This document shows positions 1 to 64,000 of a DNA stretch of 64,000 bases, in pieces. The stretch covers positions 1 to 64,000 of the forward strand of contig NZ_BMGP01000002.1 in the NCBI RefSeq assembly GCF_014640255.1. The letters run 5' to 3'. Position 1 is the stretch's first letter, and every line of letters begins with the position of its first letter. Both the position numbers and the translations under genes were made by a program. The stretch comes from Subtercola lobariae. Lineage in GTDB: Bacteria; Actinomycetota; Actinomycetes; Actinomycetales; Microbacteriaceae. The notes under the pieces were generated by a model. That model did not search any database. It saw nothing but the letters and a program-made list of their open reading frames with translations, and was not told where the DNA came from.

Positions 1-1025
1 AGCAGCGCAGCCTCCGGTTCATCACCCTGCCGTCGGGGATGGTGAAAATGATCGGCCTGCTGCCACCCGAAGACGCCGCATCCTGGCTCGCGATCGACGC
101 CGCCACCCAAAGCCCCCGGGTGCGGCCATCGTTCCGTGCTGATCCGGCCGATACGGATCCTGACGGTGGAACTACTGCGACCCGGCGAAGCGGCGGTGAC
201 ACGGGCTCTGCGAGGGCCACTGTCGCCGCTGATACTGCGGCCGGCAACGATCACGGCGACGACGATGAGGCCGGCGAGCCGCCGATCGACCCTGTGTTCG
301 AGGATCCGCGTACTCGGGATCAGAAATGTTTAGACGTTTTCACTGATGTGATCCGGAGGGGTGCGACGTTGCCTGAGGTGCCCCGTATCAACGGTGCCGC
401 CGCAGTCGTTTCGGTGCATGCTGATCTTGATGACATTGTTGCCGGCCGCGGGGTGGGCTGGGTACCCGGCATCACCGAACCGTTACCCGCGTCGAGTGTG
501 CAGCAGCTGCTCTGCCACGCCGACACAACCACCACGGTGTTCGGTGAGGGCGGCCACGTGCTCTGCCAAGGCAAGAAGCAACGCCTGTTCACGACCCGGC
601 AGATTCAGGCCATGGCGGCCCGTGACGGCGGATGCGTCTGGCCACGCTGCGACCGGCCCCCGTCCTGGTGCGAAAGTCACCACACAACCCCCTGGACCTC
701 GCAAGGCTACCTCCCAGGCCGTACCGATGTGGACCTCGGCGTGCTCCTGTGCCATTTTCACCATTCCGTCGTACACAAAACGGGGTGGACGTTGATCATG
801 ATCAGCGGCGCACCACACTTCATCCCACCCGACAGCCTCGACTGGACACAAACCCCGAGACCCGCAACCCAGCAACGCACCCGCACACGACTGAAACCAT
901 TGAAACTCGGCGACCTCCCCAAACGAACAGAACCCTGGCACCGCACACCAAGCCCCGAGGGCTACGCCGCGAGCAACATCGCCGCTCGCACCCGCGCGGC
1001 CAACCCCGGCCGCGATACGCCATGA
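1..1025 (+). CDS. DUF222/13E12-family HNH endonuclease, 5'-truncated by the window edge
   Basis: The reading frame is already open at base 3, so only the C-terminal 340 residues are present. They match the C-terminal two thirds of the full-length protein on the minus strand at 40729-42387, roughly 97 percent by eye. The HNH domain lies near the end: a CVWPRCDRP segment, then ESHHTTPW, then LLCHFHHSVVHK, giving the paired cysteines and histidines expected of an HNH zinc/metal fold. The middle section is acidic and low in complexity. DUF222-HNH proteins are multi-copy in Microbacteriaceae and mycobacteria and their role is unsettled; nuclease activity is inferred from the fold. The last 24 residues differ completely from the other copy, although the TGA stop sits in a DNA island shared by both. 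Confidence 0.9.
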   Translation, partial: QRSLRFITLPSGMVKMIGLLPPEDAASWLAIDAATQSPRVRPSFRADPADTDPDGGTTATRRSGGDTGSARATVAADTAAGNDHGDDDEAGEPPIDPVFEDPRTRDQKCLDVFTDVIRRGATLPEVPRINGAAAVVSVHADLDDIVAGRGVGWVPGITEPLPASSVQQLLCHADTTTTVFGEGGHVLCQGKKQRLFTTRQIQAMAARDGGCVWPRCDRPPSWCESHHTTPWTSQGYLPGRTDVDLGVLLCHFHHSVVHKTGWTLIMISGAPHFIPPDSLDWTQTPRPATQQRTRTRLKPLKLGDLPKRTEPWHRTPSPEGYAASNIAARTRAANPGRDTP

Positions 1026-1049
1026 CCCGCACGAGCACAGAACTCTGCC
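1..1049 (+). repeat. 1-kb inverted repeat, left arm (HNH gene copy 1)
   Basis: Bases 1-952 align without gaps to the reverse complement of 40769-41720 (base x pairs with 41721 minus x). Identity then stops for 68 nt here versus 35 nt in the other copy, and resumes for 29 nt (1021-1049 versus 40705-40733) with one mismatch. The left arm continues beyond the window start. Arms of this length and identity, in opposite orientation and about 40 kb apart, are a substrate for homologous inversion of the segment between them. Confidence 0.92.
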
Positions 1050-1190
1050 TACAGCCGGGTGGCACAAGCAGCGGCACAGTCAGCACGCCCACAGCGAGTG
1101 TGGAGGCGATAGCGTTTGACTGGAGTCGAAGCCCGCGGCGCAGTGCACAGAACCCGTCTATGTTCGCGCCGAGAATTCGAAAGACCGCCC

Positions 1191-1691
1191 ATGTCAATGT
1201 TCTGGCACCGAACAGGCCAAACGCCCGCATCCGCGAAAGTGCTCGTCTCGGCGAGCGCGCTGTCTGCAGCAACGCTGACGCTGACGCTGACGCTGACGCT
1301 GACGCTTGCGCTGACCGGGTGCAGCTCGGCGAGCCAGTCGCCGCTCATCGGCGCGACCTTCACGTCTGTGAGCGGTCACGACGACACTGGAGACCTGGCA
1401 TGGCTCGGCACCGAGCCGTTGTACGTGAGCTTTACGAATCAGAACAATCAGGCGACCATCGGCGTCAAGACGCCGTGCAATACCCTCACGGCGCCCGTTC
1501 AGATCAACAGCACCCTGCTCACCATCGACGCGCGGCAGATGACTGCGACCCAGATGGGATGCTCGTCACCCGAAAGCGAGTACGAGGCGTGGACGACCGC
1601 GTTCCTCGAAACACCGTTGACTTACAAGCTCAATGGGCGAGAGTTGACGCTCTCGAACCCCACCGACGAAGTGATTCTGCACGAAAACTGA
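1191..1691 (+). CDS. META/HslJ-like lipoprotein
   Basis: The 166-residue protein has an N-terminal hydrophobic signal ending in a lipobox (LTGC) followed by a Ser-rich linker, so it is probably a lipid-anchored surface protein. The rest resembles a META (HslJ-type) domain: a central PCN element, a TQMGC motif near residue 125, then an alternating hydrophobic C-terminus. The hydrophobic core of the signal is built from a hexanucleotide repeat (1272-1307) reading Thr-Leu. I start at the ATG at 1191 because it directly precedes the signal; an in-frame upstream start at 1116 would add 25 residues rich in Arg. The gene stands alone between the HNH copy and a hexapeptide-repeat gene. Function is unknown. 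Confidence 0.72.
   Translation: MSMFWHRTGQTPASAKVLVSASALSAATLTLTLTLTLTLALTGCSSASQSPLIGATFTSVSGHDDTGDLAWLGTEPLYVSFTNQNNQATIGVKTPCNTLTAPVQINSTLLTIDARQMTATQMGCSSPESEYEAWTTAFLETPLTYKLNGRELTLSNPTDEVILHEN
1272..1307 (+). repeat. Hexanucleotide tandem repeat inside a signal peptide
   Basis: Unit ACGCTG occurs five times exactly and a sixth time with one change, encoding alternating Thr-Leu in the hydrophobic core of the lipoprotein signal. A change of one unit would alter the core length by two residues without shifting the frame. Confidence 0.9.
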
Positions 1692-1833
1692 ATGCCGAGC
1701 ATCCGTCGCCCCCTGTAGGGAATCGACGACGGCTTTTCGTTGTTGTGTGTAGCAAGGGTACAAGTGAACGCAGATCTGCCTGCGAGCAGGGCCCTGCACA
1801 GCAACAGCTACGCACAACAGCAAGGAGACGCAG

Positions 1834-2310
1834 TTGAGCAAGATTTATGTAGAGATAGAGAACGAATACGGCGAACTGGCACGATACAAGCACCACTCCA
1901 ACGGGCGTGGGTTCATTTCGGCTACGTCGGTAGTGCATCCGACCGCGTTCGTCGAGGCATCGGCTTACGTCGAGCCTGAAGCACAGCTCGGCCAGGGCGC
2001 CTGGGTGGGCGCGGGCAGCTGGATCGACCGAGGCGCGGTCGTGGGGGCCGGCGTTTTCATCGGCGCGAACGTGCACGTGGGGCAAGAGGCACGCATCGGT
2101 CGTGGCGCCAAAATCGGAAGCCACACGCGAATCGGTGACCGCGCAGTGATCACCGACGGGATGCACGTGGCACACGACACGACCATCGCCGACGGTGAGC
2201 TGGTGACCCGAAGCGCCGAGCGCGCCACCGAACGAGCGAATGAGCGCGCCACCGAACGAGCGAACGAGCGCCTGAGCGGGAACGACGGCGGATTCGCCAA
2301 GGCGGCGTAG
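1834..2310 (+). CDS. Left-handed beta-helix (hexapeptide repeat) protein
   Basis: The 158-residue protein starts at TTG, chosen because AAGGAG lies 7 nt upstream (1821-1826) and no better start is near. Residues 30-125 are imperfect hexapeptides with V/I at every sixth position (SVVHPTAFVEASAYVEP and onward), the signature of a left-handed beta-helix as in acyl- and acetyltransferases of the LpxA/UDP-GlcNAc type. No acceptor domain is present, so the substrate cannot be named. The C-terminus carries two copies of an ERATERAN-type octapeptide encoded by a 24-nt repeat at about 2219-2270, probably disordered or helical. It has no clear operon partner. Confidence 0.7.
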   Translation: MSKIYVEIENEYGELARYKHHSNGRGFISATSVVHPTAFVEASAYVEPEAQLGQGAWVGAGSWIDRGAVVGAGVFIGANVHVGQEARIGRGAKIGSHTRIGDRAVITDGMHVAHDTTIADGELVTRSAERATERANERATERANERLSGNDGGFAKAA

Positions 2311-2408
2311 CCCCAACGCGGCGCAACTGGCCGGAGTGGCGCGGCCCCCGCAAGGCGGCATAGACCGCCGAGGCGGCGAAGCCCTCAACGCGGCGTAGCC
2401 CCGCCCTT

Positions 2409-2444
2409 GCTGCCGCGAGCCTCCCTCACCGGCCTCGCGGCAGC
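2409..2444 (+). terminator. Perfect 11-bp hairpin between two plus-strand genes
   Basis: GCTGCCGCGAG at 2409-2419 pairs perfectly with CTCGCGGCAGC at 2434-2444 across a 14-nt loop. No U-tract follows, so termination is only one possibility. It lies just upstream of the -10 box of the next gene and could also act on its promoter. Confidence 0.45.
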
Positions 2445-2446
2445 CC

Positions 2447-2452
2447 TAGGCT
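2447..2452 (+). promoter_or_regulatory. Leaderless-type -10 box for the Pr6Pr gene
   Basis: TAGGCT is followed by 7 nt and then the ATG at 2460, with no Shine-Dalgarno sequence. The same arrangement recurs at many other genes in this window. No convincing -35 is seen. Confidence 0.55.
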
Positions 2453-2459
2453 GACCCTC

Positions 2460-3161
2460 ATGCGGCTCCTCTTCGTCATTCTGCGAATCGTGATGGCCTT
2501 CGCCATAGCAATCGCCATCGTGGCGCAACTCGCCCACTCGGTCAGCTTTCTGCAAGGCACTTCAGGCTTTGACCAGGCCTTCTTCGTGACGAACTTCTTC
2601 AGCTTCTTCACCGTCGACTCGAACGCGGCGAGCGTGGTCGTGCTGCTAGCAGGGGCTGCGCTGGGCATCTGGCGAACCGGCAACACAAACGCAGCCACAG
2701 CCACAGCCACAGACCCTCTGCTTTACACCACGGTTCGCGCGGCGGTCGTGACCTATATGGTCACGACCGGCATCGTCTACAACCTGCTCCTTCGCCCCCT
2801 TTCGCTGCCGCAGGGGCAGACGCTCGAGTGGTCGAACGAAATTCTGCACGTGGTCGCACCGCTCTACCTGCTTCTCGACTGGCTGTTCGCTCCCGGCCGC
2901 GCCCGGCTGAACTACCGGCGGCTCTGGGCGATTGTCTCGTTTCCCATCGTGTGGGTGATTTACACACTGATTCGCGGGCCGCTGGCCATCGATGCATCAA
3001 CCGGTAAGCCGTGGTACCCGTACCCGTTCTTGAACCCGGCCGCCTCGGCTAACGGGTACGTTTCTGTCTCGTTCTACGTCGTGCTGATTGCGCTGGTGAT
3101 CAGCGCGCTCGGCGTGGGCGTGATCTGGGTGTCGCGCCGCGCGGCTCGAATCTCCACCTGA
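2460..3161 (+). CDS. Pr6Pr-family integral membrane protein
   Basis: This 233-residue protein has about six hydrophobic segments (residues 5-25, 55-72, 88-108, 122-140, 152-168 and 205-226). The order of features, with a FFSFFTVDSN element after the first loop, an LLLRP element and a central VVAPLYLLLDWL segment, is that of the Pr6Pr family (FAR-17a/AIG1-related). The family is common in actinobacteria; the eukaryotic relatives act on lipids, but no bacterial function is established. The TAVTTG-like loop at the second helix contains a short Ala-Thr repeat. It appears to be transcribed from its own leaderless promoter. Confidence 0.75.
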   Translation: MRLLFVILRIVMAFAIAIAIVAQLAHSVSFLQGTSGFDQAFFVTNFFSFFTVDSNAASVVVLLAGAALGIWRTGNTNAATATATDPLLYTTVRAAVVTYMVTTGIVYNLLLRPLSLPQGQTLEWSNEILHVVAPLYLLLDWLFAPGRARLNYRRLWAIVSFPIVWVIYTLIRGPLAIDASTGKPWYPYPFLNPAASANGYVSVSFYVVLIALVISALGVGVIWVSRRAARIST

Positions 3162-3227
3162 ACCTCCACCCGAACATCCACCCACCGGCGGTGTTGCCGA
3201 ATGGATGCTCAGACGAGCATTTAAGGC

Positions 3228-3746
3228 ATGAACACACAACTTCTTGTCAACGCCGCTCTCATCGTCGTAGCCGTGGGGTGGATGGGTTTGCGCCAACTGA
3301 ACTGGCGGCCGGTCGAGCTCGCACGCATGTGGCGCTCGCCTCTCATTCTCGGCGCCATCGGTTTGGTCACCCTCGTGAACTCGTCGAACCTGTCGCACAT
3401 CACCACCTTCGATGTGGGCGTGCTGGTTTTCGAGATCATCATTTCGCTCGCTGTCGGGTCGGCGCTGGGCGTGATGGCGAAGTTTCGGCCGATCACCGCA
3501 CAAGGCAGGGCCGAGGCGCACGACGACGGTGGTGCGACCCTCGAGAGCCGCACCGGCTGGTGGGGTTTCGCGCTCTGGGTGGCTTTCATCGTTCTGCGCA
3601 TCGGAATCGATGTGGGTGCGGGAGCAATGGGCTCTCAGATCGCCTCATCGACGGCCATGATTCTGATTCTGCTCGCCGCCAACCGCGTCGCCCGCTCGGC
3701 CGTCTTCGCCGCACGCATCGGCCGTCTGACATCTGTCGGTGTCTGA
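3228..3746 (+). CDS. Four-helix integral membrane protein of unknown function
   Basis: The 172-residue protein has hydrophobic stretches near residues 4-20, 37-55, 61-84 and 112-150, with an RQLNWRPVEL segment after the first helix. The general layout resembles small CcdC/DUF1453-like membrane proteins, but I do not recognise it firmly. It lies 66 nt after the Pr6Pr gene on the same strand and may be co-transcribed. The next gene downstream is a histidine kinase with its own multi-helix input domain, so a sensing partnership is possible but unsupported. Confidence 0.6.
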   Translation: MNTQLLVNAALIVVAVGWMGLRQLNWRPVELARMWRSPLILGAIGLVTLVNSSNLSHITTFDVGVLVFEIIISLAVGSALGVMAKFRPITAQGRAEAHDDGGATLESRTGWWGFALWVAFIVLRIGIDVGAGAMGSQIASSTAMILILLAANRVARSAVFAARIGRLTSVGV

Positions 3747-3811
3747 GCCCCGACACTCTCCTCGCGCGAGACGCCCGTCAACAGGCGACACAATAGAGAC
3801 ACAATAGAACA

Positions 3812-5296
3812 GTGAACCCACAACCCCGCACCGGATGGTTGAGCGTCGCGCTCAACCTCTTCGGCGTGATTGTTGTGACCTGGGCACTGATCGGCAACTT
3901 CTCAGGCGTGCTCGCGACGGGTATGTTCGTGGTGTGCGGCGTGGGCCTGGTCGCCTGGTTGTTCGCCATCGTGATTTCGGTGCTGACCGGGTCGGTGCTG
4001 ACCGGGTCGGTGCTGACCGGGTCGGTGCTGACCGGGTCGGTGCTGACCGGGTCGGTGCTGAACAGCACAAGCACAAGCACGAGCACGAGCTTGAGCACGA
4101 GCTCGACCGCGACCGCTTCGCCCGGAGTCGCTGCCGACCGAGCCCTTTTCGTGGCCTTCATTGTGATGGCCGTTTGCGGCGCCATCGCCGCGCCGCCCAC
4201 GCTCGGCCTTTTCGTCGCCCTTGTTGTGGCTGCGGTCATCCGCTCTGTCGCTAACACCAGCTGGCCGCTGTGGTTTGGAATGGCGATTGTCTTGGGGTCG
4301 ATGGGTATCGTCGCGCTGGTGGCGCTCACCGAGCATCCGTCGCCCCAGGCTGTGGGCTCGTTGTCACCGCTCGGCCTGCTCGCCATCGAAGGCGGCATCG
4401 CCGTTTCGGCTCTCGGCGGCCTCAGCCGGCGGCAGTACCGCATCGCAGAGGCGCAGGCGAACGCACTGCGCGAAGAGCGTCTCGACGCGCGAGAGAAACA
4501 ATCCGCGCTCGCCACGCTTTCTGAACGGCAGGCAATGGCGCGCGAAATTCACGATGTGCTCGCTCACAGCCTCGGCGGACTTGTCATTCAGCTCGATGCC
4601 GTCGACGCGTTGCTGGAGTCGGGCGACGTCGGTGCAGCAGAGACCCGCGTTCGAGATGCACGCCAGCTCGCCGCATCGGGGCTCGCCGAGGCGCGCCGGG
4701 CAGTGGATGCACTGCGCGAGCCCGACGCAACAGCTCTCATTCGTGCCTCAGACCTCACCGCAGCCCTCGGTGAACTGGTCGAAGCGAACCGAGCGCTCGG
4801 CGGCCACGTGGAGTACCGTGACAGCCTGCCGCCAGAGCTGCCGGTGTCGGGCGAGGCCGCGCTGGCTCTGCGGCGAGCGTTACAAGAGGCGCTCACCAAT
4901 GCGCGCAAGCACGCCGCCGGGCAGCCCGTCGAGGTGGTGGTGGAGGCGGTGGTGGTGGTGGAGGCGGTGGTGGTGGAGGCGGCGGTAACGGAGGATGCTA
5001 CTGCGGCGGCAGCGAACCCGGCAACCTCGCTGGTGCGCATCCGCGTGAGCAACCCGCTCGGGCACGCGCACGATGCGCTCGGCGCCTCGGGCTACCGGCA
5101 CGGCCTCAACGGCATGGCTGAGCGGTTCGATCGGCTGCCCGGCGGCGAGGTCTCGGCGGGCGTCGTCGGCGGCAGCTTCGTTGTGGATGCCAGTGTTGGC
5201 AGCGCCAGGGTTCGCAGCGCCAGGGTTCGCAGCGCCAGTGATCGCAGCGCCAGAGTCGCCGACGCCAGTGTGGCCGGGGAGGCTGACGACGCATGA
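3812..5296 (+). CDS. Membrane sensor histidine kinase, NarL/DesK type (HisKA_3)
   Basis: The 494-residue kinase has an N-terminal membrane region of about six helices (residues 8-200) interrupted by a repeat insert, a dimerisation/phosphoacceptor helix with [14 protein letters not shown] (His near residue 248), and an HATPase_c domain with an N-box [12 protein letters not shown] and a G-box near [12 protein letters not shown]. Kinases of this class phosphorylate LuxR-type regulators, and one follows with a 4-nt overlap (ATGA at 5293-5296), so the two form a pair. Two oddities: five copies of a TGSVL-type pentapeptide between helices two and three, and Val/Glu-rich and Arg-Ser-Ala-rich low-complexity insertions in and after the ATPase domain. 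Start is GTG. The signal sensed is unknown. Confidence 0.88.
3977..4061 (+). repeat. 15-nt tandem repeat in the kinase membrane region
   Basis: The unit TCGGTGCTGACCGGG occurs five times exactly (3977-4051) plus a partial sixth, encoding Ser-Val-Leu-Thr-Gly. It is followed by a run of AGCAC(A/G)-type hexamers. Units are in frame, so copy-number change would lengthen or shorten the segment without breaking the gene. Confidence 0.92.
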
Positions 5297-6021
5297 CCGC
5301 TCCCCCAGACTCCGGTGCACGCGTGATTCGCGTGCTCGTGGCCGATGATCAAGCCATTGTTCGCGACGGGCTGGTCACCGTGCTTTCGCTGCTGCCCGAC
5401 GTCGAGGTGGTCGGCGAGGCCGCGAACGGCGCAGAGGCGGTGCGCCTCGCGGCCGAGACCGCTCCCGATGTCGTGCTGATGGATCTGCGGATGCCCGTGC
5501 TCGACGGCACCGCCGCCACAGCCCAGATACTGCAGACCCACCCCGGCACTGCGGTTCTCATTCTCACCACATTCGCCGACGACGCCTCGATTTCGGGTGC
5601 ACTTCGGGTGGCCGCGCGGGGTTACCTGACGAAAGACGCCTCTCGCGGTGAAGTCGCGGCGGCGATTCGATCGGTGGCAAGCGGGCAGACCACCCTTGCG
5701 CCCGAGGTGGCCGCGCGGCTGATCAGGCGCTTCACCGATGGGAACGGCGCAGAAGCGGAGATGGGCTCCTCCGCCACGACGGGCTCCTCTGCCAAGACAG
5801 GCTCCTCCGGCAAGACGGGCCACGCACCCCTCCGCTTTCCGCAGCTCACCCACCGCGAAGCGGAGGTGCTCGACCTGATGGCTGAGGGGCTCAATAACGC
5901 CGAAATCGCGTCTCGACTCTTCGTGAGCGTGCCCACGGTCAAGACGCACATCAATTCGCTTTTCGCCAAACTGCAGGTGCGCGATCGATCGCAGGCCATT
6001 GCGCTAGCACTGGGGTCGTAA
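5293..6021 (+). CDS. NarL/FixJ-family response regulator
   Basis: The 242-residue protein has a receiver domain (residues 10-130) with the DDQ acidic pair near residue 18, phosphoacceptor Asp in [12 protein letters not shown] near residue 62 and a conserved Lys in YLTKDAS. A Ser/Thr/Gly-rich linker with three repeats of a TGSSA-like motif follows, then a LuxR-type helix-turn-helix ([22 protein letters not shown], residues about 182-235). It overlaps the kinase gene by 4 nt and is its evident partner. Targets are unknown; neighbouring genes give no clear hint. Confidence 0.92.
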
Positions 6022-6045
6022 CAGCTTCGACGCCGAACGGCAGTG

Positions 6046-6051
6046 TATGGT
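6046..6051 (+). promoter_or_regulatory. Leaderless-type -10 box for the MarR gene
   Basis: TATGGT, then 6 nt, then the ATG at 6058. This spacing decides the start in favour of 6058 over the in-frame GTG at 6043, which lies upstream of the box. Confidence 0.6.
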
Positions 6052-6057
6052 CGAAAA

Positions 6058-6498
6058 ATGCCTGAGTCTGAGCTGAATCGCGACGAAGTAGCCGAGCGTT
6101 TGACCTTGGTGATCAGTCGGCTGAGCCGGCGTATTCGCCCCGTCGGCGACGAGCTAAGCCACGGATTGCTTTCAGCATTGTCGAGCGTCAAGAACGCGGG
6201 CCCTATGCGGCCGAGCGATCTGGCACGGCTCGAGCATGTCGCGGCCCCGACGATGACCCGCATTGTCGCCGATCTCGAGAACCGCGGCCTCATCGAGCGC
6301 GCAGCCGACCCGGTCGACGGGCGCTCCTTTCTGCTTCGGGTCACCGACCGCGGCCTCAACGCGGTAGCGGATGCCCGATCGTCACGTATGGCGCGGGTGC
6401 TGGCCATGCTCGCTGAGCAGTCCGACGCCGACCTCTCGCTCATCGCCGCCGCCTTGCCTGCTCTCGAAGAGGTCGCGGTCAGCCCGATCAGCGCCTGA
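6058..6498 (+). CDS. MarR-family transcriptional regulator
   Basis: The 146-residue protein has the MarR winged helix-turn-helix: an N-terminal dimer helix (LTLVISRLSRRIRPVGD), recognition-helix region MRPSDLARLEHVAAPTMTRIV near residues 53-75, and a wing with the DPVDGRSFLLRVTDRG motif around residues 88-103. Such proteins usually repress nearby genes and respond to small phenolic ligands. No transporter or oxidoreductase is directly adjacent, so its target is not evident. It converges with the SRAP gene. Confidence 0.88.
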   Translation: MPESELNRDEVAERLTLVISRLSRRIRPVGDELSHGLLSALSSVKNAGPMRPSDLARLEHVAAPTMTRIVADLENRGLIERAADPVDGRSFLLRVTDRGLNAVADARSSRMARVLAMLAEQSDADLSLIAAALPALEEVAVSPISA

Positions 6499-6548
6499 GC
6501 AGGCTGCGCTGCCTGCTCTGCCCACTGCTACCGCGCGGCCGGCCGCGC
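6497..6548. terminator. Convergent intergenic hairpins (candidate bidirectional terminator)
   Basis: A 7-bp stem (GAGCAGG 6497-6503 with CCTGCTC 6512-6518) overlaps the MarR stop codon and is followed by a perfect 16-bp palindrome GCGCGGCCGGCCGCGC at 6533-6548. Both lie between the convergent MarR and SRAP genes. There is no U-tract. Confidence 0.45.
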
Positions 6549-6569
6549 CCTGCGCCGCGTTGCGCTGCG

Positions 6570-7370
6570 TCAGCCTGCCAGCTCGACCGGCTCGATGAGC
6601 CCCGGGTCGTCGGGGTTCAGCGTGCGCGAGTTGTTGACGGTGCGAGCTACCGGGTAGGTCGTGATCGACCGAGCGACAGCGAGCGAACTGCGGTCGAGCG
6701 CCGCCAGAACGGGCTCGGGGTTGCCGATCTTGGTGGGGTCGAGCCAGGGCGTCCAGAGATCGGGGGTGAGAAACACGGGCATCCGTTCGTGTATCTCGCC
6801 CGACGCATCGGCCGCCTCACGCGTCACGATGGTGAAGGTGACCCGCCACTGACCGGCTTCGTCTTTGCGAACGCTGTAGAGGCCTGCCGCGGCCAGCAGA
6901 TCGATGTCGGCGTGAATGAAGTACGGCTGCTTTCCGTCAGCCTGCTGCTGCCATTCGTAATACCCGTTCATCGGAACGATGCACCGATGCGACGCGAACG
7001 CGCTGCGAAACATGCCGTTCGTGGCCACGGTTTCGAGCCGCGCATTGATGGGCGCCGGGCCCTTCGGTTTGGCCCAGGCCGGCTTCAGGCCCCACTGGGC
7101 GAGTTCGACCTCACGTAGCGCAGAGCCGTCATTGGCGCCGTCAGCAGCGCTACCATCAGAGCCGTCAGCCGCGCTGCCATCCGCGCTACCACCAGCGCTG
7201 TCAGCAGACTCTTCCCGCTCGCTCGGCGCGGGCCGCTGCCGGATGATCGGGGCTTCGTCGGTGGGCGCGACGCTGTAGCTCGGCCGCCACTCCTGCGGGT
7301 CACCGCCCCGCGCGATGAACTCCAGAATGAGGTCATCGGTTTCTTTGTTCATGGCGAATCTGCCGCACAT
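6570..7370 (-). CDS. SOS-response-associated peptidase (SRAP; YedK/HMCES family)
   Basis: The 266-residue protein begins MCGRF, with Cys2 as the catalytic nucleophile that forms thiazolidine links to abasic sites in single-stranded DNA. Other family hallmarks are the INARLETV segment (Asn), IVPMNGYYEW (Glu) and the HERMPVFL segment (His). The family shields abasic sites at forks. Residues about 52-88 are an inserted Gly/Ser/Asp-rich repeat (SADGSAADGSDGSAADG) between the first strand and ELAQWGLKPAW, which YedK lacks. No LexA-type box was found upstream. It stands 63 nt downstream of the GH3 gene on the same strand and may be read through from it. Confidence 0.92.
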   Translation of the reverse strand: MCGRFAMNKETDDLILEFIARGGDPQEWRPSYSVAPTDEAPIIRQRPAPSEREESADSAGGSADGSAADGSDGSAADGANDGSALREVELAQWGLKPAWAKPKGPAPINARLETVATNGMFRSAFASHRCIVPMNGYYEWQQQADGKQPYFIHADIDLLAAAGLYSVRKDEAGQWRVTFTIVTREAADASGEIHERMPVFLTPDLWTPWLDPTKIGNPEPVLAALDRSSLAVARSITTYPVARTVNNSRTLNPDDPGLIEPVELAG

Positions 7371-7433
7371 GATGCGCCCCTCCTCTGTGATGCCGGAGCC
7401 CGCAACCGAGCCGACCCCTTCTGCCTTCTGAGC

Positions 7434-8696
7434 CTACGGGTGGCTGCGCTCCCACGCAGCCCGCTGCAACGTGAGAATGCGAACCACCGACTCGTCGATC
7501 TGTTCTTCGGCGATCTGACCCGACTGCACGGCCGCGGCGACGGAGGCGACGATGGGCGCCAGGTCGATGGTTCCGTCGTAGAGCAGTAGGTCGTTGCCGG
7601 CTGCGATGGCTTTCACCGCGTTCGTCGCCCTGTCGGCGTACTCGGGCACGCCTGACGCCTCGAGCATGAGCATGTCGTCGGTCACGGCCACGCCGGTGAA
7701 GCCGAGCTGGCCGCGCAGCATCTCGTGCCAGCGCACCGAAAGAGAAGCCGGCACCGAATCGACGCTCGAATACACGAGGTGACCGAACATCACCAGTTCT
7801 GCGCCAGCGCCGATGCCGGCCGCGAACGACGGGGCGTCTCGAGCCTGCCAGTCGCTCTCAGAAACGTCGACGGTCGGGATGCTCGAATGCGAGTCGCTCT
7901 CGGTCTCGCCGTGACCCGGAAAATGCTTCAGCGTGCTGAACACTACCCCGTTTTCGGCGGCGACCGACGCGGCGACCCGATCACTCGAAGCCTGAGGATC
8001 GGTGCCCAGCACCCGATCGTAGATGAACGATGCCGGGTCTGCGGTGACATCGGCAACCGTTCCGAAGTTGACCGAAACTCCCGCTTGTTTCAGAAGCGCA
8101 GCGCGCTGGGTGAAGGCGTCGGTGGTTGCCTGCACGGGCATCGAACGAAGCCGATCGGCGCCGGGAAGGGTGTCTTCGTTCAGCCGGGCAACGTCTCCGC
8201 CCTCTTCGTCGATGGAGATCAGCGGTGAGAGCCCAGCGCTCAGACCAATGCCCGACATCGTCGCGCCGACAGTCGGCGCCGGCCCGGCCACGTTGTCGCC
8301 CAGGAGAATGAAGCCTCCCGGTTGGTTCGCGGTGAGATAGGCCTGCATGGAGGCCGGATCGGTTCCGCCGACGTGCACCATGAACATGGTCGCGATCTTG
8401 TCAGCGAGGCTCATCGAACGCATGCGCGTTGTGGCATATGTTCGGTCGAGCTCGGCGGAGGTGGGCAGGTAGCGGGTGGGGTACGGCGTGGGGGCGGCAG
8501 TGGAGTCGAGATCGGGCGCAGCGATGTCTGGCGCGAGGCCGGTGGGCGCCGGAGATGATGACGACGGTGACAGCGACGACGCGTTCGCAGACCCTGCCGA
8601 GCCCGCACCGCCCGACGAAGCTGCGCAGCCGGTGAGTGCGGTGAGGGTCACCCCCACGATGAGGGCGGTCAGAGCGCGAGCGCGACGCACGGTCAT
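7434..8696 (-). CDS. Glycoside hydrolase family 3 lipoprotein (NagZ-like beta-N-acetylhexosaminidase)
   Basis: The 420-residue protein starts with a signal peptide and lipobox (LTALTGCAAS), then a Ser/Ala-rich linker to residue 80 and a GH3 catalytic barrel. The NagZ-type loop KHFPGHGETESDSHSS (about residues 250-265, with the His-Asp dyad) and the nucleophile region AVTDDMLML are present. The predicted reaction is removal of terminal GlcNAc from muropeptides at the outer face of the membrane. Its start overlaps the preceding gamma-carbonic-anhydrase-like gene by ATGA (8693-8696), so it is the third gene of a coupled operon, although a functional link to the two upstream genes is not obvious. 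Confidence 0.9.
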   Translation of the reverse strand: MTVRRARALTALIVGVTLTALTGCAASSGGAGSAGSANASSLSPSSSSPAPTGLAPDIAAPDLDSTAAPTPYPTRYLPTSAELDRTYATTRMRSMSLADKIATMFMVHVGGTDPASMQAYLTANQPGGFILLGDNVAGPAPTVGATMSGIGLSAGLSPLISIDEEGGDVARLNEDTLPGADRLRSMPVQATTDAFTQRAALLKQAGVSVNFGTVADVTADPASFIYDRVLGTDPQASSDRVAASVAAENGVVFSTLKHFPGHGETESDSHSSIPTVDVSESDWQARDAPSFAAGIGAGAELVMFGHLVYSSVDSVPASLSVRWHEMLRGQLGFTGVAVTDDMLMLEASGVPEYADRATNAVKAIAAGNDLLLYDGTIDLAPIVASVAAAVQSGQIAEEQIDESVVRILTLQRAAWERSHP

Positions 8697-9250
8697 CCGG
8701 TCGCGCCTGCGCCAGCCTCAGCGCCCGCGCCAGCCTCGACGCCGACCGCCCGGTGCCTGGCCGACAGCGCCACGTAGCTGGTCGCGTTGCGCCGCACACC
8801 GGCGCGCTCGTCTTCGGTGAGCTCGCGCCGAACTTTGCCGGGAACACCCGCCACCAGCGAACCGGCCGGAATCACGGTGCCCTCGAGAATGAGCGCTCCG
8901 GCCGCGACGAGGCACTCTTCGCCCACGACCGCGCCGTTCAGCACGGTGGCATTCATGCCGATGAGAGTGTTGTCGCCAATGGTGCAGCCGTGAATCACCG
9001 CCCCGTGGCCCACGCTGACGCCCGCCCCGATGGTGGCCGGAAAGTCGGGGTCGCCGTGCACCACCACGTTGTCTTGCAGGTTGCTGCCGGCGCCGAGCGA
9101 GATGCTCACCGAGTCGGCGCGAACGACAGCGCCGTAGAAGACGCTCGAGTTCGCGGCGAGCGTCACTCGACCGATGAGGGTCGCAGTGGGGGCGACCCAG
9201 GCGGCCGGGTCGACCTCGGGGGTGTAGCCGTCGATGGTGATGATGCTCAT
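8693..9250 (-). CDS. Gamma-carbonic-anhydrase-like hexapeptide protein
   Basis: The 185-residue protein has left-handed beta-helix hexapeptides through residues 18-135 and the three metal-ligand histidines of the gamma-CA family in VVHGD, VGHGAV and IHGCTI. Carbonic anhydrase activity is uncertain because many such PaaY/YrdA-like proteins bind metal without strong activity. The start at 9250 (MSIITIDGY) is fixed by the 4-nt ATGA overlap with the upstream acyl-CoA-dehydrogenase-like gene; a longer in-frame extension to 9463 is only the shadow of that gene. The C-terminus ends in a short Ala-Gly-Glu repeat. Confidence 0.85.
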   Translation of the reverse strand: MSIITIDGYTPEVDPAAWVAPTATLIGRVTLAANSSVFYGAVVRADSVSISLGAGSNLQDNVVVHGDPDFPATIGAGVSVGHGAVIHGCTIGDNTLIGMNATVLNGAVVGEECLVAAGALILEGTVIPAGSLVAGVPGKVRRELTEDERAGVRRNATSYVALSARHRAVGVEAGAGAEAGAGATG

Positions 9251-10419
9251 GAAACAGGCCCTAACCATGCGTTGGCGACGGTGGAGTGCGCTGACTCGCC
9301 GTCGGAGGGGTGAAAAAGCCCCGCGATCACGTCGCGGTAGAGCCGGCCGAGTTCGCTCGACGACGAAAGCGCCGAGCCGCCCGAGACACGCAGCGCCTGG
9401 TCGACCACGAACCGGGCGTTTTCGGTGGCGCGCACCTTGAGGCCGACCAGCCGCGGAAACCACTGCGCTCCGTGGTTCGCGAGGGCGTCGACATCTCGGG
9501 CCAGCTCGAAGAGCTGCGGAGAGATTCCGTCTTGGGCGATGGCGGCCTCGGCGACTTTCCAGCGAATGTCGGGGTCGTCGGAGTACGGCCGCCCGTCGTT
9601 TTTCATGGAGGTGCGGCGCTTCGCGGCATCCACTGCCAACTCGAGAGCACGCTCGCCGATACCGGTGTAGACCGCGGCGAGCAGCACCTCGAAGTTCGCG
9701 AAGATGCCGAAGATCAGCGGGTCGCCGCTCGGGCCGGCCGGCAGCTTACGAAAAACCCGGTCGGCGGGCACTTCGGCACCGTCGAGCACGGTGGTCGAGC
9801 TCTGCGTTGCTCGCATGCCGAGGGTGTTCCAGTCGTCGAGAATCTCGTAGCCGGGGGTGTCTCGGGCGATGAAGCCGTGCACGAGCAGGGGGGCTTCGGG
9901 GCTGGAGTCGTCGAGACCGAAGATGCCCAAGCGCGTCCACGCGGGTGAGAGCGAGGTGAAGATCTTGCGGCCGAAATAGCGGTAGGCGCCGTTCGGCTGC
10001 GGCTCGGCGCGGGTGCGTGAACCGAACAGCACGAGGTCGTTGCCGGCCTCGCTGTTGCCGAAGGCGAAAACCTCGCCCTCGGCGGCTTCACGCAGCACGA
10101 AGAGCAGCGAGTCGTCGCCTCGGTCGAGCAGCGTCTTCGCCACACCCGTCCAGACGAGATGCATGTTGATGGCGAGAGCGGTGGCGGGCGCCGCGGTTGC
10201 CAGGCGAACCTGCTCGCGGGTAACACGTTCGAGGCCGAAACCGAGGCCGCCGAGTTCGGTCGGCGTGAACATCCGCAGGTAGCCTGCGTCTTTCAGCTCG
10301 GCGAGGTCGTCGAAGAAGAAGCTGTTGCTAGCGTCGTAGCCGGCGGCGCGCGAACGGATGCGCTGTAGCAGTTCATCGCTGACAATGCTCGTGCTGGAGA
10401 AGTTCGGGTCAAAACTCAC
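9247..10419 (-). CDS. Acyl-CoA dehydrogenase-like flavoprotein
   Basis: This 390-residue protein follows the acyl-CoA dehydrogenase fold: N-terminal helical domain, a middle beta domain with GRKIFTSLSPAW and a DDWNTLGMRATQSST segment (FAD-binding loop), and a C-terminal helical bundle. I could not place a catalytic base in the usual C-terminal position, and the shortened C-terminus resembles the DszC/HsaA-type flavin monooxygenases in the same superfamily, so the reaction stays open. It is the first gene of a three-gene ATGA-coupled operon and starts at GTG, supported by a -10 box 6 nt upstream. Confidence 0.82.
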   Translation of the reverse strand: MSFDPNFSSTSIVSDELLQRIRSRAAGYDASNSFFFDDLAELKDAGYLRMFTPTELGGLGFGLERVTREQVRLATAAPATALAINMHLVWTGVAKTLLDRGDDSLLFVLREAAEGEVFAFGNSEAGNDLVLFGSRTRAEPQPNGAYRYFGRKIFTSLSPAWTRLGIFGLDDSSPEAPLLVHGFIARDTPGYEILDDWNTLGMRATQSSTTVLDGAEVPADRVFRKLPAGPSGDPLIFGIFANFEVLLAAVYTGIGERALELAVDAAKRRTSMKNDGRPYSDDPDIRWKVAEAAIAQDGISPQLFELARDVDALANHGAQWFPRLVGLKVRATENARFVVDQALRVSGGSALSSSSELGRLYRDVIAGLFHPSDGESAHSTVANAWLGPVS

Positions 10420-10425
10420 CCGTCA

Positions 10426-10431
10426 AGCCTA
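10426..10431 (-). promoter_or_regulatory. Leaderless-type -10 box for the acyl-CoA-dehydrogenase-like operon
   Basis: On the minus strand TAGGCT is followed by 6 nt and the GTG at 10419. It faces the start of the divergent GH15 gene 46 bp away. Confidence 0.6.
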
Positions 10432-10477
10432 TGCGCTCTGACACGGCGAACGCAGAGTGTGCGTGCAAGATGTACCT

Positions 10478-12280
10478 ATGGCACTCCCTATCGAAGACTA
10501 TGCACTCATCAGCGATTGCCACACGGCAGCATTGGTTGGGCGTGATGGAAGCATCGACTGGTTGTGCCTGCCGCGCTACGACTCCCCCTCGACCTTCGGC
10601 GCGCTGCTCGGCGATGAGAAGCACGGGCGGTGGCTGATCGCTCCGGCCGACCCGAAGGCGCACTCGCGCCGGGAGTACATCGGCAACACGTTCATTCTCG
10701 TCACGGTCTGGACGACCGAGACCGGCGTGGTGGAGGTCACTGACTTCATGCCGCACGGCGACCGCCGCGCCGACCTGGTGCGCCGAGTGCGCGGCGTCTC
10801 AGGAAGCGTCGACATGACCGTCGATCTGCGCATCAGATTCGCTTATGCCACCGCGATTCCGTGGGTGCGCCAGATGAAGGAAGGCGAGGGCGACGACGCC
10901 CGGGTGTCGCTGCTCGCCGTGGCCGGGCCCGATGCGCTCGTGTTTCGCGGAGCCGAGCTCACACCGAAGGGGCACTCGCACAGGCGCGACTTCACCGTAA
11001 CCGAGGGTGAGATCGTCGACACGGTGATGACCTGGTACCCCTCGCACAGGCCGATGCCGGTGGTCGCCGACGTCGACCACGTGCTGGCCGACACCAACGA
11101 GTGGTGGGAGAACTGGGGTTCGAACAGCACTCACGACGGGCCGTACACGTCGGCGGTCATCCGGTCGCTGCTCGTGTTGCGCGCGCTGACGCATGAAGAC
11201 ACCGGCGGTATCGTCGCCGCTGCGACCACGTCACTGCCCGAGTCGTTCGGCGGTCAGCGCAACTGGGACTACCGCTATGTCTGGCTGCGTGACGCCTCGC
11301 TCACGCTTTCTGTGCTGCTCGACCACGGGTTCAAGGCCGAGGCTCAGGCGTGGCGAGCGTGGCTGCTGCGGGCTATCGCTGGTGACCCCAACGATGTGCA
11401 GATCATGTACGGCCTCGAGGGCGAACGCTACTTGCCTGAGCGCGAGATCGGCAGCCTGCCGGGCTACCAGGGCGCTTCGCCTGTTCGTGTCGGCAACGGC
11501 GCGGTCAGTCAATACCAGGCCGATGTCATCGGTGAAGTAATGGTGGGCCTGCACAAGGCACGCGTTCACGGCGTGGGGCAGAGCCTCGACGCCTGGGCGC
11601 TGCAGCGCGCGCTGCTGACGTTCACCGAGCAGAACCTGAACCGCAAAGACTCCGGCATCTGGGAGATTCGCGGTGACGACCAGTTCTTCACGCACTCCCG
11701 CGCCATGATCTGGGCCGCTCTCGACCGTGGCGTGAAGTCTGTCGAAGACTACGGGCTGCGGGGCCCGGTGGGCACTTGGCGAACGCTTCGCGACCAGGTG
11801 TGTGCCGAGATCGACGAGCACGGCTTCAACAAGAAGCTGAACTCCTACACCCAGGTCTTCGACGGTGAGGCGGTGGATGCTTCACTGCTGCAGCTCGCAC
11901 AAGTGGGCTTCTGCGCTTACGACGACCCGCGCATGCTCGGCACTGTTGCGGCGCTCGAGGCGAACCTCATGCGCGACGGACTGCTGATGCGCTACCGCAC
12001 CGAAACGGGGGTCGACGGGTTGCCTGCGGGCGAGCATCCGTTCTTGGCCTGCTCGTTCTGGCTGGTGGAGCAGTACGCGAATACGGGCCGCCTCGAAGAC
12101 GCCACAAAGCTGATGGAGCGGCTGCTGGCACTGCGCAACGACGTGGGGCTGCTCTCAGAAGAGTACGACGTCACCGGCAAGCGGCAGGCGGGTAACACCC
12201 CGCAGGCGCTGTCGCATCTGGCGCTGGTGCGGGCGGCTGACGCGCTGACGCGGCCGGTCGGGGCTCGCGCGAGCTCGTGA
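10478..12280 (+). CDS. Glycoside hydrolase family 15 protein (glucoamylase/trehalase-like)
   Basis: The 600-residue protein has the actinobacterial GH15 layout: an N-terminal beta domain opening LPIEDYALISDCHTAALVGRDGSIDW, and a catalytic alpha/alpha barrel with RNWDYRYVWLRDAS near residue 260 and a late Glu in LLSEEYD near residue 570. Mycobacterial proteins of this type hydrolyse trehalose, and others act on alpha-1,4-glucans, so trehalase or glucoamylase are both possible. I use the ATG at 10478; an in-frame GTG at 10457 would add seven residues. A DUF72 gene follows after 13 nt and is probably co-transcribed. Confidence 0.9.
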   Translation: MALPIEDYALISDCHTAALVGRDGSIDWLCLPRYDSPSTFGALLGDEKHGRWLIAPADPKAHSRREYIGNTFILVTVWTTETGVVEVTDFMPHGDRRADLVRRVRGVSGSVDMTVDLRIRFAYATAIPWVRQMKEGEGDDARVSLLAVAGPDALVFRGAELTPKGHSHRRDFTVTEGEIVDTVMTWYPSHRPMPVVADVDHVLADTNEWWENWGSNSTHDGPYTSAVIRSLLVLRALTHEDTGGIVAAATTSLPESFGGQRNWDYRYVWLRDASLTLSVLLDHGFKAEAQAWRAWLLRAIAGDPNDVQIMYGLEGERYLPEREIGSLPGYQGASPVRVGNGAVSQYQADVIGEVMVGLHKARVHGVGQSLDAWALQRALLTFTEQNLNRKDSGIWEIRGDDQFFTHSRAMIWAALDRGVKSVEDYGLRGPVGTWRTLRDQVCAEIDEHGFNKKLNSYTQVFDGEAVDASLLQLAQVGFCAYDDPRMLGTVAALEANLMRDGLLMRYRTETGVDGLPAGEHPFLACSFWLVEQYANTGRLEDATKLMERLLALRNDVGLLSEEYDVTGKRQAGNTPQALSHLALVRAADALTRPVGARASS

Positions 12281-12293
12281 GCAGGGCAGTCGC

Positions 12294-13141
12294 GTGAGCA
12301 GGGCGTTCGTCGGCATCTCGGGCTGGCGCTACCCGCCGTGGCGCTCGACGTTCTACCCGAAGGGGCTCACCCAGGCGCACGAGCTCGCGTATGCCGCCGA
12401 ACGGCTCGACTCCATCGAGATCAACGGCACGTTCTACTCGCTGCAGCGCCCGTCGAGCTTTCTGCGCTGGAAGAGCGAGACGCCGCCCGATTTCGTGTTC
12501 TCGGTGAAGGGCGGGCGTTTCATCACGCACATGCTGAAGCTGCAGAACGCGCACCAGGCGCTGGCCAACTTCTTCGCCTCGGGGGTGCTCGCCCTCGGCG
12601 AGAAACTCGGCCCGGTGCTCTGGCAGTTGCCCGAGCGGGTCACGTTCGACGCCAAAGTACTCGAGCAGTTCTGCGCCCAGCTGCCGAAGAACACGACCGA
12701 GGCTCTGGCGCTCGGCAGTGACAAAGACGAGCGAATGGATGACCGGTTCTTTCTCGAGCGAGGCCCCGAGCATCCACTGCGTCACGCGCTCGAGATTCGC
12801 CACAACAGTTTTGACGACCCCGAGTGCTTTCGCATTCTGGCGGCGCACGGCATCGCGCTGGTGATTGCCGATACTGCCTCGCGCTGGCCGATGCTGCGGC
12901 AGATAACGACGGCCGACTTCGTGTACGTGCGGCTGCACGGCGCCGACGAGCTCTACGTGAGCGGCTACACCGATGAGGCGCTCGACAGGTGGGCGGCCGA
13001 GGTTCAGGGGTGGGTGAGCGGCGAGGGCAGCCCGATGGCGCGCCGCGCGACGTGTACGTGTACTTCGACAACGACACGAAGGTGCGGTCGCCGTTCGACG
13101 CGATGGGGCTGCGGCAGCGGCTGGCAGCGCAGCAGCGCTAA
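12294..13141 (+). pseudogene. DUF72 protein with a single-base frameshift near its 3' end
   Basis: The frame from GTG 12294 encodes a normal DUF72 TIM-barrel-like protein (GISGWRYPPWRSTFYPKG, EINGTFYSLQRPSSF, FVYVRLHGADELY). After EVQGWVSGEGS it runs into an unrelated Arg/Thr/Cys-rich tail. Switching frame at about 13031-13035 restores DGAPRDVYVYFDNDTKV, the family's usual ending, and the natural stop TAA at 13139-13141. One base appears to be missing in the CCCGATGG stretch. The intact product would be about 282 residues. Either the gene is newly broken or the sequence has an error. DUF72 function is unknown. It follows the GH15 gene by 13 nt. Confidence 0.85.
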
Positions 13142-13192
13142 CCCGAGATCAGCCCCGGATCAGCCCCGAGATCAGCGCAGGATCACCCCCGC

Positions 13193-15607
13193 TCAGAACG
13201 CGCGCAGTCTCGCCCAGAGCGACAGCGGCAAGAGCAGCGCGCGGCGATCGTCGGCAGCGCTCGCCTGGGCGCTGATGGCTGCGATGACAGCCCGCACGTC
13301 TGCCACCAGCTCAGCCCGTTGCTCGGGCGAAGCCTCGGCGCTGCCCGGGCGAGCGAACTGCTCCTTCTCCGCGGCGGCAAGCAGGGCTGCTACCGGTTCG
13401 GGCGGCATTCGGTAGATGTGGCCGATTCGTTCGGCGAAGGCGCGGGCTGTTTCGCCCTCGGTGACATCGAACCGGTAGTCGCTGGCCGTGTCAGCTATCT
13501 CTGCCCAGCCGAGAGTCGCGGGCTGCGCACCACGCAACATCTGGTGCAGGCGTCTGCGTCGCCGAACCCGCCGCCAGATCGCAGGAGTCGCTGCGACGGC
13601 CCCCGCGAGCAGCACGACGACCAGCGCGATGAGCCAGGCGCGCACTTGTGCCGCGGCCTGCACTTGCGGGTCGGCCGCGGCGGTGATGCTCGGGTCGGTC
13701 TCGGCCTTAGCCTTCGGAGCCGTAGGCGCCGCCGTGCTGCCGGCCGAGTCACGCACCGGGGCCGCCGCAGAAACAGCCGCGTAGTTCGACAGCGAATACG
13801 CCGGCGGCACCAAACCAAGGCCGGGAGTGGGTTCGAATGAGAGCCAGCCCACCCCGGCGAACCACAGCTCGGGCCACGCGTGCAACTGATCGCTGTACAC
13901 GTCGTATGTCGTCGTACCATCGCTCTGCGTCGACGTCGATGGCCCCGGGTGATAGCCGATGGCGATGCGCGAGGGAATGCCGAGTGTGCGCGCCATCACG
14001 GCCATCGCCGAGGCGAAATGTATGCAGTATCCGCTCTTGGCCGACAAGAACGTGGCCACCGCGGCGAAGTTGCCGCCGTCGTAGTGCCCCTCGACCGGTG
14101 CGGTCACCGAGTACTGAAAGGCGCCCGACGTGAAGTACTTCTGCAGGGCCACCGCCTTGTCGTAGTTCGAGCTCGCCGCCTCGGTGACGCTTCGAGCGGT
14201 GTTGCGGATGAACGGCGAAATGTCGCCCGGCAACGTAACGTAATTCGCCAGTTCTGCCGGTACCGCCGTGCTGGCCGATTCGAGCTGAGCTGCGGTGGGC
14301 TGCACGTCGAGGCTGGTCGCCTGATAGTTCTGGCCGTCTGAATTGGTGTCGAGGCTGGTGACCGTGAGGCTGCCCGGGGTGAGCGTCCAGTCACCACTGA
14401 GACCGTTCACGTCAGTGACGGGGTACGGCACCGGCAGCCAATCACTGCGCAGGCCGCTGATCTGAAACGATGTGGTGACGGGGGTCGTGGTGACGTCGCT
14501 GGCGAGACCATCGGGAGCATCCACCCCCGAATTCAGCGGATGCGCCGTGTCGGTCGATTCGGGCTGCCATGGCCCATCGGTGAAGTCAGAGAGGTCGACG
14601 AGCTTCAAGTAGAGCCCCGCGCTCGACGTGGTGGTGTAGGTGAGTGAGAGAACCGGGTTCGACCGGCGCAGGTCGAGGCTCAGCTGAATCGTGGGGTCGA
14701 CGCCGCTGGAATACACCGACGGCAACTGAGCCGCGACCGGAACGTGAAACGACTCCGGCGTCAGCCCCGGCGTGATGACCGGCAAAACGATGGCCAGCAG
14801 AATGGCGACGACCCCAGAGACGACCGCGCGAAAGCCATTGCGGCCGGGGCGTACGGCTGAGCGGATGCTCGTCGGCTCGGGCACTCGCGCGCCGATTGCG
14901 AATCGGGCCGCCAACCACAGCAGCACCAGGTACAGCGCGCAGAGCGCGGCGAACAACACGCTGTCGAAGGGCTGCTGATGAATCGTGTACGGAACGGCGA
15001 GAATCGCCAGCGGCACGAGACCGGCCAGGGCGGGCATCCGCACAGCGAAGATGAGCGCGTCTGCCAGCAACGCCAGCAACCCGAACGAGAGCCCGAGCAA
15101 CGCGACGATGGAGACCACGGGGTCAGCAGGAATGCTCTGCACGGCGATGGATGCGCCCGCGTCTGCCAAGCCGCCTCGAATAGTGCGCAGCGTGTCGAAG
15201 CTCGGCAGAAACCCGAACAGCGCATCGTTCGGGGCGAACATCAGGGTGATGGTGACGACCCACGCGGCGAACGCGGCAAGCGAGGGCACGATGCCGGGAA
15301 CCGGAAGCAAACGAAAGAGTGCGGCGACCGCGAGCACCACGGCCACGACAAAGGCCGTGCTGTACCACCAGTCGTTGCCCGAGAGCAGAGACCCGAGGCC
15401 GCCGAGCGGCAGTACGAGCAGCAGAAAGACGAGCGGGGCCAGGGCGGCTTCGCGCGTGCGGTTGCCTTGGTCGCCGGGCCGCCGGCGGGTTCTTCGCGCC
15501 GACCGCGGGCCGGAGCTTCGCGCCGAGGAGCCGACCGACGAGCCTCCTGCCGACGAGCCTCCTGCCGACCCGGCGGCCGGTCGCTCAGCGAACCTCGTCG
15601 AACTCAC
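13193..15607 (-). CDS. TgpA-like membrane transglutaminase (DUF3488/TGc)
   Basis: The 804-residue protein has a Ser/Gly-rich N-terminus, six or seven helices (residues 50-270), an extracytoplasmic region with a transglutaminase-like core, and a final helix near residue 680 before a cytoplasmic tail. Catalytic Cys is in SGYCIHFASAMAVMART and His in QLHAWPELWF; the third residue is Glu in GWLSFEPTPG, as I recall for many actinobacterial relatives. The GTG start overlaps the DUF58 stop by GTGA (15604-15607). MoxR-DUF58-transglutaminase operons are widespread; the transglutaminase is thought to act on extracytoplasmic proteins or peptides, but the target is unknown. Confidence 0.9.
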   Translation of the reverse strand: MSSTRFAERPAAGSAGGSSAGGSSVGSSARSSGPRSARRTRRRPGDQGNRTREAALAPLVFLLLVLPLGGLGSLLSGNDWWYSTAFVVAVVLAVAALFRLLPVPGIVPSLAAFAAWVVTITLMFAPNDALFGFLPSFDTLRTIRGGLADAGASIAVQSIPADPVVSIVALLGLSFGLLALLADALIFAVRMPALAGLVPLAILAVPYTIHQQPFDSVLFAALCALYLVLLWLAARFAIGARVPEPTSIRSAVRPGRNGFRAVVSGVVAILLAIVLPVITPGLTPESFHVPVAAQLPSVYSSGVDPTIQLSLDLRRSNPVLSLTYTTTSSAGLYLKLVDLSDFTDGPWQPESTDTAHPLNSGVDAPDGLASDVTTTPVTTSFQISGLRSDWLPVPYPVTDVNGLSGDWTLTPGSLTVTSLDTNSDGQNYQATSLDVQPTAAQLESASTAVPAELANYVTLPGDISPFIRNTARSVTEAASSNYDKAVALQKYFTSGAFQYSVTAPVEGHYDGGNFAAVATFLSAKSGYCIHFASAMAVMARTLGIPSRIAIGYHPGPSTSTQSDGTTTYDVYSDQLHAWPELWFAGVGWLSFEPTPGLGLVPPAYSLSNYAAVSAAAPVRDSAGSTAAPTAPKAKAETDPSITAAADPQVQAAAQVRAWLIALVVVLLAGAVAATPAIWRRVRRRRRLHQMLRGAQPATLGWAEIADTASDYRFDVTEGETARAFAERIGHIYRMPPEPVAALLAAAEKEQFARPGSAEASPEQRAELVADVRAVIAAISAQASAADDRRALLLPLSLWARLRAF

Positions 15608-17046
15608 AGCACGAGCCGTTCGCCGTCGACACTGCCCCAGACGGCAGAGGGAGCGTCTGCCGATGTGACGAACTGCGCGGCCCAGCCGCCCGCTTCGAGC
15701 TCATCGCGAACCTCGAGCGCCCAGTCTGGCGCCTGCGTCGAGGCGGTCGCATCCATCACGATCACGGCGACGGCCGAGGAGGCGAACCGCGCAGACCCGG
15801 CGAGCGAGTGCGCCGAGGCCGGCGAAAGTCGGCCCACCACCGCGAACATCGGCGGCAGGTCGCCTGCGCTACTCTCGCTGTGGTTGAGGGTGGGGCGAAA
15901 ATCGACGTTGTACGCCTCGATGAGCCGCGATTTCGACGCGTGCAAAAGCAACCCTTCGTCGCCGTTATTGGGCTCGAAGCGGGCACCGTCAGAGGTGGTG
16001 CGACCGGCCGAAGCGCCGTGCGTATCGGTGCCGAGAGCGTCAGCCGAGTCGACGACCCGAACGTGAAAGCCCTCGCCCAGAAGGTGCAGGCCGATCGACG
16101 CCGCCATCGACACCGCCCACTCGAACTCCGGCGAGAACGGCGCAGCATCGGTGTGAACAGAATCGGTGTGAACAGAATCGGTATGCCCAGCATCTGTATG
16201 CACAGCATCGCTGCGCGCTCGGTGGCTTCTGAGTTCTCGGTGGCTCTTGAGTTCTCGGTAGCTGCTCAGCGCAGAATCGAGCACCACAACCGCGTGCTGG
16301 TCGTTCTGCTGGTCGTCTTGCCGCACCATGAGTTCACCGAACCGGGCGGTGGCCGACCAATTCACGCGCCGCATCGAGTCGCCGGTCTGATATTTGCGCG
16401 AAATGACATCGTGCTCGCCGCCACCGCCGAGCTGACGTGACTGTTGCGCAGAACCAGAGCCTGAGGCGAGCCGAAGCGCGCCGTGCGGCAGCGCGACCGT
16501 CGACGGGGTGACCACGAGCACGTCGGTGCCACCCACCCGTTTGCGCCCCACCGCCATGCCGAACGGGTCGGTGATGAGCACGGTGAACGGGCCGACCGGA
16601 TGCTCGCCCCGATGACTCGCGGCCAGCTCGTAGCTCAGCACTACCGGCACAGGAGCTTCGGTGGCCGACGACCGGAAGGGGCGAATCCGCTCGAACAGCG
16701 CCGGCGGAGCGGCCTGGAGCGGAACAGCGACTCCATCGACCCACATGCCGGCCGGCCCTGACAACGAGCCCCAATTGCGAACGATCACCCGAACCGTGAC
16801 CTCGGTGCCGGCGGCAGCGAGTTCGGGCGAGAACCGGCGTTCCACGGTGAACGGCAGCGAATAGAGCAATACACCGAGCGCCCCGAGAACCGGCAGAGCG
16901 ACGACGAAGAGCGCGACGAAGGCGAATTCGCGGTGCTGTGAAACGTTCATCAGTACGAACAGCGCTACGCCGACGCACACGAACGCCCAGCCTCGGGTCG
17001 TCAGACGCGGCAGTCGGGCGCCTGCCTTCGCCAGCACAGCGCGCAC
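15604..17046 (-). CDS. DUF58 domain membrane protein
   Basis: The 480-residue protein has two adjacent N-terminal helices (residues 15-60), then a beta-rich region and the DUF58 domain, recognised by YQTGDSMRRVNWSATARFGELMVRQ. That domain resembles von Willebrand A folds. I start at the GTG at 17046, one base after the MoxR stop; a longer frame to 17169 overlaps the MoxR gene and reads as its shadow. An Asp/His-rich repeat with VHTDS units occurs around residue 300. It sits between MoxR and the transglutaminase and probably forms the membrane adaptor of that system. Confidence 0.85.
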   Translation of the reverse strand: MRAVLAKAGARLPRLTTRGWAFVCVGVALFVLMNVSQHREFAFVALFVVALPVLGALGVLLYSLPFTVERRFSPELAAAGTEVTVRVIVRNWGSLSGPAGMWVDGVAVPLQAAPPALFERIRPFRSSATEAPVPVVLSYELAASHRGEHPVGPFTVLITDPFGMAVGRKRVGGTDVLVVTPSTVALPHGALRLASGSGSAQQSRQLGGGGEHDVISRKYQTGDSMRRVNWSATARFGELMVRQDDQQNDQHAVVVLDSALSSYRELKSHRELRSHRARSDAVHTDAGHTDSVHTDSVHTDAAPFSPEFEWAVSMAASIGLHLLGEGFHVRVVDSADALGTDTHGASAGRTTSDGARFEPNNGDEGLLLHASKSRLIEAYNVDFRPTLNHSESSAGDLPPMFAVVGRLSPASAHSLAGSARFASSAVAVIVMDATASTQAPDWALEVRDELEAGGWAAQFVTSADAPSAVWGSVDGERLVL

Positions 17047-17047
17047 G

Positions 17048-18112
17048 TCACACCTTCCGCGCCGCCACAAGCGGAACCGGTGTGCTCGCCACAATGCGAC
17101 GAAGCACCTCGTCGACGGCGCGATAGCTGCTCGAGCCGCCCGCGCCCGCGCCTCCGGCGCCTCCTGCACTGCCGGCGCCGCCGGTACGATTGTCGGCCAG
17201 CGATCGTCGCGTCAGCAGAACCCGATGAGCCAGCACGGGAATCACCAGCGCGTCGATGTCGTCGGGCAGCACGAAGTCACGCCCGTCGAGTGCCGCAGTG
17301 ACCTTCGCCGCGCGAACGAGATGCAGGGTGGCCCGCGGGCTCACGCCGAGCCTGATGTCGGGGTCTTTACGTGTAGCCTGCGCCAGGTTCACCGCATACT
17401 GCTCGACCGCGGGCGAGACGAACACCTGCCGCGCTGTCTCGATCATGCGCATCAGCTGTTCACGACTGACCACCGCTTCGAGTTGGTCGAGGGGGCTCTG
17501 CACCTCACGGTTGTGCAGCATCGCAAGCTCGGCACGGGCATCCGGGTAGCCCATCGACACCCGCACCATGAAGCGGTCGCGCTGCGCTTCAGGCAGGGCG
17601 TAGGTGCCCTCCATCTCGATGGGGTTCTGGGTGGCGACCACGCTGAACGGCGCGTCGAGAAAGTAGGTCTGCCCGTCGATGGAGACCTGACGCTCTTCCA
17701 TGCACTCCAGCAGAGCCGACTGGGTTTTGGGCGAGGCCCTGTTGATCTCGTCGGCGATGACGATGTTCGCGAACACCGCGCCGGGCTTGAACTCGAATTC
17801 GCGGTCGTGCTGGTTGTAGATGGAGACGCCGGTCACGTCTGAGGGCAACAGGTCGGGCGTGAACTGAATGCGGCTGACCGTGCAGCCGACCGAGCGCGCG
17901 AGCGCCTTCGCGAGCGTGGTCTTGCCGACGCCGGGAACGTCTTCGACGAGCAGATGCCCCTCGGCCAGCAGCACGACGAGAGAAAGGGCGGCGATTTCAG
18001 GCTTGCCGTTGATGACCCGAGAGAGGTTGTCGAGAATCGCAGACGAGAGCCGGCCGAATTCGTCGAAGCCGTCAGACACGCTCGCGTTGCCCGGTTGTGC
18101 CACGTTGGTCAT
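17048..18112 (-). CDS. MoxR-family AAA ATPase
   Basis: The 354-residue ATPase has a Walker A motif [10 protein letters not shown] near residue 50, Walker [11 protein letters not shown] near residue 111 and a sensor region [24 protein letters not shown]. MoxR ATPases act as chaperones that assemble or activate partner proteins, here the DUF58 and transglutaminase proteins encoded directly downstream. The ATG at 18112 is chosen for its GTGGAG Shine-Dalgarno; an upstream ATG at 18139 has none. A short Gly/Ala repeat lies in the C-terminal lid. The gene is divergent from the rhodopsin operon, 144 bp from its putative leader. Confidence 0.93.
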
Positions 18113-18243
18113 GTCGCTCCACTTTCGATGTGTGCGCACGATTGTATGCCCGAAGCCTCAACATCTGGGGCACAAAGATTATCGACGGCGTACGCTGGGC
18201 GCAAGTCCCCCTGCCACCAGCCAGAACCGATTGGATGCCCGCG

Positions 18244-18249
18244 TATTTT
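18244..18249 (+). promoter_or_regulatory. Leaderless-type -10 box for the rhodopsin operon
   Basis: TATTTT is followed by 7 nt and the ATG at 18257. The spacing equals that of other leaderless genes here. No clear -35 is visible upstream (CCAGAA at the expected distance). If correct, the transcript begins at or next to a 14-codon reading frame, not at the DUF7882 gene. Confidence 0.4.
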
Positions 18250-18256
18250 TGATTCT

Positions 18257-18301
18257 ATGAACACTGCAGAGCGAGCCGCGCGCGCCGGGATGCTCACCTA
18301 G
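18257..18301 (+). CDS. Putative 14-codon leader peptide ahead of the rhodopsin operon
   Basis: The frame [14 protein letters not shown] ends in TAG at 18299-18301, directly abutting the ATG of the DUF7882 gene and in the same reading frame. Its ATG lies 7 nt after a TATTTT box, so it could be translated from a leaderless message. The next gene has only a weak Shine-Dalgarno (GGGATG), which fits translational coupling by re-initiation. Alternatives are amber readthrough giving an N-terminally extended partner, or no translation at all. It is too short for codon statistics. Confidence 0.35.
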
Positions 18302-18640
18302 ATGGGCCTTTTGTTATACGGCAGCCCCAGCATCGAGATCAGTTTCGACGACCGGGCCCTTCAGCACTTGCAAATCGTCATCACCGCGAAACTGCGCAGA
18401 CGCGAGAGTTTCGTGTTCTCGTGGAACGACTCGGCCGACATCGGCAGCGGCCGCAGTTCGATCTGGCTCGACCCGAGCAGCACGCTGTATTACCGCTACT
18501 ACGGCAGCCGCGTGCCCGCCATCAATCGCGAGTGGGTCGACATTCTGATGGAATCGGCGAACAGCGGCAGCGGATTGTTCTTCTTACCGGAGCCGGGCAC
18601 GGCCGGGCAACAGCCCTCGAACTCGCGACCGAGAATCTAG
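18302..18640 (+). CDS. DUF7882-type small protein, probable rhodopsin partner
   Basis: The 112-residue soluble protein starts MGLLLYGSPSIEISFDDR and contains AKLRRRESFVFSWND, SSIWLDPSSTLYYRYYG and NREWVDILMESANSGSG. This is the small beta-rich protein widespread in Microbacteriaceae, now DUF7882 and often misnamed ATP-dependent DNA ligase; it has no ligase motif. The AGGAG preceding the rhodopsin gene overlaps its TAG stop, so the two are translated from one message. As I recall, cryorhodopsin genes are described as travelling with a tiny neighbour predicted to form a ring that docks on the rhodopsin; this gene fits that place and size. Signalling is inferred, not shown. Confidence 0.75.
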   Translation: MGLLLYGSPSIEISFDDRALQHLQIVITAKLRRRESFVFSWNDSADIGSGRSSIWLDPSSTLYYRYYGSRVPAINREWVDILMESANSGSGLFFLPEPGTAGQQPSNSRPRI

Positions 18641-18649
18641 GAGACTGCC

Positions 18650-19630
18650 GTGGCACCCTGGCAAGAAACGCTCACGCCCGCTGAGTACCAACTCGTCTTC
18701 TACTTTCTCACCGTGGCCGCGCTCGCTCTGTTCGCGGGTTTCATTCGCAGCGTCTTCACCCAGACCGAGGTCGGCTCGCGGTTTCGGCCGGCCGTGATAG
18801 CGCGACTCTCGATCACGGCGGTCGCCAGTCTGACCTATCTCCTGCTGATCGTGACGTTCGCGTCGGCATACACCAAGACGGCAAGCGGTTACCAGCCCGG
18901 CGACGGGGCCGAATCGCTGTGGTCGCTGCGCTACATGGAGTGGTCGGTCAGCGTTCCACTGCTGACCTTCGAGCTGCTCGCGGTGTGCACCCTGGTGGGC
19001 GTCGGTGTTCGGCGCACTCAGTTTCTGGCCGGATCAAGCGCCTTCGCCATGATCTTCGCCGGGTTTCTCGGGGGCGTCGTCATCGATGGCGGAACCAACC
19101 GCACCGCCCTGATCGTGTGCGGCCTGATCAGTTGCGTGTTCTGGGTGCTGACGAACATCGTTCTCATTCGTGCGGTTCGGCGGTCGCTGCCCGGCGTCAC
19201 GCCGCTCGCCGCACTGCTGATGCGAAATGCGACCATTCTGCTGCTCTCGGGCTGGGTGGTGTACCCGCTCGTCTTCGCCATTCAGATCTGGGGTTCGGGC
19301 GCGGCCTGGGCGACCACCATGCAGATCGCCCTGTGTTCGGCAGATGTGATCGTCAAACTCGGTTTCGGCACGCTCATTCAGCGCGTCGCGAAGCTTCGCA
19401 CGGCAGAAGATGTGCGCGCCGGTGACGATGTGCACGCCGAATCCATTTGGATCTCGTCGGTCAAACAGTCCGACGCCGGCCGGCCCCTCGAGGTTCACCT
19501 GGCCGAGGGCGCTCAGGTGCATCCGCGTCACGCCAGACCACCGATGAGTGCGGCAGTGCCCGCTGCGGCACCGCTCGAGGCCGACGACGGCGACGAGACA
19601 GACGACGAGTCGGGCGTGCCTCAGCTGTAG
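18650..19630 (+). CDS. Microbial rhodopsin, cryorhodopsin-like
   Basis: This 326-residue protein has seven helices and the retinal site: Schiff-base Lys236 and counterion Asp232 in DVIVKLGFG (helix G), and WVVYP in helix F. Helix C reads RYMEWSVSVPLLTFE, so the bacteriorhodopsin D85/T89/D96 positions are Glu97, Ser101 and Glu108. Leu105 at the green/blue tuning site favours green absorption. Arg52 in helix B aligns with bacteriorhodopsin Thr46, near the cytoplasmic donor; a buried cytoplasmic arginine is the published hallmark of cryorhodopsins. Residues 246-326 form a hydrophilic, acidic tail. Start is GTG 9 nt after the DUF7882 stop, with AGGAG at 18639-18643. No retinal-synthesis gene is in the window. 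Confidence 0.9.
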   Translation: MAPWQETLTPAEYQLVFYFLTVAALALFAGFIRSVFTQTEVGSRFRPAVIARLSITAVASLTYLLLIVTFASAYTKTASGYQPGDGAESLWSLRYMEWSVSVPLLTFELLAVCTLVGVGVRRTQFLAGSSAFAMIFAGFLGGVVIDGGTNRTALIVCGLISCVFWVLTNIVLIRAVRRSLPGVTPLAALLMRNATILLLSGWVVYPLVFAIQIWGSGAAWATTMQIALCSADVIVKLGFGTLIQRVAKLRTAEDVRAGDDVHAESIWISSVKQSDAGRPLEVHLAEGAQVHPRHARPPMSAAVPAAAPLEADDGDETDDESGVPQL

Positions 19631-19639
19631 TGCTGAAGC

Positions 19640-20020
19640 TCAGCGGCCGGTGAGCGCCGAAGCGCAGACGAATGCCGCGGCGACTCCCCCGACGATCAGG
19701 GCGAACACCGACAGGGCGATGAGCAGCCCCCCGCCCGAGGTGAGTCTGGCGCCTGCAGGATGCCCGGCGGTAGCGACGAGCGACCGATGAGCAACGCGGT
19801 AACGGCGGTCGGCTCGCGCCATGAAGAACGCCGCCGCCGCGAGCCCGAGCAGGCCGAGAACGTAGGCGGTCAGCCCGAAGACCGGGCTCAGAATTCGGGC
19901 ACCGGCCAGCGAGCCCAGTGCTAGTGAGAGGCCTGTTCGGCGCCAGGCCAACGCGGTGCGTTCGGCCTGCAGCCCGCGGTCGAAGGGAGCGTCAGAGAGC
20001 GAGCGTGCCGCTTTCGACAT
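19640..20020 (-). CDS. DUF202 family membrane protein
   Basis: The 126-residue protein contains the DUF202 signature GLQAERTALAWRRTGLSL followed by three predicted helices (residues 28-45, 50-70 and 98-122). It lies 11 nt after a second DUF202 protein on the same strand, an arrangement usual for this family, and the two probably form a complex. Function is unknown. The gene converges with the rhodopsin gene, only 9 nt from its stop. Confidence 0.85.
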   Translation of the reverse strand: MSKAARSLSDAPFDRGLQAERTALAWRRTGLSLALGSLAGARILSPVFGLTAYVLGLLGLAAAAFFMARADRRYRVAHRSLVATAGHPAGARLTSGGGLLIALSVFALIVGGVAAAFVCASALTGR

Positions 20021-20031
20021 GGCGGTGCGCT

Positions 20032-20415
20032 CTAGTTTCCGCTGGCGAACAGCAGCCCGAGCACCACGAACAGCCCGGCGAAGATGACGGCGAGCCCCAG
20101 AGGCCCCGCGAGAACGGGGGTGGGCAGAGGCTGATTCTGACGCAATGCCTTCTCAGTGCGCATCCACCCGAACCAGGCCTGAAGTGGCGAGAGAATGCCG
20201 GCGACGATGAGCACGAGGGACGCGATCAGGCGAAAATCGGGGTTCAGCGGCAGCCCGAACGCCTCGAGTGCAACACCGGCGGCGATGAGGGCGAGGGCGG
20301 TGCGAATCCAGGCGAGAAAGGTGCGCTCGTTGGCGAGCGAGAACCGCGGGTCGGGCTCATCGCCCACGCCGAACACCTTGCGCGGAAAGCGCCGCGGCGC
20401 CCCGTTCTCTACCAT
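20032..20415 (-). CDS. YidH-like DUF202 family membrane protein
   Basis: The 127-residue protein carries the other DUF202 subtype: RFSLANERTFLAWIRTALALIAAGVALE, followed by two more helices (residues 63-82 and 103-124). It is the upstream gene of the DUF202 pair. The start is the ATG at 20415 (MVENGAPRR). The divergent phosphorylase gene starts 94 bp away. Confidence 0.87.
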   Translation of the reverse strand: MVENGAPRRFPRKVFGVGDEPDPRFSLANERTFLAWIRTALALIAAGVALEAFGLPLNPDFRLIASLVLIVAGILSPLQAWFGWMRTEKALRQNQPLPTPVLAGPLGLAVIFAGLFVVLGLLFASGN

Positions 20416-20496
20416 GCCGTTACCACGCCATCACCATGCTTCTACCATGACTTCACTCGACCATTCTGGCGGGTAGGTGCGGCCGTTGGCGACTGT

Positions 20497-20502
20497 TAGC
20501 GT
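20497..20502 (+). promoter_or_regulatory. Leaderless-type -10 box for the phosphorylase operon
   Basis: TAGCGT is followed by 7 nt and the ATG at 20510. This supports 20510 over the in-frame GTG at 20477 as the start. Confidence 0.55.
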
Positions 20503-20509
20503 GGGGGCT

Positions 20510-21595
20510 ATGTCTGAAGCGCCGTCTGATTCGCCGTCTGATTCGCCGTCTGATTCGCCGTCTGATTCGCCTGAGCGCGAACCGACTGTGGCGACCGCGG
20601 CAACCGCGTCGATCGCTGTCATCGGGGGCTCTGGGCTGTATTCGCTGTTCAGCGAGGCACAGCAGCTGAGCATCCCGACGCCCTACGGGCCCACCTCGAG
20701 CCCCATTACGGTGGGGCAGCTCGGGGGCCGCACCGTCGCTTTTCTCACCCGCCACGGGGCCGACCATTCGGTCGCGCCGCACCTCATCAACTACCGAGCG
20801 AACATCTGGGCGCTGAAGTCGCTCGGGGTGAGCGCCATCATCTCGTCGGCCGCCGTGGGCGGAGTCAGCCCCGACTACCCGCCGGGCACACTGGTGCTGA
20901 CTGACCAGTTCATCGACCGCACCTGGGGGCGTGCCGACACGTTCTTCGACGGCCAGAGTGCTGCTGGTACTGCCGGTGCTGCTGGTGCTGCTGGTGCTGC
21001 TGGTGAAGTCGGCGAGAGCACTTCTGCAGGCGTGCAGCACCTGGCTGCCGCCGACCCCTTCTGCCCCGAGCTTCTCGGCGTCGCGCGCCAGGCTCTCACC
21101 GATGCCGGCGAGACATTCGCGCCGTCAGGCACGGTCGTGGTGATTCAGGGCCCCCGATTCTCTACCCGAGCCGAGTCGCACTGGTATCGGGCGGGCGGCG
21201 CGCACACGGTGAACATGACTCTGGTGCCCGAGGTCACGCTGGCGGCCGAGCTGGGAATCGGTACGGTAAACCTCTCGTTCGTGACCGATGCCGATGCCGG
21301 GCTGAGCCCCGAGCCCGGCGAGGTGGCGGCCGGCGCCGATGCGGGCGAGGTGGATGCCGGCACCGTGGATGCGGGCACCGTGGATGCCGGCGAGGCCGTT
21401 TCGGCCGAGCTCGTCTTCCGGCGACTGGCCGAGGCGCAGCCGCGCATCATCGCGGCGATCGAAGCGATCGTGCGCGCCATTCCCCAGAGCTACCAGCCCC
21501 GCGAACTGATTCCCGCGGCAGCAGTGAGCGCAGTGCTCGGCCAGGCAGTGCTTGACCAAGCCGTGCTCGGCCAAGCGCCGATCGGAAACCGGTGA
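20510..21595 (+). CDS. Purine nucleoside / 5'-methylthioadenosine phosphorylase family protein
   Basis: The 361-residue protein has the MTAP fold signatures: IAVIGGSGLYSL, FLTRHGADHSVAPHLINYRANIWALKSLGV, QGPRFSTRAESHWYRAGGAHTVNMTLVPEVTLAAELG and a TDAD motif where MTAPs have TDYD. Expected chemistry is phosphorolysis of MTA or a related 5'-deoxyadenosine derivative to adenine and a sugar 1-phosphate. Three low-complexity insertions distinguish it: SDSP repeats at the N-terminus (12-nt unit, four copies from 20522), a Gly/Ala stretch near residue 150 and VDAG repeats near residue 280. It heads a GTGA-coupled series with an epimerase and a glycosyltransferase, suggesting the sugar phosphate or nucleoside feeds a glycan or modified-sugar pathway. 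Confidence 0.85.
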   Translation: MSEAPSDSPSDSPSDSPSDSPEREPTVATAATASIAVIGGSGLYSLFSEAQQLSIPTPYGPTSSPITVGQLGGRTVAFLTRHGADHSVAPHLINYRANIWALKSLGVSAIISSAAVGGVSPDYPPGTLVLTDQFIDRTWGRADTFFDGQSAAGTAGAAGAAGAAGEVGESTSAGVQHLAAADPFCPELLGVARQALTDAGETFAPSGTVVVIQGPRFSTRAESHWYRAGGAHTVNMTLVPEVTLAAELGIGTVNLSFVTDADAGLSPEPGEVAAGADAGEVDAGTVDAGTVDAGEAVSAELVFRRLAEAQPRIIAAIEAIVRAIPQSYQPRELIPAAAVSAVLGQAVLDQAVLGQAPIGNR

Positions 21596-22743
21596 CCGCC
21601 GACCGCGGGCTGCTGCTCGTCACCGGCGGCGCCGGATTCATCGGTAGCGCCATCGTGGCCGAAGCCCTCGAGGCCGGCTGGCGGGTGCGCGTTCTCGATT
21701 CGCTGCGGCCCGACGTGCACGCGGTCCCCCCCGCGACCACACCCCTGGGCGGCAGCGCAGATTCTCGTGTCAGTGATGACCCTCGCGTCGACTTTCGGCA
21801 CGCCGACGTCAGAGATGCTACGGCGGTGGCGGATGCTCTGCAGGGCGTCACCGTTGTGAGCCACCAGGCGGCGAAGGTCGGCCTCGGCGTCGACTTCTTC
21901 GACGCACCCGACTACGTTTCGACCAACGAGCTGGGCACGGCGATTCTGCTGGCCGAGATGACCCGGGCGAACGTGAAGCGATTGGTGCTTGCTTCGTCGA
22001 TGGTGGTTTACGGCGAGGGAAAGTACCGCCGGGCATCCGGAGCAGCCACCAGACCAGCACCGCGACGCGTCGCCGACCTCGAGGCCGGGCAGTTCGAACC
22101 GGTCGACCCGCAGACCGGGGCAGAGCTCGAGCCCGATTTCATCGTCGAAGACGATCCGGTCGACCCGCGAAATGTGTATGCGTCGAGCAAACTCAGCCAG
22201 GAGTACCTTGCCGCCTCGTGGGCTCGCTCGACCGGCGGGCGGGTCGTCGCGTTGCGGTATCACAACGTGTACGGGCCCGGAATGCCGCAGAACACGCCCT
22301 ACGCGGGAGTCGCATCTCTGTTTCGTTCGGCGCTCGAACGCGGCGAGGCTCCCCGGGTGTTCGAAGACGGGCAGCAGCGGCGCGACTTCGTGCACGTTCG
22401 CGATGTGGCGAGCGCGAACCTGGCGGCAATCGACTTCACCGGCGCGGCTGGGGCTGAGCGTGAGGCTAACACTGAGCGTGAGGCTGAGCGGCCGCCGTTT
22501 CGCGCTTTCAACGTCGGCAGCGGCGTGGTGCACAGCATCGGTGATCTCGCCACCGCGCTCAGCCGCTTTTCGAACGGACCCGCACCGGTCATCACCGGCG
22601 AGTTTCGGCTCGGCGACGTTCGGCACATCACCGCGTCGTCAGAGCGATTGCAGAGCGAACTCGGCTGGCACCCCGCCGTTTCGTTCGACGAGGGTGTGCG
22701 CGAGTTCGCAACTGCACCGCTGCGTGCGGCTGTGACACCGTGA
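21592..22743 (+). CDS. NAD-dependent epimerase/dehydratase (GalE-like, extended SDR)
   Basis: The 383-residue protein has a Rossmann fold beginning LLLVTGGAGFIGSAIVAEALEAG and an extended-SDR active site with YASSKLSQEYL (Tyr and Lys present, at VYASSK near residue 195). It should act on a nucleotide sugar. Residues 288-298 are a Glu/Arg-rich insert with a repeated EREA element. The GTG start overlaps the phosphorylase stop by 4 nt, and its own stop overlaps the glycosyltransferase start by GTGA, so the three are one translational unit. In mycobacteria a comparable gene (galE3) also sits next to an MTA phosphorylase. Confidence 0.88.
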   Translation: MTADRGLLLVTGGAGFIGSAIVAEALEAGWRVRVLDSLRPDVHAVPPATTPLGGSADSRVSDDPRVDFRHADVRDATAVADALQGVTVVSHQAAKVGLGVDFFDAPDYVSTNELGTAILLAEMTRANVKRLVLASSMVVYGEGKYRRASGAATRPAPRRVADLEAGQFEPVDPQTGAELEPDFIVEDDPVDPRNVYASSKLSQEYLAASWARSTGGRVVALRYHNVYGPGMPQNTPYAGVASLFRSALERGEAPRVFEDGQQRRDFVHVRDVASANLAAIDFTGAAGAEREANTEREAERPPFRAFNVGSGVVHSIGDLATALSRFSNGPAPVITGEFRLGDVRHITASSERLQSELGWHPAVSFDEGVREFATAPLRAAVTP

Positions 22744-23651
22744 GCGGATCTGGGGGTGACCCCGCCGTCGAGCCTGGCGGCGAGCCACTGCTCGACGGCT
22801 CGCCAGTAGTCGACGGCGAGCCACTCGTCGACGGCGCGCCAGTAGTCGACGGCGAGCCACTCGTTGATGGAGCGCCCCTCGTCGACGTCGTCTTCCCCTG
22901 CCTCAACGAGGCTGCCGCCCTGCCGTGGGTGCTCGGCCGGCTCCCGGCCGGCTACCGCGGCATTGTGGTCGACAACGGATCGACCGACGACTCTGCCGCC
23001 GTCGCCCGAGCGCACGGCGCGATCGTCGTGACCGAACCGCACCGCGGGTTCGGGTCTGCCGCGCACGCCGGGCTGCTGGCGGCCACCGCGCCCATCGTCG
23101 CCTTCTGCGATGCCGATGCCTCGATGGATCCGGCAGAACTGCCGCGGCTGGTCGCGCTGCTCGGCCGCACCGCTGTCACTGCTCAGACGCCCGCCGCATC
23201 CGACGCTCAGACGCCCAGCGCTCAGAACCCCAGCGCTCAGACTCCCACCACCCAGACCCCTGCCACCCAGACCGCCACCACACCCGCCGACCTTGTGCTC
23301 GGCCGCCGCCGCCCCACCACGCGCGGCTCGTGGCCGCTGCACGCGCGCCTTGCGAACCGAGCCCTGAGCCAGCTGATCAGGCTGCGCGCGCACATCGACT
23401 TGCACGATCTCGGTCCGATGCGAGCCGGTCGCCGTGAGCAGCTCGTGAGTCTCGGCATCGAAGACCGGCGAAGCGGGTATCCGCTCGAGATGGTGTTACG
23501 GGCATCCGCTGCAGGCTGGCGCATCGTCGAGGTCGACACCGCCTATTCGCCGCGCGTCGGCCGCTCGAAGGTCACCGGAACGCTGCGCGGAACCATCGTG
23601 GCCATCGGCGACATGTCGAAACTGCTCGCCGCGGTCAAACGCGAGGGCTGA
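22740..23651 (+). CDS. Glycosyltransferase family 2 (dolichyl-phosphate sugar synthase-like)
   Basis: The 303-residue protein has the GT-A core VDVVFPCLNEAAALPWVL, the VVDNGSTDDS nucleotide-binding loop and the CDADASMDP metal site. It lacks C-terminal membrane helices. Residues 1-45 are a tandem repeat of VVDGEPLVDGAP-type units (36-nt period) before the catalytic domain, and another Thr/Gln/Pro-rich repeat sits near residue 155. It is the third gene of a GTGA-coupled series. The donor and acceptor are unknown; lipid-linked sugar transfer is a reasonable guess from the family and from the GT87-like gene nearby. Confidence 0.88.
   Translation: MSGSGGDPAVEPGGEPLLDGSPVVDGEPLVDGAPVVDGEPLVDGAPLVDVVFPCLNEAAALPWVLGRLPAGYRGIVVDNGSTDDSAAVARAHGAIVVTEPHRGFGSAAHAGLLAATAPIVAFCDADASMDPAELPRLVALLGRTAVTAQTPAASDAQTPSAQNPSAQTPTTQTPATQTATTPADLVLGRRRPTTRGSWPLHARLANRALSQLIRLRAHIDLHDLGPMRAGRREQLVSLGIEDRRSGYPLEMVLRASAAGWRIVEVDTAYSPRVGRSKVTGTLRGTIVAIGDMSKLLAAVKREG
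22790..22880 (+). repeat. 36-nt tandem repeat at the GT2 N-terminus
   Basis: The unit reads GTCGACGGCGAGCCACTCGT then CGACGGCGCGCCAGTA and occurs about two and a half times with few changes, encoding VDGEPLVDGAPV. It precedes the catalytic domain and is in frame. Confidence 0.85.
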
Positions 23652-23783
23652 GGCCGAAGCGCCCCGCCGAGCAATCGATTCCTGTGCGTTCGCTCAGCGA
23701 ACCATCCATGGGCGCCTCTGCTCCGAACTATAGCTCGAGGGGTGCACGCAGGTGCTCCTGTTCTCGCTATCAGGAGGCACAGC

Positions 23784-24509
23784 ATGCTTACCGTCGTCGT
23801 CATCGCCAAAGAGTGCGTACCCGGTCGGGTCAAAACCCGGCTCACCCCTGCACTCTCAGCGCAGCAGGCCGCCGCTGTGGCGTTCGCGAGCCTCAGTGAC
23901 ACACTCGACGCCGTGCTGAGTCTGCCGACCGACCGCCGCATTCTCGCGTTCGATGGCAACCCCGACAACGCCCCTGCGGCCGCAGCCGACTTCGAGATCG
24001 TTCAGCAGACCTGCGGCGGCCTCGACACGCGTCTGGCCGCCATCTTCGACCAAGCGACCGGCCCCACCCTTCTGGTGGGAATGGATACGCCCCAGCTGAC
24101 CGCCGCCGACCTGCGGGCGGCCGTCGACGGGCTCACCGCATCAGATTCGAGCGCCACCCCGGCAGCCTGGCTCGGTTTCGCCAATGACGGCGGTTTCTGG
24201 GCACTCGGCATGACCCACCCCGACGGTGATCACATTCGCGGCGTCGCCATGTCGCAAGACGACACTGGTCGCGAGCAGCTCAATCGCCTCCTCTCGGCCG
24301 GACTTGAGGTGTCGCTGCTGCCCGAGCTGACCGACGTCGACACCTTCGCTGATGCGGTCGAGGTCGCCCGCCTCGCGCCAGACTCACGTTTCGCCGCAGC
24401 GTTCGGCGCCGCCGTGTCCAACGGCTCCAACGGCTCCAGCGACTCCAACCGCTCCACCAGCTCCACCGGCACCATCGGCGCAGCAACTAGCGCGAAGGCC
24501 CGCGCATGA
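23784..24509 (+). CDS. DUF2064 (TIGR04282-type) glycosyltransferase-like protein
   Basis: The 241-residue protein has the DUF2064 signature VVVIAKECVPGRVKTRLTPAL and LLVGMDTPQLTAADL, a nucleotidyl/glycosyltransferase A-like fold. The family was named for association with GT2 partners in arsenosugar-type loci, but biochemical data are thin. Start is ATG 23784 with a strong AGGAGG at 23772-23777. It is coupled to the next methyltransferase by ATGA. A Ser/Thr/Asn-rich tail follows residue 215. DUF2064 genes commonly sit beside GT2 genes, as here. Confidence 0.85.
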   Translation: MLTVVVIAKECVPGRVKTRLTPALSAQQAAAVAFASLSDTLDAVLSLPTDRRILAFDGNPDNAPAAAADFEIVQQTCGGLDTRLAAIFDQATGPTLLVGMDTPQLTAADLRAAVDGLTASDSSATPAAWLGFANDGGFWALGMTHPDGDHIRGVAMSQDDTGREQLNRLLSAGLEVSLLPELTDVDTFADAVEVARLAPDSRFAAAFGAAVSNGSNGSSDSNRSTSSTGTIGAATSAKARA

Positions 24510-25165
24510 CGCCCACCTTCGGTGCCGGCGGCGGCGAACCGTACGCCCGCGCCCTGCAGAACGACGGCCTGTTGCTGCTCGTTCCCGATGACGGCGGCAG
24601 CACCGACTCCCTCATCATGGATGTCAGCCGCTGGAGTGCCACCGCCGACGCCACCGACATGAGCCTCATCGAAGAGGGCTCCGGCCCCTTGCTCGACATC
24701 GGTTGCGGCCCCGGCCGAATGGTCGCGGCAGCGCTGACGGCCGGCTACTCGGCCCTCGGCGTCGACGTTTCGCAGGCCGCCGTCGATCTGGCTCGGCGTT
24801 CGGGCATCCCAGCACTGCGCGCCTCGGTGTTCGACCCTCTGCCACGCGAAGGCGAGTGGATGACCGTGCTGCTCGTCGACGGAAACATCGGCATCGGCGG
24901 CGACCCGACCGCCCTGCTCGAGCGGTGCGCCGAACTGCTCTCGCCTCACGGCAGCGCGCTCATCGAACTGCAGAACGACCCCGCCGCCGACCGGTCGTAC
25001 GGCTGCACCATTGTGGGCGACGAAGGCTACGTCAGCGATTCGTTTCCGTGGAGCGAGATCGGCAGCGACGCTCTCGCGCGTCGAGCAACCGGCACTGCCC
25101 TGGTCATGACCGAGAGCTGGTGTCGTGACGGCCGCAGCTTCGCCCGGCTCGTGAAGCGCGGCTAG
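24506..25165 (+). CDS. Class I SAM-dependent methyltransferase
   Basis: The 219-residue protein contains the SAM-binding motif I LLDIGCGPGRMVAAAL near residue 65 and LGVDVSQAAVDLA as motif II. The N-terminus (EPYARALQNDG) and an LLVDGNIGIGGDP segment give no substrate. It overlaps the DUF2064 gene by 4 nt and belongs to the same sugar-related operon, so methylation of a sugar, nucleoside or small-molecule intermediate is likely but unproven. Confidence 0.85.
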   Translation: MTPTFGAGGGEPYARALQNDGLLLLVPDDGGSTDSLIMDVSRWSATADATDMSLIEEGSGPLLDIGCGPGRMVAAALTAGYSALGVDVSQAAVDLARRSGIPALRASVFDPLPREGEWMTVLLVDGNIGIGGDPTALLERCAELLSPHGSALIELQNDPAADRSYGCTIVGDEGYVSDSFPWSEIGSDALARRATGTALVMTESWCRDGRSFARLVKRG

Positions 25166-25319
25166 CCCGACCGCCTCAGCGCGGCGCCAGCACATCCAAA
25201 AACTGGGCATTGTCAAGGAATTTGCACTCGAAACGCCCGATTGAGCAAGAAATCTCAGACTCGTACGGCAACATGGTGTCACCACCGACCGTTACGAGAG
25301 GGCACTTCGGCCGACGAAC

Positions 25320-26457
25320 ATGACACCACCAGCACCCCCGATCAAACACTCCAGGCAACCCTCTCAGAGCCCCATCGGCACTTTTCTGAAGATACTCGTG
25401 GCCGTTGTCGTGGTGTTCGCCGTCAGTTCCACCTCAGTGGCGGCCATCGCCGTCTACCAGACCATCAGTAAGATCGGCCCCGGCATCCAACTCGCCGACC
25501 CGGGCGCCACCGGGGCAGCCATTCCGAGCGTGGGCGCCATCGAGGGTGGCGTAAACCTGCTGCTCGTGGGCACCGACACCCGCACCGACCAGGGCGACGG
25601 GTTCAACGACGCCGCGAACCAAGACGCGAGCTCGGGTGCCGGCAACAACGACGTGACCATGCTGCTGCACATCTCGGCCGATCACACCAATGCCACCGTC
25701 ATCAGCATTCCGCGCGACATGATCGCGCCGGTGCCAGAGTGCCCGAACCCCGACCCCACCAAGGCGTCAGACAAGTCTCAAGACATCGACGCCACCGACG
25801 CGGCCATGTTCAACACCACCCTCTCGCGTGGCGGGCTGCCCTGCACCGTGCTCACGGTCGAGGCGCTCACCGGCCTCAAGATTCCCTACGCCGCAATGAT
25901 CAGCTTCGATGGCGTAATCGCCATGTCGAACGCCGTCGGCGGTGTCAGCGTGTGTATCGCAACGCCGGTCACCGACCCGTACACCGGCCTCGACCTGGCC
26001 GCCGGCCAGCAGACCCTCGTGGGCGACCAGGCGCTCGCCTTCGTACGCAGCCGGCACGGCGTCGGCGACGGCAGCGACCTCGGCCGTATCAGCAACCAGC
26101 AGGTCTTTCTCTCGGCCCTGATGCGCAAGATCACCAGCGCCGGGGTGCTCGGCAACCCGCTGGCGCTTTTCTCGCTGGCGAATGCTGCCGTCTCGAACAT
26201 GAAGTTCTCGACCACGCTGCAAGACCCCAACGCCATGGTGGCAATCGCGCTCGCCCTGAAGAACGTCAGCCTCAGCAACCTCGTGTTCGTGCAATACCCG
26301 GTCGTCTCCGACCCCGACGACCCGAACCGTGTGATTCCGGATGACACGGCGGCAGAACTGCTGAACACCGACGCCTTCCCCCACCTCGGTGGCCCTGCCC
26401 ACGAACGTGAGCGGCCAGACGGCGGCCGAGCAGACCTGCACGGTCGGCAACAACTAG
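25320..26457 (+). pseudogene. LytR-CpsA-Psr (LCP) family protein with a frameshift near the C-terminus
   Basis: The frame encodes a normal LCP protein: a short cytoplasmic start, one helix (residues 22-45), then the catalytic domain with NLLLVGTDTRTDQ, ISIPRDMIAPVP and FVRSRHGVGDGSDLGRISNQQ. LCP enzymes ligate glycans or teichoic-type polymers from lipid carriers to peptidoglycan. After TAAELLNT the frame drifts into an unrelated tail. The next frame gives TPTPSPTSVALPTNVSGQ and ends at TAG 26455-26457, the typical end for actinobacterial LCPs. Loss of one AC pair in an ACAC tract near 26363 would explain it. The catalytic domain is intact, so the product may still work. It follows the methyltransferase by 154 bp. 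Confidence 0.8.
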
Positions 26458-26562
26458 CCGGCTGCGCCGCCCGCACGAAGGCGCGGGAGTTTCGTCGGAG
26501 CACAGCGCATATGGGCACGTATTGCGCGCGAACCTGCTCAGCTCCGACGAATCTCCCGCGGT

Positions 26563-27018
26563 TCAGGCGCGGCGGGCTGCCCGCCGCAGGTACAGCGCGC
26601 AGACCGCACCCGTCACGATGATCAGCCCGAGCCACATCAGCCCGAGCCGAATCGCGTAGTCGAACGGCAGCACGGTGTCGTTCGCGGGCGTCAGTGTCTT
26701 GGCGTAGATCTCGGGAACGACCAGCAGCGTCAGAATCGCGCCCACTACGACGGCCCCCTGGATGATCACCAGCACCACCCGTGACACCCGGCGCCCGGCG
26801 CGGCGCGCCAGCACGCTGACTCCCAGCACAATGGGCGACAGAATCGCGTCGTGCAGAATGATCGCACCGAGCAGCCACACGGCAACTCCCACGATCTGCA
26901 TCGGGTTCTGCTTGGTGACGAGAAAGTACGCACCGAGCAGAAGCCCGACCACTCCCACGCCGAACAGCGTGAGCCGAACCTTCGCCATTGTGGGCGAGAC
27001 GGGAATGTTGTCGCTCAT
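26563..27018 (-). CDS. Small integral membrane protein, partner of the molybdopterin oxidoreductase
   Basis: The 151-residue protein has four predicted helices (residues 13-33, 36-60, 78-98 and 115-140) and no recognised domain. The ATG at 27018 overlaps the upstream stop by one base (TGATG), so it is translationally coupled to the oxidoreductase gene. It could be a membrane subunit or assembly partner for that enzyme; the evidence is only context and topology. Confidence 0.7.
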   Translation of the reverse strand: MSDNIPVSPTMAKVRLTLFGVGVVGLLLGAYFLVTKQNPMQIVGVAVWLLGAIILHDAILSPIVLGVSVLARRAGRRVSRVVLVIIQGAVVVGAILTLLVVPEIYAKTLTPANDTVLPFDYAIRLGLMWLGLIIVTGAVCALYLRRAARRA

Positions 27019-28352
27019 CAGCTCACCTCCAGCGAACTCAGCCATTTGGTCTGCAAAACTCCGGGGCGCCCTGGCGCGATCATGCGCGCCGGGTACCCGT
27101 GGTCGATGTCGAGCGTCTCGCCGTTGAGCGTCAGCGCCACCAGCGTGGTCGGGTCGCTCACGTACTCCGAGCCCATCTGCGTGACACGGTAGCCGCCCTC
27201 TTTCTCGAGGCTGGTGAGCGTCAACGCAGCACCAGACCCACCGCCCACAGCTTTCACCAGGCTCTGCAGCCGAACGCCCGTCCAGGTGGCCATTTGACTC
27301 CAGCCTTCGACGCACGAGATGGGCAGATCAACGGTGGTCTGCGGCAGAGCCAGAAGCTGGGCACGAGAGAACGTCTGTGCGATCGAACCGTTTTTCACGG
27401 TCAGAACCCAACTCGCATCCATCGCCGTCTCGGTCACCTGAGCGGCGGCGGCCGTGCGGTTGATGGGCACGGCCTGCGGCCCGATGCCCTTTTCGCGCGG
27501 CGCGAACACGTTGAACGGCTTCAGAAACGCGAACGACTGCCCGGCCGTCAACAGCACGACGGCACCCACGCCAGCGCCGATTGTCGCGAGAAATCCGCGC
27601 CGGCTGAGCGACGAATGGTGCGGAACCTTGGTCTCGCGCTTATCGGCAGGCATCTCGTCGACTGAGGGGGTGTCGTCGATCCAGCGAAAGAGCATGCCCG
27701 TGAGCCCCGCGGCCTGCTTCACGCCAGGGGCGCGTTGGATGCCCGGCGGCACGGCATCGATCAGCGGGGCATCCACCAGCTCGCGTTCTTCGGCACTCTG
27801 CCGGATGCCCGGCCCATACCCGTCGATCTTCTTCCAGTACTTCGAAATGATGGGCAGCTTCACGCCGATGTGAATGGCGAGCGAGCCGATGATCACGAAC
27901 GACAGCGCGAAGTGCGTCTCACGAAACCCGAACGGCCAGGGGTAGAACTGGTAAGTGTTCAGCAACCCGATGACGATCTCGACGAGCGAAGCGCCCACGA
28001 ACAGCGCAATGGAAGCCCGTTCGAGCAGGCCCTTGAACCCCGTGATGAGCGGCGTCTGAAACAGATTCGGAAAGACGGTGTACAGCTTGCCGAAGATCAG
28101 CGGAAAGCAGGCGATGCCTGCGGTGATGTGAATGCCCTGCGTGATCTGGTAAAGGTTCGCCGGGCTGGTGGGGAAGTGCATCCACGGCAGCGGATCTTGC
28201 AAGAAGTGGCTGTACAGCCCGGTGGCAAAGCAGATCAGAAAGGCGGTCGCCAGAAACCGGCCGAGCACAACGGCTAAGCGAGGATTACGCGTGGGAGCAG
28301 CGACGCTCTTTTGCAGGTTGAGAAGCAGGCGTCGCACGGGCTGGGTCTGCAT
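27018..28352 (-). CDS. Molybdopterin-dependent oxidoreductase fused to a cytochrome-b-like membrane domain
   Basis: In this 444-residue protein, residues 25-180 contain about four to five helices with several His residues, resembling a cytochrome b561/DUF4405-type membrane module. After a twin-basic stretch (SRRGFLATIGAGVGAVVLL, near residue 245) comes a sulfite-oxidase-type Moco domain with VDLPISCVEGWSQ, whose Cys would bind molybdenum. The protein is thus a fusion of electron-transfer membrane part and YedY/sulfite-oxidase-like part. The arrangement is known in actinobacteria; the substrate is not. It is divergent from the GT87-like gene by 39 bp. Confidence 0.85.
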   Translation of the reverse strand: MQTQPVRRLLLNLQKSVAAPTRNPRLAVVLGRFLATAFLICFATGLYSHFLQDPLPWMHFPTSPANLYQITQGIHITAGIACFPLIFGKLYTVFPNLFQTPLITGFKGLLERASIALFVGASLVEIVIGLLNTYQFYPWPFGFRETHFALSFVIIGSLAIHIGVKLPIISKYWKKIDGYGPGIRQSAEERELVDAPLIDAVPPGIQRAPGVKQAAGLTGMLFRWIDDTPSVDEMPADKRETKVPHHSSLSRRGFLATIGAGVGAVVLLTAGQSFAFLKPFNVFAPREKGIGPQAVPINRTAAAAQVTETAMDASWVLTVKNGSIAQTFSRAQLLALPQTTVDLPISCVEGWSQMATWTGVRLQSLVKAVGGGSGAALTLTSLEKEGGYRVTQMGSEYVSDPTTLVALTLNGETLDIDHGYPARMIAPGRPGVLQTKWLSSLEVS

Positions 28353-28379
28353 AGAACCTTATTCGGAGCCGAGGGGTGT

Positions 28380-28385
28380 TTAGAT
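28380..28385 (+). promoter_or_regulatory. Leaderless-type -10 box for the GT87-like gene
   Basis: TTAGAT, then 6 nt, then the GTG at 28392. It supports that start over the longer frame from 28311, which would overlap the divergent oxidoreductase gene. Confidence 0.45.
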
Positions 28386-28391
28386 AGGGCC

Positions 28392-29843
28392 GTGCGCACC
28401 TTGCTGACCGCGGTCACCCTCGCCGCGATGGTAGTGCTGACCATCTTGTCAGTGTCGACCCTCGGCTTCTTCGATCCGGGCGACTTCGGCGGTATCCTCT
28501 GGTACACCGTTGCGCTCTGGGCACTGTTCGTGCTAGCCGCGTTACTCGTGCGGCGAGTGCCGACACGCGCGGCGATTGTGCTGATCATCGCAGGGTCGGC
28601 CGTGCTGAGCGGGGCCGCGCTGGCCGGGCCGCCCAGCACGAGCACCGACTCGGCGCGGTACGCGTGGGATGGCATCGTGCAGAACGGGCAGGCTCAGCAG
28701 GGCCCGGTCGACGGCGTCTCGCCCTATACCTACGTGCCGGCCGATGACGCGCTCGCGCCGTTTCGCACGTCGTGGCTGTTTCCCGCCGCCGTGAACGACA
28801 GCGACGGGCATCCGCAGTGCGCCGAGAGCACGCGCGTCGAGCGCACCGTCTCACTGCCTTCGTTCGTGGTGATCTGCACCACCATCAACCGGCCGCAGGT
28901 GCACACCATCTATCCGCCCGGTGCCGAGCTCTACTTCGCGGGCGTTCGGTTCTTCGTGCCCACGAGTGCCGCCTATTGGCCGTTTCAGGTGGCGGGGGCA
29001 CTGCTCGCGGTGGGCACCAGCGTCGCGCTCGTGCTGGCGATGCTGCGCCGGCGTATCAACCCGCGCTGGGCCGTGCTCTGGGCCTGGAGCCCCTTCGTTG
29101 CGACCGAGGCGGTGACCAATTCGCACGTCGACGCGCTCGCCGCGCTGTTGCTGCTGCTGGCGTCGCTGTTCGTGGCCCGAGGGGCCGAGCGCTCGGCGAG
29201 ACCCCTGACCACCATTCTCGGCGGCGTGCTACTGGGGCTGTCGATCGCCGTGAAGCTGGTGCCGGTGATCGGGGTGCCGGCGCTGCTGCGGCGGCATCCA
29301 CTTCGCGTCGCGATACCGGCCGTGCTGACCTTCGCGCTGCTGTACGTTCCGTACGTGCTGGCTACGGGTATCGCCGTGATCGGGTTTCTGCCCGGGTACC
29401 TCGCCGAAGAGGGCTATGACGACGGCAGCCGGTTCGCGCTGCTCTCTGTCGTGCTGCCGGGGCCGGCGTCGATCGTTGCGGCGGGCATCCTGTTGCTGGT
29501 GACCGCTGTGCTAGTCTGGCGCCGAACCGACCCGGCCAACCCGTGGCTCGGCCAGGTGGTGATGATCGGCAGCACCATGCTCATCGTCACCCCGCACTAC
29601 TCGTGGTACGCCCTGCTGCTGGTGCCGTTCATCGCGCTCAGCAGGCGGTGGGAGTGGATGGCCGTGCCGGCCGCCCTCACCGCCCAGCTGCTGGTGCCGA
29701 CCCTCGACGTCTCCCGTGTTTCGTTCGCGCTCGCGATCATCGTCGTGCTGGCCGGCCTTGGTTACCGCACGTATCTGAAGCGGGTGTATCGCTACCCGGT
29801 CGCATCTGCGCAACCCGTGCAAGCTGCGCCATCCGGGCAATAA
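28392..29843 (+). CDS. GT87/DUF2029-like polyprenyl-phosphate-sugar-dependent membrane glycosyltransferase
   Basis: The 483-residue protein has ten or more helices. A conserved loop after the second to third helix carries STSTDSARYAWDGIVQNGQ and DGVSPYTYVP, as in GT-C mannosyltransferases of the DUF2029/GT87 group, which use polyprenyl-phosphate sugars on the outer face of the membrane. An Asp in the first loop is the expected catalytic base. It closes the sugar locus and may use a lipid-linked sugar made by the GT2 protein upstream; that link is inference from co-occurrence. Confidence 0.82.
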   Translation: MRTLLTAVTLAAMVVLTILSVSTLGFFDPGDFGGILWYTVALWALFVLAALLVRRVPTRAAIVLIIAGSAVLSGAALAGPPSTSTDSARYAWDGIVQNGQAQQGPVDGVSPYTYVPADDALAPFRTSWLFPAAVNDSDGHPQCAESTRVERTVSLPSFVVICTTINRPQVHTIYPPGAELYFAGVRFFVPTSAAYWPFQVAGALLAVGTSVALVLAMLRRRINPRWAVLWAWSPFVATEAVTNSHVDALAALLLLLASLFVARGAERSARPLTTILGGVLLGLSIAVKLVPVIGVPALLRRHPLRVAIPAVLTFALLYVPYVLATGIAVIGFLPGYLAEEGYDDGSRFALLSVVLPGPASIVAAGILLLVTAVLVWRRTDPANPWLGQVVMIGSTMLIVTPHYSWYALLLVPFIALSRRWEWMAVPAALTAQLLVPTLDVSRVSFALAIIVVLAGLGYRTYLKRVYRYPVASAQPVQAAPSGQ

Positions 29844-29933
29844 CCGACCAATACCAATCCTTTGGGGTGGGGGTGCCGAACCACTGCCACAAGATGCAAC
29901 CGCATCGCCTCCCACAGCCGAAGGATTTCTCTC

Positions 29934-30608
29934 ATGCGTAAATTCACTACCGCCGCACTGGCCATCGCTGCATCGGGTGCGCTCGCGTTCTCACTTGCTG
30001 CCTGCTCCTCCTCATCGACCACGTCGTCAGCGTCGTCACCGTCTGCGTCGACCTCGTCGACCCCGACACCGGTCGCGTCGATCCCGAACCTCACCGGTGT
30101 CGACACCGAGGTCACCGTCGACCCCGGATTTCTCGCCGCACTGAAAAGCCTGAACCTCACCCCCGGAGTGCTCGGCACCGCCACACTCTCCAGCGCCGGC
30201 GTACTCGCCTTCCCCATCACCTCCGGCAACGTGAAGTACTACGACCCGAGCCAGTCGTACCGCCCCTACGTGCAGGGCTCCATCGTGCACGACGGATCGG
30301 GCCTCAGCCTCACCGGCGGCGGCATCGAAGTCGACCTCACCAACTTCACCATCGACCCCGGCACCTCCAAGCTCTACGGCGACGTCTCAGCCAACGGCGC
30401 CTCGGTCGCCAAGCAGGCCTACCTCTTCAACCTCGACGGCTCAACCCTGAAGCCCCTGCAAACCTCAGGCGACACCGCGATCCTCGAGGGCACCACGGTC
30501 TACGTCTCGCCCGACGCCGCCGCACTGCTGAACAAGACCTACGGCACCACCGCCGTCACCGACAAGCTCGAAGTCGGCATCGCCAAAATCACCGTCAACA
30601 CCAAGTAA
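29934..30608 (+). CDS. Secreted lipoprotein, beta-rich
   Basis: The 224-residue protein has a signal peptide with lipobox (LAACSSSS, Cys near residue 24), a Ser/Thr-rich linker and a beta-rich domain from residue 45: VDPGFLAALKSLNLTPGVLG, then SSAGVLAFPITSGNVKYYD and GGIEVDLTNFTIDPGTSKLYG. The latter half resembles domains found on actinobacterial surface proteins, but I cannot name the family. AAGGA 8 nt upstream supports the ATG at 29934. A strong terminator follows. It stands alone between the GT87 gene and a dienelactone hydrolase. Confidence 0.72.
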   Translation: MRKFTTAALAIAASGALAFSLAACSSSSTTSSASSPSASTSSTPTPVASIPNLTGVDTEVTVDPGFLAALKSLNLTPGVLGTATLSSAGVLAFPITSGNVKYYDPSQSYRPYVQGSIVHDGSGLSLTGGGIEVDLTNFTIDPGTSKLYGDVSANGASVAKQAYLFNLDGSTLKPLQTSGDTAILEGTTVYVSPDAAALLNKTYGTTAVTDKLEVGIAKITVNTK

Positions 30609-30638
30609 CACCCCGCCGGGCATCCGGCAGCACCTGAA

Positions 30639-30666
30639 ACGGGCCCCGCCACCTGGCGGGGCCCGT
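30639..30666 (+). terminator. Strong hairpin terminator after the lipoprotein gene
   Basis: ACGGGCCCCGCC at 30639-30650 pairs perfectly with GGCGGGGCCCGT at 30655-30666 across a 4-nt loop, followed by TGTGCTGTG. It is the most stable simple hairpin I noticed in the window. The weak U-tract makes it intrinsic-like rather than canonical. Confidence 0.75.
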
Positions 30667-30694
30667 TGTGCTGTGACTGCACGCAGCCCACCCG

Positions 30695-30700
30695 TAGAAT
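30695..30700 (+). promoter_or_regulatory. Leaderless-type -10 box for the dienelactone hydrolase gene
   Basis: TAGAAT, then 6 nt, then the GTG at 30707, with no Shine-Dalgarno. Confidence 0.65.
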
Positions 30701-30706
30701 CTCACC

Positions 30707-31471
30707 GTGCCTTCTCCCCTTCGCACCGGATTCTCTTCTGGCTCGTTTCGCGGCTATCTCGCTGTTCCCGACCGACCGGTCAGCCAGTGGAAGGGTGCCG
30801 TCATCGTGATCCACGAGGTCTGGGGCCTCGTCGAGCTCATCACGAACGTCGCCGACCGGTTTGCCGCCGAGGGGTTCCTCGCACTCGCACCCGACCTGAT
30901 GGGCGAGCACGCCATCGACCCGGCGGTCGGCGCCGGGCTGCAGTGGAGGCTCACCTCACCCGATCTCGATGAGCAACGCGCGGCTCAGGCCCGGCTGGCC
31001 GAACTCGCGGCACCAGTCACTCAGCCGTCGTTCGCCGTCGCAGCCCTGACCCGGCTCGTCGAGTGCATCGATTTTCTCGCCGCACAGAAGGGCGTCGACG
31101 GCCGCATCGGCGTCACGGGGTTCTCGTTCGGCGGCAGCTACGCGGTGACTCTGGCGGTCGTTGACAGCCGAATTCGGGCATCCGTGCCGTTCTATGGCGC
31201 CGTCGCGCTGCCCTCAGCAGTGCTCGCCGACCTCGCCTGCCCGGTGCTCTACGTGGTGGGCGAAGACGACGAAGTGCTGATGGATGCACTGCCCGCGCTC
31301 ACCGAAACCATGCGCCACTCGGGTGTGTCTTTCACGCCTTACACGCTCTCCCGAGCCGGCCACGGATTCTTCGACGATTCGAACAATCGCGCCTATCGTA
31401 AAGAGGCCGCTACGGATTCCTGGGTAAAGTGCCTCGATTTCTTCGAAGAAGCTCTGTCTAGCCCGAATTAG
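30707..31471 (+). CDS. Dienelactone hydrolase family protein
   Basis: The 254-residue alpha/beta hydrolase has the DLH arrangement: VIVIHEVWGLVELITNVADRFAAEGF, LAPDLMG, nucleophile elbow GVTGFSFGGSYAV (here Ser takes the place of the classical Cys), a late Asp and GHGFFDDSNNRAYRKEAA with the catalytic His. It should hydrolyse lactones or esters. An oligopeptide-type ABC importer begins 136 bp downstream on the same strand; there may be no functional link. The start is GTG 30707 from the -10 spacing. Confidence 0.88.
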   Translation: MPSPLRTGFSSGSFRGYLAVPDRPVSQWKGAVIVIHEVWGLVELITNVADRFAAEGFLALAPDLMGEHAIDPAVGAGLQWRLTSPDLDEQRAAQARLAELAAPVTQPSFAVAALTRLVECIDFLAAQKGVDGRIGVTGFSFGGSYAVTLAVVDSRIRASVPFYGAVALPSAVLADLACPVLYVVGEDDEVLMDALPALTETMRHSGVSFTPYTLSRAGHGFFDDSNNRAYRKEAATDSWVKCLDFFEEALSSPN

Positions 31472-31551
31472 GCGCGCGATTCGTGTGAATCGACACACAG
31501 GGCGCTCGAAGTTTGCGTTCATGTGCACATCTTTGCGAATTGAACGGAGGC

Positions 31552-31566
31552 ACCCCTTCGAGGGGT
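31552..31566 (+). promoter_or_regulatory. Small hairpin in the leader of the ABC importer operon
   Basis: ACCCCT (31552-31557) pairs with AGGGGT (31561-31566) over a 3-nt loop TCG, 41 nt upstream of the substrate-binding-protein ATG. It may be an RNA stability or attenuation element; nothing identifies it as a known riboswitch. Confidence 0.3.
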
Positions 31567-31607
31567 TAATACTGAAACCCCCGCACCCCGCTGAAAGAGG
31601 TACCTCT

Positions 31608-33245
31608 ATGCCGTTCGCAACCCCTCGTACGAAAAGAGTGATCGGAGTGACGGCCGCTCTGGCCGCCTCCACCTTCGTTCTCGCCGGCTGCTCTGGCAGC
31701 GGAACCAGCTCGTCGACCGGCGCGGCCGCGAGCTCTATCACCATCGGCACGACCGACAAGATCACCACGATCGACCCGGCCGGCTCGTACGACAACGGTT
31801 CGTTCGCGGTTGAGAACCAGATCTACCCGTTTCTCATGAACACCCCGCTCGGCAGCCCCGACGTTAAGCCCGACATCGCGGTGTCGGCCGCATTCACGTC
31901 ACCCACCGAATACACCGTCAAGCTCAAGCCGGGGCTGAAATTCGTCAACGGAGACGATCTCACCTCGTCTGACGTGAAATTCAGTTTCGACCGCGTCGTG
32001 AACATCGCCGACGAGAACGGCCCTTCGTCGCTGCTCGGCAACCTCGTTTCGACAGCAGCGCCAGACCCGACCACCGTGGTCTTCACGCTGAAGACCCCGA
32101 ACGACCAGACTTTTCCGCAGGTGCTCTCAAGCCCCGCTGGCCCGATCGTCGACGAGCAGGTGTTCTCGGCCACAGCGCTGACACCCGACAACGACATCGT
32201 CAAGGGTCACCCGTTCGCCGGGCAGTACGACATCAGCACCTACGACTTCAACAACGCCATTCAGTACAAGGCGAACCCGAACTACCAGGGTCTGCTCGGC
32301 CCGGCGAAGACGCCGACCGTCAACGTGAAGTACTACGCCGACTCGTCGAACCTCAAGCTCGACATTCAGCAGAACAACATCGACGTGGCGTTCCGCAGCC
32401 TGTCGGCCACCGACGTTGCTGACCTCAGCACGAACAACAAGGTCAAGGTCGTCAACGGGCCCGGCGGTGAGATTCGCTACATCGTCTTCAACTTCAACAC
32501 CATGCCGTACGGCGCTACCACTACCGAGGCCGACCCGGCCAAGGCGCTGGCCGTTCGCCAGGCCGTGGCCGACCTGATCGACCGCAACGCCATCGCTACC
32601 CAGGTCTACAAGGGCACCTACACTCCGCTGTACTCCTACGTTCCGGCCGGTCTGACCGGCGCCACCACGGTGCTGAAAGACATGTACGGCGACGGCCAGG
32701 GTGGCCCGAGCCTCGACAAGGCGAAGTCGACGCTCGCTGCCGCGGGTGTCACCGGCCCGGTCACGCTCGACCTGCAGTACGTCTCTGAGCACTACGGCCC
32801 CTCGTCAGGCGACGAGTACGCGCTGATCAAAGACCAGCTCGAGTCGAGCGGTCTCTTCACCGTGAACCTCCAGACGACCGACTACGTGCAGTACTCCAAA
32901 GACCGCACGAACGACGTCTACCCGGAGTACCAGCTCGGCTGGTTCCCCGACTACTCCGACGCAGACAACTACCTGACGCCGTTCTTCTCTGCAGACAACT
33001 TCCTCTCGAACCACTACAACAACACCGCAGTGCAAGACGAGATCACGAAGCAGGTCGGTGAGACCGATCCGTCGGCTCGCACGTCAGAGATCGAAGACAT
33101 TCAGGCCAAGGTCGCCGGCGACCTCTCGACCATCCCGTACCTGCAAGGTGCGCAGGTGGCCGTGGTCGGCTCGAACGTGAACGGTGCGGCTGACACGCTC
33201 GACGCGTCGTTCAAGTTCCGTTACGCGGCGCTGTCGAAGGGTTGA
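31608..33245 (+). CDS. Oligopeptide/dipeptide ABC transporter substrate-binding lipoprotein (family 5)
   Basis: The 545-residue protein has a signal peptide with lipobox (LAGCSGSG, Cys near 25), then the SBP_bac_5 fold with ITIGTTDKITTIDPAGSYD, LKPGLKFVNGDDLTSSDVKFSFDRV and a conserved AVRQAVADLIDR segment. It should capture peptides or similar solutes outside the membrane. Its ATG at 31608 has AAGAGG 10 nt upstream; a longer frame to 31485 has no such site. The stop overlaps the permease start (TTGA at 33242-33245). First gene of a four-gene importer. Confidence 0.93.
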   Translation: MPFATPRTKRVIGVTAALAASTFVLAGCSGSGTSSSTGAAASSITIGTTDKITTIDPAGSYDNGSFAVENQIYPFLMNTPLGSPDVKPDIAVSAAFTSPTEYTVKLKPGLKFVNGDDLTSSDVKFSFDRVVNIADENGPSSLLGNLVSTAAPDPTTVVFTLKTPNDQTFPQVLSSPAGPIVDEQVFSATALTPDNDIVKGHPFAGQYDISTYDFNNAIQYKANPNYQGLLGPAKTPTVNVKYYADSSNLKLDIQQNNIDVAFRSLSATDVADLSTNNKVKVVNGPGGEIRYIVFNFNTMPYGATTTEADPAKALAVRQAVADLIDRNAIATQVYKGTYTPLYSYVPAGLTGATTVLKDMYGDGQGGPSLDKAKSTLAAAGVTGPVTLDLQYVSEHYGPSSGDEYALIKDQLESSGLFTVNLQTTDYVQYSKDRTNDVYPEYQLGWFPDYSDADNYLTPFFSADNFLSNHYNNTAVQDEITKQVGETDPSARTSEIEDIQAKVAGDLSTIPYLQGAQVAVVGSNVNGAADTLDASFKFRYAALSKG

Positions 33246-34339
33246 GTTCTCTCACCGCCCAGGCCGCCCCCGAGACCGCTGCCGAATCGACCACGTCGTT
33301 CAAGAAGCAGCGCACCGGGGGCGGCCTCGGCCGCTACATTGTCGTTCGGTTTCTGCTGATCATTCCGACGATCTTCATTCTGGTCACGCTCGTCTTCTTC
33401 TTGATGCGGCTGACCGGTGACCCCATCACGGCCGCCCTGGGTGGCCGGTTGAGCGGCAGCCAGCTGCACGAACGCATTCACGCCGCCGGCTACGACCGGC
33501 CGATTCTGGTGCAGTACTTCGAGTACCTCGGCCAGATCGCCACCGGTAACTTCGGCACCAGCATCAGCGACAATCGGCCCATCACCACGATTCTCGTGAC
33601 GTACGGCGCGGCAACCCTCGAGCTCGCGTTCTACGCCCTGATCGTGGCGTTCATCGTGGGCATTCCGCTCGGCATGCTCGCGGCGTACTTTCGCGACAAG
33701 GGGCAAGACGCCGCCCTGCGTGTGTTCGCCATTCTCTGCTACGCCACCCCGGTGTTCTTCGCCGGCATTCTGCTGAAGCTCATCTTCTCGGTGTGGCTGA
33801 ACGTGCTGCCGGTGGCCGGCCGGGCCAGCACGGGCAGTGAATTCGAGATGCAAGACCTGCCGAACAAAACCGGCTTCTACCTCATCGACGCCTTTCAGAC
33901 CGGCGACCCTGCGGTGATCAGCGATGTGCTGCTGCACGCGGTGCTACCCGCACTCACCCTGGGGCTGCTGACCGCCGGCATCTTCTTGCGTCTCGTTCGC
34001 ACCAACGTCATCGGCACTCTCAACACCGACTATGTGGATGCCGCGCGATCCCGCGGCGTCAGCGAGTACCGACTCGTGCGCAAACACGCCTACAAGCCCG
34101 CGCTCATTCCCATCATCACGGTGATCGGCCTGCAGATAGCCCTCTTGCTCAGCGGCGCCGTGCTCACCGAATCGACCTTCGAGTGGAAAGGGCTCGGCTT
34201 TCAGCTGGCCCAATACCTCGGAGCCCGCGACTTCGTCGCCGTACAGGGCATCGTCGCCCTGCTCGCCGTGATCGTCGCCTTGACCAACTTCGTGGTCGAT
34301 GTGGCTGCTGCCATCATCGACCCGAGGGTGAGGTACTGA
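33242..34339 (+). CDS. Oligopeptide/dipeptide ABC transporter permease (DppB/OppB-like)
   Basis: The 365-residue permease has an N-terminal helix (GRYIVVRFLLIIPTIFILV, residues 30-50), a conserved MRLTGDPI loop, then five helices with the EAA-type loop DYVDAARSRGVSEYRLVRKHAYKPAL around residue 265 that contacts the ATPase. Start is TTG overlapping the binding-protein stop by 4 nt. It ends 2 nt before the second permease gene. Confidence 0.92.
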   Translation: MSSLTAQAAPETAAESTTSFKKQRTGGGLGRYIVVRFLLIIPTIFILVTLVFFLMRLTGDPITAALGGRLSGSQLHERIHAAGYDRPILVQYFEYLGQIATGNFGTSISDNRPITTILVTYGAATLELAFYALIVAFIVGIPLGMLAAYFRDKGQDAALRVFAILCYATPVFFAGILLKLIFSVWLNVLPVAGRASTGSEFEMQDLPNKTGFYLIDAFQTGDPAVISDVLLHAVLPALTLGLLTAGIFLRLVRTNVIGTLNTDYVDAARSRGVSEYRLVRKHAYKPALIPIITVIGLQIALLLSGAVLTESTFEWKGLGFQLAQYLGARDFVAVQGIVALLAVIVALTNFVVDVAAAIIDPRVRY

Positions 34340-34341
34340 GT

Positions 34342-35391
34342 ATGAGCGCTGAAACCCAGCGGCCCGAAACGAAGCCGCGCATGCAGGAGCCCCGCAAGCA
34401 GAGCCTGCTCGCCCGGCTGCCCGTGGTGCACCAGTTGCGCCAGAGCGTTGGCTTGCAGCGCGGCATGCTCATCGCGGGCCTCATCATCACGGCGGTCTAC
34501 GTGATCTCGGCCGTGTTCGCGCAGTGGATCGCGCCCTACGGATTCGCACAGCTGCGCAACGCGAGCGGGCCGTTCGGCTCGCAGCAGCCACCGAGCCCGA
34601 GCCACATCTGGGGCACCACCGTGGGCGGATATGACGTGTTCTCCCGTGTCATTTGGGGCGCGCAGACGGCGCTCGAAGTGATGGTGGTGGCGATCATCCT
34701 CTCGATCTTCATCGGTGTGTTCTTGGGGCTGATGTCGGGGTACCTCGGCGGCTGGCTCGACCGCATTCTGGTGGTGATCGCCGACGCGATCTACGCCTTT
34801 CCGTCGCTGCTGCTCGCTATCGTCATGTCGATTGTGATCTCGGGCGGTCAGTCGAGTCTCTGGGGCGGAATCTTCGCCGCCGCGATCTCCATCACCGTGG
34901 TTTACATTCCGCAGTACTTTCGGGTGATTCGGTCAGAGGCCGTGCGCATCAAGAACGAGGCCTTCGTCGAGTCGGCCATGGTCATCGGCGCGTCGACCCC
35001 GCGAATCATGTTTCGGCACGTGCTTCGCAACTCGACACGTACCCTGCCGTTGATCTTCACGCTGAACGCGTCTGAAGCGGTTTTGACGCTCGCCGGCCTC
35101 GGCTTTCTCGGTTTCGGTATTGAACCCACAGCCGCGGCCGAGTGGGGGTACGACTTGAACAAATCGCTCTCAGATGTGACAAGCGGCATCTGGTGGACGG
35201 CGATCTTCCCCGGCCTCGCCATTGTGCTCTCGGTGCTCGGCGTGACGCTCGTGGGCGAGAGCCTCAACGACCTCGCCGACCCGCGACTACGCGGTCGTCG
35301 TGCGGTGGCGGCTGCCCCGGTAGCTGCTGCATCAGATTCAGAGCCGGTTGATGTCGCGCCTGTCGCCGCAAAGTCAGGAGACAGCCAGTGA
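34342..35391 (+). CDS. Oligopeptide/dipeptide ABC transporter permease (DppC/OppC-like)
   Basis: The 349-residue permease begins with a hydrophilic segment of about 35 residues and a helix (GMLIAGLIITAVYVISAVFA), followed by five more helices and the EAA loop EAFVESAMVIGASTPRIMFRHVL near residue 220. The ATG at 34342 has GAGG 9 nt upstream, and a longer frame from 34183 lies inside the first permease gene. It overlaps the ATPase gene by GTGA. Confidence 0.92.
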   Translation: MSAETQRPETKPRMQEPRKQSLLARLPVVHQLRQSVGLQRGMLIAGLIITAVYVISAVFAQWIAPYGFAQLRNASGPFGSQQPPSPSHIWGTTVGGYDVFSRVIWGAQTALEVMVVAIILSIFIGVFLGLMSGYLGGWLDRILVVIADAIYAFPSLLLAIVMSIVISGGQSSLWGGIFAAAISITVVYIPQYFRVIRSEAVRIKNEAFVESAMVIGASTPRIMFRHVLRNSTRTLPLIFTLNASEAVLTLAGLGFLGFGIEPTAAAEWGYDLNKSLSDVTSGIWWTAIFPGLAIVLSVLGVTLVGESLNDLADPRLRGRRAVAAAPVAAASDSEPVDVAPVAAKSGDSQ

Positions 35392-37148
35392 CCGCCGACT
35401 CTGCCAAAACAAACGCTGCCAAAACAAACGCTGCCACAACCGACGCTGCCAAAACTGTCGTCAGCATCACCGACCTCGACGTCTCGTTCGCCACCGACGC
35501 GGGCACTGTACGCGCGGTCGACGGCGTCAGCCTGAACGTGGCCGCGGGCGAGGTGCTCGCGATCGTGGGTGAGAGCGGCTCGGGCAAGACCGTCACCGCG
35601 AAATCCATTCTCGGTCTGCTGCCCGAGACGGCCACGGCCCGGGGCGCCATTGTGCTGTCGAATCGCGCGGGCACGAGCACCAACGATGTGCTGAGCCTGT
35701 CGAAGAAGCAACTGCGGGGCATCCGCGGGTCTGACGTGTCGATGGTGTTTCAAGAGCCGTCGACCGCGCTGAACCCGGTGTACACCGTGGGCTGGCAGAT
35801 CGCCGAAGGTCTGCGCGCACACGGCGACTATTCGCGGGCTGAGGCCAAAGCGAAGGCCATCGAGATTCTCGGGCGGGTGGGCATTCCCGACCCGAAGACT
35901 CGCGTCAATTATTACCCGCACCAGTTCTCGGGCGGCCAGAAGCAGCGCGTGGTGATCGCGCAGGCGCTGGTGCTGAACCCTGGGCTGATCGTGGCCGACG
36001 AACCCACGACCGCACTCGATGTGACCGTTCAGGCCGAGATTCTCGACCTGCTGCGACGCTGTCGTGACGAATTCGGCACCGCGATCGTGCTGATCACGCA
36101 CAACATGGGGGTGGTCGCCGACCTGGCCGACCGCGTCGTGGTGATGTACCAGGGCGAAGTGGTCGAAGAGGCCGACGCCGTGACGCTCTTTCAGAACCCG
36201 CAGAACGACTACACGAAACGGCTTCTGGCGTCTGTGCCGCACATCGGGCAGGGTGTTCTGCAAACGGCGGAACGGGCATCCGCTCGCGAAGCCAGCTGGG
36301 CGAACGCGGCACCGGTGGTCGTCGCCGATCACCTGAGAATCGAATACCCGGGGCGCTTCGGGCGCAGCGCGTTCGTCGCGGTCGACGACGTGAGCTTCGA
36401 GATTCGGGCTGGCGAGGTGCTCGGGCTGGTGGGCGAGAGCGGATCGGGCAAGACCACCATCGGGCGGGCCATCGGGGGCCTGACGAAGGTCAGCGGCGGT
36501 TCGCTGAAGGTGCTCGGGCACGAGATGAACGGCGTGCGCGAACGGGTCTTCAAGAAGACCCGCAGCGACATCGGCTTCGTCTTTCAAGACCCCGCCTCGA
36601 GCTTCAATCCACTGCTGACCATCGCCGAGTGCGTGGCTGAGCCGCTGATTGTGCACGGGCGCGCACGCGACCCCCGATCGGCGCGCAAACGAGTGGATGA
36701 ACTGCTCGAGGCTGTGCAATTGCCAGCGAGTTTCGGCGATCGGTACCCGCACGAGTTGAGCGGAGGTCAGCGTCAACGCGCGAGTCTTGCCCGCGCCATT
36801 GCGCTCGAGCCGTCGCTGCTTATCGCCGACGAACCCACCTCCGCGCTCGACGTCTCGGTTCAGGCGAGAGTGCTCGAGTTGTTCGCCGAGCTGCAGCGCG
36901 AATTCGGATTCGCGGCGCTGTTCATCAGCCACGACCTCGCTGTGGTCGACTTGCTGGCCGACCGCATCGCGGTGCTTTATCACGGCACGCTGGTCGAGGA
37001 GGGCACGGGTGCCGAGGTGCTTGGCGCACCTCAGCACCCGTATACGCAGCGGCTGCTCGCGTCGCTTCCCGTGCCCGACCCGGTGGAGCAGGCGGCGCGG
37101 CGCGAGGCGCTGCACACGCTGCGGGCGGCGCAGACTGCGGCGAGCTAG
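35388..37148 (+). CDS. Fused dual-ATPase subunit of the oligopeptide ABC importer (DppD-DppF fusion)
   Basis: This 586-residue protein contains two complete ABC ATPase domains. The first (residues about 30-290) has Walker A GESGSGKTVTAKS, signature FSGGQKQRVVIAQAL and Walker B LIVADEPTTALD. The second (residues 310-580) has GESGSGKTTIGRA, LSGGQRQRASLARAI and LLIADEPTSALD. Such fusions occur in many oligopeptide systems. The first 25 residues are a TNAAK-type repeat. It overlaps the second permease by 4 nt and completes the importer; no regulator is adjacent. Confidence 0.93.
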   Translation: MTADSAKTNAAKTNAATTDAAKTVVSITDLDVSFATDAGTVRAVDGVSLNVAAGEVLAIVGESGSGKTVTAKSILGLLPETATARGAIVLSNRAGTSTNDVLSLSKKQLRGIRGSDVSMVFQEPSTALNPVYTVGWQIAEGLRAHGDYSRAEAKAKAIEILGRVGIPDPKTRVNYYPHQFSGGQKQRVVIAQALVLNPGLIVADEPTTALDVTVQAEILDLLRRCRDEFGTAIVLITHNMGVVADLADRVVVMYQGEVVEEADAVTLFQNPQNDYTKRLLASVPHIGQGVLQTAERASAREASWANAAPVVVADHLRIEYPGRFGRSAFVAVDDVSFEIRAGEVLGLVGESGSGKTTIGRAIGGLTKVSGGSLKVLGHEMNGVRERVFKKTRSDIGFVFQDPASSFNPLLTIAECVAEPLIVHGRARDPRSARKRVDELLEAVQLPASFGDRYPHELSGGQRQRASLARAIALEPSLLIADEPTSALDVSVQARVLELFAELQREFGFAALFISHDLAVVDLLADRIAVLYHGTLVEEGTGAEVLGAPQHPYTQRLLASLPVPDPVEQAARREALHTLRAAQTAAS

Positions 37149-37153
37149 CCGCC

Positions 37154-37184
37154 GGCTCGGCGCTGCGCGGCCCGGCGCTGAGCC
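37154..37184. terminator. Candidate terminator hairpin after the importer operon
   Basis: GGCTCGGCGC (37154-37163) pairs with GCGCTGAGCC (37175-37184) with one mismatch across an 11-nt loop. It lies between the convergent ABC operon and a small minus-strand gene, within a 20-nt direct repeat (AGCCGCCGGCTCGGCGCTGC, twice). No U-tract. Confidence 0.4.
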
Positions 37185-37199
37185 GCCGGCTCGGCGCTG

Positions 37200-37409
37200 C
37201 TACGCGTCGGCCCCCTCTTCGATCTCGAGCGGACGGTAGGTGTACTCGGCTGCGTCGGGGTCGAGCTCCCACACCACCTCGGCCGGTTCGCCGTCGATGT
37301 CAGCGGTGCGTACCAGCGACTTCTGCGGTAGCCCCTCGATGAACTCGAGCTCGATCGACTCGGTCGTGCTGCCGCTGTCAAGAATTGCCGTGTAGACGGT
37401 GTCGCTCAC
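37200..37409 (-). CDS. Small acidic protein of unknown function
   Basis: The 69-residue protein is acidic and hydrophilic, with AILDSGSTTESIELEFIEGL and VVWELDPDAAEYTY. It has no signal or helix of note. The start is GTG 37409 with a weak GGAG. It is divergent from the ThrE-like gene by 88 bp. I treat it as real because the frame is well behaved, but cannot name it. Confidence 0.6.
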   Translation of the reverse strand: MSDTVYTAILDSGSTTESIELEFIEGLPQKSLVRTADIDGEPAEVVWELDPDAAEYTYRPLEIEEGADA

Positions 37410-37497
37410 AGGTTGCTCCGTTTCATGAGGTGGTGTGGTGCTGCTTCTCCTTCGACCTTATACGCGCGACGCGATACGCGTCTGCGAAGATACTCGC

Positions 37498-38934
37498 ATG
37501 GCCTTTCACCCGTGGCGTACGCTCAGGCATCAGTGGGGCCGTACTCTCAAACCGCCTCTTCCGCGGCCCGAAACCCCAGACGAAGACGCCAAAGACACCG
37601 CAATTCTCACCATGCTGCGGGCGCTCGGCGTGGCCATGCTCGCGTCGAGTCAGGCCACGAACGATGTCGAGAGCACGCTCTACGAGATCGCTGACACCTA
37701 CAATCTGACGGGCATCCGCATCGCCGTGCTGCCGACCCTCGTGATCTTGCAGCTCGACGCGGTGGCCGGCCCGGGCGAACCGCCGGTGCGCGGGTCGGTT
37801 TCGACCGAAACCGGGTCGCAGCGCGCCATAACCGGGTCGCAGCGCGTCGTGACCGGCCGTGTCGAAGACATCGTGGCTCGCCCGGGCCGCACCGACCTCG
37901 ACACGGTGTCGTCGCTGTCGATTCGGCTCGATCAGGCCGCAGCCATCGACGAGCTGGTGGGCGAAGCCCAGCGAGGAACGCTGAACCCCGATGATGCGCT
38001 CGGGCGCCTGGCGAGCATCCGCACCGCCCCACCGAGGTATGGCCCGTGGATGACCGTGGTGGGCCACACCATTCTGTGCCTCGGCTTCGGGCTGACGTTG
38101 AACCCCACCGTGGCGGCGGTTCCCGCTTACCTGCTTCTCGGCGCATTGGTCGGCGGCCTGCTGCTGCTCGGCAAGAAACTGCCGACGCTCGGCAGTGCCA
38201 TGCCCGTGTTCGCGTCGTTCATCGTCACCGTGGTCACCTCGTTGTTTCTGGCGCATGCGGCCGGCGACGACCCACTGAAGCTGATCGCACCCGCCCTGGT
38301 CAGCTTTCTGCCGGGCCTCACGCTCACGGTGGCGTCGATCGAACTCACCAGCAACCAGATCATCGCGGGCGCAAGCCGGGTGGTCTACGGGGTGGCGCAA
38401 CTGCTCTTGCTGGCGTTCGGCGTGATCGCCGGCCTCACCATCACCGGCGGCGGAACCGAAGTGGCGCAGCAGCAAGGGCTCGGCTGGTGGTCGGCCATCG
38501 CGGGGGTCGCGTTAGTCGGAGCCGGGTTCGTGTTTTTTCTGTCAGCGCCGAAACGCTCGTTTCTGTGGATTCTCGTTGCCCTCTTCGCCGCCTACGGTGC
38601 CCAGACCATCGGGGCCGTTTTTCTCGGGCCCGTGCTCTCTGGTTTCGTTGGGGCCCTCGTGGTCGTTCCGCTCAGCCGGTTGCTCGCACGCTTTCGCACC
38701 GCGCCGCCCGCCACGGTCATGATGCTCGCCTCGTTCTGGCTACTGGTGCCCGGAGCACTGGGGTTCATCGGCATCAGCGAAAGCGCGGGCGGAACGGCTG
38801 TGAGTGCAAGCGCGGCGAGCGTGACGACTCTCGTGAACACTGCGCTGTCACTGTTCTCCATCGCGCTCGGCATTCTCGTGGGCACGGGATTGACCCGCGA
38901 CTTCGCCCGCACTCGGCTGCGGCGGCGAGTCTAA
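37498..38934 (+). CDS. ThrE-like threonine/serine exporter family protein
   Basis: The 478-residue protein matches the ThrE (DUF1212) plus ThrE_2 layout. Residues 30-190 are the soluble domain (LRALGVAMLASSQATNDVESTLYEIA), then ten or so helices follow from residue 185, with a GDDPLKLIAPALVSFLPGLTLTV segment characteristic of the exporter. ThrE in corynebacteria exports threonine and serine. The ATG at 37498 is chosen over 37435 because the extra 21 residues are not conserved-looking. It has no linked operon genes. Confidence 0.88.
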   Translation: MAFHPWRTLRHQWGRTLKPPLPRPETPDEDAKDTAILTMLRALGVAMLASSQATNDVESTLYEIADTYNLTGIRIAVLPTLVILQLDAVAGPGEPPVRGSVSTETGSQRAITGSQRVVTGRVEDIVARPGRTDLDTVSSLSIRLDQAAAIDELVGEAQRGTLNPDDALGRLASIRTAPPRYGPWMTVVGHTILCLGFGLTLNPTVAAVPAYLLLGALVGGLLLLGKKLPTLGSAMPVFASFIVTVVTSLFLAHAAGDDPLKLIAPALVSFLPGLTLTVASIELTSNQIIAGASRVVYGVAQLLLLAFGVIAGLTITGGGTEVAQQQGLGWWSAIAGVALVGAGFVFFLSAPKRSFLWILVALFAAYGAQTIGAVFLGPVLSGFVGALVVVPLSRLLARFRTAPPATVMMLASFWLLVPGALGFIGISESAGGTAVSASAASVTTLVNTALSLFSIALGILVGTGLTRDFARTRLRRRV

Positions 38935-38950
38935 AGCGGTTGCGCTCTAA

Positions 38951-39014
38951 TGCAGCTGGTCAGGCAAGCGGCTGGTCAGGCATGCAGCTGGTCAGGCATG
39001 CAGCTGGTCGGGCA
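38951..39014 (+). repeat. 16-nt tandem repeat straddling a gene's stop codon
   Basis: Four copies of a 16-nt unit (TGCAGCTGGTCAGGCA with 1-3 changes) occupy the gap after the ThrE gene and run through the stop codon into the last codons of the minus-strand methyltransferase gene, encoding its PDQLHA end. Confidence 0.9.
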
Positions 39015-40641
39015 ATAAGAAGCCGTCGATGATCAGCTCGCGCACGCTCGGCAGAACTTCGACCAATAATTCGAGTTCGTTGACATCGAGCAGGTGAGCG
39101 ATGGCCCCGCAGATCTGCCCGATGCTCAGCTCGCCGTCGCACGCACCGACGAGTGCCGCCAGCGCCGTGCCGAGAGAAACCGTGCGGGCGAACCCGCTAC
39201 CCTGACGCAGACTCATCACGGTGGGGTTCTCTTGACCGGGCCAGTAGTGCCGCTCTTCGGTGACGTCTGCGGCGTAGCTGACAGTCGACGCGAGCAGCTC
39301 TTCATCGCTCTTCGCGAGCTGCCAGTCGTAGCCTTCGAGGCTGGTTGCGAAGTAGTGCCCCAGGCCGGCCGGGTTCGAGCCGCGAGCTCCGTCGAGTCGC
39401 TCGAAGCGGCGCATCGGCGGCTGCGCAGCAGGTCTCTGCTGATCGTTGCGCAGCAGCACGTACCCGAAACCCACGTGCGTCACTGCTCGAGCTTCGAAGT
39501 CGTCGAGCCACGAGGCGTAGAGGGTGTCGAACTCGGCGGTGCCGGGGCGCGTGCCGCCATCACGAATCCAGGTCTCGGCGTACTGCGGGGCATCCTGCAG
39601 CTCGCGTTCGATGACCCAGGCGTCGAGCGTGCTGGCGCTCAGCCAGCTGCGTACCCGTTCGAGGCCGTCAGTCTGCTCGTGCTGCTCGTGCTGGGTGCCC
39701 TGCCCGCGATACTCCCAGTTGCCGAGCAGCTGAGCGATGCCGCCCGGCGCGAGGTGGCCTTCGCAGCCCCGGATGACCGTCGCCACCAGCTCGTCGCCCA
39801 CGAGCCCCGCATCGCGGTACTCGTACAGCGGCACGCCCTCGAGGCGCGGCGTGATGACGAACGGTGGGTTCGAGACGATCTGGTCGAACGTTTCGCCGGC
39901 CACCGGCTCGAACAGGCTGCCGAGCCGAAATTCGATGTTGTCGATGGCGTTGATCTCGGCGTTGAGGCCGGCCAGCCAGAGTGCGCGCTCAGAGATGTCA
40001 GTTGCAATGACGGTTCGAGCGTGCCGCGAGGCATGAAGGGCCTGAATTCCGCACCCGGTGCCGAGGTCGAGCACCCGGCCCACGGGTTCGTTGATCATGA
40101 GCCCGCTGAGGGTAGTGGATGCCCCACCCACGCCGAGCACATGATTCGGCTCGAGCGGGCGGCCGCCGAGAGCCACCTCACCCAGATCAGAGAGAATCCA
40201 CCAGCTGCCAGCCCCGAGAGCATCGACGAAGCTGTACGGGCGCAAGTCGAGTAGCGCGGTCAGTTGCGAGGCGCCTGCGGTGAATGAGTCGGTGCGCGAG
40301 TCAATGGACGAGTCGGTGCGCGAGTCAATGGACGAGTCGGTCGGCAGCTCCCCCACGAGCCCGAGTTCGAGGGCGCCGGCGACTGTGAGATTGGGCAGAG
40401 CCGCTTCAGCGTGTTGCCGGTCGACCGGCACGTTCAGCACGAAAAGCGCCGCCAGAGTCTCGGCACGCGTCGGGGGTATGCCGTCGTCACGTCGTCGTTG
40501 CAGTGCCCTGATGGCCGGCAACCGCTGGCCGCGAAAAAGTGCCGCGGCGGCCGAGCCGCCCCACAGCTCGCCGACGGTTTCGACGCTGAACGATGAGGTG
40601 ATGAGGTCGCGTCGCAGGGCCGCGATGAGTGGTGAGGGCAC
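38992..40641 (-). CDS. DUF7059 N-terminal / methyltransferase-small (HemK-like) protein
   Basis: The 549-residue protein has an N-terminal helical region typical of actinobacterial methyltransferases with a DUF7059-type domain (residues 1-100), then a methyltransferase domain with VLDLGTGCGIQALHASRHA (motif I, near residue 200) and the catalytic IVSNPPFVITPR. N-P-P-F/Y is the amino-methylating motif of HemK and N6-adenine enzymes, so it may methylate N5-glutamine or a nucleic acid. The GTG at 40641 is used because TTGAAT lies 6 nt upstream; a TTG at 40659 is possible. A SIDSRTDS repeat (24-nt unit) lies near residue 110. Confidence 0.82.
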   Translation of the reverse strand: MPSPLIAALRRDLITSSFSVETVGELWGGSAAAALFRGQRLPAIRALQRRRDDGIPPTRAETLAALFVLNVPVDRQHAEAALPNLTVAGALELGLVGELPTDSSIDSRTDSSIDSRTDSFTAGASQLTALLDLRPYSFVDALGAGSWWILSDLGEVALGGRPLEPNHVLGVGGASTTLSGLMINEPVGRVLDLGTGCGIQALHASRHARTVIATDISERALWLAGLNAEINAIDNIEFRLGSLFEPVAGETFDQIVSNPPFVITPRLEGVPLYEYRDAGLVGDELVATVIRGCEGHLAPGGIAQLLGNWEYRGQGTQHEQHEQTDGLERVRSWLSASTLDAWVIERELQDAPQYAETWIRDGGTRPGTAEFDTLYASWLDDFEARAVTHVGFGYVLLRNDQQRPAAQPPMRRFERLDGARGSNPAGLGHYFATSLEGYDWQLAKSDEELLASTVSYAADVTEERHYWPGQENPTVMSLRQGSGFARTVSLGTALAALVGACDGELSIGQICGAIAHLLDVNELELLVEVLPSVRELIIDGFLLPDQLHA

Positions 40642-40704
40642 CGTCTTATTCAATCGCAATTGGCGGCTGCTGTCGGCCGGCAGTCACCGCCCGACTCGGC
40701 TGCG

Positions 40705-41720
40705 GGCAGAGTTCTGTGCTCGTACGGGTCATGACCTATCACCGCCGCCGCTCGCCGTGCTCGTGCTGCTTGGTGTGCGGTGCCAGGGTTCTGTTCGTTT
40801 GGGGAGGTCGCCGAGTTTCAATGGTTTCAGTCGTGTGCGGGTGCGTTGCTGGGTTGCGGGTCTGGGGGTGCGTGTCCAATCAAGGCAGTCGGGTGGGATG
40901 AAGTGCGGTGCCCCGCTGATCATGGTCAACGTCCACCCCGTTTTGTGTACGACGGAATGGTGAAAATGGCACAGGAGCACGCCGAGGTCCACATCGGTAC
41001 GGCCTGGAAGGTAGCCTTGCGAGGTCCACGGGGTCGTGTGGTGACTTTCACACCACGAAGGTGGCCGGTCGCAGCCTGGCCAGACGCATCCGCCGTCACG
41101 GGCCGCCATGGCCTGAATCTGCCGGGTCGTGAACAGGCGTTGCTTCTTGCCCTGGCAGAGCACCTGCCCGCCCTCACCGAACACCGTGGTCATGCTGTCG
41201 GCGTGGCAGAGCAGCTGCTGCACCGCACTGGCGGGTAACGGTTCGGTGATGCCGGGTACCCAGCCCACCCCGCGACCGGCAACAATGTCATCAAGATCAG
41301 CATGCACCGAAACGACTGCGGCGGCACCGTTGATACGGGGCACCTCAGGCAACGTCGCACCCCTCCGGATCACATCAGTGAAAACGTCTAAACATTTCTG
41401 ATCCCGAGTACGCGGATCCTCGAACACAGGGTCGATCGGCGGCTCGACGGCCTCATCGTCGTCGCCGTGATCGTTGCCGGCCGCAGTATCAGCGGCGACA
41501 GTGGCCCTCGCAGAGCCCGTGTCACCGCCGCTTCGCCGGGTCGCAGTAGCTCCACCGTCAGGATCCGTATCGGCCGGATCAGCACGGAACGATGGCCGCA
41601 CCCGGGGGCTTTGGGTGGCGGCGTCGATCGCGAGCCAGGATGCGGCGTCTTCGGGTGGCAGCAGGCCGATCATCTTCACCATCCCCGACGGCAGCGTGAT
41701 GAACCGGAGGCTGCGCTGCT
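40705..41720 (-). repeat. 1-kb inverted repeat, right arm (HNH gene copy 2)
   Basis: This segment is the reverse complement of the first 1049 bases, except for the replaced 35-nt tail (40734-40768). The homology clearly continues past 41720, but the partner lies outside the window. Confidence 0.92.
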
Positions 41721-42387
41721 CGGTCAGGCACGCGTCACGGGGTTCGACCCCGTCAGGGTCAAGACGGTCGCGGAGATTCCCCGCGAGAACACCTACTTCG
41801 TCCGCGGAGAAACCCAGACCACCCGCCGACTGTGCCGCCGCCGCCACGAGATACTCCTCCGCCGCCCCGAGCTCCTCCGTGTACCCGGTCGTCTTCGCGA
41901 CCTGCGACAGCTTCCGGGTGATCACTTCCGCCGTATCCACACCCAGTACCCCGGTACGGAGGGCTTCTTCCACACGGGGGAACCGCGACGGGTTCGGCAC
42001 CCCAGCGAGCGACATATCCGTGCGGATACGACGGCCCAGCCGCACCCTGTCAGACGCCGTCGACACCGACGTACCCGTATGCGCCGCGAGAAGCTTCTGC
42101 ACCGTCGCGAAACCCAGCCTCACCGTGAGACGGTCGTCCCCTCGGGTAACCTCACACCGGGCATCCACTGTCGAAGCGAACTCGACCCGCAAGGCGTCGA
42201 CCAACTTACCCAACCGCTCCACGAGCACCAGACCCGTCAACGCATCCTCGTCAGACAACCCAGCCACCGGGCTGTCGGCAAGCCCATTGGGCGCGGCAGA
42301 ACGGCACCCAAACAGCACTTCAATGTCATCGATCAGCGCGCGCATCCCATCACCCTGAGACACAAGAGAAGAAGCGGTTTCGTTCAT
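40729..42387 (-). CDS. Full-length DUF222/13E12-family HNH endonuclease
   Basis: The 552-residue protein has an N-terminal DUF222 region (LTGLVLVERLGKLVDALRVEFAS, residues 50-75, then RLGFATVQKLLAAHT), a variable acidic middle with Asp/Gly repeats, and a C-terminal HNH domain (CVWPGCDRPPSWCESHH and LLCHFHHSVVHK). Its last 13 residues differ from copy 1, while the stop lies in a shared DNA island. I use the ATG at 42387 (MNETASSLV); a GTG at 42420 would add 11 residues. DUF222-HNH proteins are repeated in many actinobacterial genomes and have been compared to 13E12 repeats of mycobacteria. No mobile-element gene is adjacent. Confidence 0.9.
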   Translation of the reverse strand: MNETASSLVSQGDGMRALIDDIEVLFGCRSAAPNGLADSPVAGLSDEDALTGLVLVERLGKLVDALRVEFASTVDARCEVTRGDDRLTVRLGFATVQKLLAAHTGTSVSTASDRVRLGRRIRTDMSLAGVPNPSRFPRVEEALRTGVLGVDTAEVITRKLSQVAKTTGYTEELGAAEEYLVAAAAQSAGGLGFSADEVGVLAGNLRDRLDPDGVEPRDACLTEQRSLRFITLPSGMVKMIGLLPPEDAASWLAIDAATQSPRVRPSFRADPADTDPDGGATATRRSGGDTGSARATVAADTAAGNDHGDDDEAVEPPIDPVFEDPRTRDQKCLDVFTDVIRRGATLPEVPRINGAAAVVSVHADLDDIVAGRGVGWVPGITEPLPASAVQQLLCHADSMTTVFGEGGQVLCQGKKQRLFTTRQIQAMAARDGGCVWPGCDRPPSWCESHHTTPWTSQGYLPGRTDVDLGVLLCHFHHSVVHKTGWTLTMISGAPHFIPPDCLDWTRTPRPATQQRTRTRLKPLKLGDLPKRTEPWHRTPSSTSTASGGGDRS

Positions 42388-42440
42388 GACCCAAGTCAAA
42401 CACCAACCACTGACATTCACTCACCTTCGAAACGAATGCC

Positions 42441-43424
42441 TCAGGGCGCGGGCGTCGAGACCGCGGAAGGCAGCTCGAACTGGCCGGTCATGGCGTAGTA
42501 CCCCGAGAACGCAAGGCCCGAAGCGAAGACGATCGCGATTGTGCCCGCGAGCGCGAGTTCAGCGAGCCACATCAGGTTTTCACGACGAAACTTCTTTGCC
42601 CGGGCAGTGACGCTCAGCGGAGCATTTCCGCTCGCGAACCTGACAAAGCTTGCCCAGTCGAAGACGAGCTGCCACGCCCGAAAGACCACGACGGCGGAGA
42701 ACAGCGCTCCGGCGAGAAGACAAACCAAGAACATGAGCCCCTCAGCGCCAAACTGTTCGATCACCTGCCGAATCGGCCCCAGAACAGCCTCTACGACATT
42801 CGTTATCGCACTGTTTGTCACCGCCAGATCGACGCTCGTTCGCCCCAGGATTACCTGCATGGCGAGCAAGTTATATCCGTGGATGGTGGTCGTATAGATC
42901 GCAACCCAGCTCGTTACAGCGACACCGACGGCCGCAGCGACGCGCGCGCACGACTGCCGCGTGCGCCCAGACCACAATGCAGCGTGACTCGTGCGAATCA
43001 CCACAACAACAAAGTTGACGAGCAGACCGACGACGGCGCCGACCATGAGACCCAGAGCAATCGGGTGATAGAACACGAACAGGCAGGCGAGGGCCACGAA
43101 GGCGCAACACGCCGCAGCGAGGCGACCGTTCGAACTCGCGCTGTTCGATGACACCCCACCGCCGCTCGCCTGCGCCGCCAATGACGCCGAAATGTTCTGA
43201 GTGATTGACACTCTCTGATCGTTGATCGTCACATCGCCGAGCACGTCACCGCCGACGTGAATCTGATTGCCGTTTTCGGCGGCGCTCGCACTGTTTCTAC
43301 CGCCGGCACCGGCGATCGTGCCAGCCTTCTTTCGCGTGACGACCAGCGGTATCAGGGCCAGCACCACCCCAGAAAGCAGGCCCGCGATCACTTCAGAAAG
43401 AGTAGCGACCCAGAAATCACTCAC
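42441..43424 (-). CDS. Orphan multi-helix membrane protein with a GDV-repeat segment
   Basis: The 327-residue protein has a first helix at residues 7-28, a hydrophilic segment with GNQIHVGGDVLGDVTINDQ (a beta-forming pattern seen in some actinobacterial conflict-type proteins), then about five further helices (residues 103-120, 125-145, 165-185, 227-250 and 285-310). I do not recognise a family. The GTG start is at 43424. Its promoter contains a perfect 7-bp palindrome over the presumed -10. It lies next to the inverted HNH copy, a region that looks accessory. Function is unknown. Confidence 0.7.
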   Translation of the reverse strand: MSDFWVATLSEVIAGLLSGVVLALIPLVVTRKKAGTIAGAGGRNSASAAENGNQIHVGGDVLGDVTINDQRVSITQNISASLAAQASGGGVSSNSASSNGRLAAACCAFVALACLFVFYHPIALGLMVGAVVGLLVNFVVVVIRTSHAALWSGRTRQSCARVAAAVGVAVTSWVAIYTTTIHGYNLLAMQVILGRTSVDLAVTNSAITNVVEAVLGPIRQVIEQFGAEGLMFLVCLLAGALFSAVVVFRAWQLVFDWASFVRFASGNAPLSVTARAKKFRRENLMWLAELALAGTIAIVFASGLAFSGYYAMTGQFELPSAVSTPAP

Positions 43425-43445
43425 GTCGTCGCAGTTTGGTCATTC

Positions 43446-43462
43446 AGTGACATTTTGTCACT
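43446..43462. promoter_or_regulatory. Operator-like palindrome upstream of the orphan membrane protein
   Basis: AGTGACA-TTT-TGTCACT is a perfect 7-bp inverted repeat with a 3-nt centre. On the minus strand it overlaps a TATAGT box (43461-43466) 36 nt upstream of the GTG at 43424. The overlap suggests repression by a dimeric regulator, but no adjacent gene encodes one. Confidence 0.55.
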
Positions 43463-43468
43463 ATACCC

Positions 43469-43900
43469 CTACAGCGACTCGAGCCCATCGAAGTCGAACT
43501 CGACCTTGCCCTGCGGGTGCGCATGAATGACCGCCCGCGGCACCCCCAACGCTGTCGTACGGGCGTTCAGGCGAACGATCGCGGCCGAAGCTTCAGCGCT
43601 GAACTCGGCCGCAAGGGCCTCTTCGGCCGCATCGTGTTGACGGCTGATCATTTCGCTCGATGGGCCGGCCACGAGGCGAACGAGTTCGACGGCAGGGCCT
43701 TCGCCGCCTAACTCGACACTGGCTGCCGCCTCCCGCTGACGACCCCGATCCCCGCCCCGCCCACGCCCCACCACAAACGCCGGAACCTCAATCGCCGCCG
43801 CAGTGTGATTCGCCCCCAGCGCCGCGACCAATCGCAGCAGAGCATCGGCGACACCGTCAGTGGTGACGAACGATTCACCTGCGTACGAAATGCGCCTCAT
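43469..43900 (-). CDS. Small Ala-rich protein of unknown function
   Basis: The 143-residue protein starts MRRISYAGESFVTTDGVADAL and has an Ala/Glu-rich central helix (AEEALAAEFSAEASAAIVRLNART) and an acidic end. The ATG at 43900 has GAAGG upstream; a longer frame to 43981 overlaps the divergent gene's promoter. No domain is recognised. It is divergent from the DUF3052 gene and 44 bp upstream of the orphan membrane gene. Confidence 0.65.
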   Translation of the reverse strand: MRRISYAGESFVTTDGVADALLRLVAALGANHTAAAIEVPAFVVGRGRGGDRGRQREAAASVELGGEGPAVELVRLVAGPSSEMISRQHDAAEEALAAEFSAEASAAIVRLNARTTALGVPRAVIHAHPQGKVEFDFDGLESL

Positions 43901-43994
43901 CGCTCTACCTTCTCGCCCCAGCCGAGGCCCGGCAACCTGTTGCATACCGACTTCGATGCGGTTATAAGGCCCAGCACGCACAACGGCTGCGGTC

Positions 43995-44000
43995 TACAAT
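43995..44000 (+). promoter_or_regulatory. Leaderless-type -10 box for the DUF3052 gene
   Basis: TACAAT, then 6 nt, then the ATG at 44007; close to the -10 consensus. Confidence 0.7.
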
Positions 44001-44006
44001 CAAGCC

Positions 44007-44432
44007 ATGTCAGCTGCAGGCGAGGCCTCGTCGTTGTCGCCTCAGGCCCGCAAACTCGGCCTGAAACCGGGGCTGAGGGTCAGCCTCGACGAGCCGCCAG
44101 ACGAGTGGATGCTCGACAACCCGCCCCCGGGCCTGCAGCCCACCGGGCATCCTGACCCTGCCGACGTCATTCTCGCCTTCGTGACCCGGGCCGCTGACCT
44201 TGCCCCGCGCATCCCAGGTCTCGCCGATCGCATCTTTCCGGCCGGCGCACTGTGGATCGCGTGGCCCCGAAAAGCGGCAGGCCACCAGAGCAATCTGGGT
44301 GATGCAGTCGTTCGGCAGACCGGGCTCGCCTTCGGTTTGGTCGACACCAAAGTCGCTGCGATCGACACCGATTGGTCTGGTTTGAAGTTCGTCTGGCGCC
44401 TCGAGAACCGAACCTTGTCCAGCGGTCCGTGA
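44007..44432 (+). CDS. DUF3052 family protein
   Basis: The 141-residue protein matches DUF3052: a short N-terminus, KLGLKPGLRVSLDEPPDEW, a DVILAFVTRAADLAPRI segment and a C-terminal VVRQTGLAFGLVDTKVAAIDTDWSGLKFV. The family is common in actinobacteria and proteobacteria; its role is not established. Leaderless start at 44007. It converges with the MacB-like ATPase gene. Confidence 0.88.
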   Translation: MSAAGEASSLSPQARKLGLKPGLRVSLDEPPDEWMLDNPPPGLQPTGHPDPADVILAFVTRAADLAPRIPGLADRIFPAGALWIAWPRKAAGHQSNLGDAVVRQTGLAFGLVDTKVAAIDTDWSGLKFVWRLENRTLSSGP

Positions 44433-44519
44433 AGCCGGAGCGGCCAGCCCGGCCTTCACGCCGCGCCCACGACGCGCACGACGCACGCCCGAGCCGCCAC
44501 GGCGCTCAGGGCCGAGCCC

Positions 44520-45215
44520 TCACCCCACCTGCGCCGGCGCCGGTGCTTCCACCTCCGTCACCTTTCCGCCCTTGATGTGCAGGCGCCGCTCTGCCCGCCT
44601 GGCTACGGCGGAGTCGTGCGTCACGATGATCAGCGTCAGCCCCTGGTCGCGCCAGAAGCCTTCGAGCAGCTCCATGATCTCGTCGCGAGTGTCTTCGTCG
44701 AGCGCGCCCGTCGGCTCGTCGGCGAGCAGCACGTCGGGCCGTTTGACCAGCGCTCGGGCAATGGCCACCCGCTGTTGCTGGCCGCCCGACAGTTCGGCGG
44801 GAAGATGCCCGTAGCGCTCGGCGAGCCCCACCGAGTCGAGCGCCTCGGCTGAACGCCGACGCCGCTCGGCTCCCGAAACCGGCAGAGGGGCAAGCGCCGT
44901 CTCGACATTCTCGAGCGCGGTCAGGGTGGGAATCAGGTTGAACCCCTGAAAAACGAACCCCACCTCTTTCGCCCTGATTTCGGCCAGCTTGTGGTCGCCG
45001 AGCTTCGAGAGCATCGACGCACCGAGCCGCACCTCACCCGAGGTGGGCCGGTCGAGCGCGCCCAGCATCTGCAGCAGTGTTGACTTGCCGCCGCCCGTTG
45101 GCCCCTGAATCGCGACCATCTGGCCATCTGCGATGCTCAGGGTGACCGAGTCGAGTGCCGTGATCTTTCGCTTCGACGCGTTGTAGGTTTTCGTGACGTT
45201 CGTCAGTTCATACAT
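44520..45215 (-). CDS. MacB/LolD-like ABC transporter ATPase
   Basis: The 231-residue ATPase has Walker A GPTGGGKSTLLQM, signature LSGGQQQRVAIARAL and Walker B VLLADEPTGALD. The MacB/LolD/FtsE subclass pairs with FtsX-type permeases, here the gene 75 bp upstream on the same strand. It moves hydrophobic or envelope substrates, or acts by mechanotransmission. No membrane-fusion or outer-membrane partner is present, as expected in an actinobacterium. Confidence 0.92.
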   Translation of the reverse strand: MYELTNVTKTYNASKRKITALDSVTLSIADGQMVAIQGPTGGGKSTLLQMLGALDRPTSGEVRLGASMLSKLGDHKLAEIRAKEVGFVFQGFNLIPTLTALENVETALAPLPVSGAERRRRSAEALDSVGLAERYGHLPAELSGGQQQRVAIARALVKRPDVLLADEPTGALDEDTRDEIMELLEGFWRDQGLTLIIVTHDSAVARRAERRLHIKGGKVTEVEAPAPAQVG

Positions 45216-45290
45216 CGTTTTTGCTCCTTGACTGAATTCGTTTGCGTGGGTGTGTGTCTGACTCCGGCGAGTGGATGCCCGTGGCCCCCC

Positions 45291-46796
45291 CTACCCCACC
45301 GACCGAAGCGCCTCGGCCGGCCGCAGCCGGGCCGCGCGCCAGCCGCCAATCGCACCGGCGAGCAACCCGCCCAGCACGGCCAGCCCCACCGCGATGAGAA
45401 TGATGCTGAACGTGACGGGCGCTTGCAGGGTGACGGTGGTCGAAGCGACCGCACGGGCCGCAGCACCGAAGCCGCCACCACCAGGCCCGCCCGCCGCGCC
45501 GCCGCCGCTCGCCGTGCCAGCAGCGGTCGCCGAAGCCGACCCGCTCAGCGTCGGAGCCACGATGTTCACCACGATGATGCCGATGAGCCCCACGACAATG
45601 CCGATGGCACCGCCGATGAGCCCCTGAACCACCGACTCCCCCGCGACCTGGCTGACGATGCGCCGATTGCTCCAGCCCACCGCTTTGAGCGTGCCGAATT
45701 CACGAGTTCGACGGGTGACCCCCGAGATCGTGAAGAGAATGGCGATCAAAAACGCAGCGGCCAGAACCAGAACCGAAAGCCAGGTGCCGAGGTTCGAGAC
45801 CAGCGATGACGCGGTCGAAAGCGACCCCGACACGGTCGACGCGAGATCGGCCTGAGTACTGACGGTTGCGGTAGGCAATGCCGTCTGCAGTGCGGAGGCG
45901 ACCTGATCGACACTCGATGACGATGCGGCAGTCACGTAGATGTTGCTGATCTTGCCCGCGTTGCTCGAGAGCGTTTGAGCCACGTCGAGCGGAATGTAGA
46001 CGTTCGACGCGGTGACGCTGTCTGAGCCCGACGATGAAACGGTTCCGACGATGGTGAAGGTGGTGCCGCCGATGTCGATGGTGCCGCCGGTGGCGAGCGA
46101 CGCCGAGGTGGCGTAGCTGCTGTCGAGCACGGCATTGTCGGTGCCTACGTCGGCCGCGGTGAGCAGCCGGCCGCTGGCCAAGGTGACGGCCGAGAGCGGG
46201 CCGACGGATGCCCCAGAGGGGTCGAGACCGAGCACGGTGAAGTTGTTCACATCGAAGGAGCTTCCGCCCGCGCCATCCGCCCCGCCAGTCGCCGCAGAAC
46301 CGGCGGCGGGAGCGCTGCCGCTGCCACCCTCAGTACCAGTGCCGGTACCCGTGCCCGTGCCGCTCTGCGATTGCGAGGGCAGCTGCCCGTTGAACGTCAG
46401 GTTCGTCAACGACAGAGTTCCGGTGGCGGCCGAGACGCCGCTGGTCGCCTTCACGGTGTCGAGCGCGGTGGCGTCGAACACGGTTTCGGTTCGCGTTATG
46501 GTGAGCGTCGACTGGTTCAGCGTGGTGGTTCCGCCCGACGTCGTTCCCGAGCCGGAGCCGAAGGCGAACTGACCGGGGTTGGCCCCGGCCGTTGGTGCGG
46601 TTGCCGCCTGGCTGATGGTGATGTCGGTTCCGACGCCGTAGACCGACTGAAGCACCGAGGCCTGAGCCCCCTGCACGCCGGCCGAAATCGAGTTGACCAG
46701 AATGACCAGGCCGATGGCGAGGGCCATTCCAATCGAAATGATGATGGTCTGTTTTCGCCGATTGACGAGTTCTCGTCTGAGATATGTACCGAACAT
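45291..46796 (-). CDS. MacB-like FtsX-family ABC transporter permease
   Basis: The 501-residue permease has the four-helix FtsX/MacB topology: one helix at residues 20-40, a large extracytoplasmic domain (residues 45-340) and three helices at about 345-370, 395-430 and 460-485. The periplasmic-side domain holds a Gly/Ser/Thr-rich low-complexity insert (QSGTGTGTGTGTEGGSGS, near residue 145). The ATPase gene follows at 45215. No two-component genes flank it, so the substrate is not suggested. Confidence 0.88.
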   Translation of the reverse strand: MFGTYLRRELVNRRKQTIIISIGMALAIGLVILVNSISAGVQGAQASVLQSVYGVGTDITISQAATAPTAGANPGQFAFGSGSGTTSGGTTTLNQSTLTITRTETVFDATALDTVKATSGVSAATGTLSLTNLTFNGQLPSQSQSGTGTGTGTGTEGGSGSAPAAGSAATGGADGAGGSSFDVNNFTVLGLDPSGASVGPLSAVTLASGRLLTAADVGTDNAVLDSSYATSASLATGGTIDIGGTTFTIVGTVSSSGSDSVTASNVYIPLDVAQTLSSNAGKISNIYVTAASSSSVDQVASALQTALPTATVSTQADLASTVSGSLSTASSLVSNLGTWLSVLVLAAAFLIAILFTISGVTRRTREFGTLKAVGWSNRRIVSQVAGESVVQGLIGGAIGIVVGLIGIIVVNIVAPTLSGSASATAAGTASGGGAAGGPGGGGFGAAARAVASTTVTLQAPVTFSIILIAVGLAVLGGLLAGAIGGWRAARLRPAEALRSVG

Positions 46797-47012
46797 GAGG
46801 CTCCTTTTCGCGTGTCTGGTTTGACGGTACGAAGGGGCCCTATGCGGCGGCTATGCCAATTCTATGAACGGGTTATCGATAATCTGCCTCGTCGGCAGCC
46901 GTGCTCGACCCCTGCGAACCCCGCAGCAATACGGGCATGTTTCGTTCACGTGAAGGTTTGTTTGCGTTTGCCCTGCCGGCACCCCGGCGCTGCCACTATT
47001 TCGAAGGTGAGC

Positions 47013-48479
47013 ATGATTCCTGACGAACCCGACCACTTCGATCTCTCGACGACCATCGCCCCGCACGTTGTTGTGCTGTTCGGTGCTACGGGTGATCTCG
47101 CCAGGCGCAAACTGATTCCCGGTATGGCGCATCTCGTGCTCTCGTCGCTGGCCCCGAGCATCCGCATCGTCGGAACTTCACTTGAGCCGTACGACGACGA
47201 GTCGTTTCGCGACTTCGCCATTACCGCCTGCCACGAGTTCGGCACCCGCCCGCTGTCAGACGAGCAGCTCGAGAGTTTCGCGTCACGTCTGACCTATGTG
47301 GGCCAGAATGCGGGCCCGGATGCTCTGGCCACCGCCGTGCGCGATGCCGAAGAATTGCTGGGCGAAGGCGCCCGCCGCCTGCACTACCTCAGTGTTCCGC
47401 CCAAAGCCGCCCTCGCTGTGGTCAAGATGCTCGCCGATGCCGATCTGGTGGATCATTCGCGGGTCATCATGGAGAAGCCGTTCGGCGTCGATCTCGAGAG
47501 CGCTGTTGCTCTCAACGCCAAGCTGCACGAGACGTTTCACGAGTCGCAGATCTTTCGCATCGACCACTTTCTGGGCAAGGAGCCGGCCCAGAACATCCTG
47601 GCGTTCAGATTCGCAAACGGCCTGTTCGAGCCCATCTGGAACCGCAACTTCATCGCGCATGTGCAGATCGACGTGCCCGAGACACTGGGGCTCGACCGCC
47701 GGGCGGAGTTCTACGAGTCGACCGGCGCATTCAAAGACATGGTCGTGACGCACCTTTTTCAGATTCTCGCGTTCATGGCCATGGAGCCGCCGACCGCGCT
47801 CGAGCCGAAAGCCATCAGCGAAGAGAAGAACAAGGTCTTTCGGTCGATGCGGCCCATCGACCCGGCGAACGTGGTGCGCGGGCAATACGGCGGGTATCGC
47901 GACGAACCGGGTGTCTCACGCGAGTCGGAGACCGAGACATTCGTGGCGCTGAAGGTCGAAATCGACAACTGGCGCTGGGCGGGCGTTCCGTTCTATCTGC
48001 GCACCGGAAAGAAGCTCGCCGAGGGGCAGCGCATCATCTCCATCGCGTTTCACGAGCCGCCGAAAAGCATGTTTCCGGCCGGGTCTGGCGTGGGCAAGAG
48101 CGGGCCAGACCACCTCACCTTCGACCTTGCCGACGCGTCGAAGGTCTCGCTCTCGTTCTACGGCAAGCGGCCCGGGCCGGGCATGAAGCTCGACAAACTC
48201 TCCATGCAGTTCGCGCTGCACGACCATGAGCGGGCCGGCGACGTGCTCGAGGCCTACGAGCGCCTGATTCTCGACGCGATGCGCGGCGACCACACGCTCT
48301 TCACCACTGCAGAGGGCATCGAACGCCTCTGGGAGATCTCGACCGAGCTGCTCGACGACCCGCCGCCCGTGCGCGTTTATGCACCTGGAACCTGGGGCCC
48401 GAACGCGATTCACCAGCTCATTGCGCCGAACGCCTGGCGGCTGCCGTTCGAGCGCGCCTGGCGGCCCTCCAAAGACTGA
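47013..48479 (+). CDS. zwf: Glucose-6-phosphate dehydrogenase
   Basis: The 488-residue protein has the NAD(P)-binding GATGDLARRKLIPGM motif near residue 22, the active-site segment RIDHFLGKEPAQNILAFRF near residue 185 and the C-terminal DHLTFDLADASKVSLSFYGKRPGPG. It oxidises glucose 6-phosphate in the pentose phosphate pathway. An isolated zwf outside a tkt-tal-zwf-opcA cluster suggests a second copy or an NAD/F420-independent paralogue; the main one was not seen. I use ATG 47013 with GAAGG 5 nt upstream; GTG 47007 would add two residues. It is divergent from the MacB-like permease. Confidence 0.95.
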   Translation: MIPDEPDHFDLSTTIAPHVVVLFGATGDLARRKLIPGMAHLVLSSLAPSIRIVGTSLEPYDDESFRDFAITACHEFGTRPLSDEQLESFASRLTYVGQNAGPDALATAVRDAEELLGEGARRLHYLSVPPKAALAVVKMLADADLVDHSRVIMEKPFGVDLESAVALNAKLHETFHESQIFRIDHFLGKEPAQNILAFRFANGLFEPIWNRNFIAHVQIDVPETLGLDRRAEFYESTGAFKDMVVTHLFQILAFMAMEPPTALEPKAISEEKNKVFRSMRPIDPANVVRGQYGGYRDEPGVSRESETETFVALKVEIDNWRWAGVPFYLRTGKKLAEGQRIISIAFHEPPKSMFPAGSGVGKSGPDHLTFDLADASKVSLSFYGKRPGPGMKLDKLSMQFALHDHERAGDVLEAYERLILDAMRGDHTLFTTAEGIERLWEISTELLDDPPPVRVYAPGTWGPNAIHQLIAPNAWRLPFERAWRPSKD

Positions 48480-48526
48480 GCCGCGGGCATTTGTTCTCAT
48501 CCGGTTCGAGTGAGCCCGCTACGTCT

Positions 48527-48584
48527 GAGCCTGTTACGTCGTTTTGAGCCCGGTGTACGAGACTCAAAACGACCTAACGGACTC
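48527..48584. repeat. Long imperfect inverted repeat between convergent genes
   Basis: Arms of 22 nt (48527-48548 and 48563-48584) match at 19 positions across a 14-nt loop. The perfect core is GTCGTTTTGAG (48538-48548) with CTCAAAACGAC (48563-48573). It lies between zwf and a small minus-strand gene. A bidirectional terminator is possible, and the A/T-rich core is unusual for this DNA. Confidence 0.7.
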
Positions 48585-48626
48585 ACCGGAGAGAGTGATC
48601 CGCGCAGGTCGCAGAAGGGGCGATGT

Positions 48627-48655
48627 GCGCTAGGCGCTAGGCGCTAGGCGCTAGG
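48627..48655. repeat. Heptanucleotide tandem repeat around a stop codon
   Basis: GCGCTAG occurs four times head to tail. It overlaps the stop codon of the small minus-strand gene at 48651-48653. Confidence 0.85.
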
Positions 48656-48833
48656 CGGGCTCGTCGTCGGCGAGCGCGTCGACCGTTTCGATGAGCTTGT
48701 CGATGGCGCTCACCAGGTTGTGAATCGACTGGCGTTCGGGGGTGTCTGCCTCGAACTTCTGCACGTCATAAGCGGCAAGGCTGGCAGATTCGCGTGCTTC
48801 TTTGAGGTAGGCCTGAGCCTTCAAGTTCGACAT
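48651..48833 (-). CDS. Small helical protein of unknown function
   Basis: The 60-residue protein [20 protein letters not shown] and onward is hydrophilic and probably all-helical, with heptad-like hydrophobic spacing (possible coiled coil). It ends acidic (DALADDEPA). It stands alone, divergent from the flavin oxidoreductase gene. I do not recognise the family, but its composition and placement favour a real gene. Confidence 0.6.
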
Positions 48834-48991
48834 GTCGCCACTCTATCGGCGCAGCGGCAGGCGTCACTAGCCCGTTGTCGTGCGTCGGGCGCCAGGTCGG
48901 CGGGCCGGCGGGTCGACGGGCGGTATGGGCGGCGCGGGCTCGCGCGCCGGTGCGCGGGAACGAATTCGGGGCGCCGCTTGTTGAAGTGAGC

Positions 48992-50005
48992 ATGTCGATT
49001 CCGCTCTCCATTCTTGACCTCGCCCCCATCGCGCCCGGCGAGACCGCTCGTAAAACGTTCGCGGCGAGCGTGGCGCTCGCTCAGACCGCCGAGAAGCACG
49101 GGTACCGCCGGGTCTGGTACGCCGAGCACCACAACATGCCCACCATCGCCTCGTCGGCCACGAGCATCCTCATCGGCCATGTCGCCGCGCAGACCTCGAC
49201 CATTCGCCTGGGCGCGGGCGGAATCATGCTGCCGAACCATGCTCCGCTGACCATCGCCGAGCAGTTCGGCACCCTCGAGACGCTGACGCCTGGCCGCATC
49301 GACCTCGGACTCGGGCGGGCGCCCGGCAGCGATCAAGTCACCATGCACGCGATGCGGCGTGACGCGTCGTCGGCAGAGACCTTTCCGCAAGATGTACTCG
49401 AACTGCAGGGGTATCTGTGGGGCGAGTCGAGGGTGCCGGGGGTGCAGGCGGTGCCACGGGCATCCACTCGCGTACCTTTATACATTCTCGGGTCGTCACT
49501 GTTCGGGGCCCAGCTCGCCGCCATGCTCGGGCTGCCGTATGCCTTCGCGTCGCACTTCTCGCCCGATGCGCTGTTTGAGGCTGTGGCCACGTACCGCAGT
49601 GAATTTCGGCCGGCCGAGCTGACCGGCACAGGTGAACTCAGCGAGCCGCACGTCATCGTGGGGGCGAACGTCATCGCCTCTGAAGACGGTGAGGATGCCC
49701 GGCGGCAGTTCGACATCACCCGCCGTTCACGCGTGCGCAGCATGATCTCACGCGGGCCGGCGGCCCCGGAGTACAGCGACGAACAGATCGATGCGTTCTT
49801 GACCACCGCGAACGGGCGCCACATCGCGAACATGATGAAGTACTCGGTTGCGGGTACGCCCGACGAGGTGCGCGCCTTTCTCGAGAACTTCGCTGCACAA
49901 ACCGGCGCCGACGAGATCATCGTGGGGCACCAGTCACCGCGCCTCGCCGACCGGCTGCGCTCGGTCGAGCTCACCGCCGACGCGATGCTGGGCGCGGCGG
50001 TCTAG
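48992..50005 (+). CDS. LLM-class flavin-dependent oxidoreductase (luciferase-like, group 1)
   Basis: The 337-residue TIM-barrel protein starts [19 protein letters not shown] and has [27 protein letters not shown] and the phosphate-binding [16 protein letters not shown]. These place it in the bacterial-luciferase-like group of oxidoreductases using FMN or F420. The reaction is unknown. The start is the ATG at 48992; GTTGAAG lies upstream as a weak ribosome site. It precedes the Fpg gene by 76 bp. Confidence 0.88.
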
Positions 50006-50070
50006 CCGCCGCCCTGCACCAACCCACCCTCCCCGCTCAAAAAAGGGACCCACTGTCTGTGGGCGGCGGC
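50005..50070. repeat. 10-bp inverted repeat flanking the LLM-Fpg intergenic region
   Basis: GCCGCCGCCC (50005-50014) is the perfect complement of GGGCGGCGGC (50061-50070), with 46 nt between; a small nested stem (CCCAC 50049-50053, GTGGG 50059-50063) also exists. The right arm abuts the -10 box of the Fpg gene, so it could be a terminator for the upstream gene or a promoter element. Confidence 0.45.
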
Positions 50071-50075
50071 ATAAT
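50070..50075 (+). promoter_or_regulatory. Leaderless-type -10 box for the Fpg/Nei gene
   Basis: CATAAT, then 6 nt, then the GTG at 50082. Confidence 0.6.
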
Positions 50076-50081
50076 GAGAAG

Positions 50082-51074
50082 GTGCCAGAGCTACCTGAGG
50101 TCACCGCGCTCGTCGCCGACCTTGGGGCGCGGATGATCGGGCGAACGCTCGACCGGGTCGACGTGGTTTCGTTCGCTGCGTTGAAGACGTTCGACCCGCC
50201 TGTGAGTGCGTTTTCGGGGCGAGTGATCAGTGCCGTCAGCAGGCACGGCAAGTTTCTCGACTTCACGTTCGACGCGCCGAAAGACGCGGGCGACGCGGGT
50301 GAGACCGGCGACGAACTGCATCTCGTGATGCATCTTGCGCGGGCTGGGTGGATTCGGTGGCGCGAAGGGCCGCCGCCCGCGCCTTCTGGGCGGCCGGGTA
50401 AAGGTCCGTTGGCCGCACGGGTGGTGCTCACTGGTGACCCGAAGAGCGGCGACGGAGACGCCACGGCCGAAGCGATCGCAGCCGGAGCAGACAACTCGGG
50501 TAGCATGTCTTCCGTGGCGGTTGCCGGTGCCGGGCTCGACATCACCGAGGCCGGCACGAAGAAGAGCCTCGCGATTTACGTGGTTCGAGACGCGAACGAG
50601 GTGCCCGGGGTGGCGCGCTTGGGGCCTGATCCGCTCAGCGACGGGTTCACGCTCGAGGTGTTCTCGGGCATCCTGCACACCGCCGGGCGGTCGCAGATCA
50701 AGGGGGTGCTGCGCAATCAGTCGGTGATCGCGGGCATCGGCAACGCGTATTCTGACGAGATTCTGCACGCGGCGCATATGTCGCCGTTCAAACCGGCCTC
50801 GATGTCAGAAGACGAGACCGCGCTGCTCTTCGATGCGATGCAGGCGACCTTGCGCGAAGCGATTGAACGCTCTGACGGGCTGGCAGCCTCAGATCTGAAG
50901 CGCGAGAAGAAGCTCGGCTTACAGGTGCACGGTCGCACCGGCGAGGCGTGCCCCGTTTGCGGCGACACGGTGCGCCAGGTCACCTACGCCGACTCGTCGC
51001 TGCAGTACTGCCCCACGTGCCAGACGGGCGGCAAACCGCTGGCCGACCGCGTGCTCTCGCGACTGCTGAAGTAG
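50082..51074 (+). CDS. Fpg/Nei-family DNA glycosylase
   Basis: The 330-residue protein begins V/M-PELPEV: Pro2 is the catalytic nucleophile and Glu3 the partner base. RHGKFLDF holds the beta-hairpin Lys, the helix-two-turn-helix is around GVLRNQSVIAGIGNAYSDEIL, and the zinc finger is CPVCG...CPTC near the C-terminus. It excises oxidised or damaged bases and cleaves abasic sites. It is longer than typical Fpg (about 270-290) because of an Ala/Gly-rich insert near residues 75-150. Start GTG follows the -10 spacing. A Nudix gene follows after 6 nt, consistent with a damage-repair or nucleotide-clean-up unit. Confidence 0.92.
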   Translation: MPELPEVTALVADLGARMIGRTLDRVDVVSFAALKTFDPPVSAFSGRVISAVSRHGKFLDFTFDAPKDAGDAGETGDELHLVMHLARAGWIRWREGPPPAPSGRPGKGPLAARVVLTGDPKSGDGDATAEAIAAGADNSGSMSSVAVAGAGLDITEAGTKKSLAIYVVRDANEVPGVARLGPDPLSDGFTLEVFSGILHTAGRSQIKGVLRNQSVIAGIGNAYSDEILHAAHMSPFKPASMSEDETALLFDAMQATLREAIERSDGLAASDLKREKKLGLQVHGRTGEACPVCGDTVRQVTYADSSLQYCPTCQTGGKPLADRVLSRLLK

Positions 51075-51080
51075 CCCGCG

Positions 51081-52034
51081 GTGACGAATGCGGCACCGGA
51101 TGCCGGCGCGACAGCAGAGACCTCCGCTGCGAGCGCGGGCTCGAGTGGGGCGATGGCGAGCTTGCCAGCGGCAGGCGACGCGACGGCGAACGCAAACCCT
51201 GCGAACGAGGCACCTCGGCGCTCGGCGACCGTTCTTGTCGTGCGCGACGCTCCGCTCGAAGTGCTCATGGTGACCCGGCACGCGGCCGCCACCTTCGCCT
51301 CGGCGCTCGTGTTTCCGGGTGGCGCCATCGATTTGGCTGACGGCGACGACTCGTGGTTCGACGTCACCGCCGGCGCAAGTGCCACCGACAGAAGCACTTC
51401 GGGCGCAAGCGCTAACGGCGCCGATCGGCTGACCGCCGACGAACGCGCCCTTCGAGTGGGCGCTATTCGAGAGACGTGGGAGGAGGCATCCATTCTGCTC
51501 GCCGCGCATTCGAGCACAGACACCGCCGCACGTCGAGGGCAGGCCGAGAGTCGCGACGTCGCCGAGCTTCGCGGGTTGCCGCTGCGAACGGTACTCGACC
51601 GCACGAACGCCCGGCTCGACCTCGACGAACTCGTCGAGTTCGCGCACTGGGTCACGCCCGCCGGCATCGCCCGGCGCTTCGACACCTGGTTCTTCATCGC
51701 CGCTGCTCCCCCGAACCAGCCCGGCGTCAGTGACGGCGTCGAAACGGTCGGCCTCGAGTGGATCACCCCCGCCCGAGCCCTCGCCGCCGAAGCCGCGGGC
51801 GAACGGTCGCTCGTCTTTCCCACCCTCATGAACCTGCGCCTGCTCGCCGAGAGCTCGACGGTGGCCGAAGCCCTCGAAGCAGCTCGCGCCCGCGCACCGT
51901 TCACCGTGCATCCACGTCGTGAAGTAGCAGCAGACGGCCAACGGATGCTCGTGGTCGACCCGCGCGCCGGCTACCCCGTTCGCGGACTGCCCGAGCGAAC
52001 GTTGCACGGCCAGTACCCTGCAGCCCCGCAGTGA
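51081..52034 (+). CDS. Nudix-family hydrolase-like protein
   Basis: The 317-residue protein has a beta domain (ATVLVVRDAPLEVLMVTRHAAATFASALVFPGG) and a Nudix-like helix VGAIRETWEEASILL around residue 135, with REXXXEE present. The usual first Gly and some spacing differ, and the Asn/Asp region before it is expanded, so this belongs to the larger Nudix proteins of uncertain substrate. Residues 1-50 are Ala/Ser-rich. The gene follows the glycosylase directly. Confidence 0.75.
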   Translation: MTNAAPDAGATAETSAASAGSSGAMASLPAAGDATANANPANEAPRRSATVLVVRDAPLEVLMVTRHAAATFASALVFPGGAIDLADGDDSWFDVTAGASATDRSTSGASANGADRLTADERALRVGAIRETWEEASILLAAHSSTDTAARRGQAESRDVAELRGLPLRTVLDRTNARLDLDELVEFAHWVTPAGIARRFDTWFFIAAAPPNQPGVSDGVETVGLEWITPARALAAEAAGERSLVFPTLMNLRLLAESSTVAEALEAARARAPFTVHPRREVAADGQRMLVVDPRAGYPVRGLPERTLHGQYPAAPQ

Positions 52035-52093
52035 TGCGTGCCTAGCTCCCGCGACGCGTGCTTAGCTCCCGCGACGCGTGCCTAGCTCCCGCA
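52034..52093. repeat. 20-nt tandem repeat, three copies
   Basis: A unit of about 20 nt (CGCGACGCGTGCCTAGCTCC and close variants) repeats three times between the convergent Nudix and orphan genes. Each unit contains a TAG/CTAG. No hairpin explains it. Confidence 0.75.
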
Positions 52094-52519
52094 GAGACGC
52101 CGTGCCAGCCATGCCGACGCGTTAGCGGGGAGCAACTCACCCGCCAAAACGAGGGTGGCGAACTCGATCGCCTCGTCGGTGAGGCGGCCGTCTGCGCTGT
52201 GCGGAGCGTCGCGCCGAACGTGAACCGACAACGATCGGGTCGCGCGCGGCCCCAGGTGAGCGACGCTTGCCACGATGCCTCCGAAGTGCCGCGCCTGTCC
52301 GCGAGAACCGTCGTCGAGTTCGGGCCTGAAGCCGCGCCCGGGTAGCAGGTTTCTGCCGCCCGTTGCGGCACTCACGAACCAGAACGGCCCGGGAGCGATA
52401 CCCGCAGACTCGTGCGCGAACGTGATGAGAAACGGGCGCGCCTGATCGGCGCCGACCGCCAACCTGCCCGCGAGCTCGCAGAGCGCTGCGCACGCGTCGA
52501 TGCCGTCAGTCGCATTCAC
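52082..52519 (-). CDS. Orphan protein of unknown function
   Basis: The 145-residue protein is Ala/Gly-rich with segments FAHESAGIAPGPFWFVSAATGG and ARHFGGIVASVAHLG that look like a compact globular domain. I do not recognise it. Its GTG start overlaps the stop of a 28-codon frame by GTGA, implying coupled translation. It lies beside the broken metI region. Confidence 0.45.
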   Translation of the reverse strand: MNATDGIDACAALCELAGRLAVGADQARPFLITFAHESAGIAPGPFWFVSAATGGRNLLPGRGFRPELDDGSRGQARHFGGIVASVAHLGPRATRSLSVHVRRDAPHSADGRLTDEAIEFATLVLAGELLPANASAWLARRLCGS

Positions 52520-52602
52520 GCGCGCACCAGGGTCGATGTGTCGTGGTAACCGAGCGCCCGACCATCGGTGAGGTCGATCGCACGGCTGGTTTGCGACGCC
52601 AT
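52516..52602 (-). CDS. 28-residue open frame coupled to the orphan gene
   Basis: The frame MASQTSRAIDLTDGRALGYH and on to VRA has a strong AGAGGAG 6 nt before its ATG and ends by GTGA into the orphan protein gene. LTDGRALGYHD resembles the start of an alpha/beta hydrolase, so it may be a broken N-terminus or a true small leader protein. Confidence 0.4.
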   Translation of the reverse strand: MASQTSRAIDLTDGRALGYHDTSTLVRA

Positions 52603-52713
52603 TGTGTCTCCTCTGCCTTGGGCCCGAGCCGGGTCGGGCAGGCCAGCTCAGTTTAGCCAGCAGCCCGGTGCGACGAAATACATCCGTCTGTCAGTACCGA
52701 TGCCCGACATCCT

Positions 52714-52993
52714 TCACTCTTTCAGATCATTCCCACGGCGCAGCTCGCTGAAGCGATTCCGTCGCTCATCGGCTGGCTGACCATCAACACCATCGCCATG
52801 ATCGAGTATTCGGCTATAAATGCACCATCGGCGCCGGCGGCATCGGATACGTCGCCAACTCGTACGGATACCAGCGATTTGTCAACCAGCTCAGGCGGGC
52901 GACCATCATCATCCCGGTGGCCTGGTCGCGGCCGTGCAGCTGATCTCGCGCTACGCGGCACGCACTGACCGGCTCGGCACTTCCACGGAATAG
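52714..52993 (+). pseudogene. Broken methionine ABC permease (metI) remnant
   Basis: Three reading frames in order give recognisable MetI pieces: QIIPTAQLAEAIPSLIGWLT and NTIAMIEYSA, then TIGAGGIGYVANSYGYQRF, then VAAVQLISRYAARTDR to a TAG at 52991-52993. At least two frameshifts separate them, and the N-terminal two thirds of the permease is missing. This is a degraded gene fragment, not a functional transporter. Confidence 0.8.
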
Positions 52994-53045
52994 TCCACGC
53001 GCCATCGCGTGCACAGAGCACGTGGCCTCGTACGTGGACTATTCC
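52987..53045. repeat. 13-bp perfect inverted repeat at the end of the metI remnant
   Basis: GGAATAGTCCACG (52987-52999) and CGTGGACTATTCC (53033-53045) flank 33 nt. The left arm contains the remnant's stop codon. No transposase or integrase is nearby; it could be a degraded mobile-element end or terminator. Confidence 0.7.
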
Positions 53046-53098
53046 ATCGCGCGCGCCTCGCCTTCAAGGACCTCTCTGACGGCAACACCATCAGCGGC

Positions 53099-53125
53099 AG
53101 GGGGGCCCTGAGGTTCGGCCTTTTT
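53099..53125 (+). terminator. Weak intrinsic-terminator-like element
   Basis: A GGCC/GGCC stem with wobble extension is followed by TTTTT at 53121-53125, one of the few T5 runs after a stem in this window. It may have terminated the lost metI operon. Confidence 0.3.
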
Positions 53126-53281
53126 CGTGGAGCGCCTACAGAAATCGGGGCGGGAGCGAAGGGAACGTGGTGGCCTTTCGTGAGTGAAGGGGCGGCGGTA
53201 GGCCGGTGCGGCTACGCTACCTCTGCGACGGCCACTGCACTCCTTCTGCTCCTACCGGCCAGCGCGATGAAAGGTGCGATG
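53126..53281. other. Gap before the F420 oxidoreductase: no gene seen
   Basis: This stretch has an open plus frame continuous with the oxidoreductase, but it lacks a convincing start or domain and begins inside the degraded region. I see only a likely ribosome site (AAAGG at 53270-53274). Confidence 0.5.
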
Positions 53282-54328
53282 ATGCGACTTGGCGTGACGA
53301 TCGACTACTCCGACGATTTCAGTGTCGCGGCGGCTGAGACTGTCGAATTCGAGCGCGTGGGCGCCGAGGTGGTGGCCGTCTCCGAGGCGTACTCGTTCGA
53401 CGCGGTGAGCCGGCTCGGCTACCTTGCCGCAGTGACGTCGACCATCACGCTCACGTCGACGATTCTGCCCATCTACTCGCGCACACCCACGCTCATCGCC
53501 ATGACGGCGGCCGGGCTCGATTCGGTGTCGGGAGGCCGGTTCGAACTCGGGCTCGGCAGTTCGGGCGCGCAAGTCATCGAAGGATTTCACGGGGTGCCGT
53601 TCACGGCCCCGCTCGGGCACCTGCGCGAGACGGTGGAGATCTGCCGCTCGGTGTGGCGCCGCGAACGCGTGGAGCACGTGGGCAAGAACTACCGCATTCC
53701 GCTGCCCGCTGATGAAGGCACGGGGCTTGGAAAGCCGCTGAAGATCATCAACGAGCCGGTGCGACCGAGCATCCCCATTTCACTTGCTGCGCTGACGCCG
53801 CGTGCGGTGGCACAAGCGGCAGAGATCGCTGACGGCTGGCTGCCGATCTTCTACCACCCCGACCACGCCCGAGCTGCCTGGGGTGACGCCCTCGACGCCG
53901 GGCTCGCCAAACGCGACCCGGCCCTCGGCGCGCTCGACACCATCGTGTCGATTCCGTTGTACATCGGCGAGCACGGTGACCGGATGCTCGATGCCTACCG
54001 TCAGCGCATAGCGCTCTATGTGGGTGGCATGGGTGCACGCGGCGCTAACTTCTACAACGACCTCGCCGTGCGGTACGGCTATGCCGACGAGGCCGCTCGC
54101 GTGCAAGAGCTGTACCTCGCCGGCGAGAAGGCGGCTGCCGCCGAGGCGGTGCCCGACGACCTCGTGCGCGCGACCGCACTGATCGGCACCGAGTCTCAGG
54201 TGGCGGAGCGCCTTGCGGCGTTCGACTCCGCCGGCGTGACGACTATTCTCGCGCAGCCCCTCGCCCAGACGGCTGCGGCACGCATCGAGTCGATCGAGGC
54301 GCTGCGGGCGCTCGCTCCGCGCCCCTGA
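53282..54328 (+). CDS. LLM-class F420-dependent oxidoreductase
   Basis: The 348-residue TIM-barrel protein begins MRLGVTIDYSDDF and has VVAVSEAYSFDAVSRLGYLAAVTSTI, LPIYSRTP and SGGRFELGLGSSGAQVIEGFHG, which identify the actinobacterial F420-dependent LLM group. The substrate is unknown. I use the ATG at 53282, 7 nt after AAAGG; ATGs at 53279 and 53267 are also in frame. It lies at the edge of the degraded metI region and converges with the MmyB-type regulator. Confidence 0.87.
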   Translation: MRLGVTIDYSDDFSVAAAETVEFERVGAEVVAVSEAYSFDAVSRLGYLAAVTSTITLTSTILPIYSRTPTLIAMTAAGLDSVSGGRFELGLGSSGAQVIEGFHGVPFTAPLGHLRETVEICRSVWRRERVEHVGKNYRIPLPADEGTGLGKPLKIINEPVRPSIPISLAALTPRAVAQAAEIADGWLPIFYHPDHARAAWGDALDAGLAKRDPALGALDTIVSIPLYIGEHGDRMLDAYRQRIALYVGGMGARGANFYNDLAVRYGYADEAARVQELYLAGEKAAAAEAVPDDLVRATALIGTESQVAERLAAFDSAGVTTILAQPLAQTAAARIESIEALRALAPRP

Positions 54329-54358
54329 GCCGACAATCCGGCCGCGGCCAGGCCGCGA

Positions 54359-55207
54359 CTAGAACACCTGCGACCGAACGCCGCCGGGCGCCGCGAACGA
54401 CGCCAGAAAGGCGAGCTTCTCGGCGCAATCGGTGTCGGGCTGCGGGTGGTAGATGACGAGCATCACGCCGTCTGTGCCCGACACGGCGAGCTTCTCGCGG
54501 TCGAGCGCGAGCCTCCCGACCTGTGGGTGGTCGAGCGTCAACCGCGCCCCGGCGCGCGGCCCCACGTCGTGCCGGGCCCAGAGCGTTCTAAATTCGGGGC
54601 TCGACAGCGACAGTTCGCCGACGAGTTCGATTACCCGCGGGTCGTCGATGTCGGTGCCGATCGAGCGGCGAAAGCCGGCCAGCAGCCCCTCGGCCGCGGC
54701 CTCCCAGTTCGAGAACAGCGCCTGCTCTGCCGGGTCGAGAAACACGTCACGCAGGCGGTTCGCGCCCGGCACCAGCGTCGGTGACAGCGCCGCCGCCAGC
54801 GGGTTCGACGCCAGAACATCGAGGTATCGCCCCTCGATGAACGCCGGAAACGGCAGCGCCGCCACGAGCCGAGCGGTACTCGCCGGCACCGACTCTGCCT
54901 TGGGCTGCGAGCGCCGGGCTTTCAGGCGCGGTGGATGCTCGGCCGCGAGTTGCAGCAGATAACTCTCGTCTTCGAGCTGAAGCACCCGCGCTATCGACCG
55001 CAGCACCTGCCCCGACGGATTACGATCTCGCCCCTGCTCGAGCCGCAGGTAGTACTCGGCACTGATTCCCGACAGCATCGCCACCTCTTCGCGCCGGAGC
55101 CCCGGCACTCGCCTCGCCTTCAGCACCGGAAGACCCACGGTCTCGGGCGTGACAAGCTCACGCCGAGCGCGCAAGTACTCCCCCAGCGCGTTCGGTTCTT
55201 CGGCCAT
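54359..55207 (-). CDS. XRE-family regulator with MmyB-like ligand domain
   Basis: The 282-residue protein has an N-terminal helix-turn-helix (LRREEVAMLSGISAEYYLRLEQGRDRNPS, residues 33-62) and a C-terminal domain with DPAEQALFSNWEAAAEGLLAGFR and DHPQVGRLALDREKLAVSGTDG, the MmyB type, which binds a fatty-acid-like ligand. Such regulators commonly face an SDR gene, as here (224 bp divergent), and repress it. The start ATG lies 6 nt after a TAGGGT box. Confidence 0.92.
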   Translation of the reverse strand: MAEEPNALGEYLRARRELVTPETVGLPVLKARRVPGLRREEVAMLSGISAEYYLRLEQGRDRNPSGQVLRSIARVLQLEDESYLLQLAAEHPPRLKARRSQPKAESVPASTARLVAALPFPAFIEGRYLDVLASNPLAAALSPTLVPGANRLRDVFLDPAEQALFSNWEAAAEGLLAGFRRSIGTDIDDPRVIELVGELSLSSPEFRTLWARHDVGPRAGARLTLDHPQVGRLALDREKLAVSGTDGVMLVIYHPQPDTDCAEKLAFLASFAAPGGVRSQVF

Positions 55208-55213
55208 AGGGCA

Positions 55214-55219
55214 ACCCTA
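55214..55219 (-). promoter_or_regulatory. Leaderless-type -10 box for the MmyB-type regulator
   Basis: On the minus strand TAGGGT is followed by 6 nt and the ATG at 55207. Confidence 0.6.
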
Positions 55220-55368
55220 GGCAGGCGGCCCCGTTTCTGACTACTCCCTGTCGGTACCAGTATCAGCGGGGAGCTGGTTCGCGCCGGGTCCGGGCCTGAG
55301 AATCAGTAGTGGCCGGGCATCCGCTGGCCGAAAGCAGCAGGAAGCCGCAGCAACCAGCAGCACCACCC

Positions 55369-55408
55369 AGACTCAGCACACAAGACTCAGCACACAGACT
55401 GAGCACAG
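55369..55408. repeat. 14-nt direct repeats in the regulator/SDR divergent promoter
   Basis: AGACTCAGCACACA occurs twice in tandem (55369-55382 and 55383-55396) and a third, diverged copy follows. CTCAG-CACACAGA-CTGAG within them is a small inverted repeat. Placement just before the SDR ribosome site suggests an operator for the adjacent regulator. Confidence 0.5.
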
Positions 55409-55430
55409 CCTCGAACCAAGGAGAACCACC

Positions 55431-56207
55431 GTGGCACCACTCGCCCTCATTACCGGAGCATCATCGGGAATCGGCAAGGCCTTCGCCGAGCGCCTCGCCG
55501 CCGACGGCTACGACCTCATCGTGGTGGCGCGCCGCCGCGACAGGCTCGAGGCCCTTGCCGCTTCGTTGCCCGATGTCTCGGTCGAGGTCATTGTCGCCGA
55601 CCTGGCGACAGACGCCGGCATCGACCTGGTCTCGGGCCTCGCCTCGAGCCGCCCGCTGAACGTGCTGGTCAACAACGCCGGGCTGGCGCACTACAAGCCC
55701 CTCGCGCAACTGCCCGTGAGCGAGGCACGCGAACTCACCCAGGTGAAAGTGGTCGCACCCACTTTGCTCACCCACGCCGCCGTACCCGGCATGCTCGAGC
55801 GCGGTGAGGGAACCATCATCAACGTGGCCGGCATGATCGCCTTCTCGGGCCCCGCGCCCGCGGCCGCGCCTCAGGGCCAGCGCGCCATGTACACCGGTAC
55901 GCTCGCCTACACGGTCGCCATGGCGCAAACGCTCCACGCCGAACTCGAGGGCACCGGAGTGAACGTGCACGTCGTCTGCCCGGGCATCGTGGCCACCGAG
56001 TTTCACGAGGTGCAGGGCATGGATCTCTCGGCCCTCCCCCGCATGTCGCCCGAAGATGTTGTCACTGCGGCCTTCGCCGGCATCGCGCTCGGCGAGGTCG
56101 TGAGCGCTCCGGGCGTCGGCGACTACCGCCTTCTCGAGAGCGTCTTCGGTGCCGACCTCGCGGCCTTCCACGGGCAGAGCCCCGAGCTCGCAGCGCGTTA
56201 CCGGTAG
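55431..56207 (+). CDS. SDR-family oxidoreductase lacking the usual catalytic lysine
   Basis: The 258-residue protein has a classical SDR Rossmann fold: ALITGASSGIGKAFAERLA, ADLA, NVLVNNAGLAHY, and a catalytic-loop region INVAGMIAF (Ser of the tetrad replaced near here). The active-site motif YxxxK reads YTGTL, so the lysine is Leu. This should abolish normal dehydrogenase chemistry unless another residue compensates. Start GTG 55431 has AAGGAG upstream. It is divergent from the MmyB-type regulator and overlaps the end of the next minus-strand gene by 10 nt. Confidence 0.88.
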   Translation: MAPLALITGASSGIGKAFAERLAADGYDLIVVARRRDRLEALAASLPDVSVEVIVADLATDAGIDLVSGLASSRPLNVLVNNAGLAHYKPLAQLPVSEARELTQVKVVAPTLLTHAAVPGMLERGEGTIINVAGMIAFSGPAPAAAPQGQRAMYTGTLAYTVAMAQTLHAELEGTGVNVHVVCPGIVATEFHEVQGMDLSALPRMSPEDVVTAAFAGIALGEVVSAPGVGDYRLLESVFGADLAAFHGQSPELAARYR

Positions 56208-57118
56208 CGGTTGTCGCCGCCGCCGGTGCTGACGCCGCCGCCCGAGCGGAGTGCCCGCACGAGCAATCCGTTGGCCCACAGAGGCTCGCCGTCGCTGTGG
56301 GCCAGCGCCGAAAGCGCGCTGGCCGCCGGTACGCTCCCCGTCGCGCCGCCTGCTGCCGCGCCGCCTGCTGCCGCGCCGCCTGCTGCCGCGCCGCCTGCCG
56401 GTACGCTCCGTGCCGACGTGCCACCATACCCGTCGGTCGATGGATGCTCGCTATACAGCAGAAAAGCGCCCCGCGCCGTGACCGTGCCGATGTAGCTCTT
56501 CAGCTCGCGCTGCGTCGACACCTCAGAACCCGGAAGCAGCCCGCCTGAACCCGGCGGCTCGAGAAACACGTAGTCGTCTTCGCGAACGTCGGCGAGCTGG
56601 TCGAAGAGCGGGCGGGCATCCACTCGCACATCGCGGTCTGCGAGCAGCCCCCCGACGGCCCGCACGTTCGCTTCGTCGAAGGCGACGGTGTCACGGCCGT
56701 AGCGTGCGGTAGCGAAGTCGTCTGCGGTGTTAGCCAGTCCGCTGCCCTGAGCGGTGCCGCAGAGGTAGATGAAGCGGGCGGCGCGTTCGGCGTCGCTGAT
56801 CTCGACGCTCCGGCGAACCTCGTCGAAGTGCGAGCGGGCGTGCCGCGCCGCATGCTCGAGCACCCGCGCCGCTATCTCGTCGACGGCTCCAGGCAGCGCG
56901 CGCCACACGGCAAGCAACTCGGAGGAGGCGCTGTGCAGCCGGTAGCCGGCGTCTGAGTGGTGGCGCATCATGACGAGTGCACGAGCCCCGCTGCCGAGAA
57001 ACGCCTCGTCGTAGTCGCCGAAGAATTCGGGCACGGTTCGCAGCACGAGGTCGTCGGACCGTCGCCTGCTCGCGCCGAAGAGGTAGGGCGGCGCAGGAGA
57101 GGAAATATTCGCCGTCAT
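56198..57118 (-). CDS. D12-class (Dam-like) DNA adenine methyltransferase homologue lacking the catalytic motif
   Basis: The 306-residue protein follows the order of Dam-family motifs but with lost key residues. FLGSGARAL near residue 42 replaces the SAM-binding FxGxG/A core; HSASSELLAVWRALPGAVDEIAARV fits the NDIN..LI..Y..I segment with the acidic pair lost; ERAARFIYLCGTAQGSGL fits the fixed R-A-xx-xYL..T..NGL segment; DYVFLEPPGSGG stands where active enzymes have DPPY. A pentapeptide AAGGA repeat (15-nt unit, 56345-56399) and a Gly-rich tail follow. I infer a non-catalytic relative, perhaps a DNA-binding protein. It begins 10 nt after a TAGGCT box. Confidence 0.6.
   Translation of the reverse strand: MTANISSPAPPYLFGASRRRSDDLVLRTVPEFFGDYDEAFLGSGARALVMMRHHSDAGYRLHSASSELLAVWRALPGAVDEIAARVLEHAARHARSHFDEVRRSVEISDAERAARFIYLCGTAQGSGLANTADDFATARYGRDTVAFDEANVRAVGGLLADRDVRVDARPLFDQLADVREDDYVFLEPPGSGGLLPGSEVSTQRELKSYIGTVTARGAFLLYSEHPSTDGYGGTSARSVPAGGAAAGGAAAGGAAAGGATGSVPAASALSALAHSDGEPLWANGLLVRALRSGGGVSTGGGDNRYR
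56345..56399 (-). repeat. 15-nt tandem repeat in the Dam-like gene
   Basis: GCCGCCTGCTGCCGC repeats three and two-thirds times, encoding AAGGA pentapeptides. Confidence 0.9.
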
Positions 57119-57685
57119 GACGGGTTCAAGCCTACGGCTGCGTGGGGCTAGGTGCGCGCCTGCGACTGCGTGCAGCTGGCTCTGTGCCGCTGGCTGCGTG
57201 CAGCTGGCTCTGTGAGGCTGGCGGAGCGCCGCCGGCTGGCCGCTGTCGCCGAGACTGCGACTTCCTGCTCCGTCAGCCCGGAGAGGAAATCGCTCGGCTC
57301 GTCAAACGCTCAAGACTCGTCTGAACGCATTGATCGGCGCTTTTTCAAAGAATGCCACGAGTTATCAAAGAATCAGTGACGCTCTCCACCGGGCTGCGAA
57401 TCGAACCGCTCATGATGAGTCTTGGTGTGGGTGAATCTAACGTGCACATTCCTTGGCAGCCACAGACTGCGGAATGTTCTCTACTACCCCCATGCGGCCT
57501 CCGCCTTCGCGGTCAAGCTCGCAGCCGCAACCATAGCACACTCACTACGGTACTGCCCGCGCGCGGTCGAGGTCACCGTCGCGGTCGCGGTCGCGGTCTC
57601 GCACGGTCGCGCGGTCGCGTCGCGCACGGTCGCGGTCGCGGTCGCGAACGCCGGCCCCGCCGCCTGACGCGGCTAGGCTTGAACC
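57119..57685. other. 567-bp gap without a recognised gene
   Basis: Contains a 21-nt direct repeat (CTGCGTGCAGCTGGCTCTGTG at 57166 and 57194), a CATTCC/GGAATG hairpin near 57449-57475, and a run of CGGTCG-type hexamers (about 57560-57650). I found no tRNA-like fold. Frames here are open only in low-complexity sequence. Confidence 0.6.
57674..57679 (+). promoter_or_regulatory. Leaderless-type -10 box for the phosphopantetheinyl transferase gene
   Basis: TAGGCT, then 6 nt, then the GTG at 57686. Confidence 0.65.
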
Positions 57686-58300
57686 GTGACCTCGGGGTGC
57701 GACATCTGGGTAGCCGATCTTCGGCCCGAAACAGCAGTCGATCTGGCGTTTCTGAACGAGGTCGAGTCGCGCAGACGGGCCGAGTACGTCTTCGCCGCCG
57801 ATCGAGCCCGCTTCACCCTCGGCGTCGTGCTCTCTCGCCGGGCGGTGGCAGCAGTTCTCGGCATCGACCCGCGCGCGGTCGACATCGATCGGAGCTGCCC
57901 GCGCTGCGGCGCTCCACACGGAAAAACACTGCTCCCCGCTACCGGCCTTCACCTTTCGGTATCGCATTCGGCCGATCTCGTTGCGGTGTCTGTGACGGCC
58001 GCAGGGCCCGTGGGAATCGACGTCGAGCGAATCGACGACCCTGCACCCGCCGGGCTGCACGAATTGCTACTCGGACCGGGCGAGACCGCCGCCACCCCCG
58101 CTGCGTTCTACGCGCTCTGGTGCCGTAAAGAGTCGGTGGTGAAGGCCACGGGCGAAGGGATGCGCGTTCCACTCACGTCGGTGAACGTCGCTGACCTGGG
58201 CGCCCAGGTCAGCGACCTCAGCCTTCGAGAGGGGTACGCCGCCGCGCTCACGGTACTCGGCGGCGAGGTGGTGATGCCGAGCATCCACTTCGCGGCGTAG
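57686..58300 (+). CDS. 4'-phosphopantetheinyl transferase (Sfp/HetI type)
   Basis: The 204-residue protein has HLSVSHSADLVAVSV, the metal-binding GIDVERID (near residue 112) and the C-terminal FYALWCRKESVVKATGEG, the three blocks of Sfp-type transferases. It attaches 4'-phosphopantetheine from CoA to carrier proteins of fatty acid, polyketide or non-ribosomal peptide synthesis. It is not adjacent to such synthases. Start at the GTG set by the -10 spacing. The stop is 7 nt from the convergent amidohydrolase stop. Confidence 0.92.
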   Translation: MTSGCDIWVADLRPETAVDLAFLNEVESRRRAEYVFAADRARFTLGVVLSRRAVAAVLGIDPRAVDIDRSCPRCGAPHGKTLLPATGLHLSVSHSADLVAVSVTAAGPVGIDVERIDDPAPAGLHELLLGPGETAATPAAFYALWCRKESVVKATGEGMRVPLTSVNVADLGAQVSDLSLREGYAAALTVLGGEVVMPSIHFAA

Positions 58301-58307
58301 CCAAGCC

Positions 58308-59300
58308 TTACAGCCCGAACAGCTTCTCTGCGTTGACGTGCGCGATCTTTTCTTTGTCTTCGTTCGAGAGGTTCGCGTTCTCTAAGAAGTCGGCCGCGCC
58401 GGCCTGGGAGACGAACGGGTAGTCGACGGCGTACATGATGCGGTCGACGCCCAGCAGTTCGATGCAGAATTGCAGTTGGGCCTGGCTGAACATTCCGCTG
58501 GGGGTGACGTGCATGTTCTCACGCAGGTACTCGCTCATGGTGCGATCAAGGCCTGTGGTCTTTTTCGGCATGGCTTCGTCGAGGCGCTCGAGAAAGAACG
58601 GAATCATCTCGCCCCAGTGGCCGAGCACGAACTGCAGGTTCGGGTATTTGTCGAACGTGCCCGAGAGCACGAGATGCAAGAAGTGCACGGCAGTTTCTTG
58701 GTGCCAGCCCCAGGCGACGGTCTCGAACCGGGTGGTCACGAGATTCTCGAGGCCTGCGTAGTTCGAATTGCTGGTGGCGAGCGGCGGGGCCGCCGGGTGA
58801 AGGTAAATGGGCACATCGAGCCGGGCGGCACGCTCGAGAACGGGGTCGAACTTCGGCTCGTCGAGAAAGAGGTCTTCGGTTCGTCCGTTGATCATCGTGC
58901 CCACGAAGCCGAGTTCGGTGATCGAACGCTCGAGTTCGTCGGCGGCGGCCTCGGGCGCAATGGTGGGCAGCGCGGCGAAACCGGCGTATCTACCCGGGTG
59001 GCGTTCGACGGTCGCGGCCAGCCAGTCGTTCGAGGCCTTCACCAGGTCGACCGCCACGTCGGCCGGCAAGAGCTGGGCGGTGAGCACCGAGAGCACCTGG
59101 GTGGTGATGCCATTGGCATCCATGTCTGCCAGGCGAACATCGTCGACGTCGAGCAGCTGCTCTGCGCTCGGCGAGTACGGCGCACCGCGCTCGTGGTCGA
59201 AGGCGTCGTTGAACCACGGCGTGAGTTTGGCTGAGTTGGCCGCGCTGGCCTTGGCGATGTCGAGGTTCAGAAAGTGCTCTTCGAGCGTGATGATCTTCAT
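58308..59300 (-). CDS. Amidohydrolase-family protein (gamma-resorcylate decarboxylase-like)
   Basis: The 330-residue protein begins MKIITLEEHFL, the metal-site segment of Amidohydro_2 proteins such as 2,6-dihydroxybenzoate decarboxylase, followed by VPIYLHPAAPP (His) and VLGHWGEMIPFFLERLD (His and Glu). Decarboxylation of an aromatic or alpha-amino-beta-carboxy acid is the common reaction; hydrolysis is also possible. It stands alone, divergent from no identified partner, so the substrate is unknown. Confidence 0.85.
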   Translation of the reverse strand: MKIITLEEHFLNLDIAKASAANSAKLTPWFNDAFDHERGAPYSPSAEQLLDVDDVRLADMDANGITTQVLSVLTAQLLPADVAVDLVKASNDWLAATVERHPGRYAGFAALPTIAPEAAADELERSITELGFVGTMINGRTEDLFLDEPKFDPVLERAARLDVPIYLHPAAPPLATSNSNYAGLENLVTTRFETVAWGWHQETAVHFLHLVLSGTFDKYPNLQFVLGHWGEMIPFFLERLDEAMPKKTTGLDRTMSEYLRENMHVTPSGMFSQAQLQFCIELLGVDRIMYAVDYPFVSQAGAADFLENANLSNEDKEKIAHVNAEKLFGL

Positions 59301-59374
59301 GTGTTCAAGTGTCTACGCCCCGCGATGCCCGGGCCTAGAGCCGCAGCGCCATACTGTGCGCAGCTTTTTGGCCG

Positions 59375-60391
59375 TTATGCACTACGAATGGTGTTGCGGC
59401 CGCCCTGTTTCGCCGCATACAACGCGGTGTCGGCGCGAGCCGAGAGCGCCGAGATGGCGGCGCTATCGGCGCCCGAACCGATCGCTGCGCCGATGCTCAC
59501 CGTGGTCTGCGGATGCGTCGCCTGATGCTCGAGCTGTTCGCGAAGCCGCTCAGCGAGCGCCATCATGTCACTCTGACCGAGCACAAGGCAGAACACCGCG
59601 AACTCCTCGCCGCCAGTACGCACGGCAACATCGGCCTCGCGCATGGTGCGCACGATGGTCGCCGATGTTGCGCGCAACACGTCGTCGCCCACGGCGTGCC
59701 CGAATTGATCGTTGATGGCCTTGAAATGGTCGAGGTCGAGCAGAATGCAGGCGAGTTGCTGACCGGTGCGCCTCGAAACGCTATCGAGCAGCGGAACCTG
59801 CACCTCCATGCCGCGCCGGTTCAGCAGCCCGGTCAGCGAATCGGTCAGCGCGAGGTTGAGGGCCGTGTCTCGAGCCTGCTCGAGAAACTGGCGCTGCCGA
59901 ATCAGCAGAAACGAGCTCGTGACGGCCAGGCCGAGAAAGACCAGACACGCGGCGAGCGGGTTGGCGCCACGCGAAATGATGACGCTGAGGGCGAGCAGGT
60001 AACCAAATGCGCTCAGAATGATGCCCATGCGGTAGGTGTCGAGCACCGTGACGGCCATCGTGAGCGAGAGCACAGAGAACGACGCGATGACGGGCAGACC
60101 CTGGTTGGTGATGGCGTATGCGACGAAGCTCACGCAGACCATGGCGGCCACAATCAGAATGCGCCCGGGCATGTGCGTCGCAATGGTGCGCCCCCGCACG
60201 GCGAGAGCAACGACGGCGGCGCTCAAAGCCAGAAAACCGAGCACCAGACGCACCCACAACGGGTGAATGTCGACGAAGATCGCCAAGACCCCGTAGAGCA
60301 CCGCAGTCTCTACCGCGAGAATCTGCACCACTCTCGAACGAAAAACCAGCTGCGAGACGTCGGCGGTGTGCTCAACCGTCGATGCATTCAT
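59375..60391 (-). CDS. Membrane GGDEF diguanylate cyclase
   Basis: The 338-residue protein has about six N-terminal helices (residues 15-180) forming a membrane sensor, then a GGDEF domain with the catalytic motif RTGGEEFAVF near residue 280. Five residues before GGEEF is READ, the RxxD inhibitory I-site, so product feedback is likely. It makes cyclic di-GMP. The ATG at 60391 has AAGGAA 6 nt upstream. No partner phosphodiesterase is nearby. Confidence 0.93.
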   Translation of the reverse strand: MNASTVEHTADVSQLVFRSRVVQILAVETAVLYGVLAIFVDIHPLWVRLVLGFLALSAAVVALAVRGRTIATHMPGRILIVAAMVCVSFVAYAITNQGLPVIASFSVLSLTMAVTVLDTYRMGIILSAFGYLLALSVIISRGANPLAACLVFLGLAVTSSFLLIRQRQFLEQARDTALNLALTDSLTGLLNRRGMEVQVPLLDSVSRRTGQQLACILLDLDHFKAINDQFGHAVGDDVLRATSATIVRTMREADVAVRTGGEEFAVFCLVLGQSDMMALAERLREQLEHQATHPQTTVSIGAAIGSGADSAAISALSARADTALYAAKQGGRNTIRSA

Positions 60392-60524
60392 GGCTGTTCC
60401 TTAAGGGCGAAAAGTGATGTCAGCAAATACGGCTGACTCGAACTTACCCCTATTCGGGCGGTGTTCGAGCGAGGTTCGCAGTAAACCACAAGGCGAATCA
60501 CTGCTCACGAACATGCGCTCTGCT

Positions 60525-60530
60525 TACGGT
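60525..60530 (+). promoter_or_regulatory. Leaderless-type -10 box for the esterase gene
   Basis: TACGGT, then 7 nt, then the ATG at 60538; this makes a nearby GGAGG coincidental (2 nt from the start). Confidence 0.55.
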
Positions 60531-60537
60531 GGAGGTC

Positions 60538-61569
60538 ATGAGTGATACGGCTGGCCCCGCGGCCTCTCCTCCCGGCTGGCATTTGGCACTGCGATCGTTG
60601 TTCAAAGGCACCCCGGTGTGGGCGTTTCGGGCCGGAATGTTTCTCATCCAGAGCTCTGAGACGAAACGCATGAACGTCGACCCCATTGCGGGGGTTCGCG
60701 AAACGAACGACATCGCGTATGTGGGCGACGGGCATCCACTGCACCGGCTCGATGTGTTGGCACCAGAGACTCTCGCGGCTGATGAGGTGGCGACGGATGC
60801 CCGTGCCGAGCTACCGGTGTACATCTACTTTCACGGTGGCGGGTGGACCTCGGGCGACAAGCAGACCGTCACGAAATACTGCGCACACCAAGCCGCTGCG
60901 GGAATGGTGGTGGTGAATGTGAATTACCGCAAGGCCGGGCGCTTTCAGATGAACCATCTCGTCGAAGACGCTGAGTCGGCGGTGGCGTGGGTGCATGAGA
61001 ACATCCACAGCTACGGTGGAGATCGCACCCGCGTGGTGCTCGGTGGAGACTCGGCCGGCGGTCATATCGCAGCGCTGTTGACGGCGGCATCGAGCAACCC
61101 CGAGCTGCGCGACCACTTCAGCATGCCCGCCACTCCCCGGTTCGGCGGAGTTCAGGGCCTCGTTCTGCACTGCAGTGCGGTCGATCTGTCGATGCTCTTC
61201 GATAAGGCGCCGATTCTGAGCACGGGGTTCATTCGGCTGCTGCACCCCAAAGGGTCAGGCCTTTCGGCGGCGAACCGTTCGTTGCGGGTGGCTGCGAAAT
61301 ACCTGTCGCCCATCGAGTGGGTGAAGTCCGATCATCCGGCAGTGTTCGTTTCGACCTCAGAACGCGACTACTTCTACGACTCGAACGTGAAGTTCATCGA
61401 CCGGTTACGTGCGGCCCTCGTGCCAGTCGAGACACTCATTTACGGCAGCGAGAACCGTAATACGCGGCACACCTGGCAGCAGAACTTTCGGTTCGCCGAA
61501 TCACAAGCGGTGTACCGACGGCTGACGGAGTTCATCGAGCGTGTGACGGCGCCGGTGAGCGCGGTCTAG
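60538..61569 (+). CDS. Alpha/beta hydrolase (esterase/lipase, HGGGW type)
   Basis: The 343-residue protein carries the hormone-sensitive-lipase oxyanion motif YFHGGGW (near residue 100), the nucleophile elbow GGDSAGGHIAALL (Ser near residue 180) and a later Asp-His pair region, with HTWQQNF holding the His. It should hydrolyse short acyl esters. An in-frame GTG at 60529 would add three residues. It converges with the antiporter gene. Confidence 0.9.
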   Translation: MSDTAGPAASPPGWHLALRSLFKGTPVWAFRAGMFLIQSSETKRMNVDPIAGVRETNDIAYVGDGHPLHRLDVLAPETLAADEVATDARAELPVYIYFHGGGWTSGDKQTVTKYCAHQAAAGMVVVNVNYRKAGRFQMNHLVEDAESAVAWVHENIHSYGGDRTRVVLGGDSAGGHIAALLTAASSNPELRDHFSMPATPRFGGVQGLVLHCSAVDLSMLFDKAPILSTGFIRLLHPKGSGLSAANRSLRVAAKYLSPIEWVKSDHPAVFVSTSERDYFYDSNVKFIDRLRAALVPVETLIYGSENRNTRHTWQQNFRFAESQAVYRRLTEFIERVTAPVSAV

Positions 61570-61632
61570 CCGGGAGGGCTGGGGTGTGGGCGGCCGGGGC
61601 TGCGCGGGGCCGGGCTGCGGGCGGGGCTGGGC

Positions 61633-63693
61633 TTAGATCTCGGGTGGCGCGCCCTTCAACTCGATGCTGATTTGGTCGGCGTCGAGGTTTGCGAGGGTGC
61701 GATTGAGTACCTCGGCCGAGAAGATTCCGTCGTCGCTCGCGTCGAGAAGCGCGCTGCGCTGCGCTTCGATGATGTCGAGTGCCCGCTGCTTCCAGAGCCG
61801 CCGGTCGGCGGAGAAGGTCGGGTCGACCGAGCTGGCGGTGGCCACCTCCTCCACGGCGTCGGGTTCGACGTCGTCAGATTCGGTGGCTTCGGGTTCGGCG
61901 GCGTCGGGTTCAATGTCGTCAGATTCGGTGACGTCAGATTCGGTGGCGTCGGGTTCGGTGGCGTCGGCTTCGGCGGCGTCGGGTTCGGCGGCGTCGAGCT
62001 CGAAGTCGCCGCGTTCGGCATCTGGCGCGGCTTCGGCTGCGGTGCTCGCTGCCATCACGTCAGAAGCCACTTTGCGCAGCAGCTCGATGATCTGCCTGCG
62101 TTCTTCGTCTGTCGCCTCTGTGTCGGGCGACGCGGGCTTCAGCCACTTCACCACGGCCGACAACGTTCCACCTTGCACGATCAGGGAGAAGGCCGCCAAG
62201 GCGAAGGCGATCAGCACGAGCAGCGACCTGTTCGGCGTGTTCTCCGGCAGCGTCTGAGCGGCGGCCAACGTGACGGCACCGCGCATGCCGGCCCAGACCA
62301 GCACGCCGCCCTCGCGCCAGCCCAAGGGTGCGTCGAGGTAGTAGTCGATGTCGGCCAGCGTGCGAATGGTGCGCGTTCTCATCCACGCGATGCGTTTCTC
62401 CGACGGCGGCTTGCGCGGTCGCCGCCGCCGCGAGCGGCCCCGGTTGAGCCGATCGTCGGGCCGCGCATACCCGACCGGAATGGCCGTGCCGGGTGTCACG
62501 GCCGCGGGCACGCCAACACCACCAGCCGAACCGGGCGAGGTGGCCGAGTCGGCGGCCACTCGCAGCTGCTCGAGGGCTAAACGCCGCTGCTCCGGGTCGG
62601 GGAGCCCGTCTCCTGACGGTCCGATGGCGTTCAGGGCGGCATCCCGAGCGTCGAAGCGCTGCTTCATCACGTCGAGCTGCGATTTGAAGCCCTCGCCGCG
62701 CCGCGAACGGCGTCGCAAAGAGGCAAGCAGTGGAAAGATGTAGCCCGCCCGCACCGCAACCGTCAGCGCGAGAGCAAGCGCTGCGACGCCGAACGCGGCT
62801 GCAACGCCGGCGTGCTCGACGCGCACCTGAGTGATGAGCCCCGAGAGCTCGAGCCCCATCACGAGAAAAATGACGCCCTCGAGCACCAGCTCGACCGTGC
62901 GCCAGTTCTGGGTGTCAGAGAGCCGATGCTGCGGAGGCAGCCGCCGCGCCGCCCCGTGCCCGGTGACCAGCCCTGCCACCACCGCCGCGACCAGCCCCGA
63001 CGCCCCCAGCAGCTCGGCCGGAATCGACGCCAGAAACGGCACGGTGAACGACACCACGGTGTTCACCGTCGAGTCGCTGATCTTCGCGCGCACCCACAGG
63101 TTGAGCTGGCCGACCACTACGCCCAGAATCGACGCGATGACCACCGAATACGCGAAGGTACCCAGCACACCCCAAAGCGAAACGGATGCCGCAGCCCCCG
63201 CGATAGCCGACCGAAGCAGCACAAGCGCGGTGGCGTCGTTGAGCAGACTCTCGCCCTCGAGCACCGACACCACTCGGCCCGAGACCCCCACGCGTTTGAC
63301 GATCGACGTGGCCACGGCGTCGGTCGGGCTGACGATCGCCCCCAGCGCGATTCCCCACCAGATGCCGAGGCCCGGAATCACGAGCGCGAAGAACAGGCCG
63401 AGAATCACCGATGAGAGCACCACGAGCACCACCGAGAGGCCGCCGATCGCCGTGAGCTCGCGCCTGAAGTTCATGCTCGGCATCGACACCGACGCCGAAT
63501 ACAACAGCGGCGGCAGAACGCCGGCCAGAATCCATTCGGGGTCGACGTGGATGGTCGGGATGAACGGCAGAAAGCTCACCACGATGCCGGCCACCACCAG
63601 AATGAGCGGCGATGCCACGCGCAACCGCGGAGAAAGCAGCGACGACGCCGCAACCGCCAGCAGCGCCACCACTCCAGCGATCAGCAGAGTCAT
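61633..63693 (-). CDS. CPA1-family sodium/proton antiporter
   Basis: The 686-residue protein has about twelve helices (residues 1-380) with WGIALGAIVSPTDAVATSIV (ion-binding Asp in the SPTDA motif) and VLEGESLLNDATALVLL, both diagnostic for the CPA1/NhaP group. A cytoplasmic region follows, with an Arg-rich patch near 430 and an acidic stretch of repeated ATESD/EPDAAE units (residues about 565-615). It exchanges sodium or potassium for protons. A good GAGGGG ribosome site precedes the ATG. Confidence 0.9.
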   Translation of the reverse strand: MTLLIAGVVALLAVAASSLLSPRLRVASPLILVVAGIVVSFLPFIPTIHVDPEWILAGVLPPLLYSASVSMPSMNFRRELTAIGGLSVVLVVLSSVILGLFFALVIPGLGIWWGIALGAIVSPTDAVATSIVKRVGVSGRVVSVLEGESLLNDATALVLLRSAIAGAAASVSLWGVLGTFAYSVVIASILGVVVGQLNLWVRAKISDSTVNTVVSFTVPFLASIPAELLGASGLVAAVVAGLVTGHGAARRLPPQHRLSDTQNWRTVELVLEGVIFLVMGLELSGLITQVRVEHAGVAAAFGVAALALALTVAVRAGYIFPLLASLRRRSRRGEGFKSQLDVMKQRFDARDAALNAIGPSGDGLPDPEQRRLALEQLRVAADSATSPGSAGGVGVPAAVTPGTAIPVGYARPDDRLNRGRSRRRRPRKPPSEKRIAWMRTRTIRTLADIDYYLDAPLGWREGGVLVWAGMRGAVTLAAAQTLPENTPNRSLLVLIAFALAAFSLIVQGGTLSAVVKWLKPASPDTEATDEERRQIIELLRKVASDVMAASTAAEAAPDAERGDFELDAAEPDAAEADATEPDATESDVTESDDIEPDAAEPEATESDDVEPDAVEEVATASSVDPTFSADRRLWKQRALDIIEAQRSALLDASDDGIFSAEVLNRTLANLDADQISIELKGAPPEI

Positions 63694-63734
63694 GGCACAT
63701 CCCCTCTGTCAGCAGCGAACCGTCACTCCCAAAT

Positions 63735-64000
63735 CTAGTGGGGTGCCGCGATGCGCAGAATGACGCGGCGAGCCGGCTTGCCACGCAGCGCGATGCGTTC
63801 GATGAGCATGAAAACGCGATACTCGAAACCGTACTTCCGTGCGAACACCGCCTCGTGCCGAGTCACCGCCTCGGGCTCACTGAGAATCTCGGCGACGCCC
63901 TGCACCGTCGGCGCTCCAGGTTTCACCGCGCCACGACGGTCACACGGGCGCAGTTCGACGCGGGCATCGTTGCGCAGACGCTTGACCTTGCCACTTTCTG
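63735..64000 (-). CDS. PPOX-class F420-dependent oxidoreductase, C-terminal part (5' end beyond window)
   Basis: The frame open at the window edge reads SGKVKRLRNDARVELRPCDRRG and then GAPTVQGVAEILSE, the typical C-terminal half of small split-barrel PPOX F420 oxidoreductases such as Rv1155/Rv2074-like proteins. The N-terminal flavin/F420-binding part lies outside the window. The end is at the stop near 63735. It is a likely tandem neighbour of the antiporter gene. Confidence 0.85.
   Translation of the reverse strand, partial: ESGKVKRLRNDARVELRPCDRRGAVKPGAPTVQGVAEILSEPEAVTRHEAVFARKYGFEYRVFMLIERIALRGKPARRVILRIAAPH

Follow-up and report, generated by a model that had tools for sequence, protein, structure and literature searches.

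Organization of the locus

The window, a stretch of 64,000 nucleotides from Subtercola lobariae (contig NZ_BMGP01000002.1), encodes on its forward strand a small DUF7882 protein followed by a rhodopsin, and this pair is a member of the published cryorhodopsin (CryoR) group. Its features, with the evidence for each in brackets, are:

18302-18640, + strand: DUF7882 gene of the CryoR-type subclass, 112 aa (PF25355, E = 9.6e-37)
18639-18643, + strand: AGGAG ribosome-binding site of the rhodopsin gene, overlapping the DUF7882 stop codon (sequence)
18650-19630, + strand: cryorhodopsin gene, GTG start, 326 aa, motif RRESEDK (PF01036, E = 1.5e-19; PDB matches; trees)
18803-18805, + strand: codon of Arg52, at the bacteriorhodopsin Thr46 position in predicted helix B, residues 43-73 (alignments, model)
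18938-18973, + strand: Glu97/Ser101/Glu108, the helix-C motif E-S-E, corresponding to the counter-ion, Thr89 and Asp96 positions (alignment)
19343-19357, + strand: Asp232, second counter-ion, and Lys236, retinal Schiff base (alignment)
19388-19480, + strand: tail core, spanning residues 247-277 (conservation of 94% among 35 CryoRs; partly common to sister rhodopsins without a DUF7882 neighbour)
19481-19555, + strand: CryoR-only tail module, residues 278-302, candidate DUF7882 docking element (motif in 35/35 CryoRs and 0/29 sisters; tail search of 299 genomes)
19556-19627, + strand: acidic C-terminal end, residues 303-326, poorly conserved (conservation, composition)

The small protein matches PF25355 over its full length (1-97 of 97 positions) with 125.3 bits against a cut-off of 27, and the rhodopsin is the sole PF01036 match that a profile search found in its genome; NCBIfam matched neither. 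The coordinates are confirmed, and alignment returned the same Arg52, Glu97, Ser101, Glu108, Asp232 and Lys236 as the first-pass annotation had read, to which Arg94 can be added. The 112-residue DUF7882 neighbour described there is likewise borne out by PF25355 and the sequence: its TAG lies 9 nt upstream of the rhodopsin GTG on the same strand, and the rhodopsin ribosome site overlaps its stop. The proposed location of Arg52 in helix B is upheld by the predicted model of a fusion of the two proteins (see below), in which helix B comprises residues 43-73 and Arg52 lies inside it.

Directly 3' of the rhodopsin are two convergent genes for DUF202 membrane proteins (19640-20415, - strand), which are common to the two closest loci from metagenome-assembled genomes (MAGs) and absent from the other Subtercola-group CryoR loci compared.

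Relationship to the cryorhodopsins

The CryoRs, with members CryoR1 to CryoR5 and structures in the PDB 8r0k and 8r0p series, were described in Science Advances in 2025 (PMC12227055), where they are defined by an arginine at the Thr46 position and the motif RRXXXDK. Visible light converts them to a deprotonated UV-absorbing state lasting minutes, which blue light resets, and the helix-B arginine stabilizes that state, flipping so as to form a barrier against reprotonation (PMC12227055). CryoR1 moves protons inward, and the group has been proposed to act as UV sensors (PMC12227055). In all the genomes analysed in that study a gene adjoins or overlaps the CryoR gene, its family being deposited as DUF7882, and an AlphaFold3 prediction has a pentameric ring that touches the rhodopsin tail, a short strand of which completes the sheet of the ring (PMC12227055). 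The cytoplasmic arginine and the ring-associated small neighbour that the first-pass annotation drew from the literature are thus indeed published, the ring as a prediction, and the pair as such was already known, since a CryoR with a DUF7882 neighbour is described there.

The window pair resembles the CryoRs in the arginine at the Thr46 position, the long conserved tail, the adjoining DUF7882 gene and the Microbacteriaceae host, and its seven-letter motif RRESEDK is the same as that of CryoR2. The E-S-E triad also occurs in three other CryoRs (L121, L124 and L134) scattered over the tree and hence is not a mark of kinship with CryoR2. A phmmer search of the PDB recovered CryoR2 (8r0p, E = 1.6e-114) and CryoR1 (8r0k, 9.7e-98), followed by Gll0198 (1.3e-19), the CryoR1 match standing ~257 bits above the next entry.

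Relatives were collected from two sources. A PF01036 profile search of 299 Microbacteriaceae genomes found matches in 84, at 103 places in total, of which 32 lower-scoring ones were taken with their flanks and 30 high-scoring ones as loci with 1.5 kb flanks; 37 further high-scoring and three tiny matches were left out of the counts. The window rhodopsin recognized 27 of the 30 high-scoring loci; in all of these the Arg52 position is occupied by Ala or Ser, and the 1.5 kb flank is free of DUF7882. The 32 lower-scoring loci comprise 15 with Arg at position 52, 16 with Gly, Ala or Ser and one broken Arg copy (L101). A scan of GTDB r220 contributed 71 loci (31 Arg, 38 non-Arg, two cut off); as it was queried with tail-core peptides, it finds only rhodopsins having that core. 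Merging by contig and protein, after dropping the broken L101 as well as L175 and L180, whose rhodopsins are truncated at the edge of the retrieved sequence, gave 35 distinct Arg rhodopsins, the window included, and 51 distinct related non-Arg ones.

In a 67-row tree computed with the tails cut off, with three pump-type rows as outgroup and CryoR2 itself not among the rows, the 35 Arg52 rhodopsins form one side of a branch with support 100/99. This clade includes the source species of CryoR1, 3, 4 and 5 (C. levicorallinum, C. frigoriphilum, S. vilae and S. boreus), and the nearest relatives found for the window rhodopsin are those of the Subtercola MAGs RYN_59 (82%) and RYN_58 (78%). Its placement there, apart from ordinary pumps, agrees with the cryorhodopsin-like identity first given to it, and it is probably a light-sensing cryorhodopsin. 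A pump sequence with a branch of 6.4 (L042) fell inside the CryoR clade in the first tree, which we took for an artefact; with it left out of the second tree, the Arg52 group needs one change instead of two.

The DSE rhodopsins and the relatives found here from Geodermatophilaceae and Kineococcus share with the window the tail core AKLRTAEDV..G.D.HPE..W and, in nearly all cases, a Glu at the Asp96 position. In contrast to the window rhodopsin, the DSE-like relatives carry Gly, Ala or Ser in place of Arg52, and they lack both the tail strand module and a DUF7882 neighbour in the flanks examined. The DSE motif itself is D-S-E without a helix-B arginine, whereas the window has E-S-E with Arg52.

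Linkage of rhodopsin and DUF7882

DUF7882 adjoins every one of the 35 distinct Arg52 rhodopsins, and at 33 of them it is cognate, upstream and on the same strand. By a crude estimate from nine genes in 4.09 Mb, the chance of DUF7882 lying close to a given gene is ~0.001, so that the adjacency is not a matter of chance. Stop-to-start gaps in the 30 same-strand GTDB pairs, with start codons of our choosing, range from -14 to +133 nt, and seven pairs overlap. None of the 51 related non-Arg rhodopsins has DUF7882 within the flanks available, which extend ~6-7 kb on either side and are shorter near the ends of contigs. Sixteen of these come from 13 Microbacteriaceae genomes, 12 of which have DUF7882 elsewhere, and their missing neighbour is therefore not due to want of the family; the remaining non-Arg relatives are mostly from other families, where a class-wide sample found no DUF7882. 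Moreover, where a genome or MAG contains two intact pairs (six cases), the split between the pairs sorts each rhodopsin together with its own DUF7882 in both trees. Co-occurrence counts thus show the small gene to be linked to the rhodopsin in relatives too.

The two remaining loci, from Agreia sp. Leaf210 and a second genome of the same genus group (G238), have DUF7882 downstream on the opposite strand. Among the 11 DUF7882 copies of these two genomes, tree and HMM scores picked out no cognate one; both CryoRs retain the whole tail despite this. Judged by tree and profile, the Agreia-type CryoRs are an exception to the published pattern at the level of subclass and orientation.

In a Lacisediminihabitans MAG (L122, 3223-3983) two tandem CryoR-type DUF7882 genes precede the CryoR. 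An S. boreus genome with two intact pairs (G203) carries a third, broken CryoR copy (L101, 2121-3044); the DUF7882 match beside it is likewise short and scores a weak 46 bits, which would fit a joint decay of the two. A related rhodopsin in G097 (L100) has a frame without an alignable Schiff-base lysine and with an unrelated tail at its end, possibly through a frameshift.

The DUF7882 family and its CryoR-linked subclade

At least one DUF7882 copy is present in 193 of the 299 Microbacteriaceae genomes, with a maximum of at least 16, and the window genome has nine. Among the genomes listed for the class-wide sample, nearest kin first, DUF7882 occurs in 13 of 14 Microbacteriaceae against 0 of 282 others, that is, only in this family within the sample. 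In the literature searched, we found it named in PMC12227055 alone.

A tree of 79 DUF7882 proteins unites the 34 members from the 33 same-strand pairs, one locus contributing two, in a single clade with support 98/89 and places those of the Agreia pair outside it. Profile scores separate the same group, with margins of +39 to +60 bits for the CryoR-linked class and at most +9.4 for all others in the set, where each class trained its own HMM and the cut-off for 'CryoR-type' was set after seeing the data. The window protein lies inside the clade with a margin of +55.3 bits for the linked class, and it is the only one of the nine copies of its genome to do so, the other eight scoring at most +4.4; inspection of the surroundings of these eight by eye revealed no recurring neighbour or rhodopsin. 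It also differs from the usual Pfam subclasses in having IWLDPSSTLYYRY as against IWLHPSIPLxFKF. On this evidence from trees and profiles, DUF7882 is a large multi-copy family in which the CryoR-linked proteins are one diagnosable subclade. The monomer model has a pLDDT of 79, only one of five models being confident, and a Foldseek search of the PDB with it gave no match below E 1 (best 1.5), so that the PH-like ring is not reproduced here.

CryoR-type DUF7882 proteins without an adjoining rhodopsin

A profile of the linked DUF7882s, run over the 299 genomes, gave at least 24 matches at 172 bits or more, at least 14 beside a CryoR and at least 10 not. Eight of the 10 have class margins above +30, of which L196 (+33.5) and L198 (+34.3) are below the lowest linked margin (+38.8); L197 (+21) and L199 (+17) were called intermediate and left out. 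In a quick tree, seven of the eight orphans (L193 left out) fall within the linked clade (SH-aLRT 84). Two orphans come from genomes with a CryoR elsewhere (G007 and G076) and six from genomes in which no Arg rhodopsin is known (G153, G286, G168, G193, G078 and G176); four of these six genomes have no PF01036 match at all, while G286 and G193 each have one, classed as pump-like on its score alone. The dependence is hence, as far as gene content tells, one-sided: a CryoR-type DUF7882 occurs without a CryoR in six genomes. The orphan L191 (6001-6312 in G007) directly follows what reads in sequence as a response-regulator-like gene.

The orphans of G153 and G286 stand in the gene order of the window, with DUF58 and MoxR to the left (and TgpA in G286 only) and an epimerase to the right, with no rhodopsin. 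In G153 the DUF7882 gene is directly followed by an MTHFR-like gene, a relative of which follows the rhodopsin in S. vilae. In a tree of eight flanking genes, with nine rows of which two are under half filled, G153 joins three CryoR carriers (100/100), and further carriers, the window among them, are on the other side. This grouping of G153 among CryoR carriers points to loss of the rhodopsin with retention of DUF7882 as the most likely history for that genome. Comparison of three orphans (L190-L192) with linked genes gave dN/dS values of 0.05-0.15, and linked pairs gave 0.03-0.15; with synonymous sites near saturation the ratio cannot date the rhodopsin loss, and the three orphans look like genes under purifying selection.

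Anatomy of the rhodopsin tail

Residues 246-326 make up an 81-residue tail with 16 D/E and 7 K/R. Its core, residues 247-277, is the most conserved part of the CryoR protein, above every helix (94% in the 35 CryoRs against 61-74% for the seven helices), and is 64% conserved in 29 sisters. Residues 278-302, with a strand-like stretch EVHLAEG followed by HPRHARPP, are 68% conserved in CryoRs against 24% in sisters, and the strand-like motif, drawn from the CryoRs after seeing them, is present in 35/35 CryoRs and 0/29 sisters. The first-pass annotation had proposed the tail, described as acidic and 81 residues long, as a possible docking or signalling part. The length stands, and so does the tail as a candidate; the acidity, however, is confined to the last 24 residues (8 D/E, 0 K/R), which are the least conserved (24% in CryoRs with 32% gaps, 8% in sisters). 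We therefore rejected this acidic end as the main docking candidate and turn to the non-acidic part, where we read the strand module 278-302 as the candidate element for DUF7882 docking.

A profile of the tail, searched against the 299 genomes, matched 16 intact Arg rhodopsins over 55-56 of its 56 positions (107.7-124.8 bits). It matched 12 sister rhodopsins at 33.9-55.8 bits, ten over positions 1 to 29-43 and two up to 52 across a stop codon. The remaining matches are one broken CryoR copy and three marginal ones (E 0.004-0.008), one of them in the L100 rhodopsin locus. In this search the whole tail is thus found only on Arg52 rhodopsins, and among the best 22 first-look candidates per genome there was no clear non-rhodopsin carrier. 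Arg52, the DUF7882 neighbour and the tail module, being jointly present in CryoRs and absent from the sisters examined, map to one branch; the arrangement in Agreia would thus be a later change in the neighbour gene.

Because the two genes share a reading frame, translating the TAG as Q joins DUF7882 and rhodopsin into a 442-residue chain, which we modelled with AlphaFold2 as a 1:1 fusion. The structure prediction suggested at the outset succeeded to the extent that both parts folded, but the tail was left undocked on DUF7882, residues 278-302 having a pLDDT of ~51-58 and no strand. Since DUF7882 is tethered in this chain to the extracellular end of the rhodopsin, and a pentamer cannot form, this model is weak evidence either way.

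Retinal supply

The window genome has 0 candidates for Brp/Blh (PF15461), a profile present in 31 of the 299 genomes, and the RPE65-type oxygenase (PF03055) was found in 0 of 19 genomes searched, the window genome included. Phytoene synthase is present in all 19. Of the 13 genomes that carry intact CryoRs, PF15461 was found in six, in one of them split into two pieces; both families are missing from the other seven, whose CryoRs keep Lys236 and Asp232 intact. The words blh, dioxygenase and carotenoid are absent from the main text of the cryorhodopsin paper (PMC12227055).

Functional interpretation

The explanation that we favour, at a probability of about 0.72, is that the window encodes a cryorhodopsin and a co-translated cytoplasmic partner, which as a pair report visible against UV/blue light. 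By analogy to CryoRs with the same residues, the rhodopsin would go through a slow photochromic cycle; its helix-G extension and conserved tail (247-302) would keep a ring of DUF7882 at the membrane, and its state would change the ring or the binding targets of the ring, whereby the pair could report the one light against the other. DUF7882 is in this scheme a putative cytoplasmic partner or adaptor, through which we infer light sensing to proceed. The scheme draws support from the CryoR identity, the helix-B Arg52, the linkage, the conservation of the tail, the paired trees and the published AlphaFold3 ring (PMC12227055). It is weakened by the undocked tail of the fusion, the lack of a PDB fold match, the Agreia loci without a cognate partner, the orphan DUF7882s and the missing retinal genes, and we also count against it that no output gene was identified for the pair. 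The first-pass annotation had called the function of the pair open, which continues to apply mainly to the output step, the pair and the predicted ring having been published in 2025 (PMC12227055).

The tail core and Glu108, being common to most sister rhodopsins, might suggest a DSE-type relative or an ordinary proton pump in which Arg52 is a chance substitution; the single Arg52 clade (100/99), recovered with the tails cut off, and the PDB matches to CryoR2 and CryoR1 make this very improbable. A rhodopsin that remains an apoprotein in this strain, in an operon that is light-independent or decaying, would fit the finding of neither PF15461 nor PF03055 in the genome and the broken CryoR-DUF7882 pair of a congener (L101). 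Such a state sits poorly with the intact Lys236 and Asp232 in seven of the 13 CryoR genomes, all without both families, and with the phytoene synthase of all 19 genomes searched. Aurantimicrobium minutum belongs to the Microbacteriaceae. Without known retinal genes it makes retinal and a working rhodopsin (PMC7734400), a precedent by which missing retinal genes do not mean a dead rhodopsin, and we regard the apoprotein account as unlikely.

A stronger competitor, if still clearly the less probable one, has DUF7882 as an assembly, anchoring or stability factor or a general membrane adaptor, with the rhodopsin alone acting as a UV-gated inward proton translocator. The family is multi-copy and mostly located away from rhodopsins, CryoR-type copies exist without a CryoR (with the three tested looking to be under purifying selection), and CryoR1 moves protons inward (PMC12227055), as such a helper role would have it. 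Conservation of the tail core far above the helices, the confinement of the strand module to CryoRs and a near-universal linkage that a general helper would not need argue for the light-reporting pair instead.

The comparison also suggests how the pair could have come about, namely that an early CryoR plugged into one subclass of a Microbacteriaceae adaptor family via a new tail module. We consider it nearly an even bet, leaning slightly against, that DUF7882 is a Microbacteriaceae-wide adaptor system (with one to sixteen or more paralogues in each genome that has it) and not a dedicated transducer, with the CryoR arising on one branch by gain of the helix-B arginine and the tail strand and plugging into one subclass that retained a light-independent task. 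Such a task would account for the survival of the CryoR-type subclass after loss of the rhodopsin, and the genomes with an empty site would then be natural knock-outs of the light input to an intact pathway.

To the content of those sections of PMC12227055 that were consulted, this analysis adds the wider DUF7882 family, a test of subclass, the anatomy of the tail, and cases of a partner without a rhodopsin and of a rhodopsin without a cognate partner. It yields a candidate docking element (residues 278-302) and a means to tell cognate from non-cognate DUF7882s. With natural strains that keep the partner without the rhodopsin, and others whose CryoRs are without a cognate partner, the putative transducer role of DUF7882 becomes directly testable in culturable Subtercola.
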